Source: Methylobacillus gramineus
GTDB lineage: Bacteria; Pseudomonadota; Gammaproteobacteria; Burkholderiales; Methylophilaceae
Reading direction: 5' to 3'
Assembly (NCBI RefSeq): GCF_020532675.1
Contig: NZ_JAJAVE010000001.1
Coordinates: 1,922,001 to 1,986,000, forward strand
DNA length: 64,000 nucleotides
Below the pieces are notes generated by a model. The model was given only the letters and a program-made list of their open reading frames with translations, ran no database searches and was not told the origin of the DNA. Below, piece after piece: positions 1 to 64,000 of this stretch (position 1 is its first letter; each line of letters opens with the position of its first letter). Made by a program: the position numbers and the translations under genes.

Positions 1-719
1 GTGAAGCCTTTATCGCGCCAGCTGGCAGCAGCATCATCTCAGCCGACTACTCTCAGATCGAGCTGCGTATTATGGCGCATCTCTCTCAGGATGACGGCTT
101 GCTGAATGCTTTTGCCAAGGGTGAGGACATTCACCGCGCAACCGCTGCCGAGATTTTTGGCACAGAACGCGATGCGGTGACCCATGAGCAACGACGCTAC
201 GCCAAGGTCATCAACTTTGGCCTGATTTATGGCATGAGCGCCTTTGGCCTGGCGCAAAACCTGAATATTGAACGCAGCGCCGCACAAAGCTATATTGACC
301 GCTATTTTGCCCGCTACCCTGGCGTACGTGAATATATGCAGAACACACGTGAAGTGGCAAAGGAAAAGGGATATGTAGAAACACTGTTTGGGCGCAGGTT
401 ATGGGTACCGGAGATCAACAGCCCTAACGGCATGCGCCGTGCAGGTGCAGAGCGCGCGGCAATCAATGCACCCATGCAAGGTACCGCAGCCGATCTCATC
501 AAGCTAGCGATGATTGCTGTACAAGGCTGGCTGGAAACCGAGAAACTCGCCACCAAGCTCATTATGCAAGTGCACGATGAATTGGTGCTGGAAGTGCCGG
601 ATACAGAGCTGCCGCTCGTCAAGGAAAAATTGCCCCAGCTCATGCAAGGTGTGGCAAAACTGGATGTGCCGTTACTGTCAGAAGTGGGAGTGGGAACAAA
701 TTGGGAAGCAGCGCACTAG
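1..719 (+). CDS. polA: DNA polymerase I, C-terminal part (5' end outside window)
   Basis: C-terminal part of the family A polymerase domain; the reading frame is open from base 3 and the gene starts upstream of the window. Motif A (DYSQIELR, from base 45), the O-helix/motif B region ([14 protein letters not shown], about 190-240) and motif C ([10 protein letters not shown], about 565-600) are all visible, so the catalytic aspartates are present. The protein ends in TNWEAAH, close to the usual PolA C-terminus, so the 3' end is intact. It acts in Okazaki fragment processing and excision repair. Nothing can be said about the 5'-nuclease and 3'-5' exonuclease domains from this window. Confidence 0.97.
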
Positions 720-739
720 GTTAGCCAAAGATATGGGTA

Positions 740-955
740 TCAGGCGCGATTGGGCTTGATTCCATGCTGCTGGAGCTCCTTGAGGTAATACTCAATCTCC
801 CACTCACAGCCGCCACAGCCGGTCATCGCGCCGGTTATGGCAGCAATCTCCTTGATATCCATGCCTTGCATGTAAAGGTCGCGAATCTTGCCCCGTCGCG
901 TTCCGCTGCAGAAACACAAGACTTCATCATCCGGATTGTCGTTTTTGCTGCTCAT
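740..955 (-). CDS. BFD-like (2Fe-2S)-binding protein
   Basis: Small protein of 71 residues with a CFCSG motif near the N-terminus and CGGC about 30 residues later. This is the four-cysteine pattern of the BFD-like [2Fe-2S] domain, as in bacterioferritin-associated ferredoxin and the middle of NirB. The family donates electrons or helps release stored iron. I chose the ATG at 955 (MSSKND); a TTG at 970 would add five residues (MKYIF) and cannot be excluded, since neither start has a strong ribosome binding site. It converges on polA and stands alone, with no bacterioferritin gene beside it, so its partner is unknown. Confidence 0.85.
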   Translation of the reverse strand: MSSKNDNPDDEVLCFCSGTRRGKIRDLYMQGMDIKEIAAITGAMTGCGGCEWEIEYYLKELQQHGIKPNRA

Positions 956-1073
956 GAATATATATTTCAATAGAAACGGTTGTTATTGTAACGTCCAACT
1001 TGCAAAGCATGAACAATCGACGGCAATTGCCACCGGCCCAGTAAACTCAAAGATAAAAAGTAAATATTGAACC

Positions 1074-1835
1074 ATGACAGAGACTACAGTGCGCTTTGGC
1101 GCCATCATCATCGGCGATGAAATTCTGTCCGGCAAACGCCAGGATGCCCATCTTGCCAAGCTTATTGCTTTGCTTGCTGCGCGCGGACTGAGCTTATCCT
1201 GGGCCGAATACCTGGGTGACGAGCGTAGCCAGATTGCCGCAACATTAAAGCGCTCCATGCAAAGCATGGACATCGTATTCAGTTTTGGCGGCATTGGTGC
1301 CACACCCGATGACCAGACACGCCAGGCCGCTGCTGAAGCTGCAGCACTCCCCATCGTGCGACATCCAGACGCTGTCAAAGAAATCGAGGCAAGATTCGGT
1401 GCGGCTGCGTATCCAAAGCGTGTGTTGATGGCAGACTTCCCACAAGGGGCAGCGCTGATTCCCAACCCGGTCAATCGCGTGGCAGGATTTTCGCTGAACC
1501 AGCACTATTTTATGCCCGGCTTCCCCGAAATGGCCTGGCCCATGACGGAATGGATATTGGATACGCACTATCGTCACCTATTTCACCAGCAGTCGCTAGT
1601 CGAGTCATCCATCATGGTGATGGATGCAGGGGAAAGCCAATTAATCGATCTCATGAACCACATCACACTTGGCTACCCCGACCTCAAGCTGTTCAGCCTG
1701 CCCCGACTGGACCAACGCCGCAGCATAGAACTCGGGGTCAAAGGCAAGCCTGACGCTGTGCAACTCGCCATGCATGAAATCCAGGCATCGATTACCGCTG
1801 CAGGGTATCCCTGGCAACCATTGAACAAGGCATAG
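1074..1835 (+). CDS. CinA-like/MoaB-fold molybdopterin-binding protein
   Basis: 253-residue protein whose N-terminal part is a MoCF/MoaB-like fold: [14 protein letters not shown], then [17 protein letters not shown], which corresponds to the GGxGPTxDD phosphate-binding loop of CinA and MogA (A replaces P). It is the N-terminal-type CinA domain without the C-terminal nicotinamide-nucleotide amidase domain. Such short forms are usually annotated as competence/damage-inducible protein A or molybdopterin-binding protein, and the true substrate is not settled. It is followed 8 bases later by the YkgJ-type gene, so the two are probably co-transcribed. Confidence 0.85.
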
Positions 1836-1843
1836 GGCCATCC

Positions 1844-2098
1844 ATGCAATGCCGACCACAATGCGGAGCATGCTGTACCGCCCCATCCATTTCCTCCCCG
1901 ATTCCCGGCATGCCCTATGGCAAGCGGGCGGGCGAGCGTTGCATACAACTGGATAGCGATAACCGCTGCATGATTTTTGGCCAGGCAGACCGGCCGCTCG
2001 TGTGCAGTTCCTTGCAACCAGAGCCTGAAATGTGCGGCACCAGCAACGCACAGGCTTTTGCCTGGCTCACCCAGCTGGAACAGCTGACAGCACCCTGA
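1844..2098 (+). CDS. YkgJ-type cysteine-cluster protein
   Basis: 84-residue protein with eight cysteines: C-x3-C-x2-CC at the N-terminus ([11 protein letters not shown]), then single cysteines in ERC, NRC, LVC and EMC. This spacing matches the YkgJ/UPF0153 family, thought to bind zinc or an Fe-S cluster; no function is established. The start ATG lies 8 bases after the CinA-like gene, so the pair is probably an operon. About 220 bases of non-coding DNA follow before the chemoreceptor, in which I see no clear element. Confidence 0.8.
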
Positions 2099-2320
2099 TA
2101 AGAGAGAGTTCACCGCCCATTCCCTGTGCATCACCCCCTTATATGCACCCAAGCCAGGAAGCAATCACCGCAAGGCTGCAAGACTCTGAGCAGGTAAACC
2201 GCATTGTTAGCCGCACCAAACCAGTGCCTAAGATAGGTATTAAGTTGCAGTAGCTACTGGTTTTCTGTGAGGAATATTATTTGCTTAAGACGATTACTGC
2301 CTTTTCATAAAGCATCACCC

Positions 2321-4276
2321 ATGTCGTCTTTCAGCACGCTAACCCTGCGCAGCAAAGTCCTGCTCATCGTCACTACCTTGATTCTGGTTGGCTTCAGCAT
2401 CACTATTGGCGTGCTCACTTATAAAGCAGCCAACCTGCAACAGGCATCTGCACTTGAATACACTCGCGCCCTCTCCAGGCAGCATGCCAACGAGGTCAAA
2501 GCAGAGATAGACAGTGCGTTTGATGCCGCGCGCACTCTGGCACAATCACTGGAAGGACTGCATGCTGCCGGGCTATCCAATCGCAAGCTGGCTGACAGCA
2601 TGCTCAAAAGCGTACTGGAAGGAAACCCTGCCTTTATTGGCGTCTGGACGATTTGGGAACCGAATGCCTTTGACGGCAAAGACAATGCATACATCAACCA
2701 GACAGGCAGCGATGCCACCGGGCGCTACCTACCCTACTGGAATCGACCGAATGGCGTGACAGAGGTCACGGCTTTAACCGACTACACCACCCCGGGGCCC
2801 GGCGATTACTACCTGCTGGCGCGCAACAGCGGCAATGAAACCTTGCTTGAGCCCTATGCTTATGAAATTGGTGGCAAAAAAGTGCTCATCACTAGCATGG
2901 CGGTGCCGATTTACAAGAATGGAACGGTGGTGGGTGTAGCCGGTGTTGACATCCTGCTATCGGAGTTCCAGCAAAAAATCAGTAAGATCAAACCCTTTGA
3001 CACCGGTTTTGCCAGCCTGCTTTCCAACCAGAGCATCTATGTGGGTGACCGTGATGCCAGTAATGTGGGCAAGCCTATGGCAACGGGCGGCACTGGCGAC
3101 AAGATCAGGCAAGCCATTCAACAAGGACAGGCCTACCACGACAGTATCAAAGACCCTATCCTGCAGACTGATATATTACGCATTTACCAACCGATACAGA
3201 TTGCTCACAGCAAAACCCCTTGGTCTTTTGCCATTGCCGTACCTGAAGACAAGATTTTGAGTGGCGTGCACAAGCTACGCAACACCGCCATCATGATCGG
3301 GCTATTGAGCATAATCCTGGTATCACTGGCATTAGGGTATTTGATAGATCGCATGGTGATACGCCCGATCGGTGGCGAACCTGCCGAGGCAGCGGACCTG
3401 GCGCACCATATCGCAGAGGGCAATCTCAGCACCCGTGTCGACCTCAAGTCTGGAGATCAATCCAGCATGTTGCACGCCATGAAGGTCATGCAGGACCAAT
3501 TACGCAGCATCGTCAGTGAGATTCGAGCCAGTAGTGAATATGTTTCCAATGCTTCTTCTGAGATTGCGCTTGGTAACAGCGACTTATCGCAAAGAACGGA
3601 AAACCAGGCAGCGTCCCTGGAACAAACTGCAGCCAGCATCGAGGAACTGACCTCAACGGTGGGCCAGAATACGGAAAATGCACGTACCGCCAACTCGCTG
3701 GCATTCACCGCTTCCACCACGGCGGAAAAAGCCAGTAGCACGGTCTCTGGCGCTGTCAGCACTATGACCCAGATCAGTAATCAATCACAAAAAATGTCGG
3801 AAATTACTGCGGTCATTGAGGGCATTGCCTTCCAGACCAATATTCTGGCGCTCAATGCCGCGGTTGAAGCAGCGCGTGCGGGTGAGCAGGGTCGTGGCTT
3901 TGCCGTGGTGGCACAGGAAGTGCGCAACCTGGCACAACGCAGTGCCAGCGCCGCCAAGGAGATCAAGCAGTTGATTGATGAATCCGTGACCAAGATAGGA
4001 CAAGGCTCTTCTCAAGTCATTGATGCAGGCAATACGATGCAGGAGGTCGTCGCCGCCGTGCAACGTGTCTCCAGCATCATGTCCGAGATTGTCCATGCCT
4101 CTGAAGAACAGAGCACCGGCATACAGCAAATCAATATTGCCATCACATCCATGGATGAAGTCACCCAGCAAAATGCAGCCTTGGTGGAAGAAGCCATGGC
4201 AGCTGCGCAGTCACTGGATGACCAGGCTCAACAGCTCAACAAGGCGGTATCGGTGTTCCGCCTGGACCAGAGTTGA
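2321..4276 (+). CDS. Methyl-accepting chemotaxis protein (dCache-HAMP-MCP)
   Basis: Membrane chemoreceptor of about 651 residues. A first membrane helix (about 12-33) is followed by a long periplasmic region with the dCache signature ([15 protein letters not shown] and [17 protein letters not shown]), a second helix (about 320-342), a HAMP domain and a cytoplasmic signalling domain. The hairpin tip ([21 protein letters not shown]) and [17 protein letters not shown] are textbook. It should sense a small ligand, perhaps an amino or organic acid, and signal to CheA/CheW; no che genes are near. I prefer the ATG at 2321; a GTG at 2267 would add 18 residues before the first membrane helix. Confidence 0.93.
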
Positions 4277-4462
4277 GAAGCGGCATCCAATGATGATGAA
4301 AAAATCCCATTCCATATCGGCCAAATTCCCAACCATGACGGCATGCGCGGCAGCAAACAAGCTGCCATCAATCAATATACTTAGCCTGGCTAGTTAAAGT
4401 AAAACGTTGCTTATGACTGAATTATTAGACAATTTCACACAGACATGCCCTCAATATGTGCT

Positions 4463-4490
4463 TTGTTCTGCCTCGGTTTGCATATAAAAT
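4463..4490 (+). promoter_or_regulatory. Possible sigma-70 promoter for dusB-fis
   Basis: TTGTTC (4463-4468) and TAAAAT (4485-4490) are separated by 16 bases, giving a transcription start near 4497 and a leader of about 30 bases before the dusB GTG. In E. coli the dusB-fis promoter is strongly growth-regulated; that control is only inferred here. Confidence 0.35.
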
Positions 4491-4528
4491 GGGCAGCTTT
4501 TCCATGCCATGGATACGGTTATATTAAC

Positions 4529-5563
4529 GTGCAGATCGGTTCCTACACCCTGAAAAACAATCTGGTTGTCGCCCCCATGGCGGGTGTGACGGACCGGCCT
4601 TTCCGCGTTCTGTGCAAAAAAATGGGTGCAGGCCTGGCAGTCAGTGAAATGGTGACCTCCAACTCCCTGCTCTATGGCAGCGCTAAAACACTGCGGCGCG
4701 CCAACCACGAAGGCGAAGTTGACCCTATCTCAGTCCAGATTGCGGGCTCAGATCCCAAGATGATGGCAGAAGCCGCCAAGCACAATGTGGATAACGGTGC
4801 CCAGATCATCGATATCAACATGGGTTGCCCGGCCAAGAAGATCTGTAACGTGATGGCTGGCTCAGCCCTGCTCAAGGACGAACCGCTGGTTTCCCAAATC
4901 CTCAGGGCCGTGGTCAATGCCGTAGATGTCCCTGTGACGCTGAAAATACGGACCGGCTGGGATAAAAATAATCGTAACGCCGTGGTCGTAGCCAAAATGG
5001 CAGAAGACATCGGCATTCAGGCGCTAGCCATGCATGGCCGTACTCGCGCCTGTCTTTATACGGGCAATGCAGAATACGACACCATGGCAGCCGTCAAGCA
5101 AGCCATCAAGATTCCACTGATTGCTAACGGCGATATCACCACCCCCGAAAAAGCCAAGTTTGTCCTGGATTACACCCAGGCAGATGCCGTCATGATAGGC
5201 CGTGCAGCACAGGGACGCCCCTGGATTTTCCGTGAAACCGAGCATTTTCTTGCCACTGGCGAGCATCTGCCCGCGCCTGAAGTGGAAGAAATTCACCAGG
5301 TCATGCTGGAGCACATCCATGACCTCTACGAGTTTTATGGTGAACTGACTGGCATGCGCGTCGCACGCAAGCATATTTCCTGGTACACCAAGGGTCTGGT
5401 GGGTTCTGCCAATTTCAGGCATCACATGAATCAGTTGCAGACAATAGAAGAACAACTGCAATCCATCCATGACTTTTTTGGTGAGCTGAAACAGCGCGAT
5501 GCGCGTTTGCAATACGAAACCGAGACATCCCCAACATCCGATGACGAGGCACTGGCCGCATAA
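4529..5563 (+). CDS. dusB: tRNA-dihydrouridine synthase B
   Basis: FMN enzyme that reduces specific uridines in the tRNA D-loop. The N-terminus VQIGSYTLKNNLVVAPMAGVTDRPFR aligns with E. coli DusB starting at MRIGQY, which is why I place the start at the GTG at 4529 rather than at the upstream ATG at 4445. Conserved blocks include INMGCPAKKICN with the catalytic-loop cysteine, KIRTGW, MHGRTR and ANGDI, and IGRAAQGRPW for FMN phosphate binding. The stop codon overlaps the fis start by one base (TAATG). This is the conserved dusB-fis operon, in which fis expression depends on dusB translation. Confidence 0.95.
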   Translation: MQIGSYTLKNNLVVAPMAGVTDRPFRVLCKKMGAGLAVSEMVTSNSLLYGSAKTLRRANHEGEVDPISVQIAGSDPKMMAEAAKHNVDNGAQIIDINMGCPAKKICNVMAGSALLKDEPLVSQILRAVVNAVDVPVTLKIRTGWDKNNRNAVVVAKMAEDIGIQALAMHGRTRACLYTGNAEYDTMAAVKQAIKIPLIANGDITTPEKAKFVLDYTQADAVMIGRAAQGRPWIFRETEHFLATGEHLPAPEVEEIHQVMLEHIHDLYEFYGELTGMRVARKHISWYTKGLVGSANFRHHMNQLQTIEEQLQSIHDFFGELKQRDARLQYETETSPTSDDEALAA

Positions 5564-5796
5564 TGAGTAGTCAGGATCTCGCCAGCTGTGTACGTGCAGC
5601 CCTGGAAGAATACTTCAAGGACCTGGACGGACAGCCACCACACGCCGTGTACGACATGGTACTGCAATGCATGGAAAAACCCCTGCTGGAATATGTACTC
5701 AACCGTGCCGGTGGTAATCAAAGTAAAGCTGCAGACATTCTCGGCCTGAATCGCAATACGCTGCGCAAAAAGCTGCAGCAACACAATCTTCAATAA
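5563..5796 (+). CDS. fis: Fis family nucleoid-associated DNA-binding protein
   Basis: 77-residue protein, smaller than the 98-residue E. coli Fis, as is usual in betaproteobacteria. The C-terminal helix-turn-helix ([21 protein letters not shown]) is clear. The N-terminal dimerisation segment is short and lacks an obvious Hin-type beta-hairpin arm. It starts on the last base of the dusB stop codon, so it is translationally coupled, and purH follows 22 bases later. It likely acts as a global DNA-bending regulator of growth-related promoters. Confidence 0.93.
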
Positions 5797-5818
5797 CCTC
5801 CTCTTCGAAGTTTTCAAT

Positions 5819-7405
5819 ATGGCAGTCATCAAACGAGCACTTATCAGCGTTTCTGATAAAAACGGTATTCTTGAATTTGCACAATCGCTGGCAGCGTTCG
5901 GTGTGGAGATTCTTTCCACCGGCGGTACCGCGAAACTATTCCGCGACCATGGCGTGCCGGTCATTGAGGTCAGTGATTACACTGGCTTCCCGGAAATGCT
6001 GGATGGCCGGGTCAAGACCCTGCATCCCAAAATCCACGGTGGCCTGTTGGGCCGACGCGAGTTGCCTGAACATGTCGCCGCGATGCAGGCAGCTGATATT
6101 CAGAATATTGATATGCTGGTCGTCAACCTATATCCGTTTGAAGCGACGGTTGCCAAGGCGGACTGCACACTGGAAGACGCAATCGAGAATATCGATATCG
6201 GCGGCCCAGCCATGGTGCGCTCTGCTGCCAAGAACTGGCAGGACGTGGCGGTACTGACTGATGCGGCCCAATACGATGGCGTGATTGCTGAAATGAAGAG
6301 CACAGGCGGTGCTACCAGCCAGGCAACACGCTTTGCATTGTCTGTTGCCGCATTCAACCGCATCAGCAACTATGATGGCGCGATCAGCGATTACCTCTCC
6401 GCATTCAATGCCGATGGCACGCGTAATGAATTCCCTGGGCAGGTGAATGGCCGCCTGGTGAAGGTGCAGGATCTACGCTATGGCGAGAATCCCCACCAGA
6501 AAGCCGCGTTCTATCGCGACCTCTATCCAGCGCCTGGCTCACTGGTCACTGCTCAGCAATTACAAGGCAAGGAATTGTCCTATAACAACATCGCGGATGC
6601 CGATGCTGCCTGGGAGTGCGTCAAGAGCTTTGACACTACCGCATGTGTCATCGTCAAGCACGCCAACCCTTGTGGCGTGGCTATTGGTGCCACTGCCCTC
6701 GAGGCCTATGACAAGGCATTCAAGACCGATACCACCTCCGCATTCGGCGGCATTATCGCCTTCAATCACACCTTGGATCAGGCAACTGCTGAAGCCGTAT
6801 CCAAGCAGTTCGTGGAAGTGCTGATTGCCCCTGACTATACCGAAGAAGCACTTGCAGTGTTCAAGGCCAAAGCCAATGTCCGCGTCCTGAAAATCGCACT
6901 CCCTAGCGGCGGCGACAGTGCCTGGAGCCGTGGCCGCAACTCCCATGACACCAAGCGGGTGGGGTCAGGCTTGCTGATCCAGACGGCAGACAATCTGGAA
7001 ATCAGCCTGGATGATATCAAGGTCGTGTCCAAGAAACAGCCCACGCCAGAACAGCTGGAAGACCTGTTGTTTGCCTGGCGCGTCGCCAAGTATGTGAAAT
7101 CCAATGCCATTGTATTCTGTGGCAATGGCATGACATTAGGTGTAGGCGCAGGCCAGATGAGCCGTGTGGACAGCACCAAGATTGCCGCCATCAAGGCACA
7201 AAATGCGGGCCTGTCATTGCAGGGCTCTGCGGTCGCTTCCGATGCCTTCTTCCCGTTCCGCGATGGCGTGGATGTATTGGCAGAAGCGGGTGCCACCTGT
7301 GTCATTCAACCAGGCGGCAGCATCCGTGATGACGAAGTGATTGCAGCAGCAGATGAACACGGCTTGGTGATGGTATTGACCGGCATCCGCCACTTCCGTC
7401 ACTGA
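5819..7405 (+). CDS. purH: Bifunctional AICAR formyltransferase/IMP cyclohydrolase
   Basis: 528 residues, the usual length. The N-terminal MGS-like IMP cyclohydrolase domain ([47 protein letters not shown]) is followed by the AICAR transformylase domain, with the catalytic KHANPCG motif and FGGIIAFN. It performs the last two steps of IMP synthesis, using 10-formyl-tetrahydrofolate. It lies directly after fis and before purD, separated from purD by a 170-base spacer with a nested hairpin (see 7411-7503). Confidence 0.98.
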
Positions 7406-7410
7406 TCGTC

Positions 7411-7503
7411 ATTGGTCAATCACCGATGGCTGCATTGCACCATTTGCCGTACTCAATATGTACAGTCTGCGGCGGTGCGCCTTGCCAGCAACGATTGACC
7501 AAT
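7411..7503 (+). repeat. Nested inverted-repeat structure between purH and purD
   Basis: Perfect 11-base arms ATTGGTCAATC (7411-7421) and GATTGACCAAT (7493-7503) enclose three further nested pairings: TGGC (7427-7430) with GCCA (7484-7487), GCACC (7437-7441) with GGTGC (7474-7478), and GCCGTA (7446-7451) with TGCGGC (7468-7473, one G-T pair). All four fit into one long hairpin. No T-run follows, so it is not a standard terminator. It could be a structured leader or 3' element of the pur mRNA; the function is unknown and I do not recognise a riboswitch class. Confidence 0.55.
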
Positions 7504-7574
7504 AACTCGAAGCAAACTCCGGGCATAGTTAAAATATCCGCTGGCCTGGCAAGTTACACAATTAAAGGATCATT

Positions 7575-8843
7575 ATGAAAGTTCTAGTCATCGGCGGCGG
7601 CGGGCGTGAGCACGCACTTGCATGGAAACTCGCTCAGAGTGAGCGTATCAGCCGCGTATTTGTGGCACCAGGCAACGCTGGCACTGCACTGGATCCTGAC
7701 ATGGTGAATGTCCCTATTACCCAGGTACAAGAACTGGTCGATTTCGCTGAACAAGAGCAGATTGGCCTCACGATAGTAGGTCCTGAAGCCCCCTTATCCC
7801 AAGGGGTTGTCGATGCTTTTCGTGCCGCTGACCTGAAAATCTTTGGCCCGACACAGGCGGCTGCACAACTGGAAAGCTCCAAGGATTTTGCCAAGGCGTT
7901 CATGGTGCGGCATAACATTCCCACCGCAGCCTATGCGACTTTCACCGATGCCGTCGCGGCGCATGATTACGTCAAGCAGCAGGGTGCGCCTATCGTGATC
8001 AAGGCAGATGGCCTGGCAGCAGGCAAGGGCGTCGTGGTCGCCATGGATGAAGCCGAAGCCCACAGCGCGATTAATGCCATGCTGGCTGACAACAAGCTGG
8101 GTGTCGCAGGTGCGCGTGTTGTTATTGAAGAGTTTCTCACTGGCGAAGAAGCCAGTTTTATCGTCATGGTCGACGGCAAAAACATTTTGCCGTTAGCCAC
8201 CAGCCAGGATCACAAACGCCTGCTGGATGGTGACAACGGGCCGAACACTGGAGGTATGGGCGCTTACTCCCCGGCACCGGTAGTCACGCCAGAAATACAC
8301 GCCAAGGCCATGCGTGAAATCATCGCCCCTACGGTGGCAGGCATGGCAAAAGATGGCATTCCCTATACCGGCTTTCTGTACGCGGGTCTCATGATCTCGC
8401 CAGACGGTAACGTCAAGACCCTAGAATTCAACTGCCGCATGGGTGACCCTGAAACCCAGCCCATCATGCTGCGCCTCAAGAGCGACCTGGTCACACTGGC
8501 TGAACATGCCGTCAATGGCACACTGCATGAAGCCCAGGCAGAATGGGATCGCCGCAGTGCATTGGGCGTAGTGCTGGCGTCTGCCAACTATCCTGACACC
8601 CCAAGACTGGGCGATGAAATCACTGGCCTGCCCAAGCATCTGGAAGATGCCCATGTATTCCATGCTGGCACCAGCATGAAGGATGGCAAGGTAGTGACTA
8701 GTGGCGGTCGCGTCCTGTGTGTAGCCGCACTGGGTGAGACAGTGAAGTATGCGCAGTCACAGGCTTACAAGATTGCCGATGGCATCAGCTTCGACGGCGC
8801 GCAGCTGCGCCGCGATATTGGCTACCGCGCCATCAAGTCCTAG
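7575..8843 (+). CDS. purD: Phosphoribosylamine-glycine ligase (GAR synthetase)
   Basis: 422 residues. The N-terminal pattern KVLVIGGGGREHALAWKLAQS, the central ATP-grasp motif APIVIKADGLAAGKGVVVA and the metal-binding FNCRMGDPETQ are typical. It makes glycinamide ribonucleotide, the second step of purine synthesis. A ribosome binding site (AAAGGA) precedes the ATG. It shares the purH-purD neighbourhood and probably continues into tsaC, which starts 13 bases after its stop. Confidence 0.98.
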   Translation: MKVLVIGGGGREHALAWKLAQSERISRVFVAPGNAGTALDPDMVNVPITQVQELVDFAEQEQIGLTIVGPEAPLSQGVVDAFRAADLKIFGPTQAAAQLESSKDFAKAFMVRHNIPTAAYATFTDAVAAHDYVKQQGAPIVIKADGLAAGKGVVVAMDEAEAHSAINAMLADNKLGVAGARVVIEEFLTGEEASFIVMVDGKNILPLATSQDHKRLLDGDNGPNTGGMGAYSPAPVVTPEIHAKAMREIIAPTVAGMAKDGIPYTGFLYAGLMISPDGNVKTLEFNCRMGDPETQPIMLRLKSDLVTLAEHAVNGTLHEAQAEWDRRSALGVVLASANYPDTPRLGDEITGLPKHLEDAHVFHAGTSMKDGKVVTSGGRVLCVAALGETVKYAQSQAYKIADGISFDGAQLRRDIGYRAIKS

Positions 8844-8856
8844 GCCGGCCCAAGGA

Positions 8857-9399
8857 ATGAAGACACGCGCTCTACAGCATTTCCTGCGTAGTGGTGGTGT
8901 CATTGCCTATCCAACCGAGTCCTGCTTTGGACTCGGTTGCGATCCCAGCAATCGCCTGGCGGTACAACGCCTGTTGCGCATCAAGGGCAGGCCGCAGCGC
9001 AAGGGCTTGATTGTGATTGCCAGCCGCTTTCCCCAGCTCAAACCCTATATTGCCCCCCCTTCAGCAGCGCAACAGCAGCAATTATTTTCACGCTGGCCAG
9101 GCCCGCATACCTGGCTGGTACCTACGGCAGACAATTGCCCAGCCTGGCTCAAGGGACGCCATACCTCATTGGCAGTGCGCGTGACTGCCCACAAATATGC
9201 CGCCCAGCTTTGCCGCAGCACACGCATGGCCCTGGTATCCACCAGCGCCAACCACAATGGCCGCGTGCCAGCCAAAACGACTCGCGACTGCTACCGCCTG
9301 TTTGGACATAGCGTCAAGGTACTACCCGGCAGAACTGGTGGCGCGAGCAAACCTTCCACCATCCAGGACCTGCTGACGGGCAAGATTTTGCGCCCTTAA
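8857..9399 (+). CDS. tsaC: Threonylcarbamoyl-AMP synthase (Sua5/YciO/YrdC family)
   Basis: 180 residues of the YrdC fold: [18 protein letters not shown] (phosphate and nucleotide binding), [14 protein letters not shown], then SLAVRVTAH and [14 protein letters not shown]. It makes L-threonylcarbamoyl-AMP from threonine, bicarbonate and ATP for the t6A37 modification of tRNA. I use the ATG at 8857 with AAGGA just upstream; the longer open frame starting at 8749 lies inside purD. The length suits the short TsaC/RimN type rather than Sua5. Its position next to hemF is seen in many proteobacteria. Confidence 0.9.
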
Positions 9400-9430
9400 G
9401 CCATTCACCCAGTTTCACCAGGAGAGCTTC

Positions 9431-10345
9431 ATGAATTCAAATGCAATCTTCGACTACCTTCAAGGCCTGCAATCCCGCATCGTGGAATCGATCGAGCTGG
9501 TTGACGGCAAGCGCTTTCTGCACGATAGCTGGCAGCGAGCAGAAGGTGGAGGCGGCACCTCGTGCATGCTGGAAGATGGCAATGTATTCGAACGCGCCGG
9601 TATAGGTTTCTCCCATGTGCTGGGTAACAAGCTACCTCCTTCTGCCAGCGTGGCACACCCCGAAGCGGCTGGCCGTAGCTGGCAGGCCATGGGGGTGTCA
9701 CTGGTGTTCCATCCCTGCAACCCTTTTGTCCCGACCGTCCATATGAATGTACGGTTCTTTGTGGCGGAAAAAGCTGGCGAAGAGCCGATCTGGTGGTTTG
9801 GCGGCGGCATGGATCTAACGCCCTATTATGGCTTTGAGGAAGACGCCGTCCATTTCCATCGCACTTGCCGTGATGCGCTGAATCCATTTGGTCAGCAGTA
9901 CTACCCAGAATTCAAGAAAGAATGCGACGAATACTTCTACCTCAAGCACCGCAAGGAAGCGCGCGGCATAGGAGGTATTTTCTTTGATGACTTCAGTGAG
10001 TTGGGGCTGGAGCAGAGCTTTGCCTTGCAACGCAGCGTAGGGGATGCTTTTCTCAATGCCTACCTGCCGATTGTGCAACGCCGCAAAGATACCCCGTATG
10101 GTGAGCGTGAGCGAGACTTCCAGGCCTATCGTCGCGGCCGTTATGTTGAGTTCAACCTGGTCTATGACCGCGGCACCCTGTTTGGCCTGCAATCCAATGG
10201 GCGTACCGAGTCCATCCTGCTCTCCATGCCACCTCTCGTCAAATGGCGCTATGACTGGGCACCGGAAGCGGGTTCGGCTGAAGCAAAACTGTATAGCGAC
10301 TTCATCACCGGTCGTGACTGGCTGACAGACAACTCAACCCTGTAA
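9431..10345 (+). CDS. hemF: Oxygen-dependent coproporphyrinogen III oxidase
   Basis: 304 residues. Conserved segments include [36 protein letters not shown] and [12 protein letters not shown], all hallmarks of the aerobic HemF enzyme, which converts coproporphyrinogen III to protoporphyrinogen IX with O2. A good ribosome binding site (CAGGAGAG) precedes the ATG. It is a soluble homodimer needed for haem synthesis, consistent with an aerobic, cytochrome-rich lifestyle. Confidence 0.98.
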
Positions 10346-10428
10346 CGGGATAGAAACAGTGGTCAATACATAGCACTAAAGCTTTGGGCATAATTCGTGC
10401 ATACTAAAAAAACCAAAAGGGAGAACGC

Positions 10429-11832
10429 ATGTTTGCACAACTGTTTCGCACCAAACCGGTAGAGATAGACCGCCAGAGCGGTCTCAAAAAATGTCTGAGT
10501 GCATTTGACCTGGCCTTATTGGGGATAGGATGCGCGATTGGCACCGGTATCTTTGTGCTGACCGGCATCGCAGCTGCCAATTACGCTGGCCCGGCTGTCG
10601 TGCTCTCGTTCATTCTAGCCGGCCTGGCCGCAGGCTTTGCCGGGTTTGCTTACGCAGAACTGGCGGCCTCCATCGGCGGATCTGGCAGTGCTTACGGCTA
10701 TACCTATGTGGCATTTGGCGAGTTCTTTGCCTGGGTCATTGGCTGGATACTCCTGCTGGAATATGGAGTGGGCGCAGCAGCAGTTGCCAATGGCTGGTCA
10801 GGTTATTTCATCAACACCCTGGCCAATTTCAACCTCCATATCCCCGATGTCTGGACCAAGGCGCCCAGCATGGGCGGCATTATCAACCTCCCGGCTTTCG
10901 GTATTATCTGGCTACTTACCCTGATCTTGGTCACCGGGGTCAAGCAGAGCTCACAAGTCAACAATATCATGGTGGTGATCAAGCTCAGTACAATTGCCAT
11001 TTTCCTGGCAATTGCGATTGGCCATATCAACACGGATAACTGGCATCCCTTCATGCCGTTTGGCTGGTTCCAGACCCTGGAAGGCAGCAACAATATCGGC
11101 ATACTCGCTGGCGCATCGCTGGTATTCTTTGCCTACTTTGGGTTCGATGCTGTTTCCACTGCCGCTGACGAAGCCAAGAACCCGCAGCGTGATCTGCCGA
11201 TTGGCCTGATTGCGTCACTGCTGTTCTGCACCTTCGTGTATATACTGGTCTCAGGCGTGCTGACAGGCGTGGTGCATTACTCTGACCTCAACGTGTCCTC
11301 TCCCGTCGCCTATGCCCTGAGCAAACTGGGCTACTCATGGTCATCCACCCTAGTCGCCACGGGGGTGCTGGCTGGACTGATTACCGTGTTGTTGGTGCTG
11401 TTGTATGGCCTCACGCGTATCCTGTACGCCATGAGCCGCGATGGACTGATTCCCGCGGCATTCTCCAAAATCAATCCAGACCGTCAAACGCCCACGCGCC
11501 TCATCTTATTTTGTGGTGCCATCATCTCCATTGTGGCGGGTTTCTTCCCGCTAGGTACCCTGGCGGAAACCGTCAATATCGGTACCCTGGCCAGCTTTGT
11601 CATGGTGTGCTGCGGCGTCATCATCCTGCGCATCAGGCAGCCTGACTTGCCCCGGCCGTTCAAAAACCGCTGGAACCCATTGATCCCGGTACTAGGCATC
11701 TTTTCCTGTAGTGCCCTGATGGCATTCCTGCCTGCCGAGACCTGGCACCGTTTTATCATCTGGGTCTTGATCGGGATCGCGGTATATTTTCTCTATTCCA
11801 TGCATCACAGCAAACTCAAGCAACAGCGATAA
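10429..11832 (+). CDS. APC-family amino acid permease
   Basis: 467 residues with about 12 hydrophobic helices. The N-terminal segment LALLGIGCAIGTGIFVLTG is the substrate/Na+-binding region of APC transporters, and the layout (short C-tail, FDAVSTAADEAKNPQRDLP in the middle) fits the cationic amino acid transporter (CAT/YfnA-like) group. It is an inner-membrane importer; the substrate cannot be read from sequence. GGGAG lies upstream of the ATG. It converges on the LysR gene, with a dyad-rich spacer between them. Confidence 0.9.
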   Translation: MFAQLFRTKPVEIDRQSGLKKCLSAFDLALLGIGCAIGTGIFVLTGIAAANYAGPAVVLSFILAGLAAGFAGFAYAELAASIGGSGSAYGYTYVAFGEFFAWVIGWILLLEYGVGAAAVANGWSGYFINTLANFNLHIPDVWTKAPSMGGIINLPAFGIIWLLTLILVTGVKQSSQVNNIMVVIKLSTIAIFLAIAIGHINTDNWHPFMPFGWFQTLEGSNNIGILAGASLVFFAYFGFDAVSTAADEAKNPQRDLPIGLIASLLFCTFVYILVSGVLTGVVHYSDLNVSSPVAYALSKLGYSWSSTLVATGVLAGLITVLLVLLYGLTRILYAMSRDGLIPAAFSKINPDRQTPTRLILFCGAIISIVAGFFPLGTLAETVNIGTLASFVMVCCGVIILRIRQPDLPRPFKNRWNPLIPVLGIFSCSALMAFLPAETWHRFIIWVLIGIAVYFLYSMHHSKLKQQR

Positions 11833-11850
11833 ACCACAACCCACATCAGA

Positions 11851-11910
11851 CACTGGCGCGCAGCAAGGTCTAGTCCATCAGGCGCACAGAATACGCGCCA
11901 GTGCCCTGAT
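11851..11910. repeat. Overlapping alternative hairpins between convergent genes
   Basis: CACTGGCGCG (11851-11860) pairs perfectly with CGCGCCAGTG (11894-11903). A competing hairpin pairs GGCGC (11881-11885) with GCGCC (11895-11899), extended by ATCAGG (11877-11882) with CCTGAT (11905-11910). The two folds exclude each other. The element sits between the stops of the permease and the LysR gene and may act as a 3'-end or termination structure for either strand; no T-run is present. Confidence 0.4.
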
Positions 11911-11957
11911 CCTGCCCACCTGCAGCCATTTCTTTCAAGGCCGATCGCCAGACTGGT

Positions 11958-12842
11958 TTAATGACGAAGTGCCTGTACCAGAAAGTCTACAAAGGAAGTC
12001 AGTTTGGGCGTTAATTGTCGCTCTCTTGGATAGACAGCATGAATCGGCCGCGCAGGAGGCAGATGATCATGCATCAACTCCACCAGCCGCCCAGCCTCAA
12101 TATCCTGCCGGAGCAATTCTTTGGGCATCATGATGAGCCCAATACCTTTGATGGCAGCAACTCGCAGTGCCTGTCCGTTATCTGATTCAAACCTTGGCAT
12201 CTGTCCTGTTTTAGATCCGGACTGTTGCTGCATCAGCCGCCAGCCACCCTGACTATGCCAGTTGGTAAATCCCAGGCATTCATGATGGGCAAGGTCTTCC
12301 GGCGTTTCTGGCTTTCCTGCCAGCGCAATATAGTCAGGAGAAGCGCAAACAGCTACTTCAAACATTGATATCTTTCTCGCCAGCAGTGAAGAGTCTTTGA
12401 GCTCACCCACCCGAATCGCCACATCAATGCCTTCATCTACGATATCGACATATCGATCCGTCAAGGACAGTTCAATATTCACCTCGGGGTATTGCTGCAG
12501 GTAGTCACAGATAACCGGTGCCAGGGTTAATGCGCCAAACCACATCGACGCACTGACCCTGAGCTGGCCTCTGGGCGCGCTCCCCATGGCTTCAGCGCCC
12601 GCCTCTGCATTGGCAATGTGCCCGATGATCAGCTTGCAATTCTCGTAATACTTTTGACCAATCTCGGTAAGTTTTTGTCTTCGCGTGGTCCTGGCCAGCA
12701 AGGCGGCTCCTAAACGCCTCTCCAACGCGGCAATATGTTTACTCACCATGGCAGGAGATATCCTGAATGCGTTCGCTGCAGCCGTAAAACTGCCCATATC
12801 CACGGCGGCAACAAACACCTCCATACTCAGCAACCTGTCCAT
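11958..12842 (-). CDS. LysR-family transcriptional regulator
   Basis: 294 residues. An N-terminal winged helix-turn-helix (MEVFVAAVDMGSFTAAANAFRISPAMVSKHIAALERRLG) is followed by a periplasmic-binding-protein-like effector domain (about 90-290) of the CrgA/DmlR-like subgroup. It is divergent from a short-chain dehydrogenase gene with 105 bases between starts, the usual arrangement in which a LysR protein controls itself and its neighbour. An AATAT-N7-ATATT dyad at 12861-12877 is the best candidate operator. The effector is unknown. Confidence 0.92.
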   Translation of the reverse strand: MDRLLSMEVFVAAVDMGSFTAAANAFRISPAMVSKHIAALERRLGAALLARTTRRQKLTEIGQKYYENCKLIIGHIANAEAGAEAMGSAPRGQLRVSASMWFGALTLAPVICDYLQQYPEVNIELSLTDRYVDIVDEGIDVAIRVGELKDSSLLARKISMFEVAVCASPDYIALAGKPETPEDLAHHECLGFTNWHSQGGWRLMQQQSGSKTGQMPRFESDNGQALRVAAIKGIGLIMMPKELLRQDIEAGRLVELMHDHLPPARPIHAVYPRERQLTPKLTSFVDFLVQALRH

Positions 12843-12860
12843 ATTTGATACCAGCAGTAA

Positions 12861-12877
12861 AATATGTTGTGAATATT
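12861..12877. promoter_or_regulatory. Candidate LysR box
   Basis: AATAT (12861-12865) and ATATT (12873-12877) form a perfect dyad around GTTGTGA, and T-N11-A patterns occur within it, as expected for LysR operators. It lies in the shared promoter region of the LysR gene and the SDR gene. Assignment is by position and symmetry only. Confidence 0.4.
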
Positions 12878-12947
12878 ATGCTATTTATCAGAACAAATAA
12901 AACGCACAGAATGGCTTCGTTATTTATTTTTATCTATTGGAGCCATC

Positions 12948-13547
12948 ATGAAGGTCTTGATCGTCGGTGCATCAGGCACCATAGGAAAATTGATCGTGAA
13001 AGAACTTTCCCCTCGCCATGCGATTATTGAAGCAGGCAAGCACAAGGGACAGTATCAGGTCGATATTACGAACGAAGACAGTGTTCGCCAGCTCTTTACG
13101 CAGGTGGGTAAAGTCGATGCCATTATTGCCGTGGCAGGCAATGTACACTGGGGCTCGTTACAGGAGATGAGCGCTGATCAATTCAAGATAGGCTTGAATG
13201 AGAAACTGATGGGGCAAGTCAACCTGACCCTGATTGGTCAACACTTCCTCAATGATGGTGGATCTATCACCCTCACTAGCGGCAGCTTGAGTGATGATCC
13301 ACACGTCGGGGGCGCCAGCTTTACCACCGTCAATGCCTCCATTGATGGATTCATTAGGGGAGCCGCCGTTGAACTGGATCATGACCGCCGTATCAATTCC
13401 GTCAGTCCCAATGTGCTGCAAGAATCGTGGGATGTCTATGGTGGCGGGGTTCCTGGCACAGAACCTGTACCGGGTGAAAAAGTAGCCCTTGCCTATAGAA
13501 AAAGCGTGGAAGGCCACCAAACCGGTCAAACCTATCGTGTTTGGTAG
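12948..13547 (+). CDS. Short-chain dehydrogenase/reductase-like protein with atypical active site
   Basis: 199 residues with a clear Rossmann start (MKVLIVGASGTIGKLIVKEL) and the AVAGN motif. It is shorter than classical SDRs (about 250). The Ser of the catalytic site may be in ITLTSGSL, but the expected Tyr-x3-Lys is replaced by a stretch reading ASFTTVNASIDG, so the standard acid-base pair is missing. Relatives of this short type exist and are annotated as SDR family oxidoreductases without known substrates. GGAG precedes the ATG. It is divergent from the LysR gene and presumably regulated by it. Confidence 0.85.
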   Translation: MKVLIVGASGTIGKLIVKELSPRHAIIEAGKHKGQYQVDITNEDSVRQLFTQVGKVDAIIAVAGNVHWGSLQEMSADQFKIGLNEKLMGQVNLTLIGQHFLNDGGSITLTSGSLSDDPHVGGASFTTVNASIDGFIRGAAVELDHDRRINSVSPNVLQESWDVYGGGVPGTEPVPGEKVALAYRKSVEGHQTGQTYRVW

Positions 13548-13558
13548 GCTTTAGCACG

Positions 13559-13634
13559 ATCAATCGGGCATGTTGACGATGACCGCATAAATGCCCGCTT
13601 GCATGCACCACTCCATCTTCACTTACCGATTGAT
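13559..13634. repeat. Long inverted repeat downstream of the SDR gene
   Basis: ATCAATCGG (13559-13567) and CCGATTGAT (13626-13634) are perfect 9-base arms. A competing inner pair, GGGCAT (13566-13571) with ATGCCC (13591-13596), shares two bases with the first arm. No T-run follows. It lies in the spacer between the convergent SDR and xoxF genes. Confidence 0.35.
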
Positions 13635-13686
13635 ACATGCACTGCTGCACCAACACCTGCGCAGATAGCCTCCATCAATATCAGGC

Positions 13687-13715
13687 AAAAAAAAGCCAGT
13701 CCTTACAGGACTGGC
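13687..13715 (-). terminator. Intrinsic terminator of xoxF
   Basis: Read on the minus strand, GCCAGTCC pairs with GGACTGGC around a 5-base loop (13695-13715) and is followed by eight T residues (13687-13694 on the plus strand are A). It lies 64 bases after the xoxF stop and implies that xoxF is transcribed as a single gene. Confidence 0.88.
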
Positions 13716-13778
13716 AACTAAGGGACTACAAAATGGAGATGAGCCCTGCCCGAAAGCAGGGGTAATACTGAGGATGGA

Positions 13779-15665
13779 TTAGAGGCTAAAGACGTTCAGT
13801 GCACCACCACCAGGTGCTGCATTCCAGTCCTTCAGTTCCTTGTATCCACCCGCTGCGCCCAGACCGTCATTTTCGTTGGTCAGACCCAGATTCATGGCAA
13901 CACCAGCCCAGCCACCGATGCCGGACAGAATGCCTATGTACTGCTTGCCTTTGTGGCCATAGGTAATCGGATTACCCACCACACCAGAACCGACACGGAA
14001 CTTCCAGAGTTCTTTGCCCGTTTTGCCATCCACGGCCTTGAGCCAACGATCGAGGGTACCGTAGAACACTACGTCAGACCCCGTTGCCAGGGCACCGCTC
14101 CAGACAGAGAACTTCTCTTTGTTGTACCAGACCTGCTTGCCCTTGAGACCATCCCAAGCCATGAAACCACCCATGATGCCATCAGGGCCTGGGAACATGC
14201 TCAATGTGGCACCCACCCATGGCTGACCAGCGACATACTTCACTTCTACCGGCTCGTAATCCATGCAGACGTGGTTAAGCGGTACGTAGAACAGCTTGCT
14301 CTTGGGTGAATAGGCCGCAGGTTGCTGATCCTTCACGCCCAGGGATGCAGGGCAAACACCTTTGGAATTCACATCCTGGTGCGTAGAGAACTTAGGATCC
14401 TTGATCGGCACACCGGTCTTGAGATCAATCCCAGTAGCCCAGTTGACGAATGGGTGAATTTTCTCAGCAGCCACCAGCTTGCCGGTTTCACGGTTCAGCG
14501 TATAGCCAAAGCCGTTACGGTCAAAATGCGTCGCCAGTTTCTTGCCTTCAGCATCCCACAGGATGGTTTCGTTCACTGCATCGTAATCCCACTCATCATG
14601 TGGTGTCAGTTGATAACCCCACTTCGCTAGGCCTGTATCCAGATCACGGGCGAAAATGGTCATGGACCATTTGTTATCTCCAGGACGTACGTCTGGATTC
14701 CAGACGGAAGGATTACCAGTGGAGTAATACAGCAGATTCAACTTGGAATCATAAGAATACCAACCCCAGGTTGCACCACCTCCACGCTCCCAGCCATTCT
14801 TGGTCGCTTGTGGCTTGTGCCAGGTTTTCACGCCCAGATCAGTTTCTGGAAACTTCAGCTTATCCGCAGCCAGTGGCTTGAAAGAACCGTCTTCCTTGTT
14901 ACCACCGTTCACGTCTTCATACACTGACAAAGCGCTGTACTGTGGGGTGTCCTTGTTAAAGTCCTTGCCGATCAAGACTTCGCTATCCGGGCCAGTGCTA
15001 TAGGCACGCCAAGCTTGCGAACCATCCTTGATATTGTAGGCAGTCAGATAGCAACGTACGCCATACTCACCACCTGAACAGCCGGTAATGACCTTATCCT
15101 TGAAGATGTGAGGTGCATTGGTTGTCGTTGCCCCTTCCTTGGGATCAACCACTTTGACATCCCACACCTTGGCACCGGTCTTGGCATCCAAGGCTACCAG
15201 CACACCGTCGTTCTGTTGCAGGAAAATCTTGCCGTCACCGTAGCCCAGGCCACGCGTCACGTTATCGCAGCACAGCAGCGACTGAATGGAGGGATCCTGC
15301 TTGGGGAAATAAGACCATTTGATCTTTTCACCATTATTGAGATCAAGGGCATACACATTGTTCGGGAATGCAGTGGCTACATACATGATATCGCCAACCA
15401 CCAGCGGCGCGCCTTCATGACCACGATTCACGCCAGTAGCAAAGGTCCAGGCCATTTTCAGGTTCTTGATATTGGCCTTGTTGATCTGGGACAAGCTGCT
15501 ATATCCGGTATTTGCATAATCTTTACGCTGTGCAACCCATTGGTTGTCATCCTGCATCAGCTTTTCAAGATCATTTGCCGCAAAAGCAGGAACCGATAGC
15601 AGGCCAATCAGGCCCGCTCCGACTGCGAGTTTGAGTTGTTGATATTTCAAGAAAGTATTCTCCAT
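13779..15665 (-). CDS. xoxF: Lanthanide-dependent PQQ methanol dehydrogenase XoxF
   Basis: 628-residue periplasmic quinoprotein with a signal peptide (MENTFLKYQQLKLAVGAGLIGLLSVPAFA) and eight-bladed propeller repeats. I start at the ATG at 15665 because it gives a clean signal peptide; an open frame continues to 15728. The vicinal cysteines of methanol dehydrogenases are present (SLLCCDN). The metal site reads HDEWDYD: the second Asp (codons at 14580-14588) marks lanthanide-using XoxF enzymes, where calcium MxaF has Ala. Methanol is oxidised to formaldehyde or formate, with electrons passed to a cytochrome c. No xoxG or xoxJ follows. A sigma-54 promoter and a divergent sigma-54 activator lie upstream. 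Confidence 0.96.
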   Translation of the reverse strand: MENTFLKYQQLKLAVGAGLIGLLSVPAFAANDLEKLMQDDNQWVAQRKDYANTGYSSLSQINKANIKNLKMAWTFATGVNRGHEGAPLVVGDIMYVATAFPNNVYALDLNNGEKIKWSYFPKQDPSIQSLLCCDNVTRGLGYGDGKIFLQQNDGVLVALDAKTGAKVWDVKVVDPKEGATTTNAPHIFKDKVITGCSGGEYGVRCYLTAYNIKDGSQAWRAYSTGPDSEVLIGKDFNKDTPQYSALSVYEDVNGGNKEDGSFKPLAADKLKFPETDLGVKTWHKPQATKNGWERGGGATWGWYSYDSKLNLLYYSTGNPSVWNPDVRPGDNKWSMTIFARDLDTGLAKWGYQLTPHDEWDYDAVNETILWDAEGKKLATHFDRNGFGYTLNRETGKLVAAEKIHPFVNWATGIDLKTGVPIKDPKFSTHQDVNSKGVCPASLGVKDQQPAAYSPKSKLFYVPLNHVCMDYEPVEVKYVAGQPWVGATLSMFPGPDGIMGGFMAWDGLKGKQVWYNKEKFSVWSGALATGSDVVFYGTLDRWLKAVDGKTGKELWKFRVGSGVVGNPITYGHKGKQYIGILSGIGGWAGVAMNLGLTNENDGLGAAGGYKELKDWNAAPGGGALNVFSL

Positions 15666-15757
15666 AGTATGAAAATGATTGCCGCCGCTATCGTTCTCCA
15701 CCGCAACGGCGATGCTGATAACTTGCACAACTCAGCCATAGGCTTGCAGGCCATTTC

Positions 15758-15774
15758 AGCAATCCTTATGCCAA
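15758..15774 (-). promoter_or_regulatory. Sigma-54 promoter (-24/-12) of xoxF
   Basis: On the minus strand the site reads TTGGCATAAGGATTGCT, against the consensus YTGGCACGRNNNTTGCW; the GG and GC dinucleotides have the exact 12-base spacing. Transcription would start near 15747, giving a leader of about 80 bases before the xoxF ATG. The adjacent divergent gene encodes a sigma-54 activator, which supports the assignment. Confidence 0.7.
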
Positions 15775-15789
15775 TCCCCATCAAACTCA

Positions 15790-15917
15790 GGAATATTTCC
15801 CAAAAACAACAATGAAATAATGCCTTACACTACACATCCTCTGACAATCCAAGCCCCACCTGCCCGATGCAAGGTTGTACCGAAACCGCACAAGTGCTAC
15901 ATTTGGGAACAATTCCC
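15790..15917. promoter_or_regulatory. Pair of GGAA-N3-TTCC dyads, candidate activator sites
   Basis: GGAA-TAT-TTCC (15790-15800) and GGGAA-CAA-TTCCC (15905-15917) share the same half-sites and 3-base spacer. Their centres are 116 bases apart, close to 11 helical turns. Relative to the predicted xoxF start they sit near -48 and -164. They are the best candidates for the binding sites of the divergent sigma-54 activator; this is inference from symmetry and position. Confidence 0.45.
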
Positions 15918-15938
15918 GGATACCGCAGTCAATTGCTC

Positions 15939-17861
15939 ATGAATCACCCCGCTACCAAGTCCTTGCATCCCACCGAACATGCAAGGCTGCAGTTTCTTGC
16001 TGACGGCAATATGCAGGAAGGCGTGGTGAGCAAGACCATTGCCCAATCCTGGCAGCGCAGCCTGGCTCAAGGCATCAATGCAGCGTTGCCCCTGACGACG
16101 GAAACCTTGAGCAAGGTGGAGCTGGAGAAAAAATATAGCCAGAACCACCTGCTACTGACACAAGCCAGGCCCGAAATTGCCACGCTTTACGAACAGATTG
16201 CCCACTCTTACAGCGCTATTGCGCTGACCGATGCCAAAGGCGTCATCCTGCATAGCGAGGGGCACGACCACCTGGTCGGTATGGCACCAGCGGTTATGCT
16301 CAGCCCAGGCTACTCATGGAGCGAAGAGGAAAGAGGCACTAATGCGATTGGTACGGCGATCATTGAGGAACAGCCAGTAGCCGTCCAGGGCGCAGAACAT
16401 TTTGTAGCGCAACTGCATCTCTTCAGCTGTTACGCCGTTCCCATTTTTGGCGCCAATCATCAGCTGATTGGCACGCTCAATGTTTCCAATGCTTTTTCCG
16501 CCCATCAGCAACACACGCTGGCGCTGGTCAAAATGGCAGCACAAATGATCGAGAACCGGATATTCCGCGCCAGCCATCAAGGCCCTGTGGTTCTGCGTTT
16601 TCACAACCGCCCTGAATTCATCGGCACCCTCTGGGAAGGCACGGCGGTCTTTTCCCACACGGGCGCACTGCAGGCGATCAATCGCAATGGCATGACCCAG
16701 CTTGCGTGCCAGGCCCACAACCTTCCCGGCACATTTGAAGGCATCTTCCATCAGCCATTCAACATGGCACTTGGACAGGCCACATTACAATCGCCCATGC
16801 AGCTAGCTGGGATCAACGGCAGCATCATTCATGCGCAGCTAGATGCTGCGACTCCGGAAGAACACCCAGCCTCCCCGATTAGCCGCATCAAGCAGCCGCA
16901 TGGCAGGCAGACCCTGGATCACCTCAACAGCAGCGACACGCATATCCAGCAAGTCGTTGCACAAGCCAGGCTAGTGATGAATCAGGATATTCCCATCCTG
17001 ATCGAAGGAGAAACCGGGGTAGGTAAAGAGCTATTTGCCAGTGCCATTCACTACAGCAGCAATCGCAGCCATGGCCCCCTTATCGCGGTCAACTGCGCCG
17101 CCCTGCCTGAAGGCCTGATTGAGGCCGAACTATTTGGTTATGAAGAAGGCGCATTCACCGGAGCCAGACAAAAAGGCAGCCAGGGCAAAATTGAACAGGC
17201 CAACGGTGGCACCCTGTTCCTGGATGAAATCGGCGATATGCCGCTATTGCTTCAGGCAAGGCTTTTACGCGTATTACAGGAACGTAGCGTGACCCCGCTA
17301 GGCGGCAGCAAATCACGGCGCCTGGATTTTGCCGTGATCAGCGCCACCAATCAGACCCTGCAAGCCAAAGTCGCCAGCGGAGAATTTCGCAAGGATCTCT
17401 ATTACCGCCTGAACGGCCTCAGCCTTACCCTGCCGCCCTTACGGGAGCGTAGCGACCTCAACGCCCTGCTGGCAACCATCGTGCAGAGCGAGCAATATCA
17501 ACGTGAGATCAGCGCAGACATCATGCAGATATTCAGACAGCACGCCTGGCCTGGCAATATCCGCCAACTGCGTAATGTGGTGAAAACAGCGATCGCCCTC
17601 GCCGATGGCAAACCCATACAACGCAGCCATCTACCAAACAGCTTCATGCAGGAACTAGCTTCATCCGGGCAACAAATTAAAAACGCAGACAGCCCAATGC
17701 AATCTGAATTTCAGGCAAATGGGTCTCTTGATGAAATGACCCAAGAAGCAGTCAAGCGGGCGTTAGAGAATCACGAGGGCAACATTTCTGCCGCAGCACG
17801 CTCACTGGGGATGAGTCGCAACCGCTTGTACCGTAAGCTCAAAGCACTAGGGATGAGCTAA
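15939..17861 (+). CDS. Sigma-54-dependent transcriptional activator (AcoR-like)
   Basis: 640 residues. An N-terminal GAF-like sensor region (about 50-210, with WSEEERGTNAIGTAI as in AcoR) is followed by an AAA+ domain: Walker A GETGVGKE near 356, the sigma-54 contact loop GAFTGA near 404, Walker B GGTLFLDEIGD, and an arginine-rich PLRER segment. The C-terminal Fis-type helix-turn-helix ends the protein (GNISAAARSLGMSRNRLYRKL). I use the ATG at 15939, since the ATG at 15867 would place a palindromic site inside the gene. It is divergent from xoxF, whose promoter is of the sigma-54 type, so xoxF is its likely target. The ligand is unknown. Confidence 0.92.
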   Translation: MNHPATKSLHPTEHARLQFLADGNMQEGVVSKTIAQSWQRSLAQGINAALPLTTETLSKVELEKKYSQNHLLLTQARPEIATLYEQIAHSYSAIALTDAKGVILHSEGHDHLVGMAPAVMLSPGYSWSEEERGTNAIGTAIIEEQPVAVQGAEHFVAQLHLFSCYAVPIFGANHQLIGTLNVSNAFSAHQQHTLALVKMAAQMIENRIFRASHQGPVVLRFHNRPEFIGTLWEGTAVFSHTGALQAINRNGMTQLACQAHNLPGTFEGIFHQPFNMALGQATLQSPMQLAGINGSIIHAQLDAATPEEHPASPISRIKQPHGRQTLDHLNSSDTHIQQVVAQARLVMNQDIPILIEGETGVGKELFASAIHYSSNRSHGPLIAVNCAALPEGLIEAELFGYEEGAFTGARQKGSQGKIEQANGGTLFLDEIGDMPLLLQARLLRVLQERSVTPLGGSKSRRLDFAVISATNQTLQAKVASGEFRKDLYYRLNGLSLTLPPLRERSDLNALLATIVQSEQYQREISADIMQIFRQHAWPGNIRQLRNVVKTAIALADGKPIQRSHLPNSFMQELASSGQQIKNADSPMQSEFQANGSLDEMTQEAVKRALENHEGNISAAARSLGMSRNRLYRKLKALGMS

Positions 17862-17870
17862 ACTCCATCC

Positions 17871-17889
17871 ACTCATGCTGCGCATGAGT
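17871..17889 (+). repeat. Short perfect hairpin after the activator gene
   Basis: ACTCATGC (17871-17878) and GCATGAGT (17882-17889) are separated by TGC. It begins 10 bases after the stop codon, has no T-run, and is followed about 100 bases later by the real terminator. Confidence 0.45.
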
Positions 17890-17987
17890 AACATACACTC
17901 GCCATAGAATCCCGCCCCTGATCAGACGATGGCTCCCACCCCCTGATCCCCTTGCTGCCTTGTTATTTTAATTGCAGGAGAGCAAGC

Positions 17988-18022
17988 AATAAAAAACCAG
18001 CCATGTAGACTGGTTTTTTATT
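17988..18022. terminator. Bidirectional intrinsic terminator
   Basis: AATAAAAAACCAG (17988-18000) and CTGGTTTTTTATT (18010-18022) form a stem with A- and T-runs on either side, so it can stop both the activator transcript and the convergent cytochrome c transcript. Confidence 0.8.
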
Positions 18023-18043
18023 GGGACAAAACACTCATGGTGA

Positions 18044-18370
18044 TTACAGGGTCAGTATCCACTGCACGATGGTTTTAATATCATCATCCGCGATCTGAGG
18101 GCTGTTAGGCGGCATAGGAATCGGGCCCCATACGCCCTTGCCTCCAGACTTGACCTTGGCAATCAACTTGGCCTCTGCCGTTTTCTCGCCCCGATACTTG
18201 GCAGCCACATCACGATAAGCCGGGCCTATCACTTTATTCGCCACGGTATGGCAAGCGAGGCATCCGCTTTTCTGTGCCAGCGCCTCAGCTGCCTTGGCAT
18301 CCACCGCTGCGGCCTGGCCAGCAAGCGCCAATCCACATACCGCGATCAGGATGCGCATGATCGATTTCAT
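18044..18370 (-). CDS. Small class I cytochrome c (c-551/c8-like)
   Basis: 108 residues with a signal peptide (MKSIMRILIAVCGLALAGQAAAVDA), one CLACH haem motif and a PIPMPPN motif supplying the distal Met ligand. This is the c-551/c8 pattern of soluble periplasmic electron carriers. I start at the ATG at 18370 because AGGAGG lies just upstream; the longer frame (to 18391) would put the ribosome binding site inside the gene. It is near, but not co-transcribed with, xoxF. It could accept electrons from a periplasmic dehydrogenase or an oxidase chain, but it is smaller than typical XoxG/MxaG proteins. Confidence 0.9.
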   Translation of the reverse strand: MKSIMRILIAVCGLALAGQAAAVDAKAAEALAQKSGCLACHTVANKVIGPAYRDVAAKYRGEKTAEAKLIAKVKSGGKGVWGPIPMPPNSPQIADDDIKTIVQWILTL

Positions 18371-18476
18371 ATATCCTCCTTGGCTTATCACTGCCGTTGA
18401 TATTGCCTAACGCTTCAGGTAAATCAACGTTGACCTGTACTCATCAAACAAATGCACGATTGCGCATGAATCAGGA

Positions 18477-19388
18477 CTACAGGCCTTCCGTGCTGTACTG
18501 CACCGTCAACACATGGGTTTCGCCCGGCGCTACCGTCACTGCATTGTCCCTGACATTGGAAGACTCGACACAGACCATCTGCCGCCAGCCATAATGACTG
18601 CCCAGATCCCCGATCTCCGCTGCCTTGCGCTCCCATGGCGTCCACACCACGGTGGAACTGCTGCCGGATTTCTCGATAATGATCTTGCGCCTCAGGCCCG
18701 GGTCTTCCAGCACGCAGGTAGACTCGGTATGCAGATAAACGCGATCCACTTCATCACTAAAACTGATATCACCAAACTGGCGCTTGAGCGCGTAATCCTC
18801 AACCTTGTCTTCATACTCGGCATGATCCAGGCCTGTGATTTTCACGACTTCGATATCACTAACCTGGAAGTAGGTATGCAGCGCCTCGCCAATCACAAAC
18901 GGCACATCGCCATTATTGGTGGTGGACAGTGCCATCTTCAGTACCGGGCCGATATTGATCGTCAGTGTCAGGTCACATAAATAGGGCCACTGTTTCTCCA
19001 CCTGCCGACTTTCGGCCAAGCGCATGACCACGCTGGTGGTATTGTTGTCTTCCGGCTTTGCATCAACCACTTCCCATGGCACCACGCGGGCAAACCCATG
19101 GGGACATAGCGTTTCATCTGTCGGATGTGGGCCGAACCAGGGCCAACATACAGGAACACCACCACGAATTGAACGCCCGGAAACAAATCTCGCCTGATCG
19201 GACAACCACAGCACCGGGGCTTCTGCATGGCGCGGATTCCACTGCATGACATGTCCACCCTGCAAAGCAACTTTGGCAGTAGCATGCGGATTTTCAATAT
19301 CTAGTGTCACCAGGCCATTCAGATCGGATGAGAATTGTATTTTATGCCCGACCCCGTACCGGGCATTCAATTCGTGTATTGATTGCAT
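18477..19388 (-). CDS. D-hexose-6-phosphate mutarotase (YeaD-like aldose epimerase)
   Basis: 303 residues of the galactose mutarotase-like fold. Visible blocks are LQGGHVMQWNP, RGGVPVCWPWFGPHP, HGFAR and ALHTYFQVSD with the catalytic His, plus a conserved Glu near the C-terminus, as in the YeaD group acting on glucose-6-phosphate anomers. It is cytoplasmic. In methylotrophs with the ribulose monophosphate cycle, fast interconversion of hexose phosphates is useful, but that link is inference. The stop lies about 90 bases from the cytochrome c start on the same strand. Confidence 0.9.
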   Translation of the reverse strand: MQSIHELNARYGVGHKIQFSSDLNGLVTLDIENPHATAKVALQGGHVMQWNPRHAEAPVLWLSDQARFVSGRSIRGGVPVCWPWFGPHPTDETLCPHGFARVVPWEVVDAKPEDNNTTSVVMRLAESRQVEKQWPYLCDLTLTINIGPVLKMALSTTNNGDVPFVIGEALHTYFQVSDIEVVKITGLDHAEYEDKVEDYALKRQFGDISFSDEVDRVYLHTESTCVLEDPGLRRKIIIEKSGSSSTVVWTPWERKAAEIGDLGSHYGWRQMVCVESSNVRDNAVTVAPGETHVLTVQYSTEGL

Positions 19389-19423
19389 AAGCTCTTATTA
19401 ATTAAATTAATGAATTCTTATTA

Positions 19424-21274
19424 TTATTTTTCTATTTGGCTAACGTCACGCACCGCTCCCTTGGCGGCAGATGTACTCATGGCGGCATAGGCACGCAACG
19501 CTGGCGATACCACACGCTGACGGCTCACTGGCTTCCAGGCATTCTTGCCGCGCGCTTCCATGGCAGCACGACGATGCGCCATCACTTCATCAGTGACAGC
19601 CAGATGTATCTTCCGGTTCGGAATATCGATCTCTATGGTGTCATTTTCTTCAACCAGGCCAATAGCACCGCCTTCGGCAGCTTCTGGCGAGGCATGACCA
19701 ATACTGAGGCCGGAAGTACCGCCGGAAAAGCGACCATCAGTCAGCAACGCGCAGTCCTTGCCCAATCCCTTGGACTTGAGATAACTCGTAGGGTAAAGCA
19801 TTTCCTGCATGCCTGGACCACCGCGTGGACCTTCATAGCGAATAATCACAATATCCCCTGCGACAATCTTGTCAGCAAGAATGGCTTCAACCGCGTCATC
19901 CTGGCTTTCAAAAATCCGTGCACGCCCGGTGAACTTGAGGATGCTGTCATCCACTCCCGCAGTTTTGACGATGCAGCCGTCCTGCGCAATGTTGCCATAG
20001 AGTACCGCCAGGCCACCATCCTGGGAGTACGCATGCGCCTTGTCACGGATGCAGCCTTCTGCGCGGTCTGTATCAAGATCAGGCCACAGCATGGACTGGC
20101 TGAATGCAATCGTCGTTGAAATACCGCCAGGCGCCGCGCGGAAAAACTTCTTCACATCTTCATCTTCCGTCGTCGTAATGTCCCATTTATCCAACGCTGC
20201 ACCCAGCGACGGGCTATGCACTGTCGGGCTGTCTCGATGAATCAGGCCCGCACGACTTAGCTCACTCAATATGCCCATCACGCCGCCGGCACGGTGCACG
20301 TCTTCCATATGGTACTTGGCGGTAGCGGGTGCCACTTTACATACACAAGGCACACCGCGGGAAATACGGTCTATATCCGCCATGGTGAAATCCACCTCGG
20401 CTTCATGCGCAGCAGCCAGCAGGTGCAATACCGTATTGGTAGAGCCTCCCATGGCCACATCCAGGCTCATGGCATTCTCGAATGCATGCAGGTTGGCAAT
20501 ATTGCGTGGCAGCACGCTTTCATCATCCTGCTCGTAATAACGCTTGGTGATTTCAACGATCAAGCGGCCAGCCTTGAGGAACAGCTCTTTGCGCGCCGCA
20601 TGAGTAGCCAGTGTGGAGCCATTCCCTGGGAGACTCAGCCCCAAGGCTTCCGTCAGGCAGTTCATGGAGTTGGCGGTAAACATACCGGAACATGAGCCGC
20701 AAGTCGGGCAGGCAGAGCGTTCAATCGCGTCGGACTCTTCATCGGAGACATTGCTATCCGCAGCAGCCACCATGGCATCGACCAAATCCAGCTTGTGCAT
20801 AGTACCTTGCCAGTTCACCTTGCCAGCCTCCATCGGGCCGCCTGAAACAAAGACCACAGGAATATTGAGTCGTAAAGCCGCCATCAACATGCCAGGGGTA
20901 ATCTTGTCACAGTTGGAGATACATACAAGCGCATCCGCACAGTGCGCATTCACCATGTATTCCACACTGTCGGCAATCAGGTCACGGCTAGGCAAGCTAT
21001 AGAGCATGCCGCTATGGCCCATGGCAATCCCGTCATCGACGGCAATCGTGTTGAATTCCTTGGCGACACCACCGGCACGTTCAATTTCACGGGCCACCAT
21101 CTGCCCTAAATCCTTTAAATGCACGTGTCCAGGCACAAACTGGGTGAAGGAGTTGGAGATGGCGATGATTGGCTTGCTGAAATCATCGTCCTTCATCCCG
21201 GTAGCGCGCCAGAGCGCACGTGCGCCTGCCATATTGCGGCCGTGGGTGGAGGTTCTGGAACGATATTGCGGCAT
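19424..21274 (-). CDS. ilvD: Dihydroxy-acid dehydratase
   Basis: 616 residues, the same length as E. coli IlvD. Fe-S cluster cysteines appear in SNCDKITPG and [18 protein letters not shown], with conserved [15 protein letters not shown] and [15 protein letters not shown] segments. It dehydrates 2,3-dihydroxy-isovalerate and -3-methylvalerate in valine, isoleucine and leucine synthesis. It is divergent from lgt with only 60 bases between starts, so the two promoters must overlap; a TATAAT at 21294-21299 faces lgt. Confidence 0.98.
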
Positions 21275-21334
21275 AAAAACCCTAAACTAAACGTATAATT
21301 ACTGGATTTTACTCCAATCCAAGAGCCAATCCCA

Positions 21335-22129
21335 ATGCTTGTTCATCCGCAATTTGATCCGGTCGCTATTCACCTGGGGCCTTTCGGCATTCACTGGTAC
21401 GGCCTGATGTACCTCACCGGCTTCCTGGCATTCCTCTGGCTGGGCCGCTGGCGCATTGCTCACCAGAACTGGTGGGGCTGGTCTCCCAAGATGCTGGATG
21501 ACGCATTATTCTACGGTGCATTGGGCGTGATCCTGGGTGGCAGGGTGGGCTATGCCTTGTTCTACCAGCATGAATACTACTTGGAGCACCCGCTTGAAAT
21601 CCTGTTCCTCTGGCAGGGAGGCATGTCCTTCCACGGCGGCTTCATCGGCGTATTAGTCGCCATGTTGATCTTTGCCAGACAACGCCAGCTCACTTTTTTT
21701 GGCATCATGGATTTTGTAGCACCACTAGTCCCGGTCGGCCTGGGAGCAGGCCGCATGGGCAACTTCATCAACGGTGAATTATGGGGCCGCCCCAGCGAGC
21801 TGCCTTGGGCCATGGTGTTCCCGCAGATAGACAATATCGCGCGTCACCCTTCCCAGCTCTACGAATTCCTGCTCGAAGGCATCGTATTGTTCATATTACT
21901 CTGGTGGTATTCCAGCAAACCACGTGCAAGGGGTACAGTTTCTGCACTGTTCCTGATCGGCTATGGCAGTTTCCGTTTCCTTGTCGAGTTTACACGCCAG
22001 CCTGACGACTTCCTGGGCCTGCTCTCGCTAGGTCTGAGCATGGGCCAATGGCTGAGTTTACCTATGATGATTGCCGGAATCTGGCTGTTTATCAGTAGCC
22101 AGCGCAAACATTCCCCCAGCCGCGCGTAA
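21335..22129 (+). CDS. lgt: Prolipoprotein diacylglyceryl transferase
   Basis: 264 residues with about seven membrane helices. The conserved lgt signature is present ([17 protein letters not shown]), along with [11 protein letters not shown] near the N-terminus and the [11 protein letters not shown] segment near the end. It transfers diacylglycerol from phosphatidylglycerol to the lipobox cysteine of prolipoproteins at the inner membrane. About 215 bases of non-coding DNA follow, containing an imperfect dyad (TACATCC near 22162 with GGGTGTA near 22190) of unknown role. Confidence 0.98.
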
Positions 22130-22345
22130 ATCAGCCTGATACCTCACCATTAAAATCACGGTACATCCCCATTAAATTTGGGTGTACACGATGGTTAACT
22201 TCCAAACTGTACTCTAAAAATACCTTCACTTCTGTATCTGGTTTACCCCCGCCCCAGCCCTTACCATTTGCTTTAATCGCTATTTGTCTTTTACCGGCTG
22301 CTCGTCTACTCACACAGCGCCGATTACTCAGGATTCACAAGCACA

Positions 22346-24670
22346 ATGTCGGAACAACAAGGCTCGATCAAACCCTATCACCATCCCGCTGCAGGCTGGG
22401 GCGCCATCAAGCAGGTGGCAGCCCAACTTGCGCTGCAGAAGATTCCGGTCAAGGGCATCCTCACCCTGCTATCGCAGAATCAGCCAGATGGTTTTGACTG
22501 CCCAGGCTGTGCCTGGCCAGACAAGGAACACACATCGACATTTGAGTTTTGCGAGAACGGTGTCAAGGCGGTTGCAGCAGAAGCGACGGCCAAGCGCGTA
22601 CCTCCCTCCTTCTTTGCCAAGCACACCGTCACTGAACTCATGGAGTGGAGCGATTTTGCGCTGGAAGGTGAAGGCCGCCTGACCCACCCCATGCGTTACA
22701 ACCCTGTGACCGATAAATATGAAGAAGTGACCTGGGATCAGGCATTTGATTTGGTCGCCAAGCATCTGAATGCTCTGGATCATCCAGACCAGGCTGCGTT
22801 CTATACCTCAGGCCGCGCCAGCAACGAGGCAGCGTTTCTTTACCAGTTGTTTGGTCGCGAATTCGGCACCAACAATTTCCCGGATTGCTCCAACCTTTGT
22901 CATGAATCCACCAGCATGGCATTGCCACCGACTGTCGGCATAGGCAAAGGCTCGGTCACCCTGCATGATTTCGAACACGCCGATACACTGCTGATCTTTG
23001 GTCAGAATCCCGCCACCAACCACCCCCGCATGCTGGGTGAACTGCGTGAAGCCGCCAAGCGCGGCGCACGCATTGTGGCAATCAACCCACTGAAGGAACG
23101 CGGCCTGGAACGCTTTGCCGATCCACAAAGCCCGTTCGACATGTTGTCATTCAAGGGCTCCAAGATCAGCGATATGTTCATCCAGCCCAAGCTGGGTGGT
23201 GATTTGGCCCTAATCAAGGGCATGATCAAGTTTGTGATTCAATGGGATGATGAAGCGATCAAGAATGGCACTGCTCGTGTGGTCGATCTAGAGTTTATCC
23301 AGCAACACACCAATGGTTTTGAACAGATTGCCGAAGATGCACGCCAGGAAAGCTGGGATGCCATCACTGAAGAATCCGGTGTTTCACTGGAACAGATTGA
23401 GCAAATCTCGCGCATTTATGTCGCTGGCAACCGCGTCATATCCACCTGGGGCATGGGCATCACCCAGCACAAGCATGGGGTTGCCACCATCAAGACCCTG
23501 GTTAACCTGATGCTGTTACGCGGCAATATAGGCAAGGAAGGCGCAGGCCTCTGCCCGGTACGTGGTCACAGCAATGTGCAAGGTAATCGTACCGTAGGCA
23601 TTTATGAAAAAATGCCCGAGAAGTTCCTCTCCAGCCTGGAGCAGGTATTCGACATCAAAGTACCAAAAGCCCATGGCTATGATGCAGTCGCCGCCATTCA
23701 GGCCATGATAGACGGCAAGGTAAAGGTGTTTTTTGGCCTGGGAGGCAACTTCTCCATTGCCACGCCCGACACTGACCGTACCTGGGATGGCCTACGCAGC
23801 TGCACGCTCACTGCCCATGTCACCACCAAGCTCAACCGCAGCCACCTAGTACACGGCACTGAAGCACTGATCCTGCCTTGCTTGGGACGTACCGAGATCG
23901 ACACCCAGGAAACCGGCCCCCAAGGCGTGACCGTGGAAGATTCCATGAGCATGGTGCATATCTCGTATGGCATGAACAAGCCTGCTTCCATGCACCTGCT
24001 GTCAGAGCCTGCCATCGTCGCCCGCCTGGCACATGCCACACTCAAGCACAGCAAGACACCTTGGCTGGAATACATCAAGGATTACAGCAAGATCCGTGAG
24101 GTGATTGAGCAGACCATGCCGGAAGCATTCAAGGATTACAACGAACGCATCAAGCATCCAGGCGGCTTCCGCATGCCGGTGCCGTCCAGCCATCGCATCT
24201 GGATCACACCTTCTGGCAAAGCTGAATTCACTGTGCAGGCGATTCCACGCAATTCCCCTATCCACCAGGCACGCGAGAAGTTTGGCGACAAGCTGTTTGT
24301 ACTCATGACTACACGCTCACACGATCAGTACAACACCACGATCTATGGCATGGATGACCGTTATCGCGGTGTGTTCGGCCAGCGTCGCGTAGTGTTCATG
24401 AACCCGGAAGATATCAAGCGTATGGGACTCAAGGCAGGTGACTGGGTCAACCTGGTCAGCGTCTGGCAGGATGACATTACCCGTCGGGCCGATAACTTCC
24501 TGATAGTGTCTTATGACATTCCCCAGGGCTGCCTCAGTGCTTACTACCCTGAAACCAATAACCTGGTACCGCTGGAAAGTGTGGCTGATGACTCCCATAC
24601 ACCAACATCGAAATCGATCCCGGTGATTATCGAGAAAGCGGCAGAAAAGCAGGTGTCCCGTGCTGCTTGA
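22346..24670 (+). CDS. fdh4A: FDH4-type formate dehydrogenase alpha subunit (FdhF/YdeP-family molybdopterin oxidoreductase)
   Basis: 774 residues of the molybdopterin oxidoreductase superfamily in the YdeP/FdhF branch: an N-terminal DCPGCAW motif, FCENGVKAV, then SNLCHESTSM, where Cys185 takes the place of the catalytic Sec/Cys of formate dehydrogenases. A molybdopterin dinucleotide-binding domain follows from about residue 640 (LMTTRSHDQYNTT). In Methylorubrum extorquens and methylotrophic betaproteobacteria this type is FDH4A, which supports formate oxidation. The name rests on family resemblance and the small downstream partner; there is no NAD-binding or ferredoxin subunit beside it, so the electron acceptor is open. 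Confidence 0.85.
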   Translation: MSEQQGSIKPYHHPAAGWGAIKQVAAQLALQKIPVKGILTLLSQNQPDGFDCPGCAWPDKEHTSTFEFCENGVKAVAAEATAKRVPPSFFAKHTVTELMEWSDFALEGEGRLTHPMRYNPVTDKYEEVTWDQAFDLVAKHLNALDHPDQAAFYTSGRASNEAAFLYQLFGREFGTNNFPDCSNLCHESTSMALPPTVGIGKGSVTLHDFEHADTLLIFGQNPATNHPRMLGELREAAKRGARIVAINPLKERGLERFADPQSPFDMLSFKGSKISDMFIQPKLGGDLALIKGMIKFVIQWDDEAIKNGTARVVDLEFIQQHTNGFEQIAEDARQESWDAITEESGVSLEQIEQISRIYVAGNRVISTWGMGITQHKHGVATIKTLVNLMLLRGNIGKEGAGLCPVRGHSNVQGNRTVGIYEKMPEKFLSSLEQVFDIKVPKAHGYDAVAAIQAMIDGKVKVFFGLGGNFSIATPDTDRTWDGLRSCTLTAHVTTKLNRSHLVHGTEALILPCLGRTEIDTQETGPQGVTVEDSMSMVHISYGMNKPASMHLLSEPAIVARLAHATLKHSKTPWLEYIKDYSKIREVIEQTMPEAFKDYNERIKHPGGFRMPVPSSHRIWITPSGKAEFTVQAIPRNSPIHQAREKFGDKLFVLMTTRSHDQYNTTIYGMDDRYRGVFGQRRVVFMNPEDIKRMGLKAGDWVNLVSVWQDDITRRADNFLIVSYDIPQGCLSAYYPETNNLVPLESVADDSHTPTSKSIPVIIEKAAEKQVSRAA

Positions 24671-24968
24671 GGATAGCCATTATCAGGAAGCCACTGACTT
24701 CCAGCCTGAAACCAGCGGGCTGGACAGCAGTGCGGTGCTCATGCTCGGCATATTGGAGTTACTGCATGCCGAACATGATCGTGGACGCGCTGTGATGCCA
24801 CTGGCCGCCATCTGCAAACGCCTTGGCTTACGCATGAGCACCTTGCAACGCTTGATGACAGCCCTCACCGAGCAGGAGCTGATCACCATCAGCACCGAGA
24901 AAGAACGCCTGGTAGCAGCATTGACGCCTGGCGGAGAAGAAATTTCCAGCGCATTGCAAGCGCAGTAA
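24660..24968 (+). CDS. Small winged-helix-like protein coupled to FDH4 (Fdh4B candidate)
   Basis: 102 residues, soluble and without cysteines. The centre (MPLAAICKRLGLRMSTLQRLMTALTEQELI) looks like a helix-turn-helix or winged helix. It starts at a GTG that overlaps the end of the formate dehydrogenase gene by 11 bases, so translation is coupled. In FDH4 loci the second gene (fdh4B) encodes a small protein of unknown role, and this is the positional match. It could be an assembly factor or a regulator; the fold suggests DNA binding but does not prove it. Confidence 0.72.
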   Translation: MLLEDSHYQEATDFQPETSGLDSSAVLMLGILELLHAEHDRGRAVMPLAAICKRLGLRMSTLQRLMTALTEQELITISTEKERLVAALTPGGEEISSALQAQ

Positions 24969-25052
24969 GTAAAGGGCAGCCTCCCGCGCCGCATGGTGGC
25001 TGGAGTACAATGGCATTCATTCTTCATTAATGATTGCGATTGTCCGGCCACC

Positions 25053-26486
25053 ATGAAGCTTTACGTCTCATTTGCTGCACGCATCCGTGCGATGATAGAT
25101 GAAGGCGTATTGCGTCCTGGCGATAAAATCTTTTCCGTACGCCAGGCCAGCCAGAAATACTCGCTCAGCATCAGTACGGTCTTACGCGCTTACCTGCTGC
25201 TTGAGCAGGAAGGCGTCATCAGCAGTCATCCGCAATCCGGCTACTATGTGACACCGCGCAAACGCCTGCAGAAGCGCGGATCCCCCCTAGGCAAGGACGT
25301 CAACTTATCCGAGGTCGATGCCAGCAACCTGGTACTCACCACGCTGAAATCAATCCGTGAATTCGGTACTGTACCCTTGGGTTCGCCCTTTCCTGATCCT
25401 CAGCTGTTCCCGCTCAAGAAAATCCACCAATACGAAAAAGCCCTGACCGACGACGAAGGCGAATGGGGCATTTTAAGCGACCTGCCCCCAGGCAATGAAA
25501 TGCTGCGCCAGCAGATTGCCAGGCGCTACCTGGAAAATGGCATGGATATCTCACCCGATGATATCGTGATCACCCACGGTGCCACCGAGGCCATCACCCT
25601 CTGCCTGCAGGCAGTCGCAAAAGCCGGTGACATCATTGCCCTGGAAGCTCCCGGCTATTATGCGCTGGCGCACACAGTGGAACGCATGGGGATGAAGGTC
25701 GCTGAACTACGTACAGATCCACATTCAGGTATTGATCTGGATGCATTGCGTGCCACCATCAACAATGTGCGCATTGCCGCGGTCATTCTCACCACCAACT
25801 TTCAGAATCCACTCGGATTTGTCATGCCGGATGAGAAAAAGCAGGCATTGGTGGAGTTGCTGGCAGAAGAACAGATTCCACTGATTGAGGATGACGTCTA
25901 TCACGAGCTGTATTTCTGCGAACAGGCACCCAAGCCAGCCAAGGCTTTTGATCAATCCGGCCTGGTACTGCATTGCTCTTCTTTTTCCAAATCACTGGCA
26001 CCAGGTTACCGCGTTGGCTGGACCGTGGCTGGGCGTTATCGCCAAGAAGTGGAAAGATTGATGTTCCTCAACAGCCTGTCTTTGCCTTCAGCCCCACAGA
26101 TTGCAATTGCCAAATTCATGCAGCGTGACAGCTACGAGCAGCACCTCAAGCAGTTACGCCATACCTTACGCTCGCAATACGTACTGATTCGCACCGTGAT
26201 AGAAGAAAGCTTTCCGCCAGGTACCCTGCTTTCCGTTCCCAGGGGTGGCTATGTCATCTGGATACAATTACCCAAGGGCATAGACGCATTAAAGCTCTAT
26301 CGGCGAGCCATTGACAACGGCATCACCGTGGCACCTGGCACCATCTTCTCGCGTAAAAAAGACCTTACCAACTATATCCGTCTTAACTTCAGCCATTTGT
26401 GGACTGTTGCCATTGAGCAGGCAGTCAGGGATGTGGGCGCGATGGTAGTGACCTTATGGGATGAGTCGCGCGAAGAACCAGCATGA
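25053..26486 (+). CDS. MocR-family (GntR-aminotransferase) transcriptional regulator
   Basis: 477 residues. A GntR-type winged helix (about 1-75; ARIRAMIDEGVLRPGDKIFSVRQASQKYSLS) is fused to a fold-type I aminotransferase domain (about 100-470). The PLP lysine sits in SFSKSLAPGYRVGW. MocR proteins use a PLP adduct as the signal and often control PLP, amino acid or transporter genes. I use the ATG at 25053 because the protein aligns from MKLYVSFAARI; an upstream open frame begins at 24993. It lies downstream of the FDH4-type pair, but a functional link is not shown. Confidence 0.9.
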   Translation: MKLYVSFAARIRAMIDEGVLRPGDKIFSVRQASQKYSLSISTVLRAYLLLEQEGVISSHPQSGYYVTPRKRLQKRGSPLGKDVNLSEVDASNLVLTTLKSIREFGTVPLGSPFPDPQLFPLKKIHQYEKALTDDEGEWGILSDLPPGNEMLRQQIARRYLENGMDISPDDIVITHGATEAITLCLQAVAKAGDIIALEAPGYYALAHTVERMGMKVAELRTDPHSGIDLDALRATINNVRIAAVILTTNFQNPLGFVMPDEKKQALVELLAEEQIPLIEDDVYHELYFCEQAPKPAKAFDQSGLVLHCSSFSKSLAPGYRVGWTVAGRYRQEVERLMFLNSLSLPSAPQIAIAKFMQRDSYEQHLKQLRHTLRSQYVLIRTVIEESFPPGTLLSVPRGGYVIWIQLPKGIDALKLYRRAIDNGITVAPGTIFSRKKDLTNYIRLNFSHLWTVAIEQAVRDVGAMVVTLWDESREEPA

Positions 26487-26552
26487 AAGACGGCATCTGC
26501 CCATCAGAGAATACCCTGCAGGCTTAATAGATCCCTTTAACCCGCTAATCTA

Positions 26553-26741
26553 TCAGCAGCAACGCTTGACGCCATCCCACTGCTCTTCCTGCCAGGCACG
26601 AAAAAATGCCTCGCGCGACAATGGAGCTGCGGTATGCCCATGACGCGCATACAACCTTAAATAACGTTCGTAGGCATCATCGCCTGACAATCGGCGTAGC
26701 AGCTGCCAGGCTTGTTGCAGGCGCGTTCTGATCCCGGCCAT
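26553..26741 (-). CDS. YbdD/YjiX family small protein
   Basis: 62 residues (MAGIRTRLQQAWQLLRRLSGDDAYERYLRLYARHG), a clear member of the DUF466/YbdD family, with the typical YERYLRHxxxxHPxxP-type centre. Its ATG overlaps the cstA stop (TGATG), the standard cstA-ybdD pairing. In enterobacteria the small protein is needed for, or modulates, CstA/BtsT-type transport. It is probably cytoplasmic and works with the CstA protein encoded just upstream. Confidence 0.9.
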   Translation of the reverse strand: MAGIRTRLQQAWQLLRRLSGDDAYERYLRLYARHGHTAAPLSREAFFRAWQEEQWDGVKRCC

Positions 26742-28810
26742 CAGTGGCGCACCCAGGCCTGGTCCAATTGCGTCATGGTGTGAGGCGTTTCGCTCAATGG
26801 GCGCACAGGTTTGCCTGCCAGATAACGATAACTCACGCGTAGCATGTCAAGTATCACGATCCACAGCACGGCCACAAAGAACAAGGTCAACGCAGCGTCC
26901 AGTTGCTGATTCAGGATGAGCTGCGGGGCAACGGCTACCTTCTCCGGTGGCAGGACACCAGCAGCGAGTTTGTCTGCCATATCATTGGCCGCGGCCAAAA
27001 AACCTACACGTATATCTGGACTGGTAATCTTTTCCCAGGCCGCAGCGCTGGTGATCAACACCAGCCAGGCCAGTGGCAGGCCGGTCACCCATGCATACTT
27101 GAGACGACCAGACTTGATGAGGATGCCAGTGCCCACCGATAACGCAATCGCCGCCAGCATCTGGTTAGAAATACCGAATAGCGGCCACAGAATATTGACG
27201 CCCCCGTTCGGGTCTATCACGCCGATATAAAGAAAGTACCCCCAGCCTGACACCACAATCGCACTGGTCAGCAACACGGATGGATACCAGGAAGTCTGCC
27301 CCATTTTTGGCCAGATATTCCCCAGCATATCCTGCAACATAAAACGACCCACGCGGGTGCCTGCATCCAAAGTGGTCAGGATAAAGATGGCCTCGAACAT
27401 GATGGCAAAGTGGTACCACAGCGCCAACATGCTCTGACCAAACGCGCTGCCAAAAATACTGGCCATCCCCACTGCCAGTGACGGCGCTCCACCTGTCCGG
27501 GCAAACAGGGTGGATTCGCCCATATCCCTTGCCAGGCTTTCCATCTGCTCCACGGTCACCGGGAAACCCCAGGCTGAAATAGTGGCCACAGCATCTGCGG
27601 CCTCCTTACCGACCACCCCAGCCGAGCTGTTAATGGCAAAGAACACGCCAGGATCCAGCACGGTTGCGGCGATCATCGCCATAATCGCCACAAATGATTC
27701 CAGCAACATGGCGCCATAACCAATCATGCGAATATCGCCTTCATTGGCCAGCAATTTGGGGGAGGTGCCGGAAGCAATCAGTGCATGGAATCCAGAAATA
27801 GCTCCACAGGCAATCGTAATAAATACAAAGGGAAATAGCGTGCCACCAAATATCGGGCCAGAGCCATCAATAAACTGCGTCAGCGCAGGCATTTTGACTT
27901 CAGGCTGGAGCAAAATAATGGCAATCGCCAGCAGGGAAATCGTCCCCACTTTCATGAAGGTAGAAAGATAATCGCGCGGTGCGAGCAATAGCCAGACTGG
28001 CATGATGGCCGCAGCAAACCCATAGGCCATCACCCACCAGGCCAGCGTCAGGCCTTCCTGGTCAAATATCACACGCAGGCTGGCATGATGGTCTATCCAG
28101 CCACCAGCAAATACCGAAAACAATAACAGTGCCACGCCCAGCACCGAGGCTTCCAACACACGACCAGGCCGGAAATGACGCATATAGAGGCCGACAATCA
28201 TGGCAATCGGGATGGTCGCCGCCACCGTGGAGGTGGCCCATGGGCTGTGCTTCATGGCGTTGACCACCACCAGGCCCAATACGGCAATTAAAATCACCAT
28301 GATAATGAAGGTACCGATCAGTGCCGCTGCACCTCCAATAGGCCCCAGCTCGTCACGTGCCATTTGGCCCAGGCTGCGTCCGTTGCGACGGGTTGAGAGG
28401 AACAGGGTCACCATATCCTGCACGGCACCTCCAAGTACTGCACCGACCAATATCCACAAGGTGCCAGGCAGATAGCCGAACTGCGCAGCCAGCGTAGGCC
28501 CCACCAACGGACCCGGGCCTGCGATCGCAGCAAAATGATGGCCGAATACAACCCACTTATTGGTGGGGACATAATCACGGCCATTATCCAGACGTTCAGC
28601 CGGAGTCGCCCTGCTGGGGTCTACGACCAGCACTTTCGCCGCAATCCAGGCTGCATAGAAACGATAGGCAATGGCAAAGACACAGACTGCGGCAGCAATG
28701 AACCACAAGGCATTGATGCTTTCACCACGATGCAGCGCAATACCACCAACGGCACCAGCACCAATCACCGCAATCGACAGCCAGACTAGAGAACTCAAGG
28801 TTTTATTCAT
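26741..28810 (-). CDS. cstA: CstA-family peptide/pyruvate transporter
   Basis: 689 residues with many membrane helices. The conserved N-terminal block (NGRDYVPTNKWVVFGHHFAAIAGPGPLVGPTLAAQFG) and the DMVTLF and GTSPKLLANEGDIRMIGYGAMLLESFVA segments identify the CstA/BtsT family. E. coli CstA imports peptides and pyruvate under carbon starvation. The gene is followed directly by ybdD. Two helices at the C-terminus end in a short cytoplasmic tail. The substrate in a methylotroph is unknown; pyruvate is a reasonable guess. Confidence 0.95.
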   Translation of the reverse strand: MNKTLSSLVWLSIAVIGAGAVGGIALHRGESINALWFIAAAVCVFAIAYRFYAAWIAAKVLVVDPSRATPAERLDNGRDYVPTNKWVVFGHHFAAIAGPGPLVGPTLAAQFGYLPGTLWILVGAVLGGAVQDMVTLFLSTRRNGRSLGQMARDELGPIGGAAALIGTFIIMVILIAVLGLVVVNAMKHSPWATSTVAATIPIAMIVGLYMRHFRPGRVLEASVLGVALLLFSVFAGGWIDHHASLRVIFDQEGLTLAWWVMAYGFAAAIMPVWLLLAPRDYLSTFMKVGTISLLAIAIILLQPEVKMPALTQFIDGSGPIFGGTLFPFVFITIACGAISGFHALIASGTSPKLLANEGDIRMIGYGAMLLESFVAIMAMIAATVLDPGVFFAINSSAGVVGKEAADAVATISAWGFPVTVEQMESLARDMGESTLFARTGGAPSLAVGMASIFGSAFGQSMLALWYHFAIMFEAIFILTTLDAGTRVGRFMLQDMLGNIWPKMGQTSWYPSVLLTSAIVVSGWGYFLYIGVIDPNGGVNILWPLFGISNQMLAAIALSVGTGILIKSGRLKYAWVTGLPLAWLVLITSAAAWEKITSPDIRVGFLAAANDMADKLAAGVLPPEKVAVAPQLILNQQLDAALTLFFVAVLWIVILDMLRVSYRYLAGKPVRPLSETPHTMTQLDQAWVRH

Positions 28811-28972
28811 TTGGGTTTATGATGGCAAATCAAGAATGTTCGCAAGTATAAAACTAAAGTGAATGGTATGCTTTAATTGCCCCACTTCGGCAGCGGAACA
28901 ATTATTGCTAGTTACTCCGGTGCAATATCTGTATTTGCATTCAGACCAAATCAATAATAGTGAGAGATAAGC

Positions 28973-29281
28973 ATGAAATTAACCTGTTTAAGTTTGTTGG
29001 CTTGCCTGGCCATCGCATCCCCCGTCTGGGCTGAGCCAGCAGAAGGCAAAAGCATAGAAACCACCACCGCCAATGGTGACAAAATCCTGCTGCACCCGAA
29101 TGGCAAGTGGGAATATATTGATACTGCCAAAAAAGCCGAGGCAGATAAGGTCGCCAAGCAATATCCTGAAAATCAGGGCTGCCCCAATGGTACCCAAGGT
29201 GGTGTGCTTGGGATCGGTCGCTGCATTCCGCCTGGCGACAAGGACTTCAACCGCGGCTCTATCAGCGGCAAAGGCCGTTAA
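28973..29281 (+). CDS. Small secreted protein with C-terminal GDKDFNRGS motif, paralogue 1
   Basis: 102 residues with a signal peptide (MKLTCLSLLACLAIASPVWA). The mature part begins with a beta-rich stretch (IETTTANGDKILLHPNGKWEYID), like the small periplasmic domains of the DUF3157 type, then a charged linker, two cysteines (GCPNG and GRCIP) and the ending GDKDFNRGSISGKGR. The gene at 50337 has the same architecture and nearly the same ending, so the two form a family. I do not know a function. The two cysteines could form a disulphide, and the C-terminal motif is a likely binding or processing site. AGAGATAAGC upstream is a weak ribosome binding site. Confidence 0.85.
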   Translation: MKLTCLSLLACLAIASPVWAEPAEGKSIETTTANGDKILLHPNGKWEYIDTAKKAEADKVAKQYPENQGCPNGTQGGVLGIGRCIPPGDKDFNRGSISGKGR

Positions 29282-29291
29282 TTAATCCTGT

Positions 29292-31154
29292 TTGCCATTA
29301 AACTTTGTTTTGATCCACTTGCCCAAGCTGGATCAAAACAAAGTCCAGAAACCTGAGGTTGCCCTGCAAACCCCCGCTCCACCCAAACGCTTGTTACTGC
29401 TGAGTGAACTATGGCCATTGCTGCGCCCTTATCGCTGGCAAATTCTCCTGGCTTTCATACTGCTCAGCCTGGCATCCGCCACCTTGTTGTTAGTTCCGCT
29501 GGCATTTCGTGACCTCATAGACTTTGGCTTTGGCCAGCCATCTGCAGAAAAAACCGGCGCACTGACTGGCAGCACCAATCTAAACAGCCACTTTCTGATC
29601 CTGTTTGGCCTGGCAGGGTTCTGGGCATTGATGGTCGCCAGCCGCTACTACACCGTTTCCTGGGTAGGTGAACGTGTTACTGCCGATTTACGCAGCGCCG
29701 TGTATCAGCGAGTACTTACTCAATCCCCGCAGTTCTTTGAAACCCTGCAGACAGGCGAGGTACTTTCACGCCTGACTGGCGATACCACCTTGATCCAGAC
29801 GGTAGTCGGTAGCTCGGCCTCCATGGGCTTGCGCAGCCTGTTCCAGTTTACAGGCGGCATGGTGATGCTGGCCGTCACCAGCTTTTACCTGTTCTCGCTC
29901 AACCTTGGATTAATGCTGTTATTGATATTGCCCATCATGCTGATAGGCCGGTCGGTCAAGCGGCTGTCACGTGAGTCGCAGGACCGGATTGCCGACAGCT
30001 CGGCCATGGCAGGAGAAATCCTCAACGCCATGCCCACAGTGCAGTCCTATACCCAGGAACATCGCGAGATTGCCCGCTTCCGCCAGAGCATTGATGTCAG
30101 CTTCAACACCGCAATTCGCCGCGTGCGGGTGCGTGCCGCCATGACTGCAGTGATCATTGCCGCCATTTCCGGGGCCATCATCTTTGTATTGTGGATAGGC
30201 GCGCGTCAGGTAGGTAGTGGTGAAATGTCCGGTGGACAACTGGCTTCGTTCATTCTGTATGCGGTCATGGTGGCAGGCAGCGTCAGCACCATGGCAGAGG
30301 TCTGGGGTGACATCATGCGTGCTGCGGGGGCCACTGAACGATTGCTGGAGCTCTTGCATACAGAATCTGCCATTAACGAACCCGCGCATCCGCTGACTCC
30401 TGCTGCGGAAGAACCTGCGACTATCGCTTTTGAAGAAGTAAGCTTTTACTACCCATCCAGACCAAGCCAGCCCTCGCTTGATCATATCTCCCTGTTGATT
30501 TCAGCAGGAGAAACTGTGGCACTGGTCGGCCCCTCAGGCGCAGGTAAAACCACCCTGTTCCAGCTATTGCTGCGTTTTTACGACATCAGCCTCGGCCATA
30601 TCCGCATTAACGGCCAGGACATCCGCGAACTGAGCCTGCAACAGTTGCGCAGCATGATAGCCATCGTGCCGCAGGACCCTGTAATATTCTCTGCGAATGC
30701 AATAGAGAACATACGCTACGGCAGACCCTATGCCACTGATGCAGAAGTCAAGATGGCAGCCAAGGCAGCACTGGCAGATGAGTTTATCGAGAAGCTACCG
30801 CAAGGCTATGACACCTTTCTGGGAGAACGTGGCACCCGGCTGTCAGGCGGCCAGCGCCAACGTATTGCCATCGCGCGCGCCATCCTCAAAAATGCGCCCA
30901 TTCTCTTGCTGGATGAAGCCACCAGCGCGCTGGATGCAGAATCTGAAATCCTGGTGCAACAAGGCCTGAACAGCGCCATGCATGGCCGCACTACCCTGGT
31001 AATTGCGCATCGCCTTGCCACCATCCAGAATGCAAACCGCGTAGTCGTGCTTGAGAATGGCCGTATCATCGAAACCGGCCCACCAAGCGAATTACGGCAG
31101 CAATCCGGACTGTATAGCCGCCTGGCCAAACTGCAGATGGATATCCAGCCGTAA
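29292..31154 (+). CDS. ABC exporter with fused membrane and ATPase domains (MsbA/LmrA-like)
   Basis: About 620 residues in the longest reading. Six membrane helices (about 45-350) are followed by an ATPase domain with Walker A GPSGAGKT, Q-loop VPQDPVIFS, signature LSGGQRQRIAIARA, Walker B ILLLDEATSALD and the H-loop IAHR. This is a half-transporter that works as a dimer; lipid or drug export is typical, and the substrate is unknown. The start is uncertain: no ATG is available, and the frame opens at a TTG (29292) with another TTG at 29319. Both fall in or beside a perfect 16-base inverted repeat that could hide the start in the mRNA. Confidence 0.9.
   Translation: MPLNFVLIHLPKLDQNKVQKPEVALQTPAPPKRLLLLSELWPLLRPYRWQILLAFILLSLASATLLLVPLAFRDLIDFGFGQPSAEKTGALTGSTNLNSHFLILFGLAGFWALMVASRYYTVSWVGERVTADLRSAVYQRVLTQSPQFFETLQTGEVLSRLTGDTTLIQTVVGSSASMGLRSLFQFTGGMVMLAVTSFYLFSLNLGLMLLLILPIMLIGRSVKRLSRESQDRIADSSAMAGEILNAMPTVQSYTQEHREIARFRQSIDVSFNTAIRRVRVRAAMTAVIIAAISGAIIFVLWIGARQVGSGEMSGGQLASFILYAVMVAGSVSTMAEVWGDIMRAAGATERLLELLHTESAINEPAHPLTPAAEEPATIAFEEVSFYYPSRPSQPSLDHISLLISAGETVALVGPSGAGKTTLFQLLLRFYDISLGHIRINGQDIRELSLQQLRSMIAIVPQDPVIFSANAIENIRYGRPYATDAEVKMAAKAALADEFIEKLPQGYDTFLGERGTRLSGGQRQRIAIARAILKNAPILLLDEATSALDAESEILVQQGLNSAMHGRTTLVIAHRLATIQNANRVVVLENGRIIETGPPSELRQQSGLYSRLAKLQMDIQP
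29302..29344. repeat. Perfect 16-base inverted repeat at the start of the ABC exporter gene
   Basis: ACTTTGTTTTGATCCA (29302-29317) pairs perfectly with TGGATCAAAACAAAGT (29329-29344). The 11-base loop can add CTTG with CAAG. It lies 20 bases after the stop of the secreted protein gene and overlaps the N-terminal codons of the ABC gene. It is not followed by a T-run on either strand beyond the stem, so it is not a plain terminator, though the T-rich 5' arm resembles one. Confidence 0.75.
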
Positions 31155-31220
31155 CGCTGCTCCCAAATCAAGCACTCCTTGAAAGCATGCACTACAAGCG
31201 TGCAATTCTTTCTCATCGTA

Positions 31221-31248
31221 TGTCAGCGATCCTTCAACCACGCTGACA
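31221..31248 (+). repeat. Perfect hairpin after the ABC exporter gene
   Basis: TGTCAGCG (31221-31228) and CGCTGACA (31241-31248) pair with a 12-base loop and no T-run. The rest of the 274-base spacer to the NIT-ANTAR gene has a GCGCA (31385-31389) and TGCGC (31397-31401) dyad just upstream of the next start, which could be an operator. Confidence 0.45.
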
Positions 31249-31427
31249 GCCAGGAAAGCATGAAGATAGACAACGCAAAGATAGGGCATAGTTGTGTATC
31301 ATCTCTTACTAGGCTTGCTGCATAGCCGGGGTGTCCCCACCCCTGCCCATACAGGACTCGCCAACCATCGCCTAACCCGTTGTAGCGCATATTAATTGCG
31401 CATGATTTTTGCTAGCCAATAGACATC

Positions 31428-32699
31428 ATGAGAGAAATTTCCCCCGACCAAACCATCATCCTGGCCAAGATCAGGCATATTGATGAACTGGAACGTTTAT
31501 CCATCAGCACTGAGTTTGTGGAGAATATCGGCCTGATCATTCACCAGCTTCAAGCAGAACGAGGAGCAAGCTGCTTGTACCTGGCCTCTGCAGGCAAGCG
31601 CTTCGGCAAGGAGCGTGGTGACATCATTGCAGAAAACCAGAGCCTGGAACTGAAATTCCGCGAGGCGCTACAACGCCATCTGGGCAATAACCCGCTGATT
31701 GATGCCAAGCAACTCACACTGCTTTCATGGACATTGCTTGGTTTTGACCAGTTAACAGCGTTACGTCACCAGGTAACCTTGCACCAGATTTCATTTGCGG
31801 ATTGCATCCAGTCATTCAGCCGCTTTATCGGCAGCCTGATTTCGCTGATCTTTGACATTACAGACAATGCCGTCAACAGCAAGATTTCCACCTACCTGCT
31901 GGCACTTTACAATCTGGTACAAGCGAAGGAGTTTGCCGGTCAGGAACGTGCAGTGGGCTCCTACCTATTCGGCTCAGGAACTGTGCAGCAGGAGCACCAA
32001 CACAAGCTGCTAGAGCTGATCGCCCTGCAAGACAGGCATTTTGAGCTGTTCTGCCAGTTCGGCAGCGATGCCTGGCGTGAGGCATGGGCCACATCCATGA
32101 ATAGCAGCCTCTCTCTTGAGCATCAACAATACCGTCGCAAACTTACTCAAGCCAAAGATGGCCAAAGTATGCAGGCCAAGGATGGCGATCAATGGTTCGA
32201 GCTGTGCAGCCAGCGCCTCACCGAAATCTGGCATATCCAGTGCGAGCTCATCAAGGACATGCACGACACACTGGAAACACTGGTCAGCCATGCCAGAGCC
32301 GACCTGGCAAACACGCGCCACTACCTGGGCAAGATGCGCCATCAAGCCAACCAGACAGCTACACTGGATAGCGCCTTCTTCAACCTGTCGATTCCAGTGG
32401 AAAATGCCTATACCTTCCAGGCACACGACAATCTGCACCCTTACCCCATGGAGTCCATCATCTCGCTACTGCAGCAGCAATCGCAGCAGATTGCCGAGAT
32501 TGAAAACGAACTGTCGGAAACCAAGAAAGCCCTGGCGGAAAGAAAACAGATTGAGCGAGCCAAGGGTCTACTCATGAGCACAATGAATATCAGTGAGGTT
32601 GACGCCTATAAAATCATGCGCCGCACTGCGATGGAGCAAAACCGCAAAATCATCGATGTGGCAGACAATATCCTGAGCAGACAACCACCCCTCTCCTGA
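31428..32699 (+). CDS. nasR: Nitrate-sensing NIT-ANTAR antiterminator (NasR-like)
   Basis: 423 residues. A NIT domain (about 25-270, beginning near ENIGLIIHQLQAERGASCLYLAS) is an all-helical nitrate/nitrite sensor. A coiled stretch (AEIENELSETKKALAERKQIE) leads to a C-terminal ANTAR RNA-binding domain (RAKGLLMSTMNISEVDAYKIMRRTAMEQ). This is the layout of Klebsiella NasR, which on binding nitrate stops premature termination in the nasF leader. The downstream spacer holds exactly such a leader: two hexaloop hairpins, the second overlapping a terminator. It is the first gene of the nitrate island and is cytoplasmic. Confidence 0.95.
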   Translation: MREISPDQTIILAKIRHIDELERLSISTEFVENIGLIIHQLQAERGASCLYLASAGKRFGKERGDIIAENQSLELKFREALQRHLGNNPLIDAKQLTLLSWTLLGFDQLTALRHQVTLHQISFADCIQSFSRFIGSLISLIFDITDNAVNSKISTYLLALYNLVQAKEFAGQERAVGSYLFGSGTVQQEHQHKLLELIALQDRHFELFCQFGSDAWREAWATSMNSSLSLEHQQYRRKLTQAKDGQSMQAKDGDQWFELCSQRLTEIWHIQCELIKDMHDTLETLVSHARADLANTRHYLGKMRHQANQTATLDSAFFNLSIPVENAYTFQAHDNLHPYPMESIISLLQQQSQQIAEIENELSETKKALAERKQIERAKGLLMSTMNISEVDAYKIMRRTAMEQNRKIIDVADNILSRQPPLS

Positions 32700-32723
32700 C
32701 AGCCATTTAACATGGTGCATACC

Positions 32724-32738
32724 GCACTTGGCTGGTGC
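32724..32738. promoter_or_regulatory. Candidate NtrC enhancer site upstream of nasF
   Basis: GCACTTGGCTGGTGC has the GCAC-N7-GTGC symmetry of NtrC sites. Further half-sites lie at 32714-32719 (GGTGCA) and 32750-32755 (TGCACC). The distance to the predicted start near 32853 is about 120 bases, a normal enhancer distance for sigma-54 promoters. Confidence 0.55.
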
Positions 32739-32825
32739 AATCTCCAGCTTGCACCGAATGCACAACCCAGTTCACCATCAAAAAAATTCCCTTTCAAAAC
32801 ATAGCACTTACAAAACAATCCAACC

Positions 32826-32842
32826 CTGGCACAGCATTTGCT
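32826..32842 (+). promoter_or_regulatory. Sigma-54 promoter of the nasFED operon
   Basis: CTGGCACAGCATTTGCT matches YTGGCACGRNNNTTGCW at all fixed positions but one (A for the G after TGGCAC), with exact GG-GC spacing. Transcription would start near 32853, just before the first ANTAR hairpin. Confidence 0.82.
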
Positions 32843-32860
32843 ACTACTTGATTAAGCAGT

Positions 32861-32977
32861 AGCAACCAATGGCGGTTGTTGTTGTGGATGGCAACATCCA
32901 CCGTGATATCCAAGTAGCACAATGTATTCAATACCAGGTTCGCGCAGGACCTGAAGACATAGGACAAAGGCGTCCTG
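32861..32977 (+). ncRNA. ANTAR two-hexaloop leader (P1 and P2) of the nasF mRNA
   Basis: P1: AGCAACC (32861-32867), hexaloop AATGGC, GGTTGTT (32874-32880). P2: TAGGAC (32960-32965), hexaloop AAAGGC, GTCCTG (32972-32977). Both loops have the A at position 1 and G at position 4 that define ANTAR protein targets. The linker has another stable hairpin (GTGGATG, GCAA tetraloop, CATCCAC, 32884-32901). The 3' arm of P2 is part of the 5' arm of the terminator that follows, so NasR binding to P1-P2 would prevent termination. The NasR-like protein is encoded by the gene just upstream. Confidence 0.85.
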
Positions 32978-33017
32978 ATTACAGACAAAAATAGTCTGCA
33001 ATCAGGGCGCTTTTTTT
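32966..33017 (+). terminator. Attenuator terminator in the nasF leader
   Basis: GCGTCCTGATT-x-CAGAC (from 32970) pairs with GTCTG-x-AATCAGGGCGC (to 33010), with one mismatch and one G-T pair, followed by seven T residues (33011-33017). It shares bases with hairpin P2, so the two folds are mutually exclusive. nasF begins about 40 bases downstream. Confidence 0.88.
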
Positions 33018-33058
33018 GTTTTTAAGCGTTCACTTTTAATTGATTCAAGGGAGCCACG

Positions 33059-34360
33059 ATGAGTAATTCCAAAAAAACACCATCATTGCCAGAGTCCACA
33101 GTAGCTCACGACAGCATGGACCAGAGCAGGCGTCATTTCTTCCACCAAGCTGTGGCAGGCACACTGGGAGCTGCAGCGATGATGAATATGGTTCCTTCCG
33201 CCATCCACAATCAGGCATGGGCAGCTGGTTCGGATACCCCAGAACTTACCGAAGTCAAGATTGGCTTCATTCCACTGACGGACTGTGCGCCAGTGGTGGT
33301 AGCCGCCCAGATGGGCTTCGACAAGAAATACGGTATCAAGATTACACCATCCAAAGAGGCTTCCTGGGCTGCGATTAGAGACAAGGTGGTCAATGGTGAA
33401 TTACATGCAGCCCATATGCTGTATGGCATGGTGTATGGCGTGCAGATGGGCATTGGTGGGCAACAAAAAGACATGTCCGTCTTGTTAACCCTGAACCACA
33501 ATGGACAGGGCATCACGCTAGCCAACCAGCTCAAGGATAAGGGCGCGACCAGTGGCCCTACCCTGAAACGCTTGCTGGACAATGAAAACCGCGACTTCAC
33601 CTTTGCGCAGACCTTCCCTACCGGCACCCATGCCATGTGGCTCAACTACTGGTTGGCAACGTATGGCATCAACCCACTCAAGGACGTGAAAACCATCGTC
33701 GTGCCACCACCACAAATGGTCGCCAATATGCGTATCGGCAATATGGATGGCTATTGTGTAGGTGAACCATGGAATGCGCGTGCCATTTACGACAAGATCG
33801 GCTTTACCGCAGCCACTACGCAAGATATCTGGACCGATCATCCCGAAAAAGTATTGGGCACGACTGCAGACTTTATCGCCAAGAACCCCAATACCGCCCT
33901 CGCCCTGACCAAGGCGATCCTGGAAGCCTGTCGCTATATCGATGCCACCGCCAACCGTCCGGCTGTCGCCAAGCTGATTGCTGGCAAGGCCTATGTCAAT
34001 GCGCCGGAAGAAGTCATTGAAGGCCGCTTCCTCGGCCATTACGACAACGGTATCGGCAAGAAGTGGGAAGACCCGAACTACATGAAGTTCTTCAATGATG
34101 GCAAGGTGACCTTCCCTTACCTGTCAGATGGCATGTGGTTCCTGACCCAGCACAAACGTTGGGGCCTGTTGAAAACCGATCCTGACTACCTGGCCATTGC
34201 CAAGAAGGTCAACCGTATCGACATTTACACCGAAGCAGCCAAGGCGCTGGGGGTTTCCGTCCCGACAGATCCCATGCGCTCGAGCAAGCTGATTGACGGC
34301 GTGGTGTGGGATGGCAAGGATCCGAAAGCCTATGCCAACGGCTTCAAGATCAAGGCCTAA
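33059..34360 (+). CDS. nasF: Nitrate ABC transporter substrate-binding protein (NrtA/NasF type)
   Basis: 433 residues. A twin-arginine signal (SRRHFFHQ at about 23-30, then a hydrophobic stretch to NQAWAAG) indicates Tat export as a folded protein. The mature part (VKIGFIPLTDCAPVVVAAQMGFDKKYGIKI) is the NrtA/CmpA/SsuA-like nitrate-binding fold, with YCVGEPWNARA in the second lobe. It captures nitrate or nitrite in the periplasm for the NasE-NasD importer. A strong ribosome binding site (AAGGGAG) precedes the ATG. Expression should need both the sigma-54 promoter and antitermination in the leader. Confidence 0.96.
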   Translation: MSNSKKTPSLPESTVAHDSMDQSRRHFFHQAVAGTLGAAAMMNMVPSAIHNQAWAAGSDTPELTEVKIGFIPLTDCAPVVVAAQMGFDKKYGIKITPSKEASWAAIRDKVVNGELHAAHMLYGMVYGVQMGIGGQQKDMSVLLTLNHNGQGITLANQLKDKGATSGPTLKRLLDNENRDFTFAQTFPTGTHAMWLNYWLATYGINPLKDVKTIVVPPPQMVANMRIGNMDGYCVGEPWNARAIYDKIGFTAATTQDIWTDHPEKVLGTTADFIAKNPNTALALTKAILEACRYIDATANRPAVAKLIAGKAYVNAPEEVIEGRFLGHYDNGIGKKWEDPNYMKFFNDGKVTFPYLSDGMWFLTQHKRWGLLKTDPDYLAIAKKVNRIDIYTEAAKALGVSVPTDPMRSSKLIDGVVWDGKDPKAYANGFKIKA

Positions 34361-34398
34361 AGCCACCTCTATCAACCATTGATGCAAGGCGATCCATT

Positions 34399-35289
34399 AT
34401 GAGCTCAGTCAGTATCACCAAGGAAGACATCAAGACCATCATGAAAAGTGAGCAAACCATCGTCACAGCGGTCGCAGCGCCCAAACCCGTTGCGGCGCCC
34501 CGCCCCAGCGCACTGGCGTTAAAGTCGCGCGCCTTTTTCCAGTGGCTGCTGCCACCGTTATTTGGCTTGCTCCTGCTGGGAGCGATCTGGACGTTGATCG
34601 CGCATCAGTCACCCAATCTGCCGGGGCCGATGCCGACCTGGCATTCAGCGGTGGAGTTGTTCAAGGATCCTTTCTACCGCAATAGCCTCAATGATCAAGG
34701 CATAGGCTGGAACATCGTTGCCTCGCTTGAGCGGGTGGCGCTGGGGTTTGGTCTGGCAGCACTGGTTGGCATCCCCATGGGCTTTATCATCGGCCGCTTC
34801 CAGTTCATGTCACGCATGGCGGCACCGATCATCGGCCTGCTGCGCCCAGTCTCACCGCTGGCTTGGCTACCGATAGGCCTGCTCGTATTCAAGGCGGCCA
34901 ATCCAGCGGCGATCTGGGTGATCTTTATCTCCGCCATCTGGCCCATGATCATCAATACCGCAGTGGGTGTCAGCAAAGTGCCTCAGGATTATATGAACGT
35001 GGCCAAGGTGCTCAACCTGTCGGAGTGGAAGATAGTCACCAAAATCCTGTTTCCCTTCGTACTGCCCTACATGATGACGGGCGTACGCCTTTCCATCGGC
35101 GTAGCCTGGCTGGTGATCGTGGCGGCAGAAATGCTGACTGGCGGTGTCGGTATCGGTTTCTGGGTGTGGGATGAGTGGAACAACCTGAATGTAGAACACA
35201 TCATCATCGCCATCTTCGTGGTCGGGATTGTCGGTCTGCTGCTGGAACTGGCACTGACTTCACTGGCCAAGCGCTTCAGCTACGAATAA
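34399..35289 (+). CDS. nasE: Nitrate ABC transporter permease (NrtB/NasE type)
   Basis: 296 residues with about six membrane helices after a soluble N-terminus rich in Ala and Pro. The EAA-like coupling loop (YMNVAKVLNLSEWKIVTKILFPFVLPYMMTG) and the AEMLTGGVGIGFWVWDEWNN segment are typical of NrtB. I use the ATG at 34399 rather than the upstream ATG at 34306, which lies inside nasF. It forms the membrane pore with NasD and receives nitrate from NasF. Confidence 0.95.
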   Translation: MSSVSITKEDIKTIMKSEQTIVTAVAAPKPVAAPRPSALALKSRAFFQWLLPPLFGLLLLGAIWTLIAHQSPNLPGPMPTWHSAVELFKDPFYRNSLNDQGIGWNIVASLERVALGFGLAALVGIPMGFIIGRFQFMSRMAAPIIGLLRPVSPLAWLPIGLLVFKAANPAAIWVIFISAIWPMIINTAVGVSKVPQDYMNVAKVLNLSEWKIVTKILFPFVLPYMMTGVRLSIGVAWLVIVAAEMLTGGVGIGFWVWDEWNNLNVEHIIIAIFVVGIVGLLLELALTSLAKRFSYE

Positions 35290-35301
35290 GGAAAACGGAT
35301 C

Positions 35302-36108
35302 ATGGAAAAGATTGCGCAAGAAAAATACGTACAGCTAGAAAACGTCAACATGACCTTCTATACCAAGAAAGGTACATTTGAAGCGCTGAAAAACATCAAC
35401 TTCAGCATCCGTGAAGGCGAATTCATCTCCATCATCGGCCACTCGGGTTGTGGCAAATCAACCGTGCTGAACCTGATTGCCGGGCTGCTACACCCTACAG
35501 AAGGCAACCTGTTCTGCGCCGGGCGCGAAATTTCTGGCCCAGGCCCAGAACGGGCCGTGGTGTTCCAGAATCATTCATTACTGCCCTGGCTAACCTGTTC
35601 AGAGAACGTCTACCTGGCAGTGGAACGGGTATTTGGCGCCGATGAAGGTAAGGCAAACCTACAGCAGCGCACCAAGGCTGCCATCGATCTGGTGGGCCTG
35701 GCCCATGCTGCAGACAAGCGACCCAATGAAATTTCCGGTGGCATGAAGCAACGTGTCGGCATTGCCCGCGCATTAGCGATGGAACCCAAGGTGCTGCTGC
35801 TGGATGAGCCATTCGGCGCACTGGATGCATTGACCCGTGCGCACTTGCAGGACGAGCTGATGGGCATCATGGCCAAATCCGGCTGTACTGCTGTCATGGT
35901 CACGCACGATGTAGATGAAGCCGTGCTGCTCTCGGACCGTATTGTCATGATGACCAACGGCCCGGCCGCCACCATCGGTGACATCCTGGATGTTGATCTG
36001 GCACGACCGCGCAAACGCTTGGAACTGGCAGAAGATCGTCACTACAACCATTTGCGTAGTGAAGTGCTGAAGTTTCTTTATGAAAGGCATGCCCGCAAGG
36101 CCGCCTAG
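35302..36108 (+). CDS. nasD: Nitrate ABC transporter ATPase (NrtD/NasD type)
   Basis: 268 residues, a single ATPase domain: Walker A GHSGCGKST (about 49-57), Q-loop VFQNHSLLPW, signature ISGGMKQRVGIARAL, Walker B VLLLDEPFGALD and the switch His in VMVTHDVDEA. It lacks the extra C-terminal binding domain found in cyanobacterial NrtC, so it is the NrtD type. AAGGAAAACGG lies upstream of the ATG, 12 bases after nasE. Confidence 0.95.
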   Translation: MEKIAQEKYVQLENVNMTFYTKKGTFEALKNINFSIREGEFISIIGHSGCGKSTVLNLIAGLLHPTEGNLFCAGREISGPGPERAVVFQNHSLLPWLTCSENVYLAVERVFGADEGKANLQQRTKAAIDLVGLAHAADKRPNEISGGMKQRVGIARALAMEPKVLLLDEPFGALDALTRAHLQDELMGIMAKSGCTAVMVTHDVDEAVLLSDRIVMMTNGPAATIGDILDVDLARPRKRLELAEDRHYNHLRSEVLKFLYERHARKAA

Positions 36109-36160
36109 ATCCAGGCGCAGCGGCACTACTTCACTCGCCAATGCGCTGACAAAAAGAAAA

Positions 36161-36182
36161 GGCCCGTCGGTCAGGACGGGCC
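36161..36182. repeat. Hairpin between nasD and the porin gene
   Basis: GGCCCGTC (36161-36168) and GACGGGCC (36175-36182) pair around a GGTCAG loop. On the plus strand no T-run follows; on the minus strand TTTTCTTTTT follows. It may act as an mRNA-processing or stability element separating importer and porin levels. Confidence 0.6.
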
Positions 36183-36223
36183 ACTACTACCGTTACCCTT
36201 CATCTGAGAAAAAGGAGCAACAC

Positions 36224-37642
36224 ATGCAAAGTAATTCGAGATTTACCCTGCGTCAAGTCTGTTCTAGCAGTCTGCTGGGACTAGCCATCGCTGCCATGCC
36301 CCTAGCTCATGCAGAAGAAGTATTGCCTGAATATACCTTTATGGACGCCATCAAAACTGGCAAAAACCTCACCAGCTTCCGCCTGCGTTATGAAAACGTG
36401 GAGCAGGATGGCAATGCACCGACGGGCAGCCCCCTCAAGGATGCCAATGGCCTCACGCTACGCAGCTTGGTCGGCTGGCAAACTGCGCCTTATCAGAACT
36501 TCAGTTTTGCTGGACAGATCATTGATGTCAGCAAATTTCAGGATAACTTCAACGACAGCACCAATGGCAGCTTGATCAACAGCGTTTCCAACCAGCCGGA
36601 CAAACTGGATTATGCCAAGATCGTCGACCCTGACTACACCGGCATCAACCAGTTATTCGTTGACTGGACAGGGATCAAGAACAACCGCCTGCGTGTTGGC
36701 CGTCAGCAGATCAACCTGGACAACGTCCGCTTTATTGGTGACATCGCTTTCCGTCAGGTCATGCAGGTCTTCGACGGCGCCACCCTGCTCAACAAGTCAT
36801 TGCCAGATACCGAGATTTACCTGGGCCATCTTGAACGGGTCAAGCAAATCACCACAAAACTGCGTGACGATGGTGCCCTGGAAATCGTCAACCTGAAATA
36901 CCGCATTTCCCCAACGGAATCGCTGGTGGGATATGGCTATTTCTCCAGCTTTGACGATCTTGGGTTTGGCCGGGCATGGTTTGGTAACGCCGCGGCCGCT
37001 GGCGGCATCGCAGCCGGCAAGAATGGCAACATCAACCAGAATGCAGATCAGGGCAACAAGATCATTGGCCTACGCCTGGATGGTGTTCATCCCTTCACGC
37101 CAGACTGGAAAGGGCTCTATACCGCCGAATATGCAAAACAGACTGATTACAAAGGTGGTGACTCACGTATTGATGCCCACTACTACAAGGTAGGTGGCGG
37201 CGCAGCTTATGGCAACTTTGCACTACGGGCAGACCAGGAATTGCTCTCCAGCAACAATGGTCAATACGCTTTCCAGACACCGTTTGGCACTAACCACCTG
37301 TTCCAGGGCTGGGTAGACAAGTTCCTCACCACACCTGTTGAAGGCATCAAGGACACCTTTGTCACTGCGACCTATAAATGGGGTGACTTCCTGTTTTTTG
37401 CCGACTACCACGTGCTCAAGTCTGATGAGAGTTTCAATGCAGTAGGTGGGGGGTTTGGCGACAAGTATGGCAAGGAGTGGAATGCAGCCGTCACTTACAA
37501 CGTCAATCCTCACCTGATGACCAAGGTCGAGTACGGCAAGTTTACTGAAAGCGATCAATACACCCTGCTACCTGGAAACAACGCGGCTGGACGTGTCCGT
37601 GACACGGAAAAACTCTGGCTCACCTTGATGTATACCTTCTGA
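36224..37642 (+). CDS. Outer-membrane porin, alginate-export-like family
   Basis: 472 residues with a signal peptide (ending around PLAHAEE) and a C-terminal Phe (LWLTLMYTF), as in outer-membrane beta-barrels. Aromatic, alternating strands run through the whole length, and SFRLRYENVEQDGNAP and RVGRQQINLDNVRFIGDIAFRQ resemble the alginate-export/OprD-like porin group often encoded beside nitrate importers. It probably lets nitrate or an organic anion cross the outer membrane. I use the ATG at 36224, with AAAGGAG upstream; the longer frame from 36080 overlaps nasD and has no signal peptide. Confidence 0.85.
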   Translation: MQSNSRFTLRQVCSSSLLGLAIAAMPLAHAEEVLPEYTFMDAIKTGKNLTSFRLRYENVEQDGNAPTGSPLKDANGLTLRSLVGWQTAPYQNFSFAGQIIDVSKFQDNFNDSTNGSLINSVSNQPDKLDYAKIVDPDYTGINQLFVDWTGIKNNRLRVGRQQINLDNVRFIGDIAFRQVMQVFDGATLLNKSLPDTEIYLGHLERVKQITTKLRDDGALEIVNLKYRISPTESLVGYGYFSSFDDLGFGRAWFGNAAAAGGIAAGKNGNINQNADQGNKIIGLRLDGVHPFTPDWKGLYTAEYAKQTDYKGGDSRIDAHYYKVGGGAAYGNFALRADQELLSSNNGQYAFQTPFGTNHLFQGWVDKFLTTPVEGIKDTFVTATYKWGDFLFFADYHVLKSDESFNAVGGGFGDKYGKEWNAAVTYNVNPHLMTKVEYGKFTESDQYTLLPGNNAAGRVRDTEKLWLTLMYTF

Positions 37643-37664
37643 TAAGCAGTATCAATGCATAGCG

Positions 37665-37695
37665 CCAGGGGCTGGGATCAATCCAAGGCCCCTGG
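37665..37695 (+). repeat. Strong hairpin after the porin gene
   Basis: CCAGGGGC (37665-37672) and GCCCCTGG (37688-37695) pair perfectly; an inner GGA/TCC pair shortens the loop. No T-run follows, so it is more likely an mRNA stabiliser or processing site than a terminator. Confidence 0.55.
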
Positions 37696-37724
37696 ACAGT
37701 GAACAGCCCTACTGAGATAGACAC

Positions 37725-38393
37725 ATGACATCAGCACTACGCACATTCAACACAAGCCCTGACACCGACAAGATGATTGGTGCAGATACCTTGAGCACGC
37801 TGATCAACCTTGCCGGCAGGCAACGCATGCTGTCACAACGCATCATCCTCAATACCATTCTTTATACGCTGGGACACGAAGAAGCCCAGGGCGTCGCCCA
37901 GGAAGCACTGAACCTATTCGAAAATACCCATATCAGCCTGGTGGAAGGCAACCGGGAATTACCCGGCATTTTTTCCAAAGAGCTGGAAGCAATTTATTTC
38001 GGTGAGTTGCAGGCAGAGTCACAAATCCGCGGTTTCATCCAGCATGCCAGGCTGGCACTGTCATCCCTTGGCAGTCCAGGTTCCACCGCCCAGATTGATA
38101 TGCTGGGGCAGTGTGCCACCCCACTGGTCAATCTGCTGAACAGCATCACACAGGTCTATGAAGCTGAAGCCAAGCAATACACCCAGCGCCATCAGAAACA
38201 GCAGCGCGAGCTGATGGATAACATCCAGCAAATTACCAAACAGGCCAAGATTATTTCCATCAACGCCAAGATCATTGCCGCGAGAGCGGGCGATGCCGGC
38301 AAGGAATTTTCCGTGGTCGCCAGCGTGCTGACCAACATTACCAGCGAGCTGGATGAATTGATTGTCATTGCCATGAAGAATTCTCTGGTCTAG
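37725..38393 (+). CDS. Soluble protein with NarX-P-box-like sensor region and MCP-tip-like end
   Basis: 222 residues, with no signal peptide or membrane helix. Residues about 26-42 (LINLAGRQRMLSQRIIL) match the P-box of the PilJ/NarX-type nitrate sensor domain, including the Arg that binds nitrate in NarX. The end (AKIISINAKIIAARAGDAGKEFSVVASVLTNITSELDEL) resembles the hairpin tip of chemoreceptors. So a sensor helix bundle appears joined directly to a short signalling hairpin, all in the cytoplasm. Such proteins are annotated as PilJ-domain proteins with no known role. Within the nitrate island, nitrate sensing is a fair inference. Confidence 0.78.
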   Translation: MTSALRTFNTSPDTDKMIGADTLSTLINLAGRQRMLSQRIILNTILYTLGHEEAQGVAQEALNLFENTHISLVEGNRELPGIFSKELEAIYFGELQAESQIRGFIQHARLALSSLGSPGSTAQIDMLGQCATPLVNLLNSITQVYEAEAKQYTQRHQKQQRELMDNIQQITKQAKIISINAKIIAARAGDAGKEFSVVASVLTNITSELDELIVIAMKNSLV

Positions 38394-38440
38394 CACCGTG
38401 CACCATGAAGAATTCTCTGGTCTAGCACCGTGCACCATGA
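38371..38440 (+). repeat. 32-base tandem duplication at the end of the PilJ-like gene
   Basis: Bases 38371-38402 are repeated exactly at 38403-38434, with six bases of a third copy (38435-38440). The unit includes the last six codons of the gene, its stop codon and GCACCGTGCACC, a stretch rich in NtrC-like half-sites. It lies about 170-240 bases upstream of the predicted sigma-54 start before cobA. Confidence 0.95.
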
Positions 38441-38583
38441 GGAAACAGACGCAACTAGCATGCACCAATACCGACCATGACAGCATGAGGTTTTGGTGCC
38501 AATGCATGAATCAGAGGCATAAAAAGTAGAGAGTTATCGGGGATTAATCGTTACCAGATTGATATAAAAGGACTTTAGACCAA

Positions 38584-38599
38584 TGGAACACAATTTGCT
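38584..38599 (+). promoter_or_regulatory. Sigma-54 promoter upstream of cobA
   Basis: TGGAACACAATTTGCT has the GG and TTGC elements at exact spacing, with two departures from consensus (A for C in TGGC and A for the following G). Transcription would start near 38610, about 26 bases before cobA, and would serve cobA, narK and the kinase gene. Confidence 0.55.
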
Positions 38600-38635
38600 T
38601 ATTCAGGATCATATTGATAGCGTTGGCACCATAAC

Positions 38636-39388
38636 ATGGCAGGAATAGTATATTTAATCGGCGCAGGCCCAGGCGACCCTGACCTAATCACCCTCAAGGC
38701 AGTCAAGGCCATGCAGGCCGCAGACGTGATATTGCTGGATGACCTGGTCAACCGCGATATCTTGCAACATGCACCTCAAGCACGCGTGATTGAGGTAGGC
38801 AAGCGCGGGGGTTGCAAATCCCCCCCCCAACACTTCATCAACCGCATGATGATTGCCCTGGCCGAACAAGGACAAACCGTTATCCGACTCAAGGGAGGAG
38901 ATCCTTTCCTGTTTGGCCGTGGTGGTGAGGAAATGCTGGAACTGCGCAGTGCAGGCATCGCGGTGGAAGTGATTCCCGGCATCACCAGCGGTATCGCCGT
39001 CCCCGCTACGCTGGGCATCCCGGTCACCCATCGGGCATACACGCATGGCGTGAGCTTTGTCACCGGTCATTTACAGGATGGTGAAAGTGGACAGAACTGG
39101 AAAGCCCTGGCTGAAAGCGGCACCACCCTGGTGATCTACATGGGCATGAAACATCTAGCCACCATCACGCGAGAACTGCTGGAAACCGGCATGTCGCCTG
39201 ACACCCCGGCCGCAGCCATCCAGAACGGCTCCCTTCCTCAGCAGCAACACGTCACCAGTACATTGGCACTGCTGACAACTGCAGTGCAACAAGCAGGCAT
39301 GGGCAGTCCCGCCATTATTGTCATCGGCGACGTGGTGCGTCTGGCCCATAGCAAGGACTTGCTGCAGTCAGTATCGATCGCAGCATAA
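38636..39388 (+). CDS. cobA: Uroporphyrinogen-III C-methyltransferase
   Basis: 250 residues of the SUMT family. The signatures [27 protein letters not shown] and [19 protein letters not shown] are complete. It methylates uroporphyrinogen III twice to precorrin-2, the precursor of the sirohaem needed by NirB. No CysG-type dehydrogenase-chelatase part is fused, so the last steps must be encoded elsewhere. A run of nine C residues (38820-38828) falls in the CKSPPQ loop and is a potential slippage site. The ribosome binding site is weak. Confidence 0.95.
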
Positions 39389-39407
39389 GCAACAAATGGA
39401 GCAAATC

Positions 39408-39503
39408 ATGACAACATTAGATAACTTCAGCATCCTGGCCAGATCCCTATGGGCCAGGCATAGTCAGCAACAGCAGAAATTCGAGAGCATCACCATTCAA
39501 TAA
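39408..39503 (+). CDS. Possible 31-residue peptide between cobA and narK
   Basis: Short open frame with GGAG six bases before its ATG, encoding MTTLDNFSILARSLWARHSQ followed by QQQKFESITIQ. It fills most of the cobA-narK gap and is on the operon strand. It is basic and amphipathic, with no signal peptide. I recognise no family. It could be a real small protein or a chance frame; conservation in relatives would decide. Confidence 0.4.
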   Translation: MTTLDNFSILARSLWARHSQQQQKFESITIQ

Positions 39504-39557
39504 TGAGCGCGGGACACTAACCCGCCATTATCAAGACCCATTATCCAAGGACACATC

Positions 39558-40769
39558 ATGCAAAAAAGCTTCTGGCAGGCAGGCCACAAACCCACGCTGT
39601 TCTCTGCCTTTCTTTATTTCGATCTCAGCTTCATGGTCTGGGTCTTGCTCGGCCCGCTGGCGGTGCAGATCGCAGGTGACCTGCAACTCACTTCAGCCCA
39701 AAAAGGCATGATGGTGGCCACGCCAGTGCTAACTGGCGCCTTACTGCGTCTGGTCATGGGCGTGCTGGTAGACCAGATTCAACCCAAAAAAGCCGGGCTG
39801 ATCGGCCAGCTGATCGTGCTCGCAGCATTGGCGATTGCCTGGCTCAATGGCATCCACTCCTATCAACAAGCCTTGCTGCTAGGCGTATTCCTTGGTTTTG
39901 CCGGCGCTTCATTCGCGGTGGCGTTGCCGTTGGCTTCACGCTGGTATCCCCCTGAGCATCAAGGTACGGCGCTTGGCATTGCCGGTGCAGGTAATTCCGG
40001 CACGGCACTGGCCGCCCTGTTTGCACCTGGACTGGCACTGGCCTTTGGCTGGAGCAATGTCTTTGGTCTGGCACTCATCCCACTGAGCATTGCCTTGGTC
40101 GTCTATGTGCTGTTTGCCAAGGATGCGCCCAACCCACCAGCAGGCAAGTCATTGAGCCAGTATCTGGCCGTGCTGAAAGACAAGGATGCCTGGTGGTTCA
40201 TGTTTTTCTACAGCGTGACTTTTGGCGGCTTTGTCGGCATGGCGTCCTCGCTCACCATCTACTTTAATGACCAATATGGACTGGACCCGGTGCATGCAGG
40301 CTACTTCACCGCTGCCTGCGTCTTTGCTGGATCTTTTGTACGTCCTATCGGCGGCAATCTGGCAGATCGTATCGGCGGCATCCGCACCCTGAGCTATATG
40401 TATATCCTGGCGGCCGTATTCCTCTTCATCCTCAGCTTTGGACTCAAGCAACAGCTGGCTGGCCTTGCGGTGGTGGTATTAGCCATGATGTCACTCGGCA
40501 TGGGTAATGGCGCCGTGTTCCAATTGGTGCCACAACGTTTCCGCAAGGAAATCGGCGTCATGACTGGCTTGATCGGCATGGCAGGCGGTATAGGTGGTTT
40601 TTACCTGGCATCCAGCCTGGGCTATTCCAAACAACTCACGGGTAATTACCAGATCGGCTTGGCCGCATTTGCCAGCCTGGCAGTGATTGCGCTGATTGGG
40701 TTGAGCCTGGTAAAGAAACGCTGGCGTACCACTTGGGGCTCTGCCGCAGTCACCAGCGCACGGATCTAA
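39558..40769 (+). CDS. narK: NarK/NasA-type MFS nitrate/nitrite transporter
   Basis: 403 residues with about 12 membrane helices. The nitrate signature appears twice, as GFAGASFAVALPLASRWYPPEHQGTALGIAGAGNSGT and as MSLGMGNGAVFQLVPQRF...GVMTGLIGMAGGIGGF, with the conserved Arg in helices 2 and 8. This is the assimilatory (NasA/NrtP-like) group of nitrate-nitrite porters. Together with the ABC importer it gives two uptake routes. A ribosome binding site (AAGGACA) precedes the ATG. Confidence 0.95.
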   Translation: MQKSFWQAGHKPTLFSAFLYFDLSFMVWVLLGPLAVQIAGDLQLTSAQKGMMVATPVLTGALLRLVMGVLVDQIQPKKAGLIGQLIVLAALAIAWLNGIHSYQQALLLGVFLGFAGASFAVALPLASRWYPPEHQGTALGIAGAGNSGTALAALFAPGLALAFGWSNVFGLALIPLSIALVVYVLFAKDAPNPPAGKSLSQYLAVLKDKDAWWFMFFYSVTFGGFVGMASSLTIYFNDQYGLDPVHAGYFTAACVFAGSFVRPIGGNLADRIGGIRTLSYMYILAAVFLFILSFGLKQQLAGLAVVVLAMMSLGMGNGAVFQLVPQRFRKEIGVMTGLIGMAGGIGGFYLASSLGYSKQLTGNYQIGLAAFASLAVIALIGLSLVKKRWRTTWGSAAVTSARI

Positions 40770-40778
40770 ACCAGGACC

Positions 40779-42473
40779 ATGGCGCTCAGCTTTAAAACAG
40801 GATCAAGCTCGGTCACCGGGCAACGTGAACGCAATGAGGATTTTGCCGGAATGGTGACGCCCACGGGTGCCACGCTCAATCTTAAAGGCGCTATTTTTGC
40901 GGTCGCGGATGGCGTAAGTGGCAACGCGGGGGGACGCGAGGCGGCAGAAATGACGGTGCGCAGCCTGCTGACCGACTTCTATGCCACGCCTGATACCTGG
41001 GAAATCCCGGTCGCCCTGGATAAGGTGATCATTGCCGCCAATCGTTGGCTATTGGCGCAAGCCTTGCAGCACCGTGAAATGGCGGGCATGGCGACGACGT
41101 TATCCTTGCTGGTGCTGCGCGGACAACGTTATTACTCAGGCCATGTGGGCGATAGCCGCTTGTATCGCCTGCGCGCAGGACAGCTAGAGCTGCTGACCAC
41201 CGACCATGTATGGGACAGGCCGGATATGCGCCATGTGCTCAAGCGTGCGGTCGGCCTGGATCAACAGCTCAGTGTGGACTATGCCGAAGGCAGCACCCAG
41301 GCTGGCGATATCTACGCACTGATGACCGATGGTGTCTGGGGCACGCTGGAGCAAAGCCTGATCCATCACACCATGGGTTTATACGACAACCCGCAAAAAA
41401 TCTGTGACGAACTGACGCGGCTGGCGCTGGCTGCCGGTGGGAGTGACAACGCCACCGTCATCACCGTTCGCGTCATGGAAACCGGCGATGAAACCCTGAC
41501 CGATTTCCTGGCAGAAGGCCGTCAGCTCACACTGCCACCCAAACTCAAGGTGGGTGACCACCTGGACAATTTTGAGGTGTTGGAGATTCTGCATCAATCC
41601 CGCGCCAGCCTGGTTTACAAGGTAAAGCATCGCCAGAGCGCGCAATTGTGGGTACTCAAGACCCTGCAACCCATACTCGAAGAAGACCGCCTGAGCTGCC
41701 AGGCACTACTCAATGAAGAGTGGCTGGCCAAGCGCATCATGTCGCAATATTTGCCGCAAGTATTGCCACTGGATGCAGAGCAGCGCAGCAAACTGTATTA
41801 CGTTATGAGCTGGCATGAAGGCGCTACGCTGCAGCATAGACTGGAGCATGGTCATCACTTCACCACAGCAGGCATCACCCGCATTGGTATTGATATATTG
41901 CGAGGCCTGGGTGCCCTGCACAGGCTGCATATCCTGCACCGAGATATCAAACCCGCCAACCTGCATATGGGCAAGGACAACCGCCTGCGCATCCTGGATC
42001 TTGGTGTGGCCTCCAGCGGCAACAATCTGCAGGAAGAAGCCATGCCCAACCCTGGCACGCCCAGCTTCATGGCGCCTGAGTTGTTTGAAACCGGCCAGGC
42101 ATCAACACGCAGTGATATTTACGCGGCGGGCGTGACGCTGTACTACCTGCTGACGCGCAAATATCCCTACGGCGAGATTGAGCCTTTCCAGCATCCACGC
42201 TTTGGTGAACCGGCAGCGCCCACGCGTTATCGCCCCGACATTCCTGGCTGGCTGGAAAACATCATCCTGAAAGCGGTAGCACGCAACCCGGCATTACGCT
42301 TTGAAACCGCAGAAGAAATGCTGCTGGCTCTTGAATTGGGTGAAACGCGTCCCATCCTGCCCATGCAGCGTACCCCGCTGATTTCCCGCGCTGGCTTGCA
42401 GCAGTGGCAATGGCTGGCAGTGTGCTCAATGCTGGTCAATCTGGTATTGATTTACTTATTGTTTATTTCCTGA
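40779..42473 (+). CDS. PP2C phosphatase-Ser/Thr protein kinase fusion with C-terminal membrane anchor
   Basis: 564 residues. Residues 1-240 are a PP2C phosphatase (ERNEDF, VADGVSGNAGGREAA, GHVGDSRLY, MTDGVWG, GGSDNATVI), with metal-binding Asp residues present. Residues about 260-525 are a Hanks-type kinase (VYKVKHRQSAQLWVLKTL with the ATP Lys, HRDIKPANL, LDLGVAS in place of DFG, MAPELF). A single membrane helix ends the protein (WLAVCSMLVNLVLIYLLFIS). The gene starts 10 bases after narK, so it is part of the nitrate transport operon. It probably modifies and de-modifies a transporter or reductase in response to nitrogen state; its targets are unknown. Confidence 0.93.
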   Translation: MALSFKTGSSSVTGQRERNEDFAGMVTPTGATLNLKGAIFAVADGVSGNAGGREAAEMTVRSLLTDFYATPDTWEIPVALDKVIIAANRWLLAQALQHREMAGMATTLSLLVLRGQRYYSGHVGDSRLYRLRAGQLELLTTDHVWDRPDMRHVLKRAVGLDQQLSVDYAEGSTQAGDIYALMTDGVWGTLEQSLIHHTMGLYDNPQKICDELTRLALAAGGSDNATVITVRVMETGDETLTDFLAEGRQLTLPPKLKVGDHLDNFEVLEILHQSRASLVYKVKHRQSAQLWVLKTLQPILEEDRLSCQALLNEEWLAKRIMSQYLPQVLPLDAEQRSKLYYVMSWHEGATLQHRLEHGHHFTTAGITRIGIDILRGLGALHRLHILHRDIKPANLHMGKDNRLRILDLGVASSGNNLQEEAMPNPGTPSFMAPELFETGQASTRSDIYAAGVTLYYLLTRKYPYGEIEPFQHPRFGEPAAPTRYRPDIPGWLENIILKAVARNPALRFETAEEMLLALELGETRPILPMQRTPLISRAGLQQWQWLAVCSMLVNLVLIYLLFIS

Positions 42474-42681
42474 AAACTTTCCGTCACTTTTAGATGGTGT
42501 GTAGCCGAAATCAAGATGCCCCTGCTCGCAAGCCTTAATCAGGCTAATTCTGCTACCTTTCAGCATTTTCAAGCGAATGATAATCAGTACAAATCATTAA
42601 AGGCTTTTGCCATGAGCTCCGCACAACATTGGGCACATTGCTCTGCTGGGTAACCTTGGCGTAGCGGCACCCACTTACTGT

Positions 42682-42747
42682 TGCACCGGTTTTGCGCACA
42701 CGAACCTTTTTGGTGCATTAAGGCAATACCTGCCGTGCCATGCACCA
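42682..42747. promoter_or_regulatory. Candidate NtrC sites upstream of nirB
   Basis: TGCACCGGTTTTGCGCA (42682-42698) has the TGCAC-N7-GCGCA form of an NtrC site. TGGTGCAT (42711-42718) and ATGCACCA (42740-42747) are a perfect 8-base inverted pair made of the same half-sites. They lie about 105-170 bases upstream of the predicted sigma-54 start. The remainder of the 600-base spacer from 42474 has no gene I can support. Confidence 0.5.
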
Positions 42748-42824
42748 GTTTGCAACAATGGCAGGATTCCCTGCTTGGGCCTATAAATACCTCGCCAAGG
42801 CGCATGAAACATAAATCCATAAAA

Positions 42825-42841
42825 TTGGTACGGATATTGCT
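42825..42841 (+). promoter_or_regulatory. Sigma-54 promoter of nirBD-nasA
   Basis: TTGGTACGGATATTGCT matches YTGGCACGRNNNTTGCW at every fixed position but one (T for C in TGGC), with exact spacing. Transcription would start near 42852, leaving a leader of about 230 bases before nirB. Confidence 0.82.
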
Positions 42842-42886
42842 TTTTTAAGAATTAAAGCTCGTGCAGTAGCGATGAGTATTTTTAAC

Positions 42887-42947
42887 AAGGGGTTTTCTCG
42901 AAGTGGAAATCCTCTTGAGGACAACGGCGTCCATTCCTTGTTTTTTT
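42887..42947 (+). terminator. Candidate ANTAR hexaloop plus attenuator in the nirB leader
   Basis: GGAC (42919-42922), hexaloop AACGGC and GTCC (42929-42932) form a hairpin almost identical to P2 of the nasF leader, with A at loop position 1 and G at position 4. The 3' arm overlaps a possible terminator: TCCATT (42931-42936) can pair with AGTGGA (42902-42907) and CCTTG (42936-42940) with CAAGG (42886-42890), followed by seven T residues (42941-42947). The stem is imperfect, and I could not find a convincing P1, so this is less certain than the nasF leader. Confidence 0.5.
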
Positions 42948-43080
42948 GCACTGCCCAGGCAGCTGCAGGGCAAGTGATGGGTGCCGTTTTGCATTTTAGC
43001 GACGAATAGAACAGAAACGCATCATTTGACGCATTAGCAATGCGTTGAGGCTGCCTTTCAATTTCATGGGAAACACGACG

Positions 43081-45645
43081 ATGAATGAACATATCCGCAT
43101 ACTTGTAGTTGGCAACGGCATGGTTGGTCACTACTTTGTTCAGGAGCTGGTCAAGCGCCATCCTGATCTGAGCGCCGCAAAACTAGAAGTGACGGTGCTG
43201 GGTGAAGAACCACGCCCAGCTTATGACCGCGTGCACCTCTCCAGTTTTTTCTCTGGCAGTACGGCTGAAGACCTGTCACTGGTGGAACCAGGCTTCTATG
43301 ACCGCCCTGGCCTGGAGCTGCGCCTGAACGCCAGAGCCAGCAGCATAGACCGCATCCAGCACACAGTGACTCTCACCGACGGCAGCACTCTGGCTTATGA
43401 CAAGCTGGTGCTCGCCACTGGCTCCGTGCCTTTCGTCCCCGGTGTGGCCGGGCGTGACCGTGAGAACTGCTTTGTCTACCGCACCATTGAAGATCTGGAA
43501 GCAATGACGGCAGCAGGCACCAAGGCCAAGAGCGGCGTGGTGGTTGGTGGCGGCCTGCTTGGCCTGGAATGTGCCAAGGCCCTGTGTGATATGGGTCTGG
43601 AAACCCACGTGGTGGAATTTGCTCCACGCCTGATGGCAGTGCAAGTAGACGAAGCAGGTGGACAAGTGCTGCGCAGCAAGATCGAAAGCCTGGGCGTACA
43701 CGTGCATACCAATCGCAACACAACGGCCATCGTTGACGGCGCTACGGCACGTCATCGCATGGTGTTCTTTGATGAAACCTGGCTGGAGACGGACATGATC
43801 GTCTTCTCAGCAGGCATACGTCCACGCGACGAACTGGCACGCGATTCCGGCCTGGCGATTGGCGCACGTGGCGGCATCGCCATTGATGACTTCTCCCGCT
43901 CTAGCGACCACGATATTTATGCGATTGGTGAATGTGCGAGCTGGAATGGCGAAATGTTCGGCCTGGTGGCACCCGGCTATGACATGGCCCGCACGGCATG
44001 CGCGCACCTGTTTGGCGAAACCGCCTCTACATTCCAGGGCGCTGACATGAGCACCAAGCTGAAGCTGATGGGCGTTGATGTCGCCAGCGTCGGCGATGCC
44101 CATGGCAAGACACCAGGCTGCCGCAGCTTCCATTATCTGGACGAACTGCGCCAGATCTACAAGAAGATCGTTGTCAGCGAAGATAACAAGACGTTGCTCG
44201 GGGCCGTGCTGATCGGCAATGCGGATGAATTCGGCACCCTGCAACAAATGGCACTCAATGCCATGCCGCTGCCGGATAATCCAGAATTCCTCATCCTGCC
44301 TGCCAGTGATGGCAAGGAAAAACCAGGCCTCGGCGTTGATGCCCTGCCCGACAGCGCCGTGCTGTGTTCATGCAACAACGTCAGCAAGGGTGCCATAGGC
44401 GAAGCCGTGGCGGCTGGTGCATGCAGCATAGGCGAGATCAAGGCCTGCACCAAGGCAGGCACCGCCTGCGGCGGTTGCGTGCCACTGGTCACGCAAGTGA
44501 TGAAGGCCGAAATGCGCAAGCATGGTATGGCCGTGAACAACCACCTGTGCGAACACTTCCCGTACTCGCGCCAGGAGCTTTACCACATCGTGCGCGTAGA
44601 GCAGATCAGGACATTTGATGAGCTGCTGGCCAAGCACGGCAAAGGTCTGGGTTGCGACATCTGCAAACCAACCGCGGCCAGTGTACTGGCTTCCTGCTGG
44701 AACGACTTCATCCTCAAAAAGGATCTGGCTTCCCTGCAAGATTCCAATGACTACTTCCTCGGCAATATCCAGAAGGATGGCAGCTACTCCGTGGTACCAC
44801 GTATGCCGGGTGGTGAAGTCACCCCCGACGGCCTGATCGCCATCGGCCAGATTGCCAAGAAATACAGTCTGTATACCAAGGTCACCGGTGGTGCACGCGT
44901 GGACATGTTTGGTGCACGGGTGGAGCAATTGCCCAATATCTGGGAAGAACTGATTGCAGCGGGCTTTGAATCCGGTCACGCCTATGGCAAGTCATTGCGC
45001 ACCGTAAAAAGCTGCGTCGGCTCGACCTGGTGCCGCTATGGCGTGGACGACAGTGTGGGCCTGGCTGTGCAGCTAGAGAACCGTTACAAGGGCCTGCGCG
45101 CACCACACAAGATCAAGTTTGGCGTCTCCGGTTGTACCCGTGAATGCGCCGAGGCCCAGGGCAAGGACGTGGGCATCATCGCCACCGAGAATGGCTGGAA
45201 TCTCTACGTCTGCGGCAATGGCGGCATGAAGCCACGTCACGCAGAACTGCTGGCCAGTGATCTGAACAAGGAAGACTTGATCAAGATGATAGACCGCTTC
45301 CTGATGTTCTATATCCGCACTGCTGATCGCCTGCAACGCACCAGCACCTGGCGCGACAACCTCGAAGGCGGACTGGACTACCTCAAGGATGTCGTCATCC
45401 ACGACTCATTGGACCTGGGCGCAGAACTGGAAGCGCAAATGCAGCATGTGGTGGACAACTACCAGGATGAATGGAAGACCGCAGTGACTGACCCTGAAGT
45501 ACGCAAGCGCTTCCGCAGTTTCGTCAACAGCACGGTCGGCGATAACAATATCGTGTTCGTGAGCGAACGCGAACAAATGCGCCCTGCCACGCCAGAAGAA
45601 AAACGCCTGGAAAAAACCATCCCTATCCTGGCGCTAGTCGATTAA
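43081..45645 (+). CDS. nirB: Assimilatory nitrite reductase [NAD(P)H], large subunit
   Basis: 854 residues. Order: an FAD/NAD(P)-binding pyridine nucleotide oxidoreductase part (RILVVGNGMVGHYFVQEL, GVVVGGGLLGLECAKAL), a BFD-like [2Fe-2S] domain (LCSCNNVSKG and CTKAGTACGGC), the nitrite/sulphite reductase ferredoxin-like half, and the sirohaem-[4Fe-4S] half (KSCVGSTWCRYG, KFGVSGCTRECAEAQGKD) with its cluster cysteines. It reduces nitrite to ammonium in the cytoplasm. I use the ATG at 43081, as the upstream frame from 43045 lacks support. cobA upstream supplies the sirohaem precursor. Confidence 0.97.
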   Translation: MNEHIRILVVGNGMVGHYFVQELVKRHPDLSAAKLEVTVLGEEPRPAYDRVHLSSFFSGSTAEDLSLVEPGFYDRPGLELRLNARASSIDRIQHTVTLTDGSTLAYDKLVLATGSVPFVPGVAGRDRENCFVYRTIEDLEAMTAAGTKAKSGVVVGGGLLGLECAKALCDMGLETHVVEFAPRLMAVQVDEAGGQVLRSKIESLGVHVHTNRNTTAIVDGATARHRMVFFDETWLETDMIVFSAGIRPRDELARDSGLAIGARGGIAIDDFSRSSDHDIYAIGECASWNGEMFGLVAPGYDMARTACAHLFGETASTFQGADMSTKLKLMGVDVASVGDAHGKTPGCRSFHYLDELRQIYKKIVVSEDNKTLLGAVLIGNADEFGTLQQMALNAMPLPDNPEFLILPASDGKEKPGLGVDALPDSAVLCSCNNVSKGAIGEAVAAGACSIGEIKACTKAGTACGGCVPLVTQVMKAEMRKHGMAVNNHLCEHFPYSRQELYHIVRVEQIRTFDELLAKHGKGLGCDICKPTAASVLASCWNDFILKKDLASLQDSNDYFLGNIQKDGSYSVVPRMPGGEVTPDGLIAIGQIAKKYSLYTKVTGGARVDMFGARVEQLPNIWEELIAAGFESGHAYGKSLRTVKSCVGSTWCRYGVDDSVGLAVQLENRYKGLRAPHKIKFGVSGCTRECAEAQGKDVGIIATENGWNLYVCGNGGMKPRHAELLASDLNKEDLIKMIDRFLMFYIRTADRLQRTSTWRDNLEGGLDYLKDVVIHDSLDLGAELEAQMQHVVDNYQDEWKTAVTDPEVRKRFRSFVNSTVGDNNIVFVSEREQMRPATPEEKRLEKTIPILALVD

Positions 45646-45661
45646 AGAATGGAGTAACACC

Positions 45662-46021
45662 ATGAACCAATTACAACACACCACCATCCCCTCGACGACA
45701 GGCACCTGGCAGTCAGTTTGCGCACTGGATGAGATCTGGCCTAACACCGGCGTATGCGCGCTGGTGAATGGGCGACAGATCGCTATTTTCCGCATGAAGA
45801 ACGATGACCTGTATGCCATAGACAATCACGATCCGCACAGCGGCGCCAACGTGCTCTCACGTGGCCTGATCGGCGATCTGGCAGGTGAACCCGTGGTCGC
45901 ATCACCCATCTACAAACATCACTACCAGTTGCGTACTGGCGTGTGTGTGGAAGATGCAGATACAGCACTCAACCGTTATGCGGTAGAGCTGCGCGAGAGC
46001 ACCGTCTGGGTGCAGGCCTAG
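45662..46021 (+). CDS. nirD: Assimilatory nitrite reductase, small subunit
   Basis: 119 residues with a Rieske-like fold (VCALDEIWPNTGVCALVNGRQIAIFRM, DNHDPHSGANVLSRGLIGD). The Cys-His pairs of true Rieske proteins are absent, as is normal for NirD, so it carries no cluster and acts as a structural partner of NirB. GGAG precedes the ATG, 16 bases after nirB. The fused nitrate reductase gene follows 37 bases later. Confidence 0.95.
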   Translation: MNQLQHTTIPSTTGTWQSVCALDEIWPNTGVCALVNGRQIAIFRMKNDDLYAIDNHDPHSGANVLSRGLIGDLAGEPVVASPIYKHHYQLRTGVCVEDADTALNRYAVELRESTVWVQA

Positions 46022-46058
46022 TTCTGGTCCAGTTCAAGGCTCAGGTCGAAAAACAGTC

Positions 46059-49000
46059 ATGACAACAGTCAAATCAGTCTGTCCTTATTGCGGTGTTGGC
46101 TGCGGCATCGTCATGGAAGTCGCCGACAATCGCGTGATCAAGGTCACTGGCGACAAGCAACACCCATCCAATTTCGGCCGTTTGTGCACCAAGGGCAATA
46201 CGTGTGCTCAAGCACTGGTTGAATCCGGACGGCTGGAGCATGCCTATGTGCGCCAGGATCGCACCCAGGAACCAGGACGTGTCGAGATCAATAGCGCGAT
46301 CAAGGAAGCCGCGCGGCGGTTGCGCGATATTCTTGATACCCATGGTCCGGATGCAATTGCACTTTATGTCTCGGGCCAGATGTCGATTGAGTCGCAATAT
46401 CTCGCCAATAAACTGGTTAAAGGCTACCTGGGCAGCAATAATATCGAATCCAATTCACGCTTGTGCATGGCGAGTGCTGGCAGCGGTTATAAGCTTTCCC
46501 TGGGATCTGACGGGCCACCCGGCTCGTATGAGGATTTCGACAAGGCCGATGTGTTTTTCGTCATTGGTGCCAATATGGCAGACTGCCACCCTATTCTGTT
46601 CCTGAGAATGATGGACAGGGTCAAGGCAGGGGCCAGGCTGATTGTGGTAGACCCACGCCGCAACACCACCGCCGATAAGGCAAACCTCTTCATGCAGATC
46701 AAGCCAGGCACCGATCTCGCCCTGCTCAATGGTCTGCTGCATTTGCTGGTCAAGCACGGGCACACCGACCCCGAATTTATCGCGGAATTCACTGAAGGCT
46801 GGGAAGTGATGCCAGCATTCCTGGAGGATTACTCCCCAGAAAAAGTGGCTGAAATCACCGGCTTGCCTGAAGCTGATATCCGCCAGGCGGCAGAATGGAT
46901 AGGCACAGCCAGGGAATGGATGAGCTGCTGGACCATGGGTCTCAACCAGAGTACACATGGCACCTGGAACACCAATGCTATCTGCAACCTGCACTTGGCA
47001 ACAGGCGCCATCTGTCGGCCCGGTAGTGGCCCGTTTTCACTCACAGGACAACCCAATGCAATGGGTGGCCGTGAAATGGGCTATATGGGTCCCGGGCTTC
47101 CAGGACAACGCTCTGTGCTGGTCGAGCAGGACCGGGCTTTTATCGAGAATCTGTGGAAGATTCCAGCAGATACTCTGCATACCAGGCTGGGCGGCGGCAC
47201 CATTGCCATGTTTGAGCAAATGAAGGCAGGCAAGATCAAGGCATGCTGGATCATCTGTACCAATCCAGTGGCCTCCGTGGCCAACCGCAAGAATGTGATT
47301 GAGGGCCTTGAAGCTGCGGAACTGGTGATCACCCAGGATGCCTTCCTCGACACGGAAACCAATCATTACGCCGATATCCTGTTGCCGGGTGCATTGTGGG
47401 CTGAAGCAGAAGGCGTCATGATCAACTCAGAACGCAATATGACCTTGATGCAACAGGCGGTGACGCCACCGGGCGAGGCCATGGCCGACTGGCAGATCAT
47501 TGCCCGCGTCGCCTGTGAGATGGGGTTTGCAGAAGCGTTCACCTACAGCTCCGCAGCCGAGGTATTTGAAGAAATCAAGCAGGTTTCCAATCCCAAGACC
47601 GGTTATGAAATTCGTGGCATCAGCCATGACAAGCTGCGGTCGCAGCCTTTGCAATGGCCTCGCACCGCAGATAGCGAGGATGAACGCCAGCCTATTCGCT
47701 ATATCAACGATGGCATTCATCAGAAACTCAAGGTGAATGAGGATGGCTCCATCCCACGCATTGCCTTTGCCTCCGAGAGTGGCAAAGGCGTTTTCTTCGC
47801 GCGTCCCCACGTCGCGGCAGCAGAAATGCCAGACCAGGATTTCCCGTTGGTATTGAACACTGGTCGTTTGCAGCATCAATGGCACACCATGACCAAGACT
47901 GGCAAGATCGCCACGCTGAATAAACTCAACCCTGGCCCCTTCATCGAACTGCATCCTGAAGATGCAGCCGCACTGGATATCCGCGACAAGGACCAAGTGG
48001 CAATCCGTTCACGCCGTGGACATGCAGTGCTACCCGCCGTAGTGACGGACCGCGTCCGCCCAGGCAACTCTTTCGCCCCATTCCACTGGAATGATACCTA
48101 TGGCGAACATCTCACCATCAACGCCGTGACCAACGATGCGATAGACCCGATATCGCAGCAACCAGAATTCAAGGTCTGTGCCGTCAGCATGACACGCGTC
48201 GCCAGCACAGCCCATGAGACGAAGCTACAAGACGGGGACAACGGCGCCCTGAGCACCGATACAGTTGCCCAGCCCCATGTAAAGGAACTCGACATGAAAG
48301 ATATCAATGCCCTGGCCAAGCTCTTAGGCCTGGACTCCGTGCCTGAGATCACACTGGATCCGCAAGAGCAACACTATATGCAAGGTTACATCACAGGCCT
48401 GCGTACCGAAGAATCACGCAAAATGGGCGGCGTGCCGGTATTACCCAGCACGGCCCCTCTCAACCCTGCCAAACGGATGCTGGTGGACGGCATACTGGCT
48501 GGCATGTTTGCTCGCACCTGGTTGAGTGATGACCTGGCACTTGGCATCGCCGCGCAATCCGCGGTAACGGTACTCTGGGCATCACAGACAGGCAATGCCG
48601 AGGCCTTTGCAACACAGTGTGCAGCACGCCTGCAAGCTGAAGGCCACCTCGTCACACTGGCCAGCATGGACAGTATCCAGGTCAGTGAGCTAGCTAACAC
48701 CTCCCAGCTCCTATTACTCACCAGCACGTTTGGAGATGGTGATCCTCCTGACAATGCCGGCGCATTCTGGAGTGCATTGGCCCTCGAGAGTGCTCCCAGG
48801 CTGGAACAGACACAATTTGCCGTACTGGCATTTGGTGATTCCAATTATGACCAGTTCTGCGGTTTTGGCCGCAAGCTGGATGCGCGACTTGAGGTCTTGG
48901 GTGCACAGCGCCTGACCGCCCGCATCGATTGCGAACCAGAATTTGAAGAGCCAGCACAAGCCTGGCTGGAAGCCGTGGTACAGAGCATGAGCAGTGCAAC

Positions 49001-50210
49001 CGTGAATGCTTCCCAAGCCATTGCAGCATCAGCGCTGACCCTGGCTGGCAATACCTCCGACATTCCAAGCGAGACGCCTATCACAGCACCAACCTACAGC
49101 CGCCAACAGCCGCTTCGCACGCGCTTGGTGATCAACCAGCGCCTCAATGCAGCAGACTCAGAGAAAGAAATACGCCAGTTCGGTTTTGACCTGAGCAATA
49201 CTGACTTTCATTATGAGGCCGGTGACGCACTCGGCGTCTGGCCAACCAACTGCCCAGAACTGGTCGGCAATATACTGTCTGTTCTCAAGCTGTCTCCATC
49301 CAGCATGGTCACAGCCAAAGAACTGGGTGAACTGCCGCTAGTGGAGGCTTTATCCCACCACTACGACATTGCGCGTATCACCCCTGATGTGCTGAAATTT
49401 GTCGGTGAACGCAACCAGGATCCACAGCTGGCAGCACTGATGACAGCAGATAATCAAGCCGCGCTTAAGTCATGGCTATGGGGCAAACAAATCATCGACC
49501 TGTTGCAGGCATTCCCGATTGCAGCCAGTGCCACCGAGTGGCTGGCGGTATTGAAGCGCATGCAACCACGCTTATATTCCATCTCATCCAGCCCGAAGAT
49601 ACATCCCGGCCAGGTGCACCTGACAGTGTCTACCGTACGCTATGGTGATCAAGGCAATGCTCGTGGCGGTGTCTGCTCTACATTCCTGGCGGATCGCGCC
49701 GCAGATGCAGAGATCCCGATCTTTCTGCAAAAATCTGCACACTTCCGCATCCCAAACAATCCAGATGCTCCCCTGATCATGGTCGGCCCCGGCACTGGCA
49801 TTGCGCCATTTCGTGCATTCCTGCAGGAACGCCAGGCTACCGCCGCCACAGGCAAGAACTGGCTATTCTTTGGCGAACAACACGCGGACACTGACTTTTA
49901 TTACCGGGAAGAACTGCTGGCCCTGCAGAAAGCTGGCTATCTACATAAATTCGATACGGCATTCTCCCGGGATCAAGCGGAAAAAATCTATGTCCAGCAC
50001 CGCATGATTGAACATGGGGCAACGCTATGGGCATGGCTGGAAGAGGGTGCGCACTTCTGCGTATGTGGTGACGCCAGTCGTATGGCAAAGGATGTAGATG
50101 CTGCATTAAAAACTGTGGTGCAGACCCATGGCAGGATGAGCGCAGAGGATGCCGTAGCCTATGTGTCCCGAATGGCACAAGACAAGCGTTATGTGCGGGA
50201 TGTGTATTGA
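46059..50210 (+). CDS. nasA: Assimilatory nitrate reductase fused to a CysJ-like flavoprotein
   Basis: 1383 residues. Cys8, Cys11, Cys15 and Cys43 form the N-terminal [4Fe-4S] site; a molybdopterin-guanine-dinucleotide catalytic part (about 55-560) and a molybdopterin-binding domain (about 590-715) follow, as in NasA. After a linker, a flavodoxin domain (from about 834, VLWASQTGNAEAFA), an FAD domain (from about 1014) and an NADPH domain (GPGTGIAPFRAFLQER near 1239) lead to the CysJ-type end YVRDVY. Electrons could pass NADPH-FAD-FMN-FeS-Mo in one chain, so no separate ferredoxin or NasC reductase is needed. It is the last gene of the nirBD operon and is cytoplasmic, having no signal peptide. 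Confidence 0.95.
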   Translation: MTTVKSVCPYCGVGCGIVMEVADNRVIKVTGDKQHPSNFGRLCTKGNTCAQALVESGRLEHAYVRQDRTQEPGRVEINSAIKEAARRLRDILDTHGPDAIALYVSGQMSIESQYLANKLVKGYLGSNNIESNSRLCMASAGSGYKLSLGSDGPPGSYEDFDKADVFFVIGANMADCHPILFLRMMDRVKAGARLIVVDPRRNTTADKANLFMQIKPGTDLALLNGLLHLLVKHGHTDPEFIAEFTEGWEVMPAFLEDYSPEKVAEITGLPEADIRQAAEWIGTAREWMSCWTMGLNQSTHGTWNTNAICNLHLATGAICRPGSGPFSLTGQPNAMGGREMGYMGPGLPGQRSVLVEQDRAFIENLWKIPADTLHTRLGGGTIAMFEQMKAGKIKACWIICTNPVASVANRKNVIEGLEAAELVITQDAFLDTETNHYADILLPGALWAEAEGVMINSERNMTLMQQAVTPPGEAMADWQIIARVACEMGFAEAFTYSSAAEVFEEIKQVSNPKTGYEIRGISHDKLRSQPLQWPRTADSEDERQPIRYINDGIHQKLKVNEDGSIPRIAFASESGKGVFFARPHVAAAEMPDQDFPLVLNTGRLQHQWHTMTKTGKIATLNKLNPGPFIELHPEDAAALDIRDKDQVAIRSRRGHAVLPAVVTDRVRPGNSFAPFHWNDTYGEHLTINAVTNDAIDPISQQPEFKVCAVSMTRVASTAHETKLQDGDNGALSTDTVAQPHVKELDMKDINALAKLLGLDSVPEITLDPQEQHYMQGYITGLRTEESRKMGGVPVLPSTAPLNPAKRMLVDGILAGMFARTWLSDDLALGIAAQSAVTVLWASQTGNAEAFATQCAARLQAEGHLVTLASMDSIQVSELANTSQLLLLTSTFGDGDPPDNAGAFWSALALESAPRLEQTQFAVLAFGDSNYDQFCGFGRKLDARLEVLGAQRLTARIDCEPEFEEPAQAWLEAVVQSMSSATVNASQAIAASALTLAGNTSDIPSETPITAPTYSRQQPLRTRLVINQRLNAADSEKEIRQFGFDLSNTDFHYEAGDALGVWPTNCPELVGNILSVLKLSPSSMVTAKELGELPLVEALSHHYDIARITPDVLKFVGERNQDPQLAALMTADNQAALKSWLWGKQIIDLLQAFPIAASATEWLAVLKRMQPRLYSISSSPKIHPGQVHLTVSTVRYGDQGNARGGVCSTFLADRAADAEIPIFLQKSAHFRIPNNPDAPLIMVGPGTGIAPFRAFLQERQATAATGKNWLFFGEQHADTDFYYREELLALQKAGYLHKFDTAFSRDQAEKIYVQHRMIEHGATLWAWLEEGAHFCVCGDASRMAKDVDAALKTVVQTHGRMSAEDAVAYVSRMAQDKRYVRDVY

Positions 50211-50215
50211 ATCGC

Positions 50216-50238
50216 CTGTGACACACTGGCTGTCACAG
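50216..50238 (+). repeat. Perfect hairpin after the nitrate reductase gene
   Basis: CTGTGACA (50216-50223) and TGTCACAG (50231-50238) pair with a 7-base loop, starting six bases after the stop codon. No T-run follows. It is a probable 3'-end or stability element of the nitrate operon mRNA. Confidence 0.5.
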
Positions 50239-50336
50239 CGGAACTAAGCGAGTGCAATACCTGTCATTCTAGCTATATACGATAAAATAATGCCAGCATC
50301 ACCATGTGGCGATAATAAAGATTGAGGAGACATGTA

Positions 50337-50633
50337 ATGAAACAGATGTTGTTTGCCGCCGCCTTATGTAGCTGGTTGGCTTTTCCAGTCATGGCTGAAG
50401 AGGCAGAAAAGGAAATCCGCGCCACTACATCCAAGGGAGAAAGCATTGTGCTGCAACCTGATGGCAGCTGGAATTATGCAAATCCTGCCCAAGCCAAGGA
50501 GGAAGAAAAAAATCGGGCCGCTGTGTCTGGTGAATGCCCACAGAAATCACAAGGCGGTTTTTTCGGCACTCGCTGCATTCTCCCTGGCGATAAGGACTTC
50601 AATCGCGGCTCGCTCAGCGGCAAGGGCAGATAA
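50337..50633 (+). CDS. Small secreted protein with C-terminal GDKDFNRGS motif, paralogue 2
   Basis: 98 residues with a signal peptide (MKQMLFAAALCSWLAFPVMA). The same layout as the gene at 28973: a beta-type segment (IRATTSKGESIVLQPDGSWNYANP), a charged linker, two cysteines (GECPQ and TRCIL) and the end GDKDFNRGSLSGKGR. I use the ATG at 50337, with GAGGAGA upstream; a TTG at 50322 would include the ribosome binding site. Function unknown. It follows the nitrate island but is separated by 127 bases with its own likely promoter (TATATACGATAAAAT region near 50275), so co-regulation is not implied. Confidence 0.85.
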   Translation: MKQMLFAAALCSWLAFPVMAEEAEKEIRATTSKGESIVLQPDGSWNYANPAQAKEEEKNRAAVSGECPQKSQGGFFGTRCILPGDKDFNRGSLSGKGR

Positions 50634-50678
50634 AAGCAAGGGCGAATACAGGACTGGCAGGCTACTTGAACCCTCTAC

Positions 50679-51353
50679 TTAAAGTAGCCTTCTTTCAGCA
50701 AACGATACCGTGGTATTGCCTGCAACCACCAAATGATCCAACACCCGTACATCCACCAACGCTAATGCCTGCTTGAGCGCGTTTGTCAGCATTTCATCTG
50801 CCTGGCTCGGCTCTGCCACGCCCGACGGATGATTATGCGCAAAAATCACAGCCGCCGCGTTGTGATGCAAGCTGCGCTTGACGACCTCACGCGGATAGAC
50901 TGACGTTTGTGTGAGCGTGCCAGAGAACAACTCTTCATAAGCCAGCACCCGGTTTTGAGCATCCAGAAACAACACGATAAACACTTCCCGCGGCAAGGAG
51001 CCGATCTTGAGACTGAGATAATGCCTGACCTGTTGCGGTGAGCTCAGCACATCCCTCCTGTGCATTTCCTCTGCCAGCGCACGACGACTCATCTCAAAAA
51101 TCGCCTGCAACTGAACAAACTTACTGGCACCCATGCCATGTACCTGACAAATATCCTGCACACTGGCCGCAAAAATGCCATTCAAACTGGAAAAACGCAA
51201 AAGCAGGTCACGCGCCAGATCCACCGCACTCTTCCCCACCACCCCGGTGCGCAAGAAGATTGCCAGCAGCTCGGCATCCGATAGTGCCGCAACCCCATTC
51301 GCCAGCAGTTTCTCCCGCGGCCGTTCCCCTTCCGGCCAATCAGTAATCGCCAC
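50679..51353 (-). CDS. radC: RadC/JAB-domain protein
   Basis: 224 residues. An N-terminal helix-hairpin-helix-like segment ([26 protein letters not shown]) is followed by the JAMM metalloprotease-like domain with [15 protein letters not shown] (zinc-ligand histidines, Ser and Asp all present). The historical link to DNA repair is weak, and the true role is unknown. The start is a GTG at 51353. It is divergent from coaBC across a 71-base spacer, a very common arrangement. Confidence 0.95.
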
Positions 51354-51424
51354 AGTTCAGCCTTTCATATAAAATCGAATGAATTCATATAGCTGTTTTA
51401 CTTAGTGTATTCACACATCCCCTG

Positions 51425-52633
51425 ATGAACGATTATTCCATAAAAAAGTTATTGCTTGGTATTACGGGTGGCATTGCTGCCTATAAAGCAGCCGAGCTGG
51501 TCAGACTGCTGGTCAAACAGGGTATTGAGGTGCAGGTAGTCATGACTGAGGCCGCTACCCAGTTTGTCACGCCACTGACATTCCAGGCACTCTCGGGCAA
51601 ACCGGTCTACACCGACCTCTGGGTTTCCGATTCGAGTAAAGGCATGGCACATATTGACTTGTCCCGCGAGGCAGATGCCATCCTGATTGCGCCTGCCAGT
51701 GCTGATTTTATTGCCAAGTTGGTTCATGGTGCAGCGGATGATCTCTTATCCACGCTGTGCCTGGCACGTGACTGCAAGCTCATTGTGGCACCCGCCATGA
51801 ACCAGCAAATGTGGAACAATCCGGCTACCCAACGCAATATCAAACAACTGCATCACGATAGTATTGCCATATTTGGCCCCGCCAGTGGTGATCAGGCCTG
51901 CGGTGAAACCGGCATGGGTCGTATGCTGGAACCGGAGGAGATTGTGGCGCAACTACTGGCCCACACCCAGCCCAAGCTACTTGCAGGCAAGCGCATTCTA
52001 ATTACTGCCGGCCCAACCATTGAAGCGATAGACCCGGTACGCGCGATCACCAACCATAGCTCAGGAAAAATGGGTTACAGCATTGCGCGTGCCGCCATCG
52101 AGATGGGGGCCAAGGTAACCTTGGTCAGCGGCCCGGTTGCCTTGACAGCACCTAGCGGAACCAACTTGATTCCAGTCATTAGTGCGGCAGATATGCTGGA
52201 AGCGGTGGAATCAAATATCGAGGGGCAGGATATCTTTATTGCTGTAGCGGCAGTGGCTGACTATAGCCCTCAGCAAGCCAGCATGCACAAGGTCAAGAAA
52301 AGCGCTGCTGCCCTGACCATTGAGCTAAAACTGAATCAGGACATACTCGCTACCATTGCTGCCAGGCCAGATGCGCCTTTCTGTGTTGGCTTTGCTGCGG
52401 AAAGTGAACATCTGCTGCAACATGCCGAGCAAAAACGGCAAAATAAAAAACTGCCGCTCATCGCAGCCAATATCGCCACCGAGGCTATGGGCAAGGATGC
52501 CAGCAGCCTGATACTGCTGGACGATGAAGGCTCACACCCCTTGCCTCAAGCTCCCAAGCTGGCACTAGCGCGCGGATTGCTGCAACATATTGCCGCTATG
52601 CTGGATCACCATCCCAAGAAAGAATCTTCATGA
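51425..52633 (+). CDS. coaBC: Bifunctional phosphopantothenoylcysteine decarboxylase/phosphopantothenate-cysteine ligase
   Basis: 402 residues. The N-terminal flavoprotein CoaC part ([56 protein letters not shown]) has the catalytic His and the substrate-clamp motif. The C-terminal CoaB ligase part begins near residue 190 ([29 protein letters not shown]). It performs two steps of coenzyme A synthesis. The end overlaps the dut start by four bases (ATGA), the conserved coaBC-dut coupling. Confidence 0.97.
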
Positions 52634-53082
52634 GCATTCATATAGACATCAAAATCCTCGACAGCCGCCTGCAGCACATGCTGCCCGCCTATGCCACCGC
52701 TGGTTCTGCTGGCCTGGATCTGCGTGCTTGTATCGAGCACACCCAAAGCCTGCATCCGGGCGAAACCATCATGATCCCGACTGGCATGGCAATCCACCTG
52801 GCAGACCCCAATTATGCAGCGTTGATCCTGCCACGTTCTGGTTTGGGCCATAAACACGGCATCGTGCTTGGCAATCTGGTTGGCCTTATAGACTCGGACT
52901 ATCAGGGCCAATTATTGGTCTCCTGCTGGAACCGGAGTAAGGAGAGCTTCATATTGAACCCGATGGAACGTATTGCCCAATTGGTGATTGTGCCGGTAGT
53001 ACAAGCCAGCTTTAATATTGTGGATGACTTCGTCACCAGCGAGCGTGGCGAAGGCGGTTTTGGCAGTACGGGAAAACATTGA
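52630..53082 (+). CDS. dut: Deoxyuridine 5'-triphosphate nucleotidohydrolase
   Basis: 150 residues with all five dUTPase motifs: [40 protein letters not shown]-region, and the flexible C-terminal [12 protein letters not shown] that closes over the active site. The active enzyme is a homotrimer. It hydrolyses dUTP to dUMP, keeping uracil out of DNA. Its start overlaps the coaBC stop by four bases. Confidence 0.97.
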
Positions 53083-53110
53083 GAATACAGAGAAAAATCT
53101 TTGAATTTAC

Positions 53111-53140
53111 TTGAAAGACGTTTGCTTTTCATGGTATAAA
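53111..53140 (+). promoter_or_regulatory. Sigma-70 promoter of rpmB-rpmG
   Basis: TTGAAA (53111-53116) and TATAAA (53135-53140) are separated by 18 bases; transcription would begin near 53147, about 20 bases before rpmB. Confidence 0.65.
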
Positions 53141-53168
53141 TGCGGTCTTTCGAATTTCGGAGTCCGCC

Positions 53169-53405
53169 ATGGCACGCGTATGTCAGGTAACCGGCAAAAA
53201 GCCGATGGTTGGGAATAATGTTTCCCACGCAAATAACAAGACCAAGCGTCGTTTCCTTCCTAACCTGCAAAACCGCAGGTTCTGGGTTGAGAGCGAAAAC
53301 CGCTGGATTAGCCTACGTATTACCAATGCTGCCCTGCGCACTATCGACAAGAACGGTATCGACACTGTTCTGGCTGATCTACGTGCCAGCGGCGAAAAGA
53401 TCTAA
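53169..53405 (+). CDS. rpmB: Large ribosomal subunit protein bL28
   Basis: 78 residues beginning [34 protein letters not shown], the standard bL28 start, with the usual length for proteobacteria. It is followed 10 bases later by rpmG, the conserved rpmBG operon, and is preceded by its own sigma-70 promoter. The zinc-type CxxC motifs found in some bL28 proteins are absent (only one Cys), so it is the C-minus form. Confidence 0.98.
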
Positions 53406-53415
53406 GGACTAAATC

Positions 53416-53571
53416 ATGCGTGAAAAAATCAAACTGGAATCCAGCGCTGGTACAGGTCACTTCTACACTACGACCAAAAACAAGCGCACCATGCCTGAAA
53501 AAATGGAGATCAAGAAGTTTGATCCTGTTGTACGCAAGCATGTCCTGTACAAGGAAACAAAGCTGAAATAA
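53416..53571 (+). CDS. rpmG: Large ribosomal subunit protein bL33
   Basis: 51 residues ([20 protein letters not shown], then [19 protein letters not shown] and so on), the expected size for bL33. It has no CxxC pairs, so it is also the zinc-independent form, matching bL28. AAGGA lies upstream of the ATG. An intrinsic terminator follows 12 bases after the stop. Confidence 0.97.
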
Positions 53572-53582
53572 TATTCAGCCTG

Positions 53583-53614
53583 ATAAAAAAGCCCGCAATT
53601 GCGGGCTTTTTTAT
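53583..53614. terminator. Intrinsic terminator after rpmG
   Basis: ATAAAAAAGCCCGC (53583-53596) and GCGGGCTTTTTTAT (53601-53614) form a stem with a T-run. The symmetry lets it also work for the convergent mscS gene, which ends at 53705. Confidence 0.9.
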
Positions 53615-53704
53615 TGCCTGAGTTTTTACTCATCCATAAAACTTGACACCTATCCAGCAAACCGAGATCAAGCTTAATCAAAGATTATTTGGCCAGCTAC
53701 CAGC

Positions 53705-55024
53705 TCAAGCGCCAGAAGACTGAGCATCCAATCCTCTGTTTGTCGGCTCCTGAATCACGGTATGCCCGTATACGTGCACTTCACGCTGTGGATAAGGGAT
53801 GGATATCCCCCGCCGCTTGAACTCTTCCCATAGCTCCATATAGACGTCTGAGGGAATGCTGCCTGCGCCATTCTCAGGATCAGGCACCCACATGGTCAGA
53901 TTAAGGTTGATACCACTTTCACCAAACCCTACCAGCTTGGCATCTGGCGCAGGATCCACCATGACACGTTTCTGCCTCCTCCCGATCTCCACCATGAGGG
54001 CGAGGACTTCCTTAAGGTCAGTATCATAACCCACCTGTATTGGCACTTTGATCGGCACCCGGCGCCGAATAGCAGTATGGTTGATCACGGCGCTGGTAAT
54101 CAGAGTTTCATTCGGAATAATCACATCCGTGCCATCTAGCTGGCGTAACACCATATACCGGGAACGCAGCTCCTGCACGATGCCGTAATAAGAATCGATG
54201 GCGACAATATCACCTAGGCTCATGGATTCATCCAACAGGATAATAAAACCACTGACATAGTTACTGGCGATCTTTTGCAGGCCAAAACCAAGCCCAACCC
54301 CCAAAGCCCCACCAAACACTGATAGAAGGGTGATATCCAGGCCAACAGCAGAGAGTGCCATCAATACGGCAAAGAAGATGAAGGCGATACGAATGACTTT
54401 GGTGATCACTACCCGCATGTTGATATTGATGTTGGTCGCCTGCATCAACTTGTTCTCGAGTAATCTGCTGAGCCACAAGGCAACAAACACCGTGACCAGC
54501 ACCGTCAGCAAACCCTGGATGACCAGCAACAAGCTGATAGGACTCTTGCCCACAGTGAAATGGACACTATCCAGCGCCTCCAGAATCTCGGGCAATAAGC
54601 CAGTGACATGGAGCACCAGGATTAGCCATACCGTGGTAGAGAAAATACTCTCTGTTGTGCGCAGCCAGCCACTGGGAGAAAATACATAGCGCAGCACATA
54701 GACCGCCAGCCGTATGACCGCCATAGCGACCAGCAGATAAGAGGCCAGCTTAAGCAAGCTTGTGTTGTACCAGTGACTGATAAGCAGCTGACCCAGCCAT
54801 ACCATCAACAAAGATGATATGGGGAAAAGAATACGGGTGATGCCATCAATCGCTGCCTGATGCACATTGCCTGAACGATTGGTCAGCCGGGCACGCTGCA
54901 GACCATTGATAGACCATGCGATCAATAAACTGGTGATGATGATACCGACCTGCCATAAGACAGCAGCCGATGAAAAATCAGTGACCAGATCTTGCCATAC
55001 GGCATAAAGCGTAGCGTTGTTCAT
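53705..55024 (-). CDS. MscS-family mechanosensitive ion channel
   Basis: 439 residues. Several N-terminal membrane helices (about 20-240) precede the conserved pore-lining helix and beta domain: GVGLGFGLQKIASNYVSGFIILLDESMSLGDIVAID, then PNETLITSAVINHT. It is a medium-length MscS type rather than the 286-residue MscS or the giant MscK. It protects against osmotic down-shock. Its ATG overlaps the mgtE stop by four bases, so it is coupled to mgtE. Confidence 0.93.
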   Translation of the reverse strand: MNNATLYAVWQDLVTDFSSAAVLWQVGIIITSLLIAWSINGLQRARLTNRSGNVHQAAIDGITRILFPISSLLMVWLGQLLISHWYNTSLLKLASYLLVAMAVIRLAVYVLRYVFSPSGWLRTTESIFSTTVWLILVLHVTGLLPEILEALDSVHFTVGKSPISLLLVIQGLLTVLVTVFVALWLSRLLENKLMQATNININMRVVITKVIRIAFIFFAVLMALSAVGLDITLLSVFGGALGVGLGFGLQKIASNYVSGFIILLDESMSLGDIVAIDSYYGIVQELRSRYMVLRQLDGTDVIIPNETLITSAVINHTAIRRRVPIKVPIQVGYDTDLKEVLALMVEIGRRQKRVMVDPAPDAKLVGFGESGINLNLTMWVPDPENGAGSIPSDVYMELWEEFKRRGISIPYPQREVHVYGHTVIQEPTNRGLDAQSSGA

Positions 55025-56460
55025 AACAAGAATATCGTTGCAAGCCCAAGGAAGATGAAGAAACCACCACTGTCCGTCACTGCCGTGATCAAGACACTGG
55101 ATCCCACTGCGGGATCACGATTAAAGCGGGTTGCCATAATCAATGGAATCATTACGCCCATTACCGCAGCAAGCAAGAGGTTCAACGTCATGGCAGCCGT
55201 CATGACCATGCCCAATGCTATATTCCCGTAAAGCAAATAAGCAATGACGCCCAGTACACTGCCCCAGATCAAGCCATTGAGCAAACCCACACCCGTCTCT
55301 TTGATCAGCATGGATTTGGTGTTATAGGTTGAAATCTGGCCTAACGCAAGGCCACGCACTATCATGGTCGTCGTCTGATTGCCCGAGTTGCCACCAATTC
55401 CAGCCACGATAGGCATTAAGGCCGCCAGCGCGACGATTTTCTCAATTGAACCCTCGAACAGGCCAATCACACGGGAAGCGACAAATGCTGTTACCAGATT
55501 AATGGCCAGCCAAGTCCAGCGGTTCTGCACCGACTTCCAGACTGAGGAGAAAATATCCTCCTCCTCACGCAAGCCCGCCATGGAAAGCATATCGCTTTCT
55601 GCTTCCTCACGGATGTAATCCATGACCGTATCCACGGTCAAACGGCCAACCAAGCGATTATTCTCATCCACGACAGGTGCTGTCACCAGGTCATACCGTT
55701 CAAAAGCCTTGGCAGCTTCATCTGCCTTGTCTTCAGGGTGAAATACCACAGCATCATCGGCCATGATTTCTGCCACGCCTGAGTCCAGGTCATTCACGAC
55801 CAAACGCTTGAGCGGCAACACGCCTTGCAGGATGTCATTTCTATCGACCACAAACAGCTTATCGGTATGATCAGGCAGGCTGCCGATACGACGCAAATAG
55901 CGCAGAGCCACTTCCAGGGTGATATCTTCACGAATAGTGACGATATCAAAGTCCATCAACGCCCCCACCGCATCGTCCTGATAGCCCAATGCAGACTGCA
56001 ATCGTTCACGATTACGACTGTCCAGGCTTTCCAGCAACTCCTGCAATACATCCTTGGGCAGGTCAGGCGCCAGATCGGCCAGTTCGTCGGTGTCGAGTTG
56101 CTCGGCGGCGGCCAGTAACTCATCGCTATCCATGTCTGCAATCAGGGTCTGACGTACCGCATCCGACACTTCCAGCAGAATTTCACCGTCGCGCTCTGCC
56201 TTGACCAGGTCCCAGACATCGAGACGCTGCTCTAATGGAAGCGCTTCCAGAATATAGGCAACGTCAGCAGGGTGCAGTACATCCAGCTTCTTCTGCAACT
56301 CAGCTAGGTTCTGCCTGTGCACCAGCGTCTGCACCAGCTCTTGCTTGGGCATATCCTGCTTATGGACTAGCTCCTCAATCAGCCTGTGCTTATTGAGGAG
56401 TGTAATCACCTGCTGCAGGCTTTCCTGTAAACTTTCCTTCGATTCCTGAATATCCGCCAT
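55021..56460 (-). CDS. mgtE: MgtE-type magnesium transporter
   Basis: 479 residues. The superhelical MgtE N-domain (LHPADVAYILEALPLEQRLDVW) is followed by a CBS pair (about 140-265, MDFDIVTIREDITLEVALRYLRR), a plug helix and five membrane helices with the conserved PIVAGIGGNSGNQTTTMIVRG and the Asp near the end of the pore (ITAVTDSGGFFIFLGLA). It imports Mg2+, gated by cytoplasmic Mg2+ through the N and CBS domains. It is the first gene of an mgtE-mscS pair. Confidence 0.96.
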   Translation of the reverse strand: MADIQESKESLQESLQQVITLLNKHRLIEELVHKQDMPKQELVQTLVHRQNLAELQKKLDVLHPADVAYILEALPLEQRLDVWDLVKAERDGEILLEVSDAVRQTLIADMDSDELLAAAEQLDTDELADLAPDLPKDVLQELLESLDSRNRERLQSALGYQDDAVGALMDFDIVTIREDITLEVALRYLRRIGSLPDHTDKLFVVDRNDILQGVLPLKRLVVNDLDSGVAEIMADDAVVFHPEDKADEAAKAFERYDLVTAPVVDENNRLVGRLTVDTVMDYIREEAESDMLSMAGLREEEDIFSSVWKSVQNRWTWLAINLVTAFVASRVIGLFEGSIEKIVALAALMPIVAGIGGNSGNQTTTMIVRGLALGQISTYNTKSMLIKETGVGLLNGLIWGSVLGVIAYLLYGNIALGMVMTAAMTLNLLLAAVMGVMIPLIMATRFNRDPAVGSSVLITAVTDSGGFFIFLGLATIFLL

Positions 56461-56808
56461 ATGCGCTCGCAGACTTATGCCAATGTTGTTAAGGAATTAC
56501 CGGTTCACACCAGTCCCCGTATTTAGAGCAGCAAGAAAATTATATATTCAGCCATCGTACAACTTCACCAAATATTAAGTTAATTCTTTAAGTATTATGA
56601 TTTAAAGTCAGGATTTTTAATCAATAGTAGTTTGATAGAAAATCACACAATGCATTATTAAGGATATAGCCCACATCAATGACAGACTCATGCCTTTATA
56701 CAGGTCTTATGTGAAAGCCATTGTTCACCATGCGCTAAAAAGGAGTCTAGGGCAGAGATCTATCCTGACAGAGCGGGGCTAAAAAGGAATCAGCTAGGCA
56801 ATAAAAGC
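56461..56808. other. Non-coding, AT-rich spacer upstream of mgtE
   Basis: About 350 bases with no gene I can support. Near the rplQ end a 14-base direct repeat with one mismatch occurs (GCTAAAAAGGAGTC at 56734-56747 and GCTAAAAAGGAATC at 56778-56791, 44 bases apart). The mgtE promoter should lie in the AT-rich half (56530-56660). I looked for an Mg2+ riboswitch and could not recognise one. Confidence 0.5.
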
Positions 56809-56837
56809 AAAAAAGCCGGTACTTGACCGGCTTTTTT
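56809..56837 (-). terminator. Intrinsic terminator of the alpha operon
   Basis: GCCGGT (56815-56820) and ACCGGC (56826-56831) pair, flanked by A6 and T6, about 25 bases after the rplQ stop. It closes the rpsM-rpsK-rpoA-rplQ transcript and is symmetrical enough to work in both directions. Confidence 0.9.
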
Positions 56838-56859
56838 GTCAGATGCAGAAAATGAATGC

Positions 56860-57255
56860 TTATTCAGCAGTCACAACTTCTGCATCCACTGCCAGCTCAG
56901 GACGATCAACCAACTCGACCAGTGCCATAGGCGCATTGTCACCAACGCGGAAACCACACTTCAGGATACGCAGGTAACCACCATTACGGGTTTGGTAACG
57001 TGGACCAAGGTCACTGAAAAGCTTACCAACGATGTCACGGTCACGCAGACGGTTGAACGCTAAGCGGCGATTAGCCAGCGTAGCTTCCTTACCCAAAGTG
57101 ATCAAAGGCTCTGCTACACGACGCAGTTCCTTTGCCTTAGGCAAGGTTGTCTTGATAATCTCATGACGAAGCAGAGAGTTAGTCATATTGCGCAACATAG
57201 CCTGACGATGGCTGCTGGTGCGATTTAATTTACGATTGCTGTTGCGATGACGCAT
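56860..57255 (-). CDS. rplQ: Large ribosomal subunit protein bL17
   Basis: 131 residues beginning [32 protein letters not shown], the canonical bL17 start. The C-terminal tail after residue 115 is slightly longer and acidic. It is the last gene of the alpha operon, 10 bases after rpoA, followed by an intrinsic terminator. Confidence 0.98.
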
Positions 57256-57265
57256 AGTGATTCCC

Positions 57266-58252
57266 TCACACCTTTTCCAGGCCCGCTGGTGGCCAGTTTT
57301 CCAGTTTCATGCCTAATGTCAGGCCTTTAGAGGCCAGTACATCCTTAATCTCATTCAAAGATTTACGGCCCAGATTTGGTGCTTTCAACAGCTCGTTTTC
57401 AGTACGCTGAATCAAATCACCAATGTAATAAATGTTTTCTGCCTTCAAGCAGTTTGCAGAGCGCACGGTCAACTCAAGATCATCTACCGGACGCAACAGG
57501 ATAGGATCAACTTGAGGAGCATGCTTCACTTCAACTTCTGAAGGAGCACCTTCCAGATCTGCAAATACAGACAACTGGCCCATCAGGATGCGCGCTGCAT
57601 CACGAATGGCTTGCTCAGGCTCAACCACGCCATTAGTTTCAACGTCCATGATCAGTTTATCCAGATCTGTACGTTGCTCTACACGTGCACTTTCAACATG
57701 GTAACTTACCTTGTTGATTGGACTGAAAGATGCATCCACCTGGATAAAACCAAGTACACGATCTTCATCTTCACTCTGTTGACGCACTGGCACAGGCTGG
57801 TAACCACGACCCATTTCAACCTTAACTTCAAGATTGATCTTGCCACCCTTTGTCAGATGAGCAATTACATGATCAGGGTTAGCAATCTCCGCATCATGAC
57901 CTGTTTCAAAGTCACCAGCAGTTACGATACCTTCCACTGACTTATTCAGGGTCAGGGTAGTTTCGCTCTTGCTATTCAGCTTCAGTGCAACACCTTTGAG
58001 GTTCAGCAGGATATCTACTACGTCTTCCTGCACGCCATCAAGCGTAGAGTATTCATGCACCACGCCATCAATCTTGACTTCGGTAATAGCGAAGCCAGGA
58101 ATGGATGAAAGCAATACACGACGCAAGGCATTACCCAGCGTGTAACCAAAACCACGTTCCATAGGTTCAAGTGTCACACGTGCACGCACGGGTGAAATCA
58201 CTTCAACATCAACAACACGTGGCTTCAAATATTCAGTCGGACTGTTTTGCAT
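57266..58252 (-). CDS. rpoA: RNA polymerase alpha subunit
   Basis: 328 residues, one fewer than E. coli RpoA. The N-terminal assembly domain ([22 protein letters not shown]) and the C-terminal domain that binds UP elements and activators ([40 protein letters not shown]) are complete. I use the ATG at 58252, with AAGGA upstream; a longer open frame starts at 58282. Unusually, it follows rpsK directly, with rpsD missing between them. Confidence 0.98.
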
Positions 58253-58291
58253 AGCTATCCTTACGGTCCTCGATTTCTTCAAATAAAATCA

Positions 58292-58316
58292 ACCACGACA
58301 AAAAGTTCATCGTGGT
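58292..58316 (-). repeat. Hairpin in the rpsK-rpoA spacer, at the usual rpsD position
   Basis: ACCACGA (58292-58298) and TCGTGGT (58310-58316) pair around an 11-base loop in the 82-base spacer between rpsK and rpoA. There is no T-run after it on the minus strand strong enough for termination. It may tune rpoA expression. Confidence 0.5.
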
Positions 58317-58334
58317 CGCGACCATGCATCTGAT

Positions 58335-58724
58335 TTAGATACGGCGTTTCTTGGGTGGGCGGCAACCGTTATGTGGAACCGGAGTCACGTCAGAGATACT
58401 GGTGATTTTGAAACCAACAGCATTCAGTGCACGCACTGCAGATTCACGGCCTGGGCCTGGACCCTTGATGCGTACTTCAAGATTTTTCACGCCGCATTCC
58501 TGAGCTGCCTTGCCTGCTGCCTCGGCAGCCACCTGTGCAGCAAAAGGAGTACTCTTACGAGAGCCCTTAAAACCAGCACCACCAGAAGTTGCCCAAGACA
58601 GCGCATTACCCTGACGGTCAGTAATGGTAATAATCGTGTTGTTAAAAGAAGCGTGCACGTGGGCGATGCCCTCGGCAATATTCTTTTTGACTTTCTTGCG
58701 TACGCGTACGTTAGCTTTAGCCAT
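58335..58724 (-). CDS. rpsK: Small ribosomal subunit protein uS11
   Basis: 129 residues, including [42 protein letters not shown] and the C-terminal [18 protein letters not shown], a textbook uS11. It lies 13 bases after rpsM in the alpha operon. It binds the 16S rRNA platform near the mRNA exit. Confidence 0.98.
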
Positions 58725-58737
58725 TATTTGCTATTCC

Positions 58738-59100
58738 TTACTTGGATGCCTTGATAGGCTTAATTGGACCCTTGCGAGTGCGCGCATTGGTCTTAGTACG
58801 TTGACCACGAACTGGCAGTCCACGACGATGGCGGACACCGCGATAGCAACCCAGATCCATCAAACGCTTGATGTTCATAGTCACTTCACGACGCAGATCA
58901 CCTTCTACCTGCAACTTGGCGACTTCATCACGCAGCTTTTCAACTTCAGCATCATTCAGATCTTTGATCTTTGCTGTTGCCAAAACGCCTGCAGCCAGAC
59001 AGATTTGTTTTGCCGTATTACGACCCACACCGTAAATCGAAGTTAATGCGATATCGGTATGTTTATGATTTGGGATATTTACCCCTGCTATACGAGCCAT
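58738..59100 (-). CDS. rpsM: Small ribosomal subunit protein uS13
   Basis: 120 residues: [30 protein letters not shown] and the basic C-terminal [19 protein letters not shown] are standard. It opens the alpha operon. A sigma-70 promoter lies about 60 bases upstream, so the operon can be transcribed separately from the spc genes before it. Confidence 0.98.
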
Positions 59101-59156
59101 GTAGCTACTCCAAAATAATGGCGCATCGTTTAATCAAATCGCCAAAAAAGCCCAAA

Positions 59157-59185
59157 ATTTTAACAGCTTGGCTAGCTTTTAACAA
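59157..59185 (-). promoter_or_regulatory. Sigma-70 promoter of the alpha operon
   Basis: On the minus strand TTGTTA (59185-59180) and TAAAAT (59162-59157) are separated by 17 bases, with transcription starting near 59150 and a leader of about 50 bases before rpsM. In E. coli the matching leader is bound by S4 (rpsD); here rpsD is not in the operon and the leader is short, so that feedback may be lost or different. Confidence 0.6.
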
Positions 59186-59230
59186 ATAGATTAAAAACCA
59201 GCCCCATTTATTACAAACTTGCGTACCGAA

Positions 59231-59344
59231 TTAACCCTGGCGTTGCTTATGACGTGGATCAGTGCAAATAACACGCACAACACCACGGCGGCGAACCACC
59301 TTGCAATTACGGCACAACGTCTTTACTGATGCACGAACTCTCAT
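59231..59344 (-). CDS. rpmJ: Large ribosomal subunit protein bL36
   Basis: 37 residues: [20 protein letters not shown] followed by a segment ending in DPRHKQRQG. The C-x2-C and later Cys-His zinc ligands (CRNC, ICTDPRH) are present, so it is the zinc-binding C-plus form. It lies 22 bases after infA, as in most beta- and gammaproteobacteria. Confidence 0.97.
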
Positions 59345-59366
59345 CTCTCACCTCTTCGCTAGAATC

Positions 59367-59585
59367 TTACTTGGCGCGGAAAATAATCCGCGCACGCGAT
59401 AAATCATAAGGAGTCATTTCAACGGTAACCTTGTCACCTGGCAGGATACGGATATAGTGCATACGCATCTTGCCTGAAATATAGCCTAGTACGACATGAC
59501 CATTTTCCAGTTTGACCCTAAATGTTGCATTTGGAAGATTCTCTAGAACCTCACCCTGCATTTCAATACGATCTTCTTTTGCCAT
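59367..59585 (-). CDS. infA: Translation initiation factor IF-1
   Basis: 72 residues of the S1/OB fold: [53 protein letters not shown] is a standard IF-1. It binds the ribosomal A site during initiation. It sits between secY and rpmJ; many betaproteobacteria have this order, and some carry a second infA elsewhere. Confidence 0.98.
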
Positions 59586-59593
59586 ACTACTGA

Positions 59594-60916
59594 TTACCTC
59601 GGGAGACCCGCACCACCTTTAAAGTTAGCCTTTTTCAGCAAACCTTCATACTGATGAGACATCAGGTGGGATTGAACCTGGGCCATAAAGTCCATAGTTA
59701 CAACCACGATAATCAGCAAAGAAGTGCCACCAAAATAGAAAGGCACATTAAATTTCAGAATCAGGAACTCTGGCAACAAACAAACCGCAGTGATATAGAG
59801 CGCACCAGCCAGGGTCAAACGACCCATAATGCGGTCAATATATCTGGCGGTCTGCTCACCAGGACGGATCCCAGGAACAAATGCACCACTCTTCTTCAGG
59901 TTATCCGCTGTTTCTTTAGGATTGAATACCAATGCCGTATAGAAGAAACAGAAGAAAATAATCGCTGTAGCAAAGAAAATAATGTACAGGGGCTGACCTG
60001 GGGACAAGGTAGAACCAATATCCTTCAGCCAAGACATACTTTCATGACTACCAAACCAACCAGCCATTGTCGCCGGGAACAGAATAATGCTCGAAGCGAA
60101 AATCGGGGGAATCACACCCGCCATATTCAACTTCAAAGGTAAATGGCTAGTCTGACCACCAAATACCTTGCGTCCAACCTGGCGCTTCGCATAATTCACA
60201 GTAATCTTGCGTTGACCTCGTTCCACAAACACAACAAACGCTGTCACGAGAATTGCAGCCACGAACAAGAACAGCACTAATGGTATTGAGAATGCACCAG
60301 TACGCGCCAACTCCAGCGTACCGCCAATAGCATGCGGCAAACCAGCCACAATACCGGCAAAGATGATAATAGAAATACCATTACCAATACCACGCTCGGT
60401 AATCTGCTCACCCAACCACATCAGGAACATGGTGCCGCCTACCAGTGTAATCACTGTGGTAAAACGGAACATCAAACCTGGATCGAGCACAAGGCCAGCC
60501 TGACCTTCCAGTGCTATCGCAATACCCAGCGCCTGGAAAGTGGCTAAAAACACAGTGCCATATCTGGTGTACTTGGTAATCGTGCGACGACCGCTCTCAC
60601 CTTCCTTTTTCAGCTGCTCCATCTGTGGGGACACCACGGTCAAAAGCTGCATGATGATAGAAGCTGAGATATACGGCATGATACCCAGGGCAAAAATGGT
60701 AAACCGTTCAAGGGCACCGCCCGAGAACATGTTGAACATGCCTAGAATACCGCCACTCTGCGACTCAAACAGGCGGGCAAGCACATCCGGATCAATACCA
60801 GGAACCGGGATGTGCGCACCCAAACGGAAAACGATCAGAGCACCAAGCACGAAAAGCAAACGGCTTTTGAGCTCACTCATCTTACCTACTGCACCAAAAA
60901 TACTATCGTTAGCCAC
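59594..60916 (-). CDS. secY: Protein translocase subunit SecY
   Basis: 440 residues with ten membrane helices. Segments [15 protein letters not shown] and [15 protein letters not shown] (the cytoplasmic loop that contacts the ribosome and SecA), and [25 protein letters not shown], are typical. It forms the inner-membrane channel with SecE and SecG. It lies 7 bases after rplO in the spc operon. Confidence 0.98.
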
Positions 60917-60923
60917 GTATCAA

Positions 60924-61358
60924 TTACTCGACGATTTTACCGCCGGCCGCTTCAACAGCAGCACGTGCACCCTTGCTCAGCAACAAGCCTTGCAGAGTTA
61001 CAGCACGACTGACATCACCAGACAGATAAACTTTGACTGAGCGTGCAGTTGCGGAGATTACGTTAGCTTGCTTCAACGCCAGCAAATCAATCACTTCAGC
61101 TTCAACTTTGTCCAGCTCGCTTGTACGAACATGAGCTGTATCAGCCTTGGTCAGTGAATTGAAACCACGCTTAGGCAGACGACGTTGCAAAGGCATTTGA
61201 CCGCCTTCAAAACCGACCTTGTGGAAGCCACCAGTACGGGACTTTTGACCCTTGTGACCGCGACCAGCAGTTTTGCCGAAGCCTGAGCCAATACCACGAC
61301 CAACGCGGCGTTTTTCCTGCTTGGCGCCTTCAGCAGGCTTAATGGAGTTCAGTTTCAT
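60924..61358 (-). CDS. rplO: Large ribosomal subunit protein uL15
   Basis: 144 residues: [41 protein letters not shown] is the usual Gly/Lys-rich N-terminal extension, and the globular part ends in [15 protein letters not shown]. Its start overlaps the rpmD stop by one base, so the genes are coupled. Confidence 0.98.
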
Positions 61359-61558
61359 TATGCTTCTACCTTTAACAGATAGCTCACCGCATTGATCATG
61401 CCGCGATTAGCTGGAGTGTCTTGCACTTCAACTGTCTGGTGCAGACGGCGCAGACCTAGGCCTGCTACACATGCACGGTGAGACTGGATTCTACCGATGG
61501 TGCTTTTAACCAAGGTGACCTTGATCAAGTCTGTTGCTTTTTTTGCCTTAACCATCAT
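61358..61558 (-). CDS. rpmD: Large ribosomal subunit protein uL30
   Basis: 66 residues in the longest reading ([39 protein letters not shown]). Two adjacent ATGs (61558 and 61555) are possible starts, and the first overlaps the rpsE stop by one base. Length and the [17 protein letters not shown] block are normal for the bacterial short form. Confidence 0.97.
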
Positions 61559-62070
61559 TAACCTCTGATTTCTTCAACACTCTTGCCGCGCTTGGCAGCA
61601 ACTTCAGCTGGAGTATTCATGGATTGCAGGCCATTCAAAGTTGCACGAACCACGTTGTATGGGTTGGTAGAACCAATACATTTAGCCAGAACGTTAGTCA
61701 CACCCATTACTTCAAAGATAGCGCGCATTGCACCACCGGCGATAATACCGGTACCTTCAGAAGCTGGCTGGATAAACACTTTGGCAGCACCGTGAACACC
61801 CGTCACGGCATGATACAACGTACCGTTGTTCAGGCTCACCTTGATCATGCCACGACGGGCTTCGTCCATTGCTTTTTGCACGGCCACTGGCACTTCACGC
61901 GCCTTGCCCTTGCCCATACCTACACCGCCATCACCATCACCAACGACTGACAGTGCGGCAAAACTCATGATACGACCGCCCTTCACCACTTTGGTGACAC
62001 GATTGACGCCGATCATCTTCTCGCGCAAACCATCGGTTTGCTGCTGTTCAATTTCAACTTTTGCCATCAT
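61558..62070 (-). CDS. rpsE: Small ribosomal subunit protein uS5
   Basis: About 170 residues. [48 protein letters not shown] carries the double-stranded RNA-binding domain, with the ribosome-accuracy residues around the GRIMSF loop. Two adjacent ATGs (62070 and 62067) are possible starts; a TTG precedes them. It lies between rplR and rpmD in the spc operon. Confidence 0.97.
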
Positions 62071-62082
62071 CAACCCCGTCTA

Positions 62083-62436
62083 TTAGAAGGACAAGCCGTT
62101 TTCACGCGCAGCATCTGCCAACGCCTTGATACGACCGTGGTATTTGTAGCCGGAACGATCAAAAGCAACGGTGGTGACACCAGCAGCCTTTGCCTTTTCA
62201 GCAATACGCTTACCAATAACTACGGCAGCAGCGATGTTGCCACCGTTCTTGATATCCTTACGTACTTCTGCCTCAAGGGTTGAAGCACTGGCAAGAACCT
62301 GATCACCAGTAGGCGCAATGATCTGAGCATAAATATGCCCGTTGCTACGATGTACGCTCAAACGCGTGACTTTCAACTCAGCGATCTTGGCACGAGTTTT
62401 ACGTGCACGACGCAGGCGTGAATTTTCAATATTCAT
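62083..62436 (-). CDS. rplR: Large ribosomal subunit protein uL18
   Basis: 117 residues: [34 protein letters not shown] and the C-terminal [26 protein letters not shown] are standard. It binds 5S rRNA together with uL5. It lies nine bases after rplF. Confidence 0.98.
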
Positions 62437-62445
62437 GGCTAAACC

Positions 62446-62979
62446 TTACTTCTTCTTGGTTTCTTTGATAATCACCACTTCATCGGAGTAACGAACACCC
62501 TTGCCCTTATAAGGCTCTGGAGAACGATACGCACGAATCTGCGCGGCAACCTGACCAACCACTTGCTTATCTGGACCTGTAAGCACGATTTCTGTAGGTG
62601 TTGGAGTCTGAACAGTCACGCCTTCTGGCATCTTGTGATTAACCGGATGGGAAAACCCCAGATCTAGATTCAACGTAGCCCCTTGAGCCTGAGCTTTATA
62701 GCCCACACCCACCAGGTTCAGCTTACGTGTAAAACCTTGAGAAACACCAGCAACCATATTAAAGACCAGAGCACGCAAAGTACCTGACATTGCACGGGCA
62801 TGCTGACTGTTTTTAGCTACTGCAAAAGTGATGTTATCACCGTCGCGTTGCACATCAACATCACCAGTCAACGCCAGTGAAAGCTTGCCCAAAGGACCGC
62901 TTACTGCAATATTGGCAGCACTCAGAACAACTTCTACCTTAGCAGGGATAGCGACTGGGTTTTTAGCTACACGAGACAT
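62446..62979 (-). CDS. rplF: Large ribosomal subunit protein uL6
   Basis: 177 residues. [17 protein letters not shown], the central [24 protein letters not shown] and the C-terminal [24 protein letters not shown] are typical. The two-domain fold sits near the base of the L7/L12 stalk. It lies 10 bases after rpsH. Confidence 0.98.
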
Positions 62980-62989
62980 AGTTTTCCCC

Positions 62990-63385
62990 TTAAGCCACTA
63001 CGCACAGCACTTCGCCACCGATACCGGCGTCACGTGCTTTACGATCAGTCATTACACCTTTGGATGTGGAAACAATCGTCACACCCAAACCATTCATCAC
63101 AACAGGAATATCCTGGTTACCGCGATAGATACGCAAACCTGGACGGCTCACGCGTTCAATCTTTTCAATAACAGGACGACCAGCGTAGTATTTCAGGCTG
63201 ATATTCAGTTGTGGCTTACCGTCTACTTCTTGCACACCAAAGTCATCGATATAACCTTCATCCTTAAGAACGCTAGCAATAGCACCCTTTAACTTGGAAG
63301 AAGGCATAGAAACAACAGGCTTGTTAGTGCGCTGCGCATTACGGATGCGCGTCAGCATATCGGCAATCGGATCACTCATACTCAT
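62990..63385 (-). CDS. rpsH: Small ribosomal subunit protein uS8
   Basis: 131 residues: [33 protein letters not shown] and the C-terminal [26 protein letters not shown] are canonical. In E. coli it represses the spc operon by binding the rplE start region, most of which lies outside this window. AGGAATTTAGT precedes the start. Confidence 0.98.
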
Positions 63386-63399
63386 ACTAAATTCCTCCG

Positions 63400-63705
63400 T
63401 TACCAGCTAGCCTTGGTGACACCTGGCACTTCGCCACGCATCATCAACTCGCGCAGCTTGCCGCGCGCAATGCCAAATTTACTAAACACACCACGTGGAC
63501 GACCAGTCAGCGCACAACGATTACGCAAGCGAACTGGACTAGAATTACGTGGCAGACTTTGCAGCTTACTGCGAGCGGCACGACGGTCTTCAACTGATGC
63601 ATTCACATCATTGGCAACCGCAGTCAACTCAGCACGCTTTGCTGCATATTTCTTTACTGTATCGCGACGCTTTTGTTCGCGTTCAATCAAACAGGTTTTA
63701 GCCAT
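63400..63705 (-). CDS. rpsN: Small ribosomal subunit protein uS14
   Basis: 101 residues, the long zinc-free form: there is no CxxC-x12-CxxC zinc motif, and the conserved block [43 protein letters not shown] is intact. It lies five bases after rplE. Confidence 0.98.
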
Positions 63706-63710
63706 GATGA

Positions 63711-64000
63711 TTAGTTCCTAAAAGGGAAGCTGAATGCGGAGAGGAGCGCACGCGCCTCTTCATCAGTCTTTGCAGTGGTAGTGATGGTGATATTCATCCC
63801 GCGCAACGCATCGATCTTGTCGTATTCAATTTCCGGGAAAATAATCTGTTCACGAACACCAAGGTTATAGTTACCACGACCATCAAAGGACTTGGCAGAA
63901 ATACCACGGAAGTCACGAATTCGAGGAATAGCCACAGTAATCAGGCGATCCAGAAATTCATACATGTGTTCACGACGCAAAGTTACTTTGCAACCTACTG
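63711..64000 (-). CDS. rplE: Large ribosomal subunit protein uL5, C-terminal part (5' end outside window)
   Basis: The frame stays open to the window edge ([34 protein letters not shown]), so this is the C-terminal half of uL5; the start lies beyond 64000. The [22 protein letters not shown] block and the end [14 protein letters not shown] are standard. uL5 binds 5S rRNA and the P-site tRNA. It precedes rpsN in the spc operon order. Confidence 0.97.

Follow-up and report, generated by a model that had tools for sequence, protein, structure and literature searches.

In Methylobacillus gramineus, a one-component sigma-54 activator encoded divergently from the lanthanide-type methanol dehydrogenase gene xoxF is predicted, with a probability of about 0.9, to switch this gene from a sigma-54 promoter. 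Such control had been proposed in an initial annotation of the stretch analysed here (64,000 nucleotides, hereafter the window). It gains support from a promoter element found in 43/43 orthologous pairs, a conserved dyad, an rpoN gene, a second xoxF/activator pair in the same genome and a locus (L187) where xoxF lies apart from the activator yet retains both sites.

As we picture the circuit, xoxF, probably of XoxF4-2 type, would be transcribed from the sigma-54 promoter, and the activator would bind a TGT-N11-ACA enhancer about 100-140 bp upstream. The N-terminal GAF-containing region of the activator would sense a small molecule, after which the activator would hydrolyse ATP and open the sigma-54 RNA polymerase complex. 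Because this opening must follow sensing, xoxF should show almost no transcription before the signal appears. As for the inducer, our guess is an alcohol or aldehyde, with methanol and formaldehyde as candidates, since the nearest related activators adjoin aldehyde dehydrogenase genes. The parts of this circuit legible at the sequence level are the element, the dyad, the activator domains, rpoN, and the conservation and co-inheritance of the pair.

The xoxF gene and its product

The xoxF gene occupies positions 13779-15665 on the minus strand, with its ATG at 15665 (TIGR03075, 649 bits). The enzyme is XoxF-type. Its best two PDB matches are XoxF chains (6oc5, 6dam), and it reads PHDEWDYD, versus PHDEWDFA in the MxaF-like copy of the same genome, thus carrying the extra Asp (DxD) where MxaF has Ala. 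This Asp has a role at the metal site. Metal-site residues are enumerated in PMC11845868.

In terms of subtype, the sigma-54-controlled clade is probably XoxF4-2. In the XoxF tree, sigma-54-linked sequences lie apart from 20 other XoxF4 sequences and are adjoined by three unpaired ones, and the one branch that unites the whole sigma-54-linked set is weakly supported (44). The link to Mmol_1770 is made through genome G142, which we take to be M. mobilis JLW8, together with gene-number arithmetic and a small downstream cytochrome. A small c-type cytochrome (Pfam Cytochrom_C) is also found in the window, at 18044-18391 on the minus strand. It and the cytochrome that lies downstream of the paired G142 xoxF (L248) are 71% identical across 78 aa. 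It is a candidate electron acceptor of this XoxF, and the pattern search of the window turned up no strict sigma-54 site belonging to it.

The -24/-12 element

The element, TTGGCATAAGGATTGCT, is read on the minus strand at 15774-15758 and has exactly 10 bases between GG and GC (GG-N10-GC), so the position and spacing given in the initial annotation hold. It fits the TGGCAY-N5-TTGC consensus of sigma-54 promoters. By convention from the -12 element, transcription would start near 15747, the position that annotation expected.

The genome has a single rpoN (one PF04552 match, 227 bits) and 16 strict sigma-54 sites, some within long open frames. With that number, the idea of xoxF as the sole sigma-54 target was dropped. 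Other strict sites precede genes reading like nitrogen, sulfur, pilus and surface genes.

A single match of this kind is weak evidence, because such matches are common: TGGC-N7-TTGCW with at most one mismatch occurs 79 times in the 64-kb window, against 63 expected, and five of the 79 are exact. The match could thus be chance or a relic, with xoxF driven by sigma-70 and regulated by a two-component lanthanide switch, the arrangement of other methylotrophs, and the Xox/Mxa control described in PMC11845868 is indeed two-component. We give this reading hardly any credence. What makes the element convincing is its conservation in all 43 paired orthologous promoters.

Conservation across Methylophilaceae

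We compared 187 Methylophilaceae genomes, with 51 unpaired XoxF4 regions as contrast. Divergent pairs of xoxF and an orthologous activator were found 43 times. TGGCAY-N5-TTGC is present in 43/43 of the paired intergenic regions, always oriented toward xoxF and with varying spacer bases, whereas 200 shuffles gave a mean of 0.23 and a maximum of 2. These regions share descent and are not independent; 37 remain after a similarity filter. The check for conservation in close relatives suggested by the initial annotation therefore leaves its claim standing.

Among the unpaired XoxF4 regions, the strict element is upstream in 0/51, the sole strict match (1/51) lying within coding sequence. A looser pattern occurs in 8/51, seven of these eight again within coding sequence. 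Outside the family, XoxF relatives have the strict element at 2/29 loci. Sigma-54 control common to all XoxF genes was rejected on these two counts (0/51 and 2/29).

The pairing of xoxF and activator is nearly exclusive: every one of the 43 paired xoxF sequences reaches 1159 bits or more, and the 55 lower-scoring XoxF sequences taken include no paired one. M. gramineus itself repeats these parts in another xoxF/activator pair of its genome. At L187, xoxF is displaced from the activator and still has the element and two dyads, which also argues against a chance or relic match; that genome keeps an activator, with the same kinds of site, beside an aldehyde dehydrogenase (L021). At L192, xoxF lies beside an activator with the element present and the dyad absent.

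The TGT-N11-ACA dyad

The dyad lies at 15876-15892 (either strand), 102 nt upstream of the -24/-12 element, and recurs in 43/43 paired promoters, 101-143 nt upstream of the element. Its conservation at a typical enhancer distance speaks further against chance, and makes it a plausible enhancer (UAS) for the activator. Anywhere in the region, TGT-N11-ACA is found in 9/51 unpaired XoxF4 regions. Among the 16 strict sigma-54 sites of the genome, that of xoxF is the only one with a dyad within 260 nt upstream.

These counts come from a fixed-spacing test, which replaced a motif search that misplaced at least one sequence (L158). As the spacing was picked after viewing the same 43 sequences, a separate test is given by promoters beside related activators linked to aldehyde dehydrogenases. 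There the dyad occurs in 10/16 (shuffle mean 1.4, highest shuffle 7), and the strict -24/-12 element in just 4/16.

A real sigma-54 promoter might instead be driven mainly by another activator, such as an NtrC-type nitrogen regulator, with the neighbour acting elsewhere. The genome does contain 12 sequences matching the activator, genes reading like nitrogen and sulfur genes follow some of the other strict sites, and methanol dehydrogenase expression patterns of relatives differ between nitrate and ammonium (PMC5723320). We regard this as very unlikely given how exclusive the pairing is, and given that related activators with another neighbour have the dyad of the 43 paired promoters beside them too.

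The divergent activator

The activator gene (15939-17861, plus strand) was characterized by Pfam, alignment, AlphaFold and Foldseek. It encodes a GAF sensor domain (16170-16562; PF01590, E=3e-14), a Sigma54_activat AAA+ domain (16932-17426; PF00158, E=6e-67) and a Fis-type helix-turn-helix, HTH_8 (17742-17846; PF02954, E=1e-10), all on the plus strand and above Pfam cut-offs. No receiver domain family is among its Pfam matches. The GAFTGA motif is present here and in 24/26 aligned activators, and the Walker motifs of the AAA+ domain, as usually defined, are legible in the alignment. The domains and GAFTGA bear out the GAF-AAA+-Fis activator first described for this locus. A start at 15867 is unlikely: the frame is open back to that position, but an ATG at 15939 is likelier, because orthologues align only from about 15939 and the conserved dyad lies at 15876-15892.

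The AlphaFold model has a mean pLDDT of 83.8 and a pTM of 0.51. In Foldseek, its top 50 matches are all structures of sigma-54 activators; they align chiefly along the AAA+ part and are uninformative on the ligand. Over positions 21-275, the family-alignment profile also matches the solved structure of the DhaR sensor (4lrx, E=2e-19). For named NCBIfam equivalogs (PrdR, DhaR and others), the activator falls below cut-off in all matches listed (25 of 27), so we call it AcoR/DhaR-like and not an equivalog member. AcoR is a family name, which the initial annotation also used.

In a quick activator tree, 17 xoxF-linked activators form a group with only two others. The window type is a five-member clade with support of 100 in the quick trees of both enzyme and activator.

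The activator might also sense lanthanide or PQQ status directly, and so be the lanthanide switch of Methylophilaceae. We consider this unlikely. The enzyme is periplasmic, whereas the sensor is cytoplasmic, and the related activators adjoin aldehyde dehydrogenases. Its linkage to this lanthanide enzyme in 43/43 pairs would fit direct sensing, as would M. flagellatus, where the protein levels of two two-component systems stayed the same with La (PMC11845868). The unpaired XoxF4, however, are by type lanthanide enzymes too (PMC11845868) and lack the element.

Comparison with known systems

AcoR/DhaR-type activators, found beside aldehyde dehydrogenase or acetoin genes, share the domain order of the window activator, likewise with no receiver domain among matches and with GAFTGA in the 24/26 noted above; the relatives beside aldehyde dehydrogenase share the dyad at the 10/16 already given. 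The target here differs, being a lanthanide methanol dehydrogenase.

MxbDM, MxcQE and MxaY/MxaB for Mxa/Xox, and PedS2/PedR2 for Ped, are two-component or response-regulator based (PMC11845868), which agrees with the description of xox/mxa control in the initial annotation as two-component. They choose between alternative PQQ dehydrogenases, and the passages of PMC11845868 on them mention no sigma-54 enhancer mechanism. Between or directly beside xoxF and the activator, we found no sensor kinase/response regulator pair.

Two other systems are under sigma-54. In Azospirillum brasilense, exaA likewise encodes a PQQ alcohol dehydrogenase under sigma-54 (PMC6115532), but from a different enzyme clade and with a LuxR-type response regulator in place of a one-component AAA+ activator. 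With soluble methane monooxygenase, C1-oxidation genes similarly have a sigma-54 promoter and a dedicated activator, MmoR (PMC5874634), which acts on a different enzyme at the step before methanol. As sigma-54 control of exaA is already known (PMC6115532), what looks new is only that XoxF is its target: familiar parts form a circuit that appears to be new for this enzyme. Among the matches listed in the open-access literature searched, no link between sigma-54 and XoxF was found, which does not prove absence; in the matching passages of PMC5623727, PMC11237559, PMC5874634, PMC12997753 and PMC3404531, the xoxF and sigma-54 terms are used separately.

Expression of xoxF copies

Nine tabulated Methylophilaceae strains have two to four xoxF copies (PMC4109929), and differing expression of the copies is reported without a mechanism in PMC6028718 and PMC3728764. 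In favour of the switch, Mmol_1770-type genes depend strongly on conditions, being 4-6-fold and 100-fold up in situ; against it, the homologue in the species that is presumably our G190 is described as very low in each condition (PMC3728764). A sigma-54 switch could explain why sister copies are expressed so differently. It gives a sequence rule, with one XoxF4 clade having a sigma-54 promoter, an enhancer and a dedicated activator and the 51 other XoxF4 regions being without the promoter, and this rule makes the puzzle of xoxF expression directly testable. The rule also gives a candidate route from nitrogen source to methanol oxidation (PMC5723320), of relevance to methane-fed communities.

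XoxF4-2 and XoxF4-1 also differ in expression, with no explanation offered in the relevant parts of PMC6028718 and PMC3728764.

A wider reading, which we hold doubtful and put forward tentatively, is that XoxF in this family is switched mainly by the activator, in response to lanthanide or methanol and instead of by two-component control, with RpoN tying the choice of dehydrogenase to nitrogen status. If true, this tie would explain how nitrogen source or community conditions change which methanol dehydrogenase is made.

Palindromes beside the dyad

A palindrome, GGGAACAATTCCC, lies beside the dyad at 15905-15917 (either strand), in this genus only, and is a candidate operator of a second regulator. 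It occupies the same place in 4/5 window-type pairs, and the genome has just one other perfect occurrence. As a site of the activator, the RGGAA-N3-TTCCY palindrome was rejected, being found in paired promoters of one genus only (8) and, loosely, in 5/51 unpaired regions. A second copy with one mismatch lies at 15789-15801 (either strand), just upstream of -24, and is present in 5/5 window-type pairs at -28.

The xoxF promoter and its divergent activator

The gene at 13779-15665 on the minus strand encodes a PQQ methanol dehydrogenase (TIGR03075, 649 bits). Its best solved relatives are XoxF enzymes, and the PHDEWDYD motif is present. The -24/-12 sigma-54 element placed upstream by the initial annotation, at 15758-15774 of the minus strand, was borne out by reading the strand directly: 15774-15758 is TTGGCATAAGGATTGCT, with exact GG-N10-GC spacing. 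One element alone is weak evidence, since TGGC-N7-TTGCW with at most one mismatch is common in the window (79 occurrences, 63 expected).

The divergent gene (15939-17861, plus strand) had been described as a GAF-AAA+-Fis sigma-54 activator, which its Pfam domains and GAFTGA motif support. GAF, Sigma54_activat, AAA lid and HTH_8 all exceed the Pfam cut-offs, with no receiver domain among the matches. GAFTGA is found in 24 of 26 aligned activators, this one included, the remaining two having GAYTGA and GAFTGS. We prefer 15939 over 15867 as the predicted start, because the orthologues align from about that ATG. The sensor region resembles DhaR. Most of the chain is confident in the AlphaFold model (pTM 0.51), with low-confidence stretches at residues 1-8, 307-322, 406-411 and 581-595.

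Conservation across the family

The activator and the enzyme were searched for in 187 genomes of Methylophilaceae. The activator is present in 53 of these, at 59 places (E<=1e-120), and XoxF in 160 (E<=1e-100). Two sets were drawn from the XoxF matches listed, namely every match of 1159 bits or more (47) and 55 weaker ones; a divergent activator lies beside 43 of the former and none of the latter. The pairs span seven genera, with 274-387 nt between the two genes.

Conservation of the element in relatives, a test proposed by the initial annotation, was run and passed. The comparison covered all 43 paired intergenic regions and, as controls, the upstream regions of 51 of the 55 unpaired genes. 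TGGCAY-N5-TTGC occurs in 43/43 paired regions, which are related to each other (37 are left after a similarity filter). It is present in single copy, directed toward xoxF, absent from the opposite strand, and located 92-152 nt ahead of the XoxF match start. Both boxes are constant and the five spacer bases vary. Only one control has it, within coding sequence, and a looser pattern appears in eight, seven of them within coding sequence. Dinucleotide shuffles of the paired regions gave a mean of 0.23 of 43, with a maximum of 2 in 200.

A motif search revealed a common block upstream of the element, plain also in the alignment of the five promoters of the group to which the window pair belongs. 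Its core, the dyad TGT-N11-ACA (15876-15892 in the window), is found in 43/43 paired promoters, ending 101-143 nt upstream of TGG; shuffled windows give a mean of 0.77 and a maximum of 5 in 300. The spacing of 11 was picked from the same 43 promoters in which it was counted. At spacing 9 the count is 28, as the consensus TGACACA holds two ACA, and at spacings 6 and 13 it is 14 and 11. Anywhere in the unpaired regions, the dyad occurs in 9 of 51, which is near chance (about 6 estimated for their length).

As a separate check we used 16 promoters of related activators that, by reading, neighbour an aldehyde dehydrogenase. The dyad is present in 10 (shuffle mean 1.4, maximum 7 in 500), and several copies are nearly perfect palindromes; no other spacing between 6 and 16 scores above 4. 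An earlier run on 13 of these promoters found it in 9. The strict -24/-12 element occurs in only four of the 16, with looser variants in others.

The four unpaired genes among the 47 all retain element and dyad. In one (L124) the activator is broken, with pieces in different frames, while promoter and xoxF look intact; in two (L188, L189) part of it is present, at the edge of a contig, and none adjoins L187. Among the matches listed, 16 of the 59 activators are not adjacent to an xoxF. Three of these (L190, L191, L192) have an element nearby, L190 and L192 also contain xoxF pieces, and L192 lacks the dyad. Most of the others examined adjoin, by reading, aldehyde dehydrogenases.

Sigma-54 and methanol dehydrogenase genes in the genome

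The M. gramineus genome has one rpoN and four methanol-dehydrogenase-like genes. Besides the window xoxF these are a paralogue (L118, 80% identical to it), a third XoxF (L126, 72%) and an MxaF-like gene (L125, 48%). The L118 xoxF likewise has a divergent activator, which shares 54% identity with that of the window, and its own element and dyad. For the L126 and L125 genes, the scanned upstream stretch contains no strict element and the 12-13 kb examined around them no related activator; by reading, L126 groups xoxF with genes resembling xoxJ and cytochrome genes, and the order in L125 is mxaFJG-like. Genome-wide there are 16 strict sigma-54 sites, of which only that of the window xoxF has a dyad within 260 nt upstream; the L118 element ends in C and lies outside this set.

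History and subtype

In a quick tree of the 59 activators, the 17 xoxF-linked ones cluster with two others (L021, L119) with support 99. L021 shares genome G022 with L187, on a different contig. There, one activator adjoins an aldehyde dehydrogenase (L250/L021) and the xoxF of L187 lies behind genes reading as molybdate transport, both with element and dyads; it looks as if a single activator would serve both loci. L119 has no xoxF within its 12-kb stretch. Its genome (G005) carries activator copies of equal score at L119 and L120, separated by 143 kb; neither 12-kb stretch contains an xoxF, and a phosphoesterase-like ORF is divergent.

A quick tree was also built for 51 enzymes. In it, one label change is enough to account for the 24 sigma-54-linked XoxF, the branch concerned being weakly supported (44). 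Another clade (support 95) is made up of 20 other XoxF4; three unpaired genes (L285, L293, L300) branch beside the linked ones. Window-type enzymes make up a clade of five members, as do window-type activators, both with support 100. It therefore appears that enzyme and activator were passed down together as one module and that, in this genus, the two were also duplicated together.

A small cytochrome gene follows the paired xoxF in G142, which we take to be M. mobilis JLW8; the window cytochrome at 18044-18391 is 71% identical to its product over 78 residues. The same order is described for Mmol_1770/1769 in a portion of PMC3728764. Excerpts of PMC6028718 and PMC6794327 distinguish XoxF4-1 (Mmol_2048) from XoxF4-2 (Mmol_1770) and give pelagic strains only XoxF4-1. 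The unpaired XoxF4 clade holds two 1.3-Mb genomes (L297, L298), so the paired clade should be XoxF4-2, the named subtype genes being known here by published description.

Beyond the family, 28 of 369 genomes, the own genome included, gave 32 matches, of which 30 were scanned as loci. A strict element occurs in 2 of the 29 non-own loci of XoxF relatives (L252 and L256, 104 and 225 nt upstream), with no related activator in the flanks examined. In Nevskia, one contig (L085) encodes an XoxF that has the element; downstream of it lie a related activator and genes reading as glutathione-linked formaldehyde oxidation. No dyad of TGT-N11-ACA spacing is present there, so the XoxF/sigma-54 arrangement may have had more than one origin.

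Proposed circuit and signal

The evidence consists of sequence comparisons, and its simplest reading is a classical circuit for the window xoxF, which would comprise a sigma-54 promoter, a remote enhancer and a one-component activator. Judging by the genes beside related activators, the signal may be an alcohol or aldehyde. In the sections of PMC3728764 on expression, expression of Mmol_1770 rose 4-6-fold in sediment incubation and that of its Methylovorus homologue 100-fold, and the M. versatilis homologue had very low expression; in those of PMC6028718, XoxF4-2 was lowered and XoxF4-1 raised in communities. This fits a switched gene. The sediment and community reports are opposite for XoxF4-2, and therefore the true signal is not obvious. 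In relatives, according to part of PMC5723320, methanol dehydrogenase expression is not the same with nitrate as with ammonium; a sigma-54 promoter might be part of the reason.

Other features of the window

A palindrome, RGGAA-N3-TTCCY, lies at 15789-15801 and 15905-15917, and also in L118-type promoters. In the eight paired promoters of this genus it has fixed places (-28 and -144, or +30, from TGG), and in some promoters both arms are altered together. It may be the operator of a second regulator. Two results speak against this: a loose match occurs in 5 of 51 unpaired regions, one of them perfect, and in the genome the perfect palindrome, with two occurrences, is not more frequent than its reversed control.

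Another strict sigma-54 element, CTGGCACAGCATTTGCT at 32826-32842, precedes an ORF at 33060 that reads as a nitrate-type ABC transporter binding protein; this is predicted to be an ordinary nitrogen-related promoter. Finally, downstream of xoxF, a LysR-type regulator (11958-12842, minus strand) is divergent to a short-chain dehydrogenase (12948-13547, plus strand), and the two are probably a separate regulatory pair.
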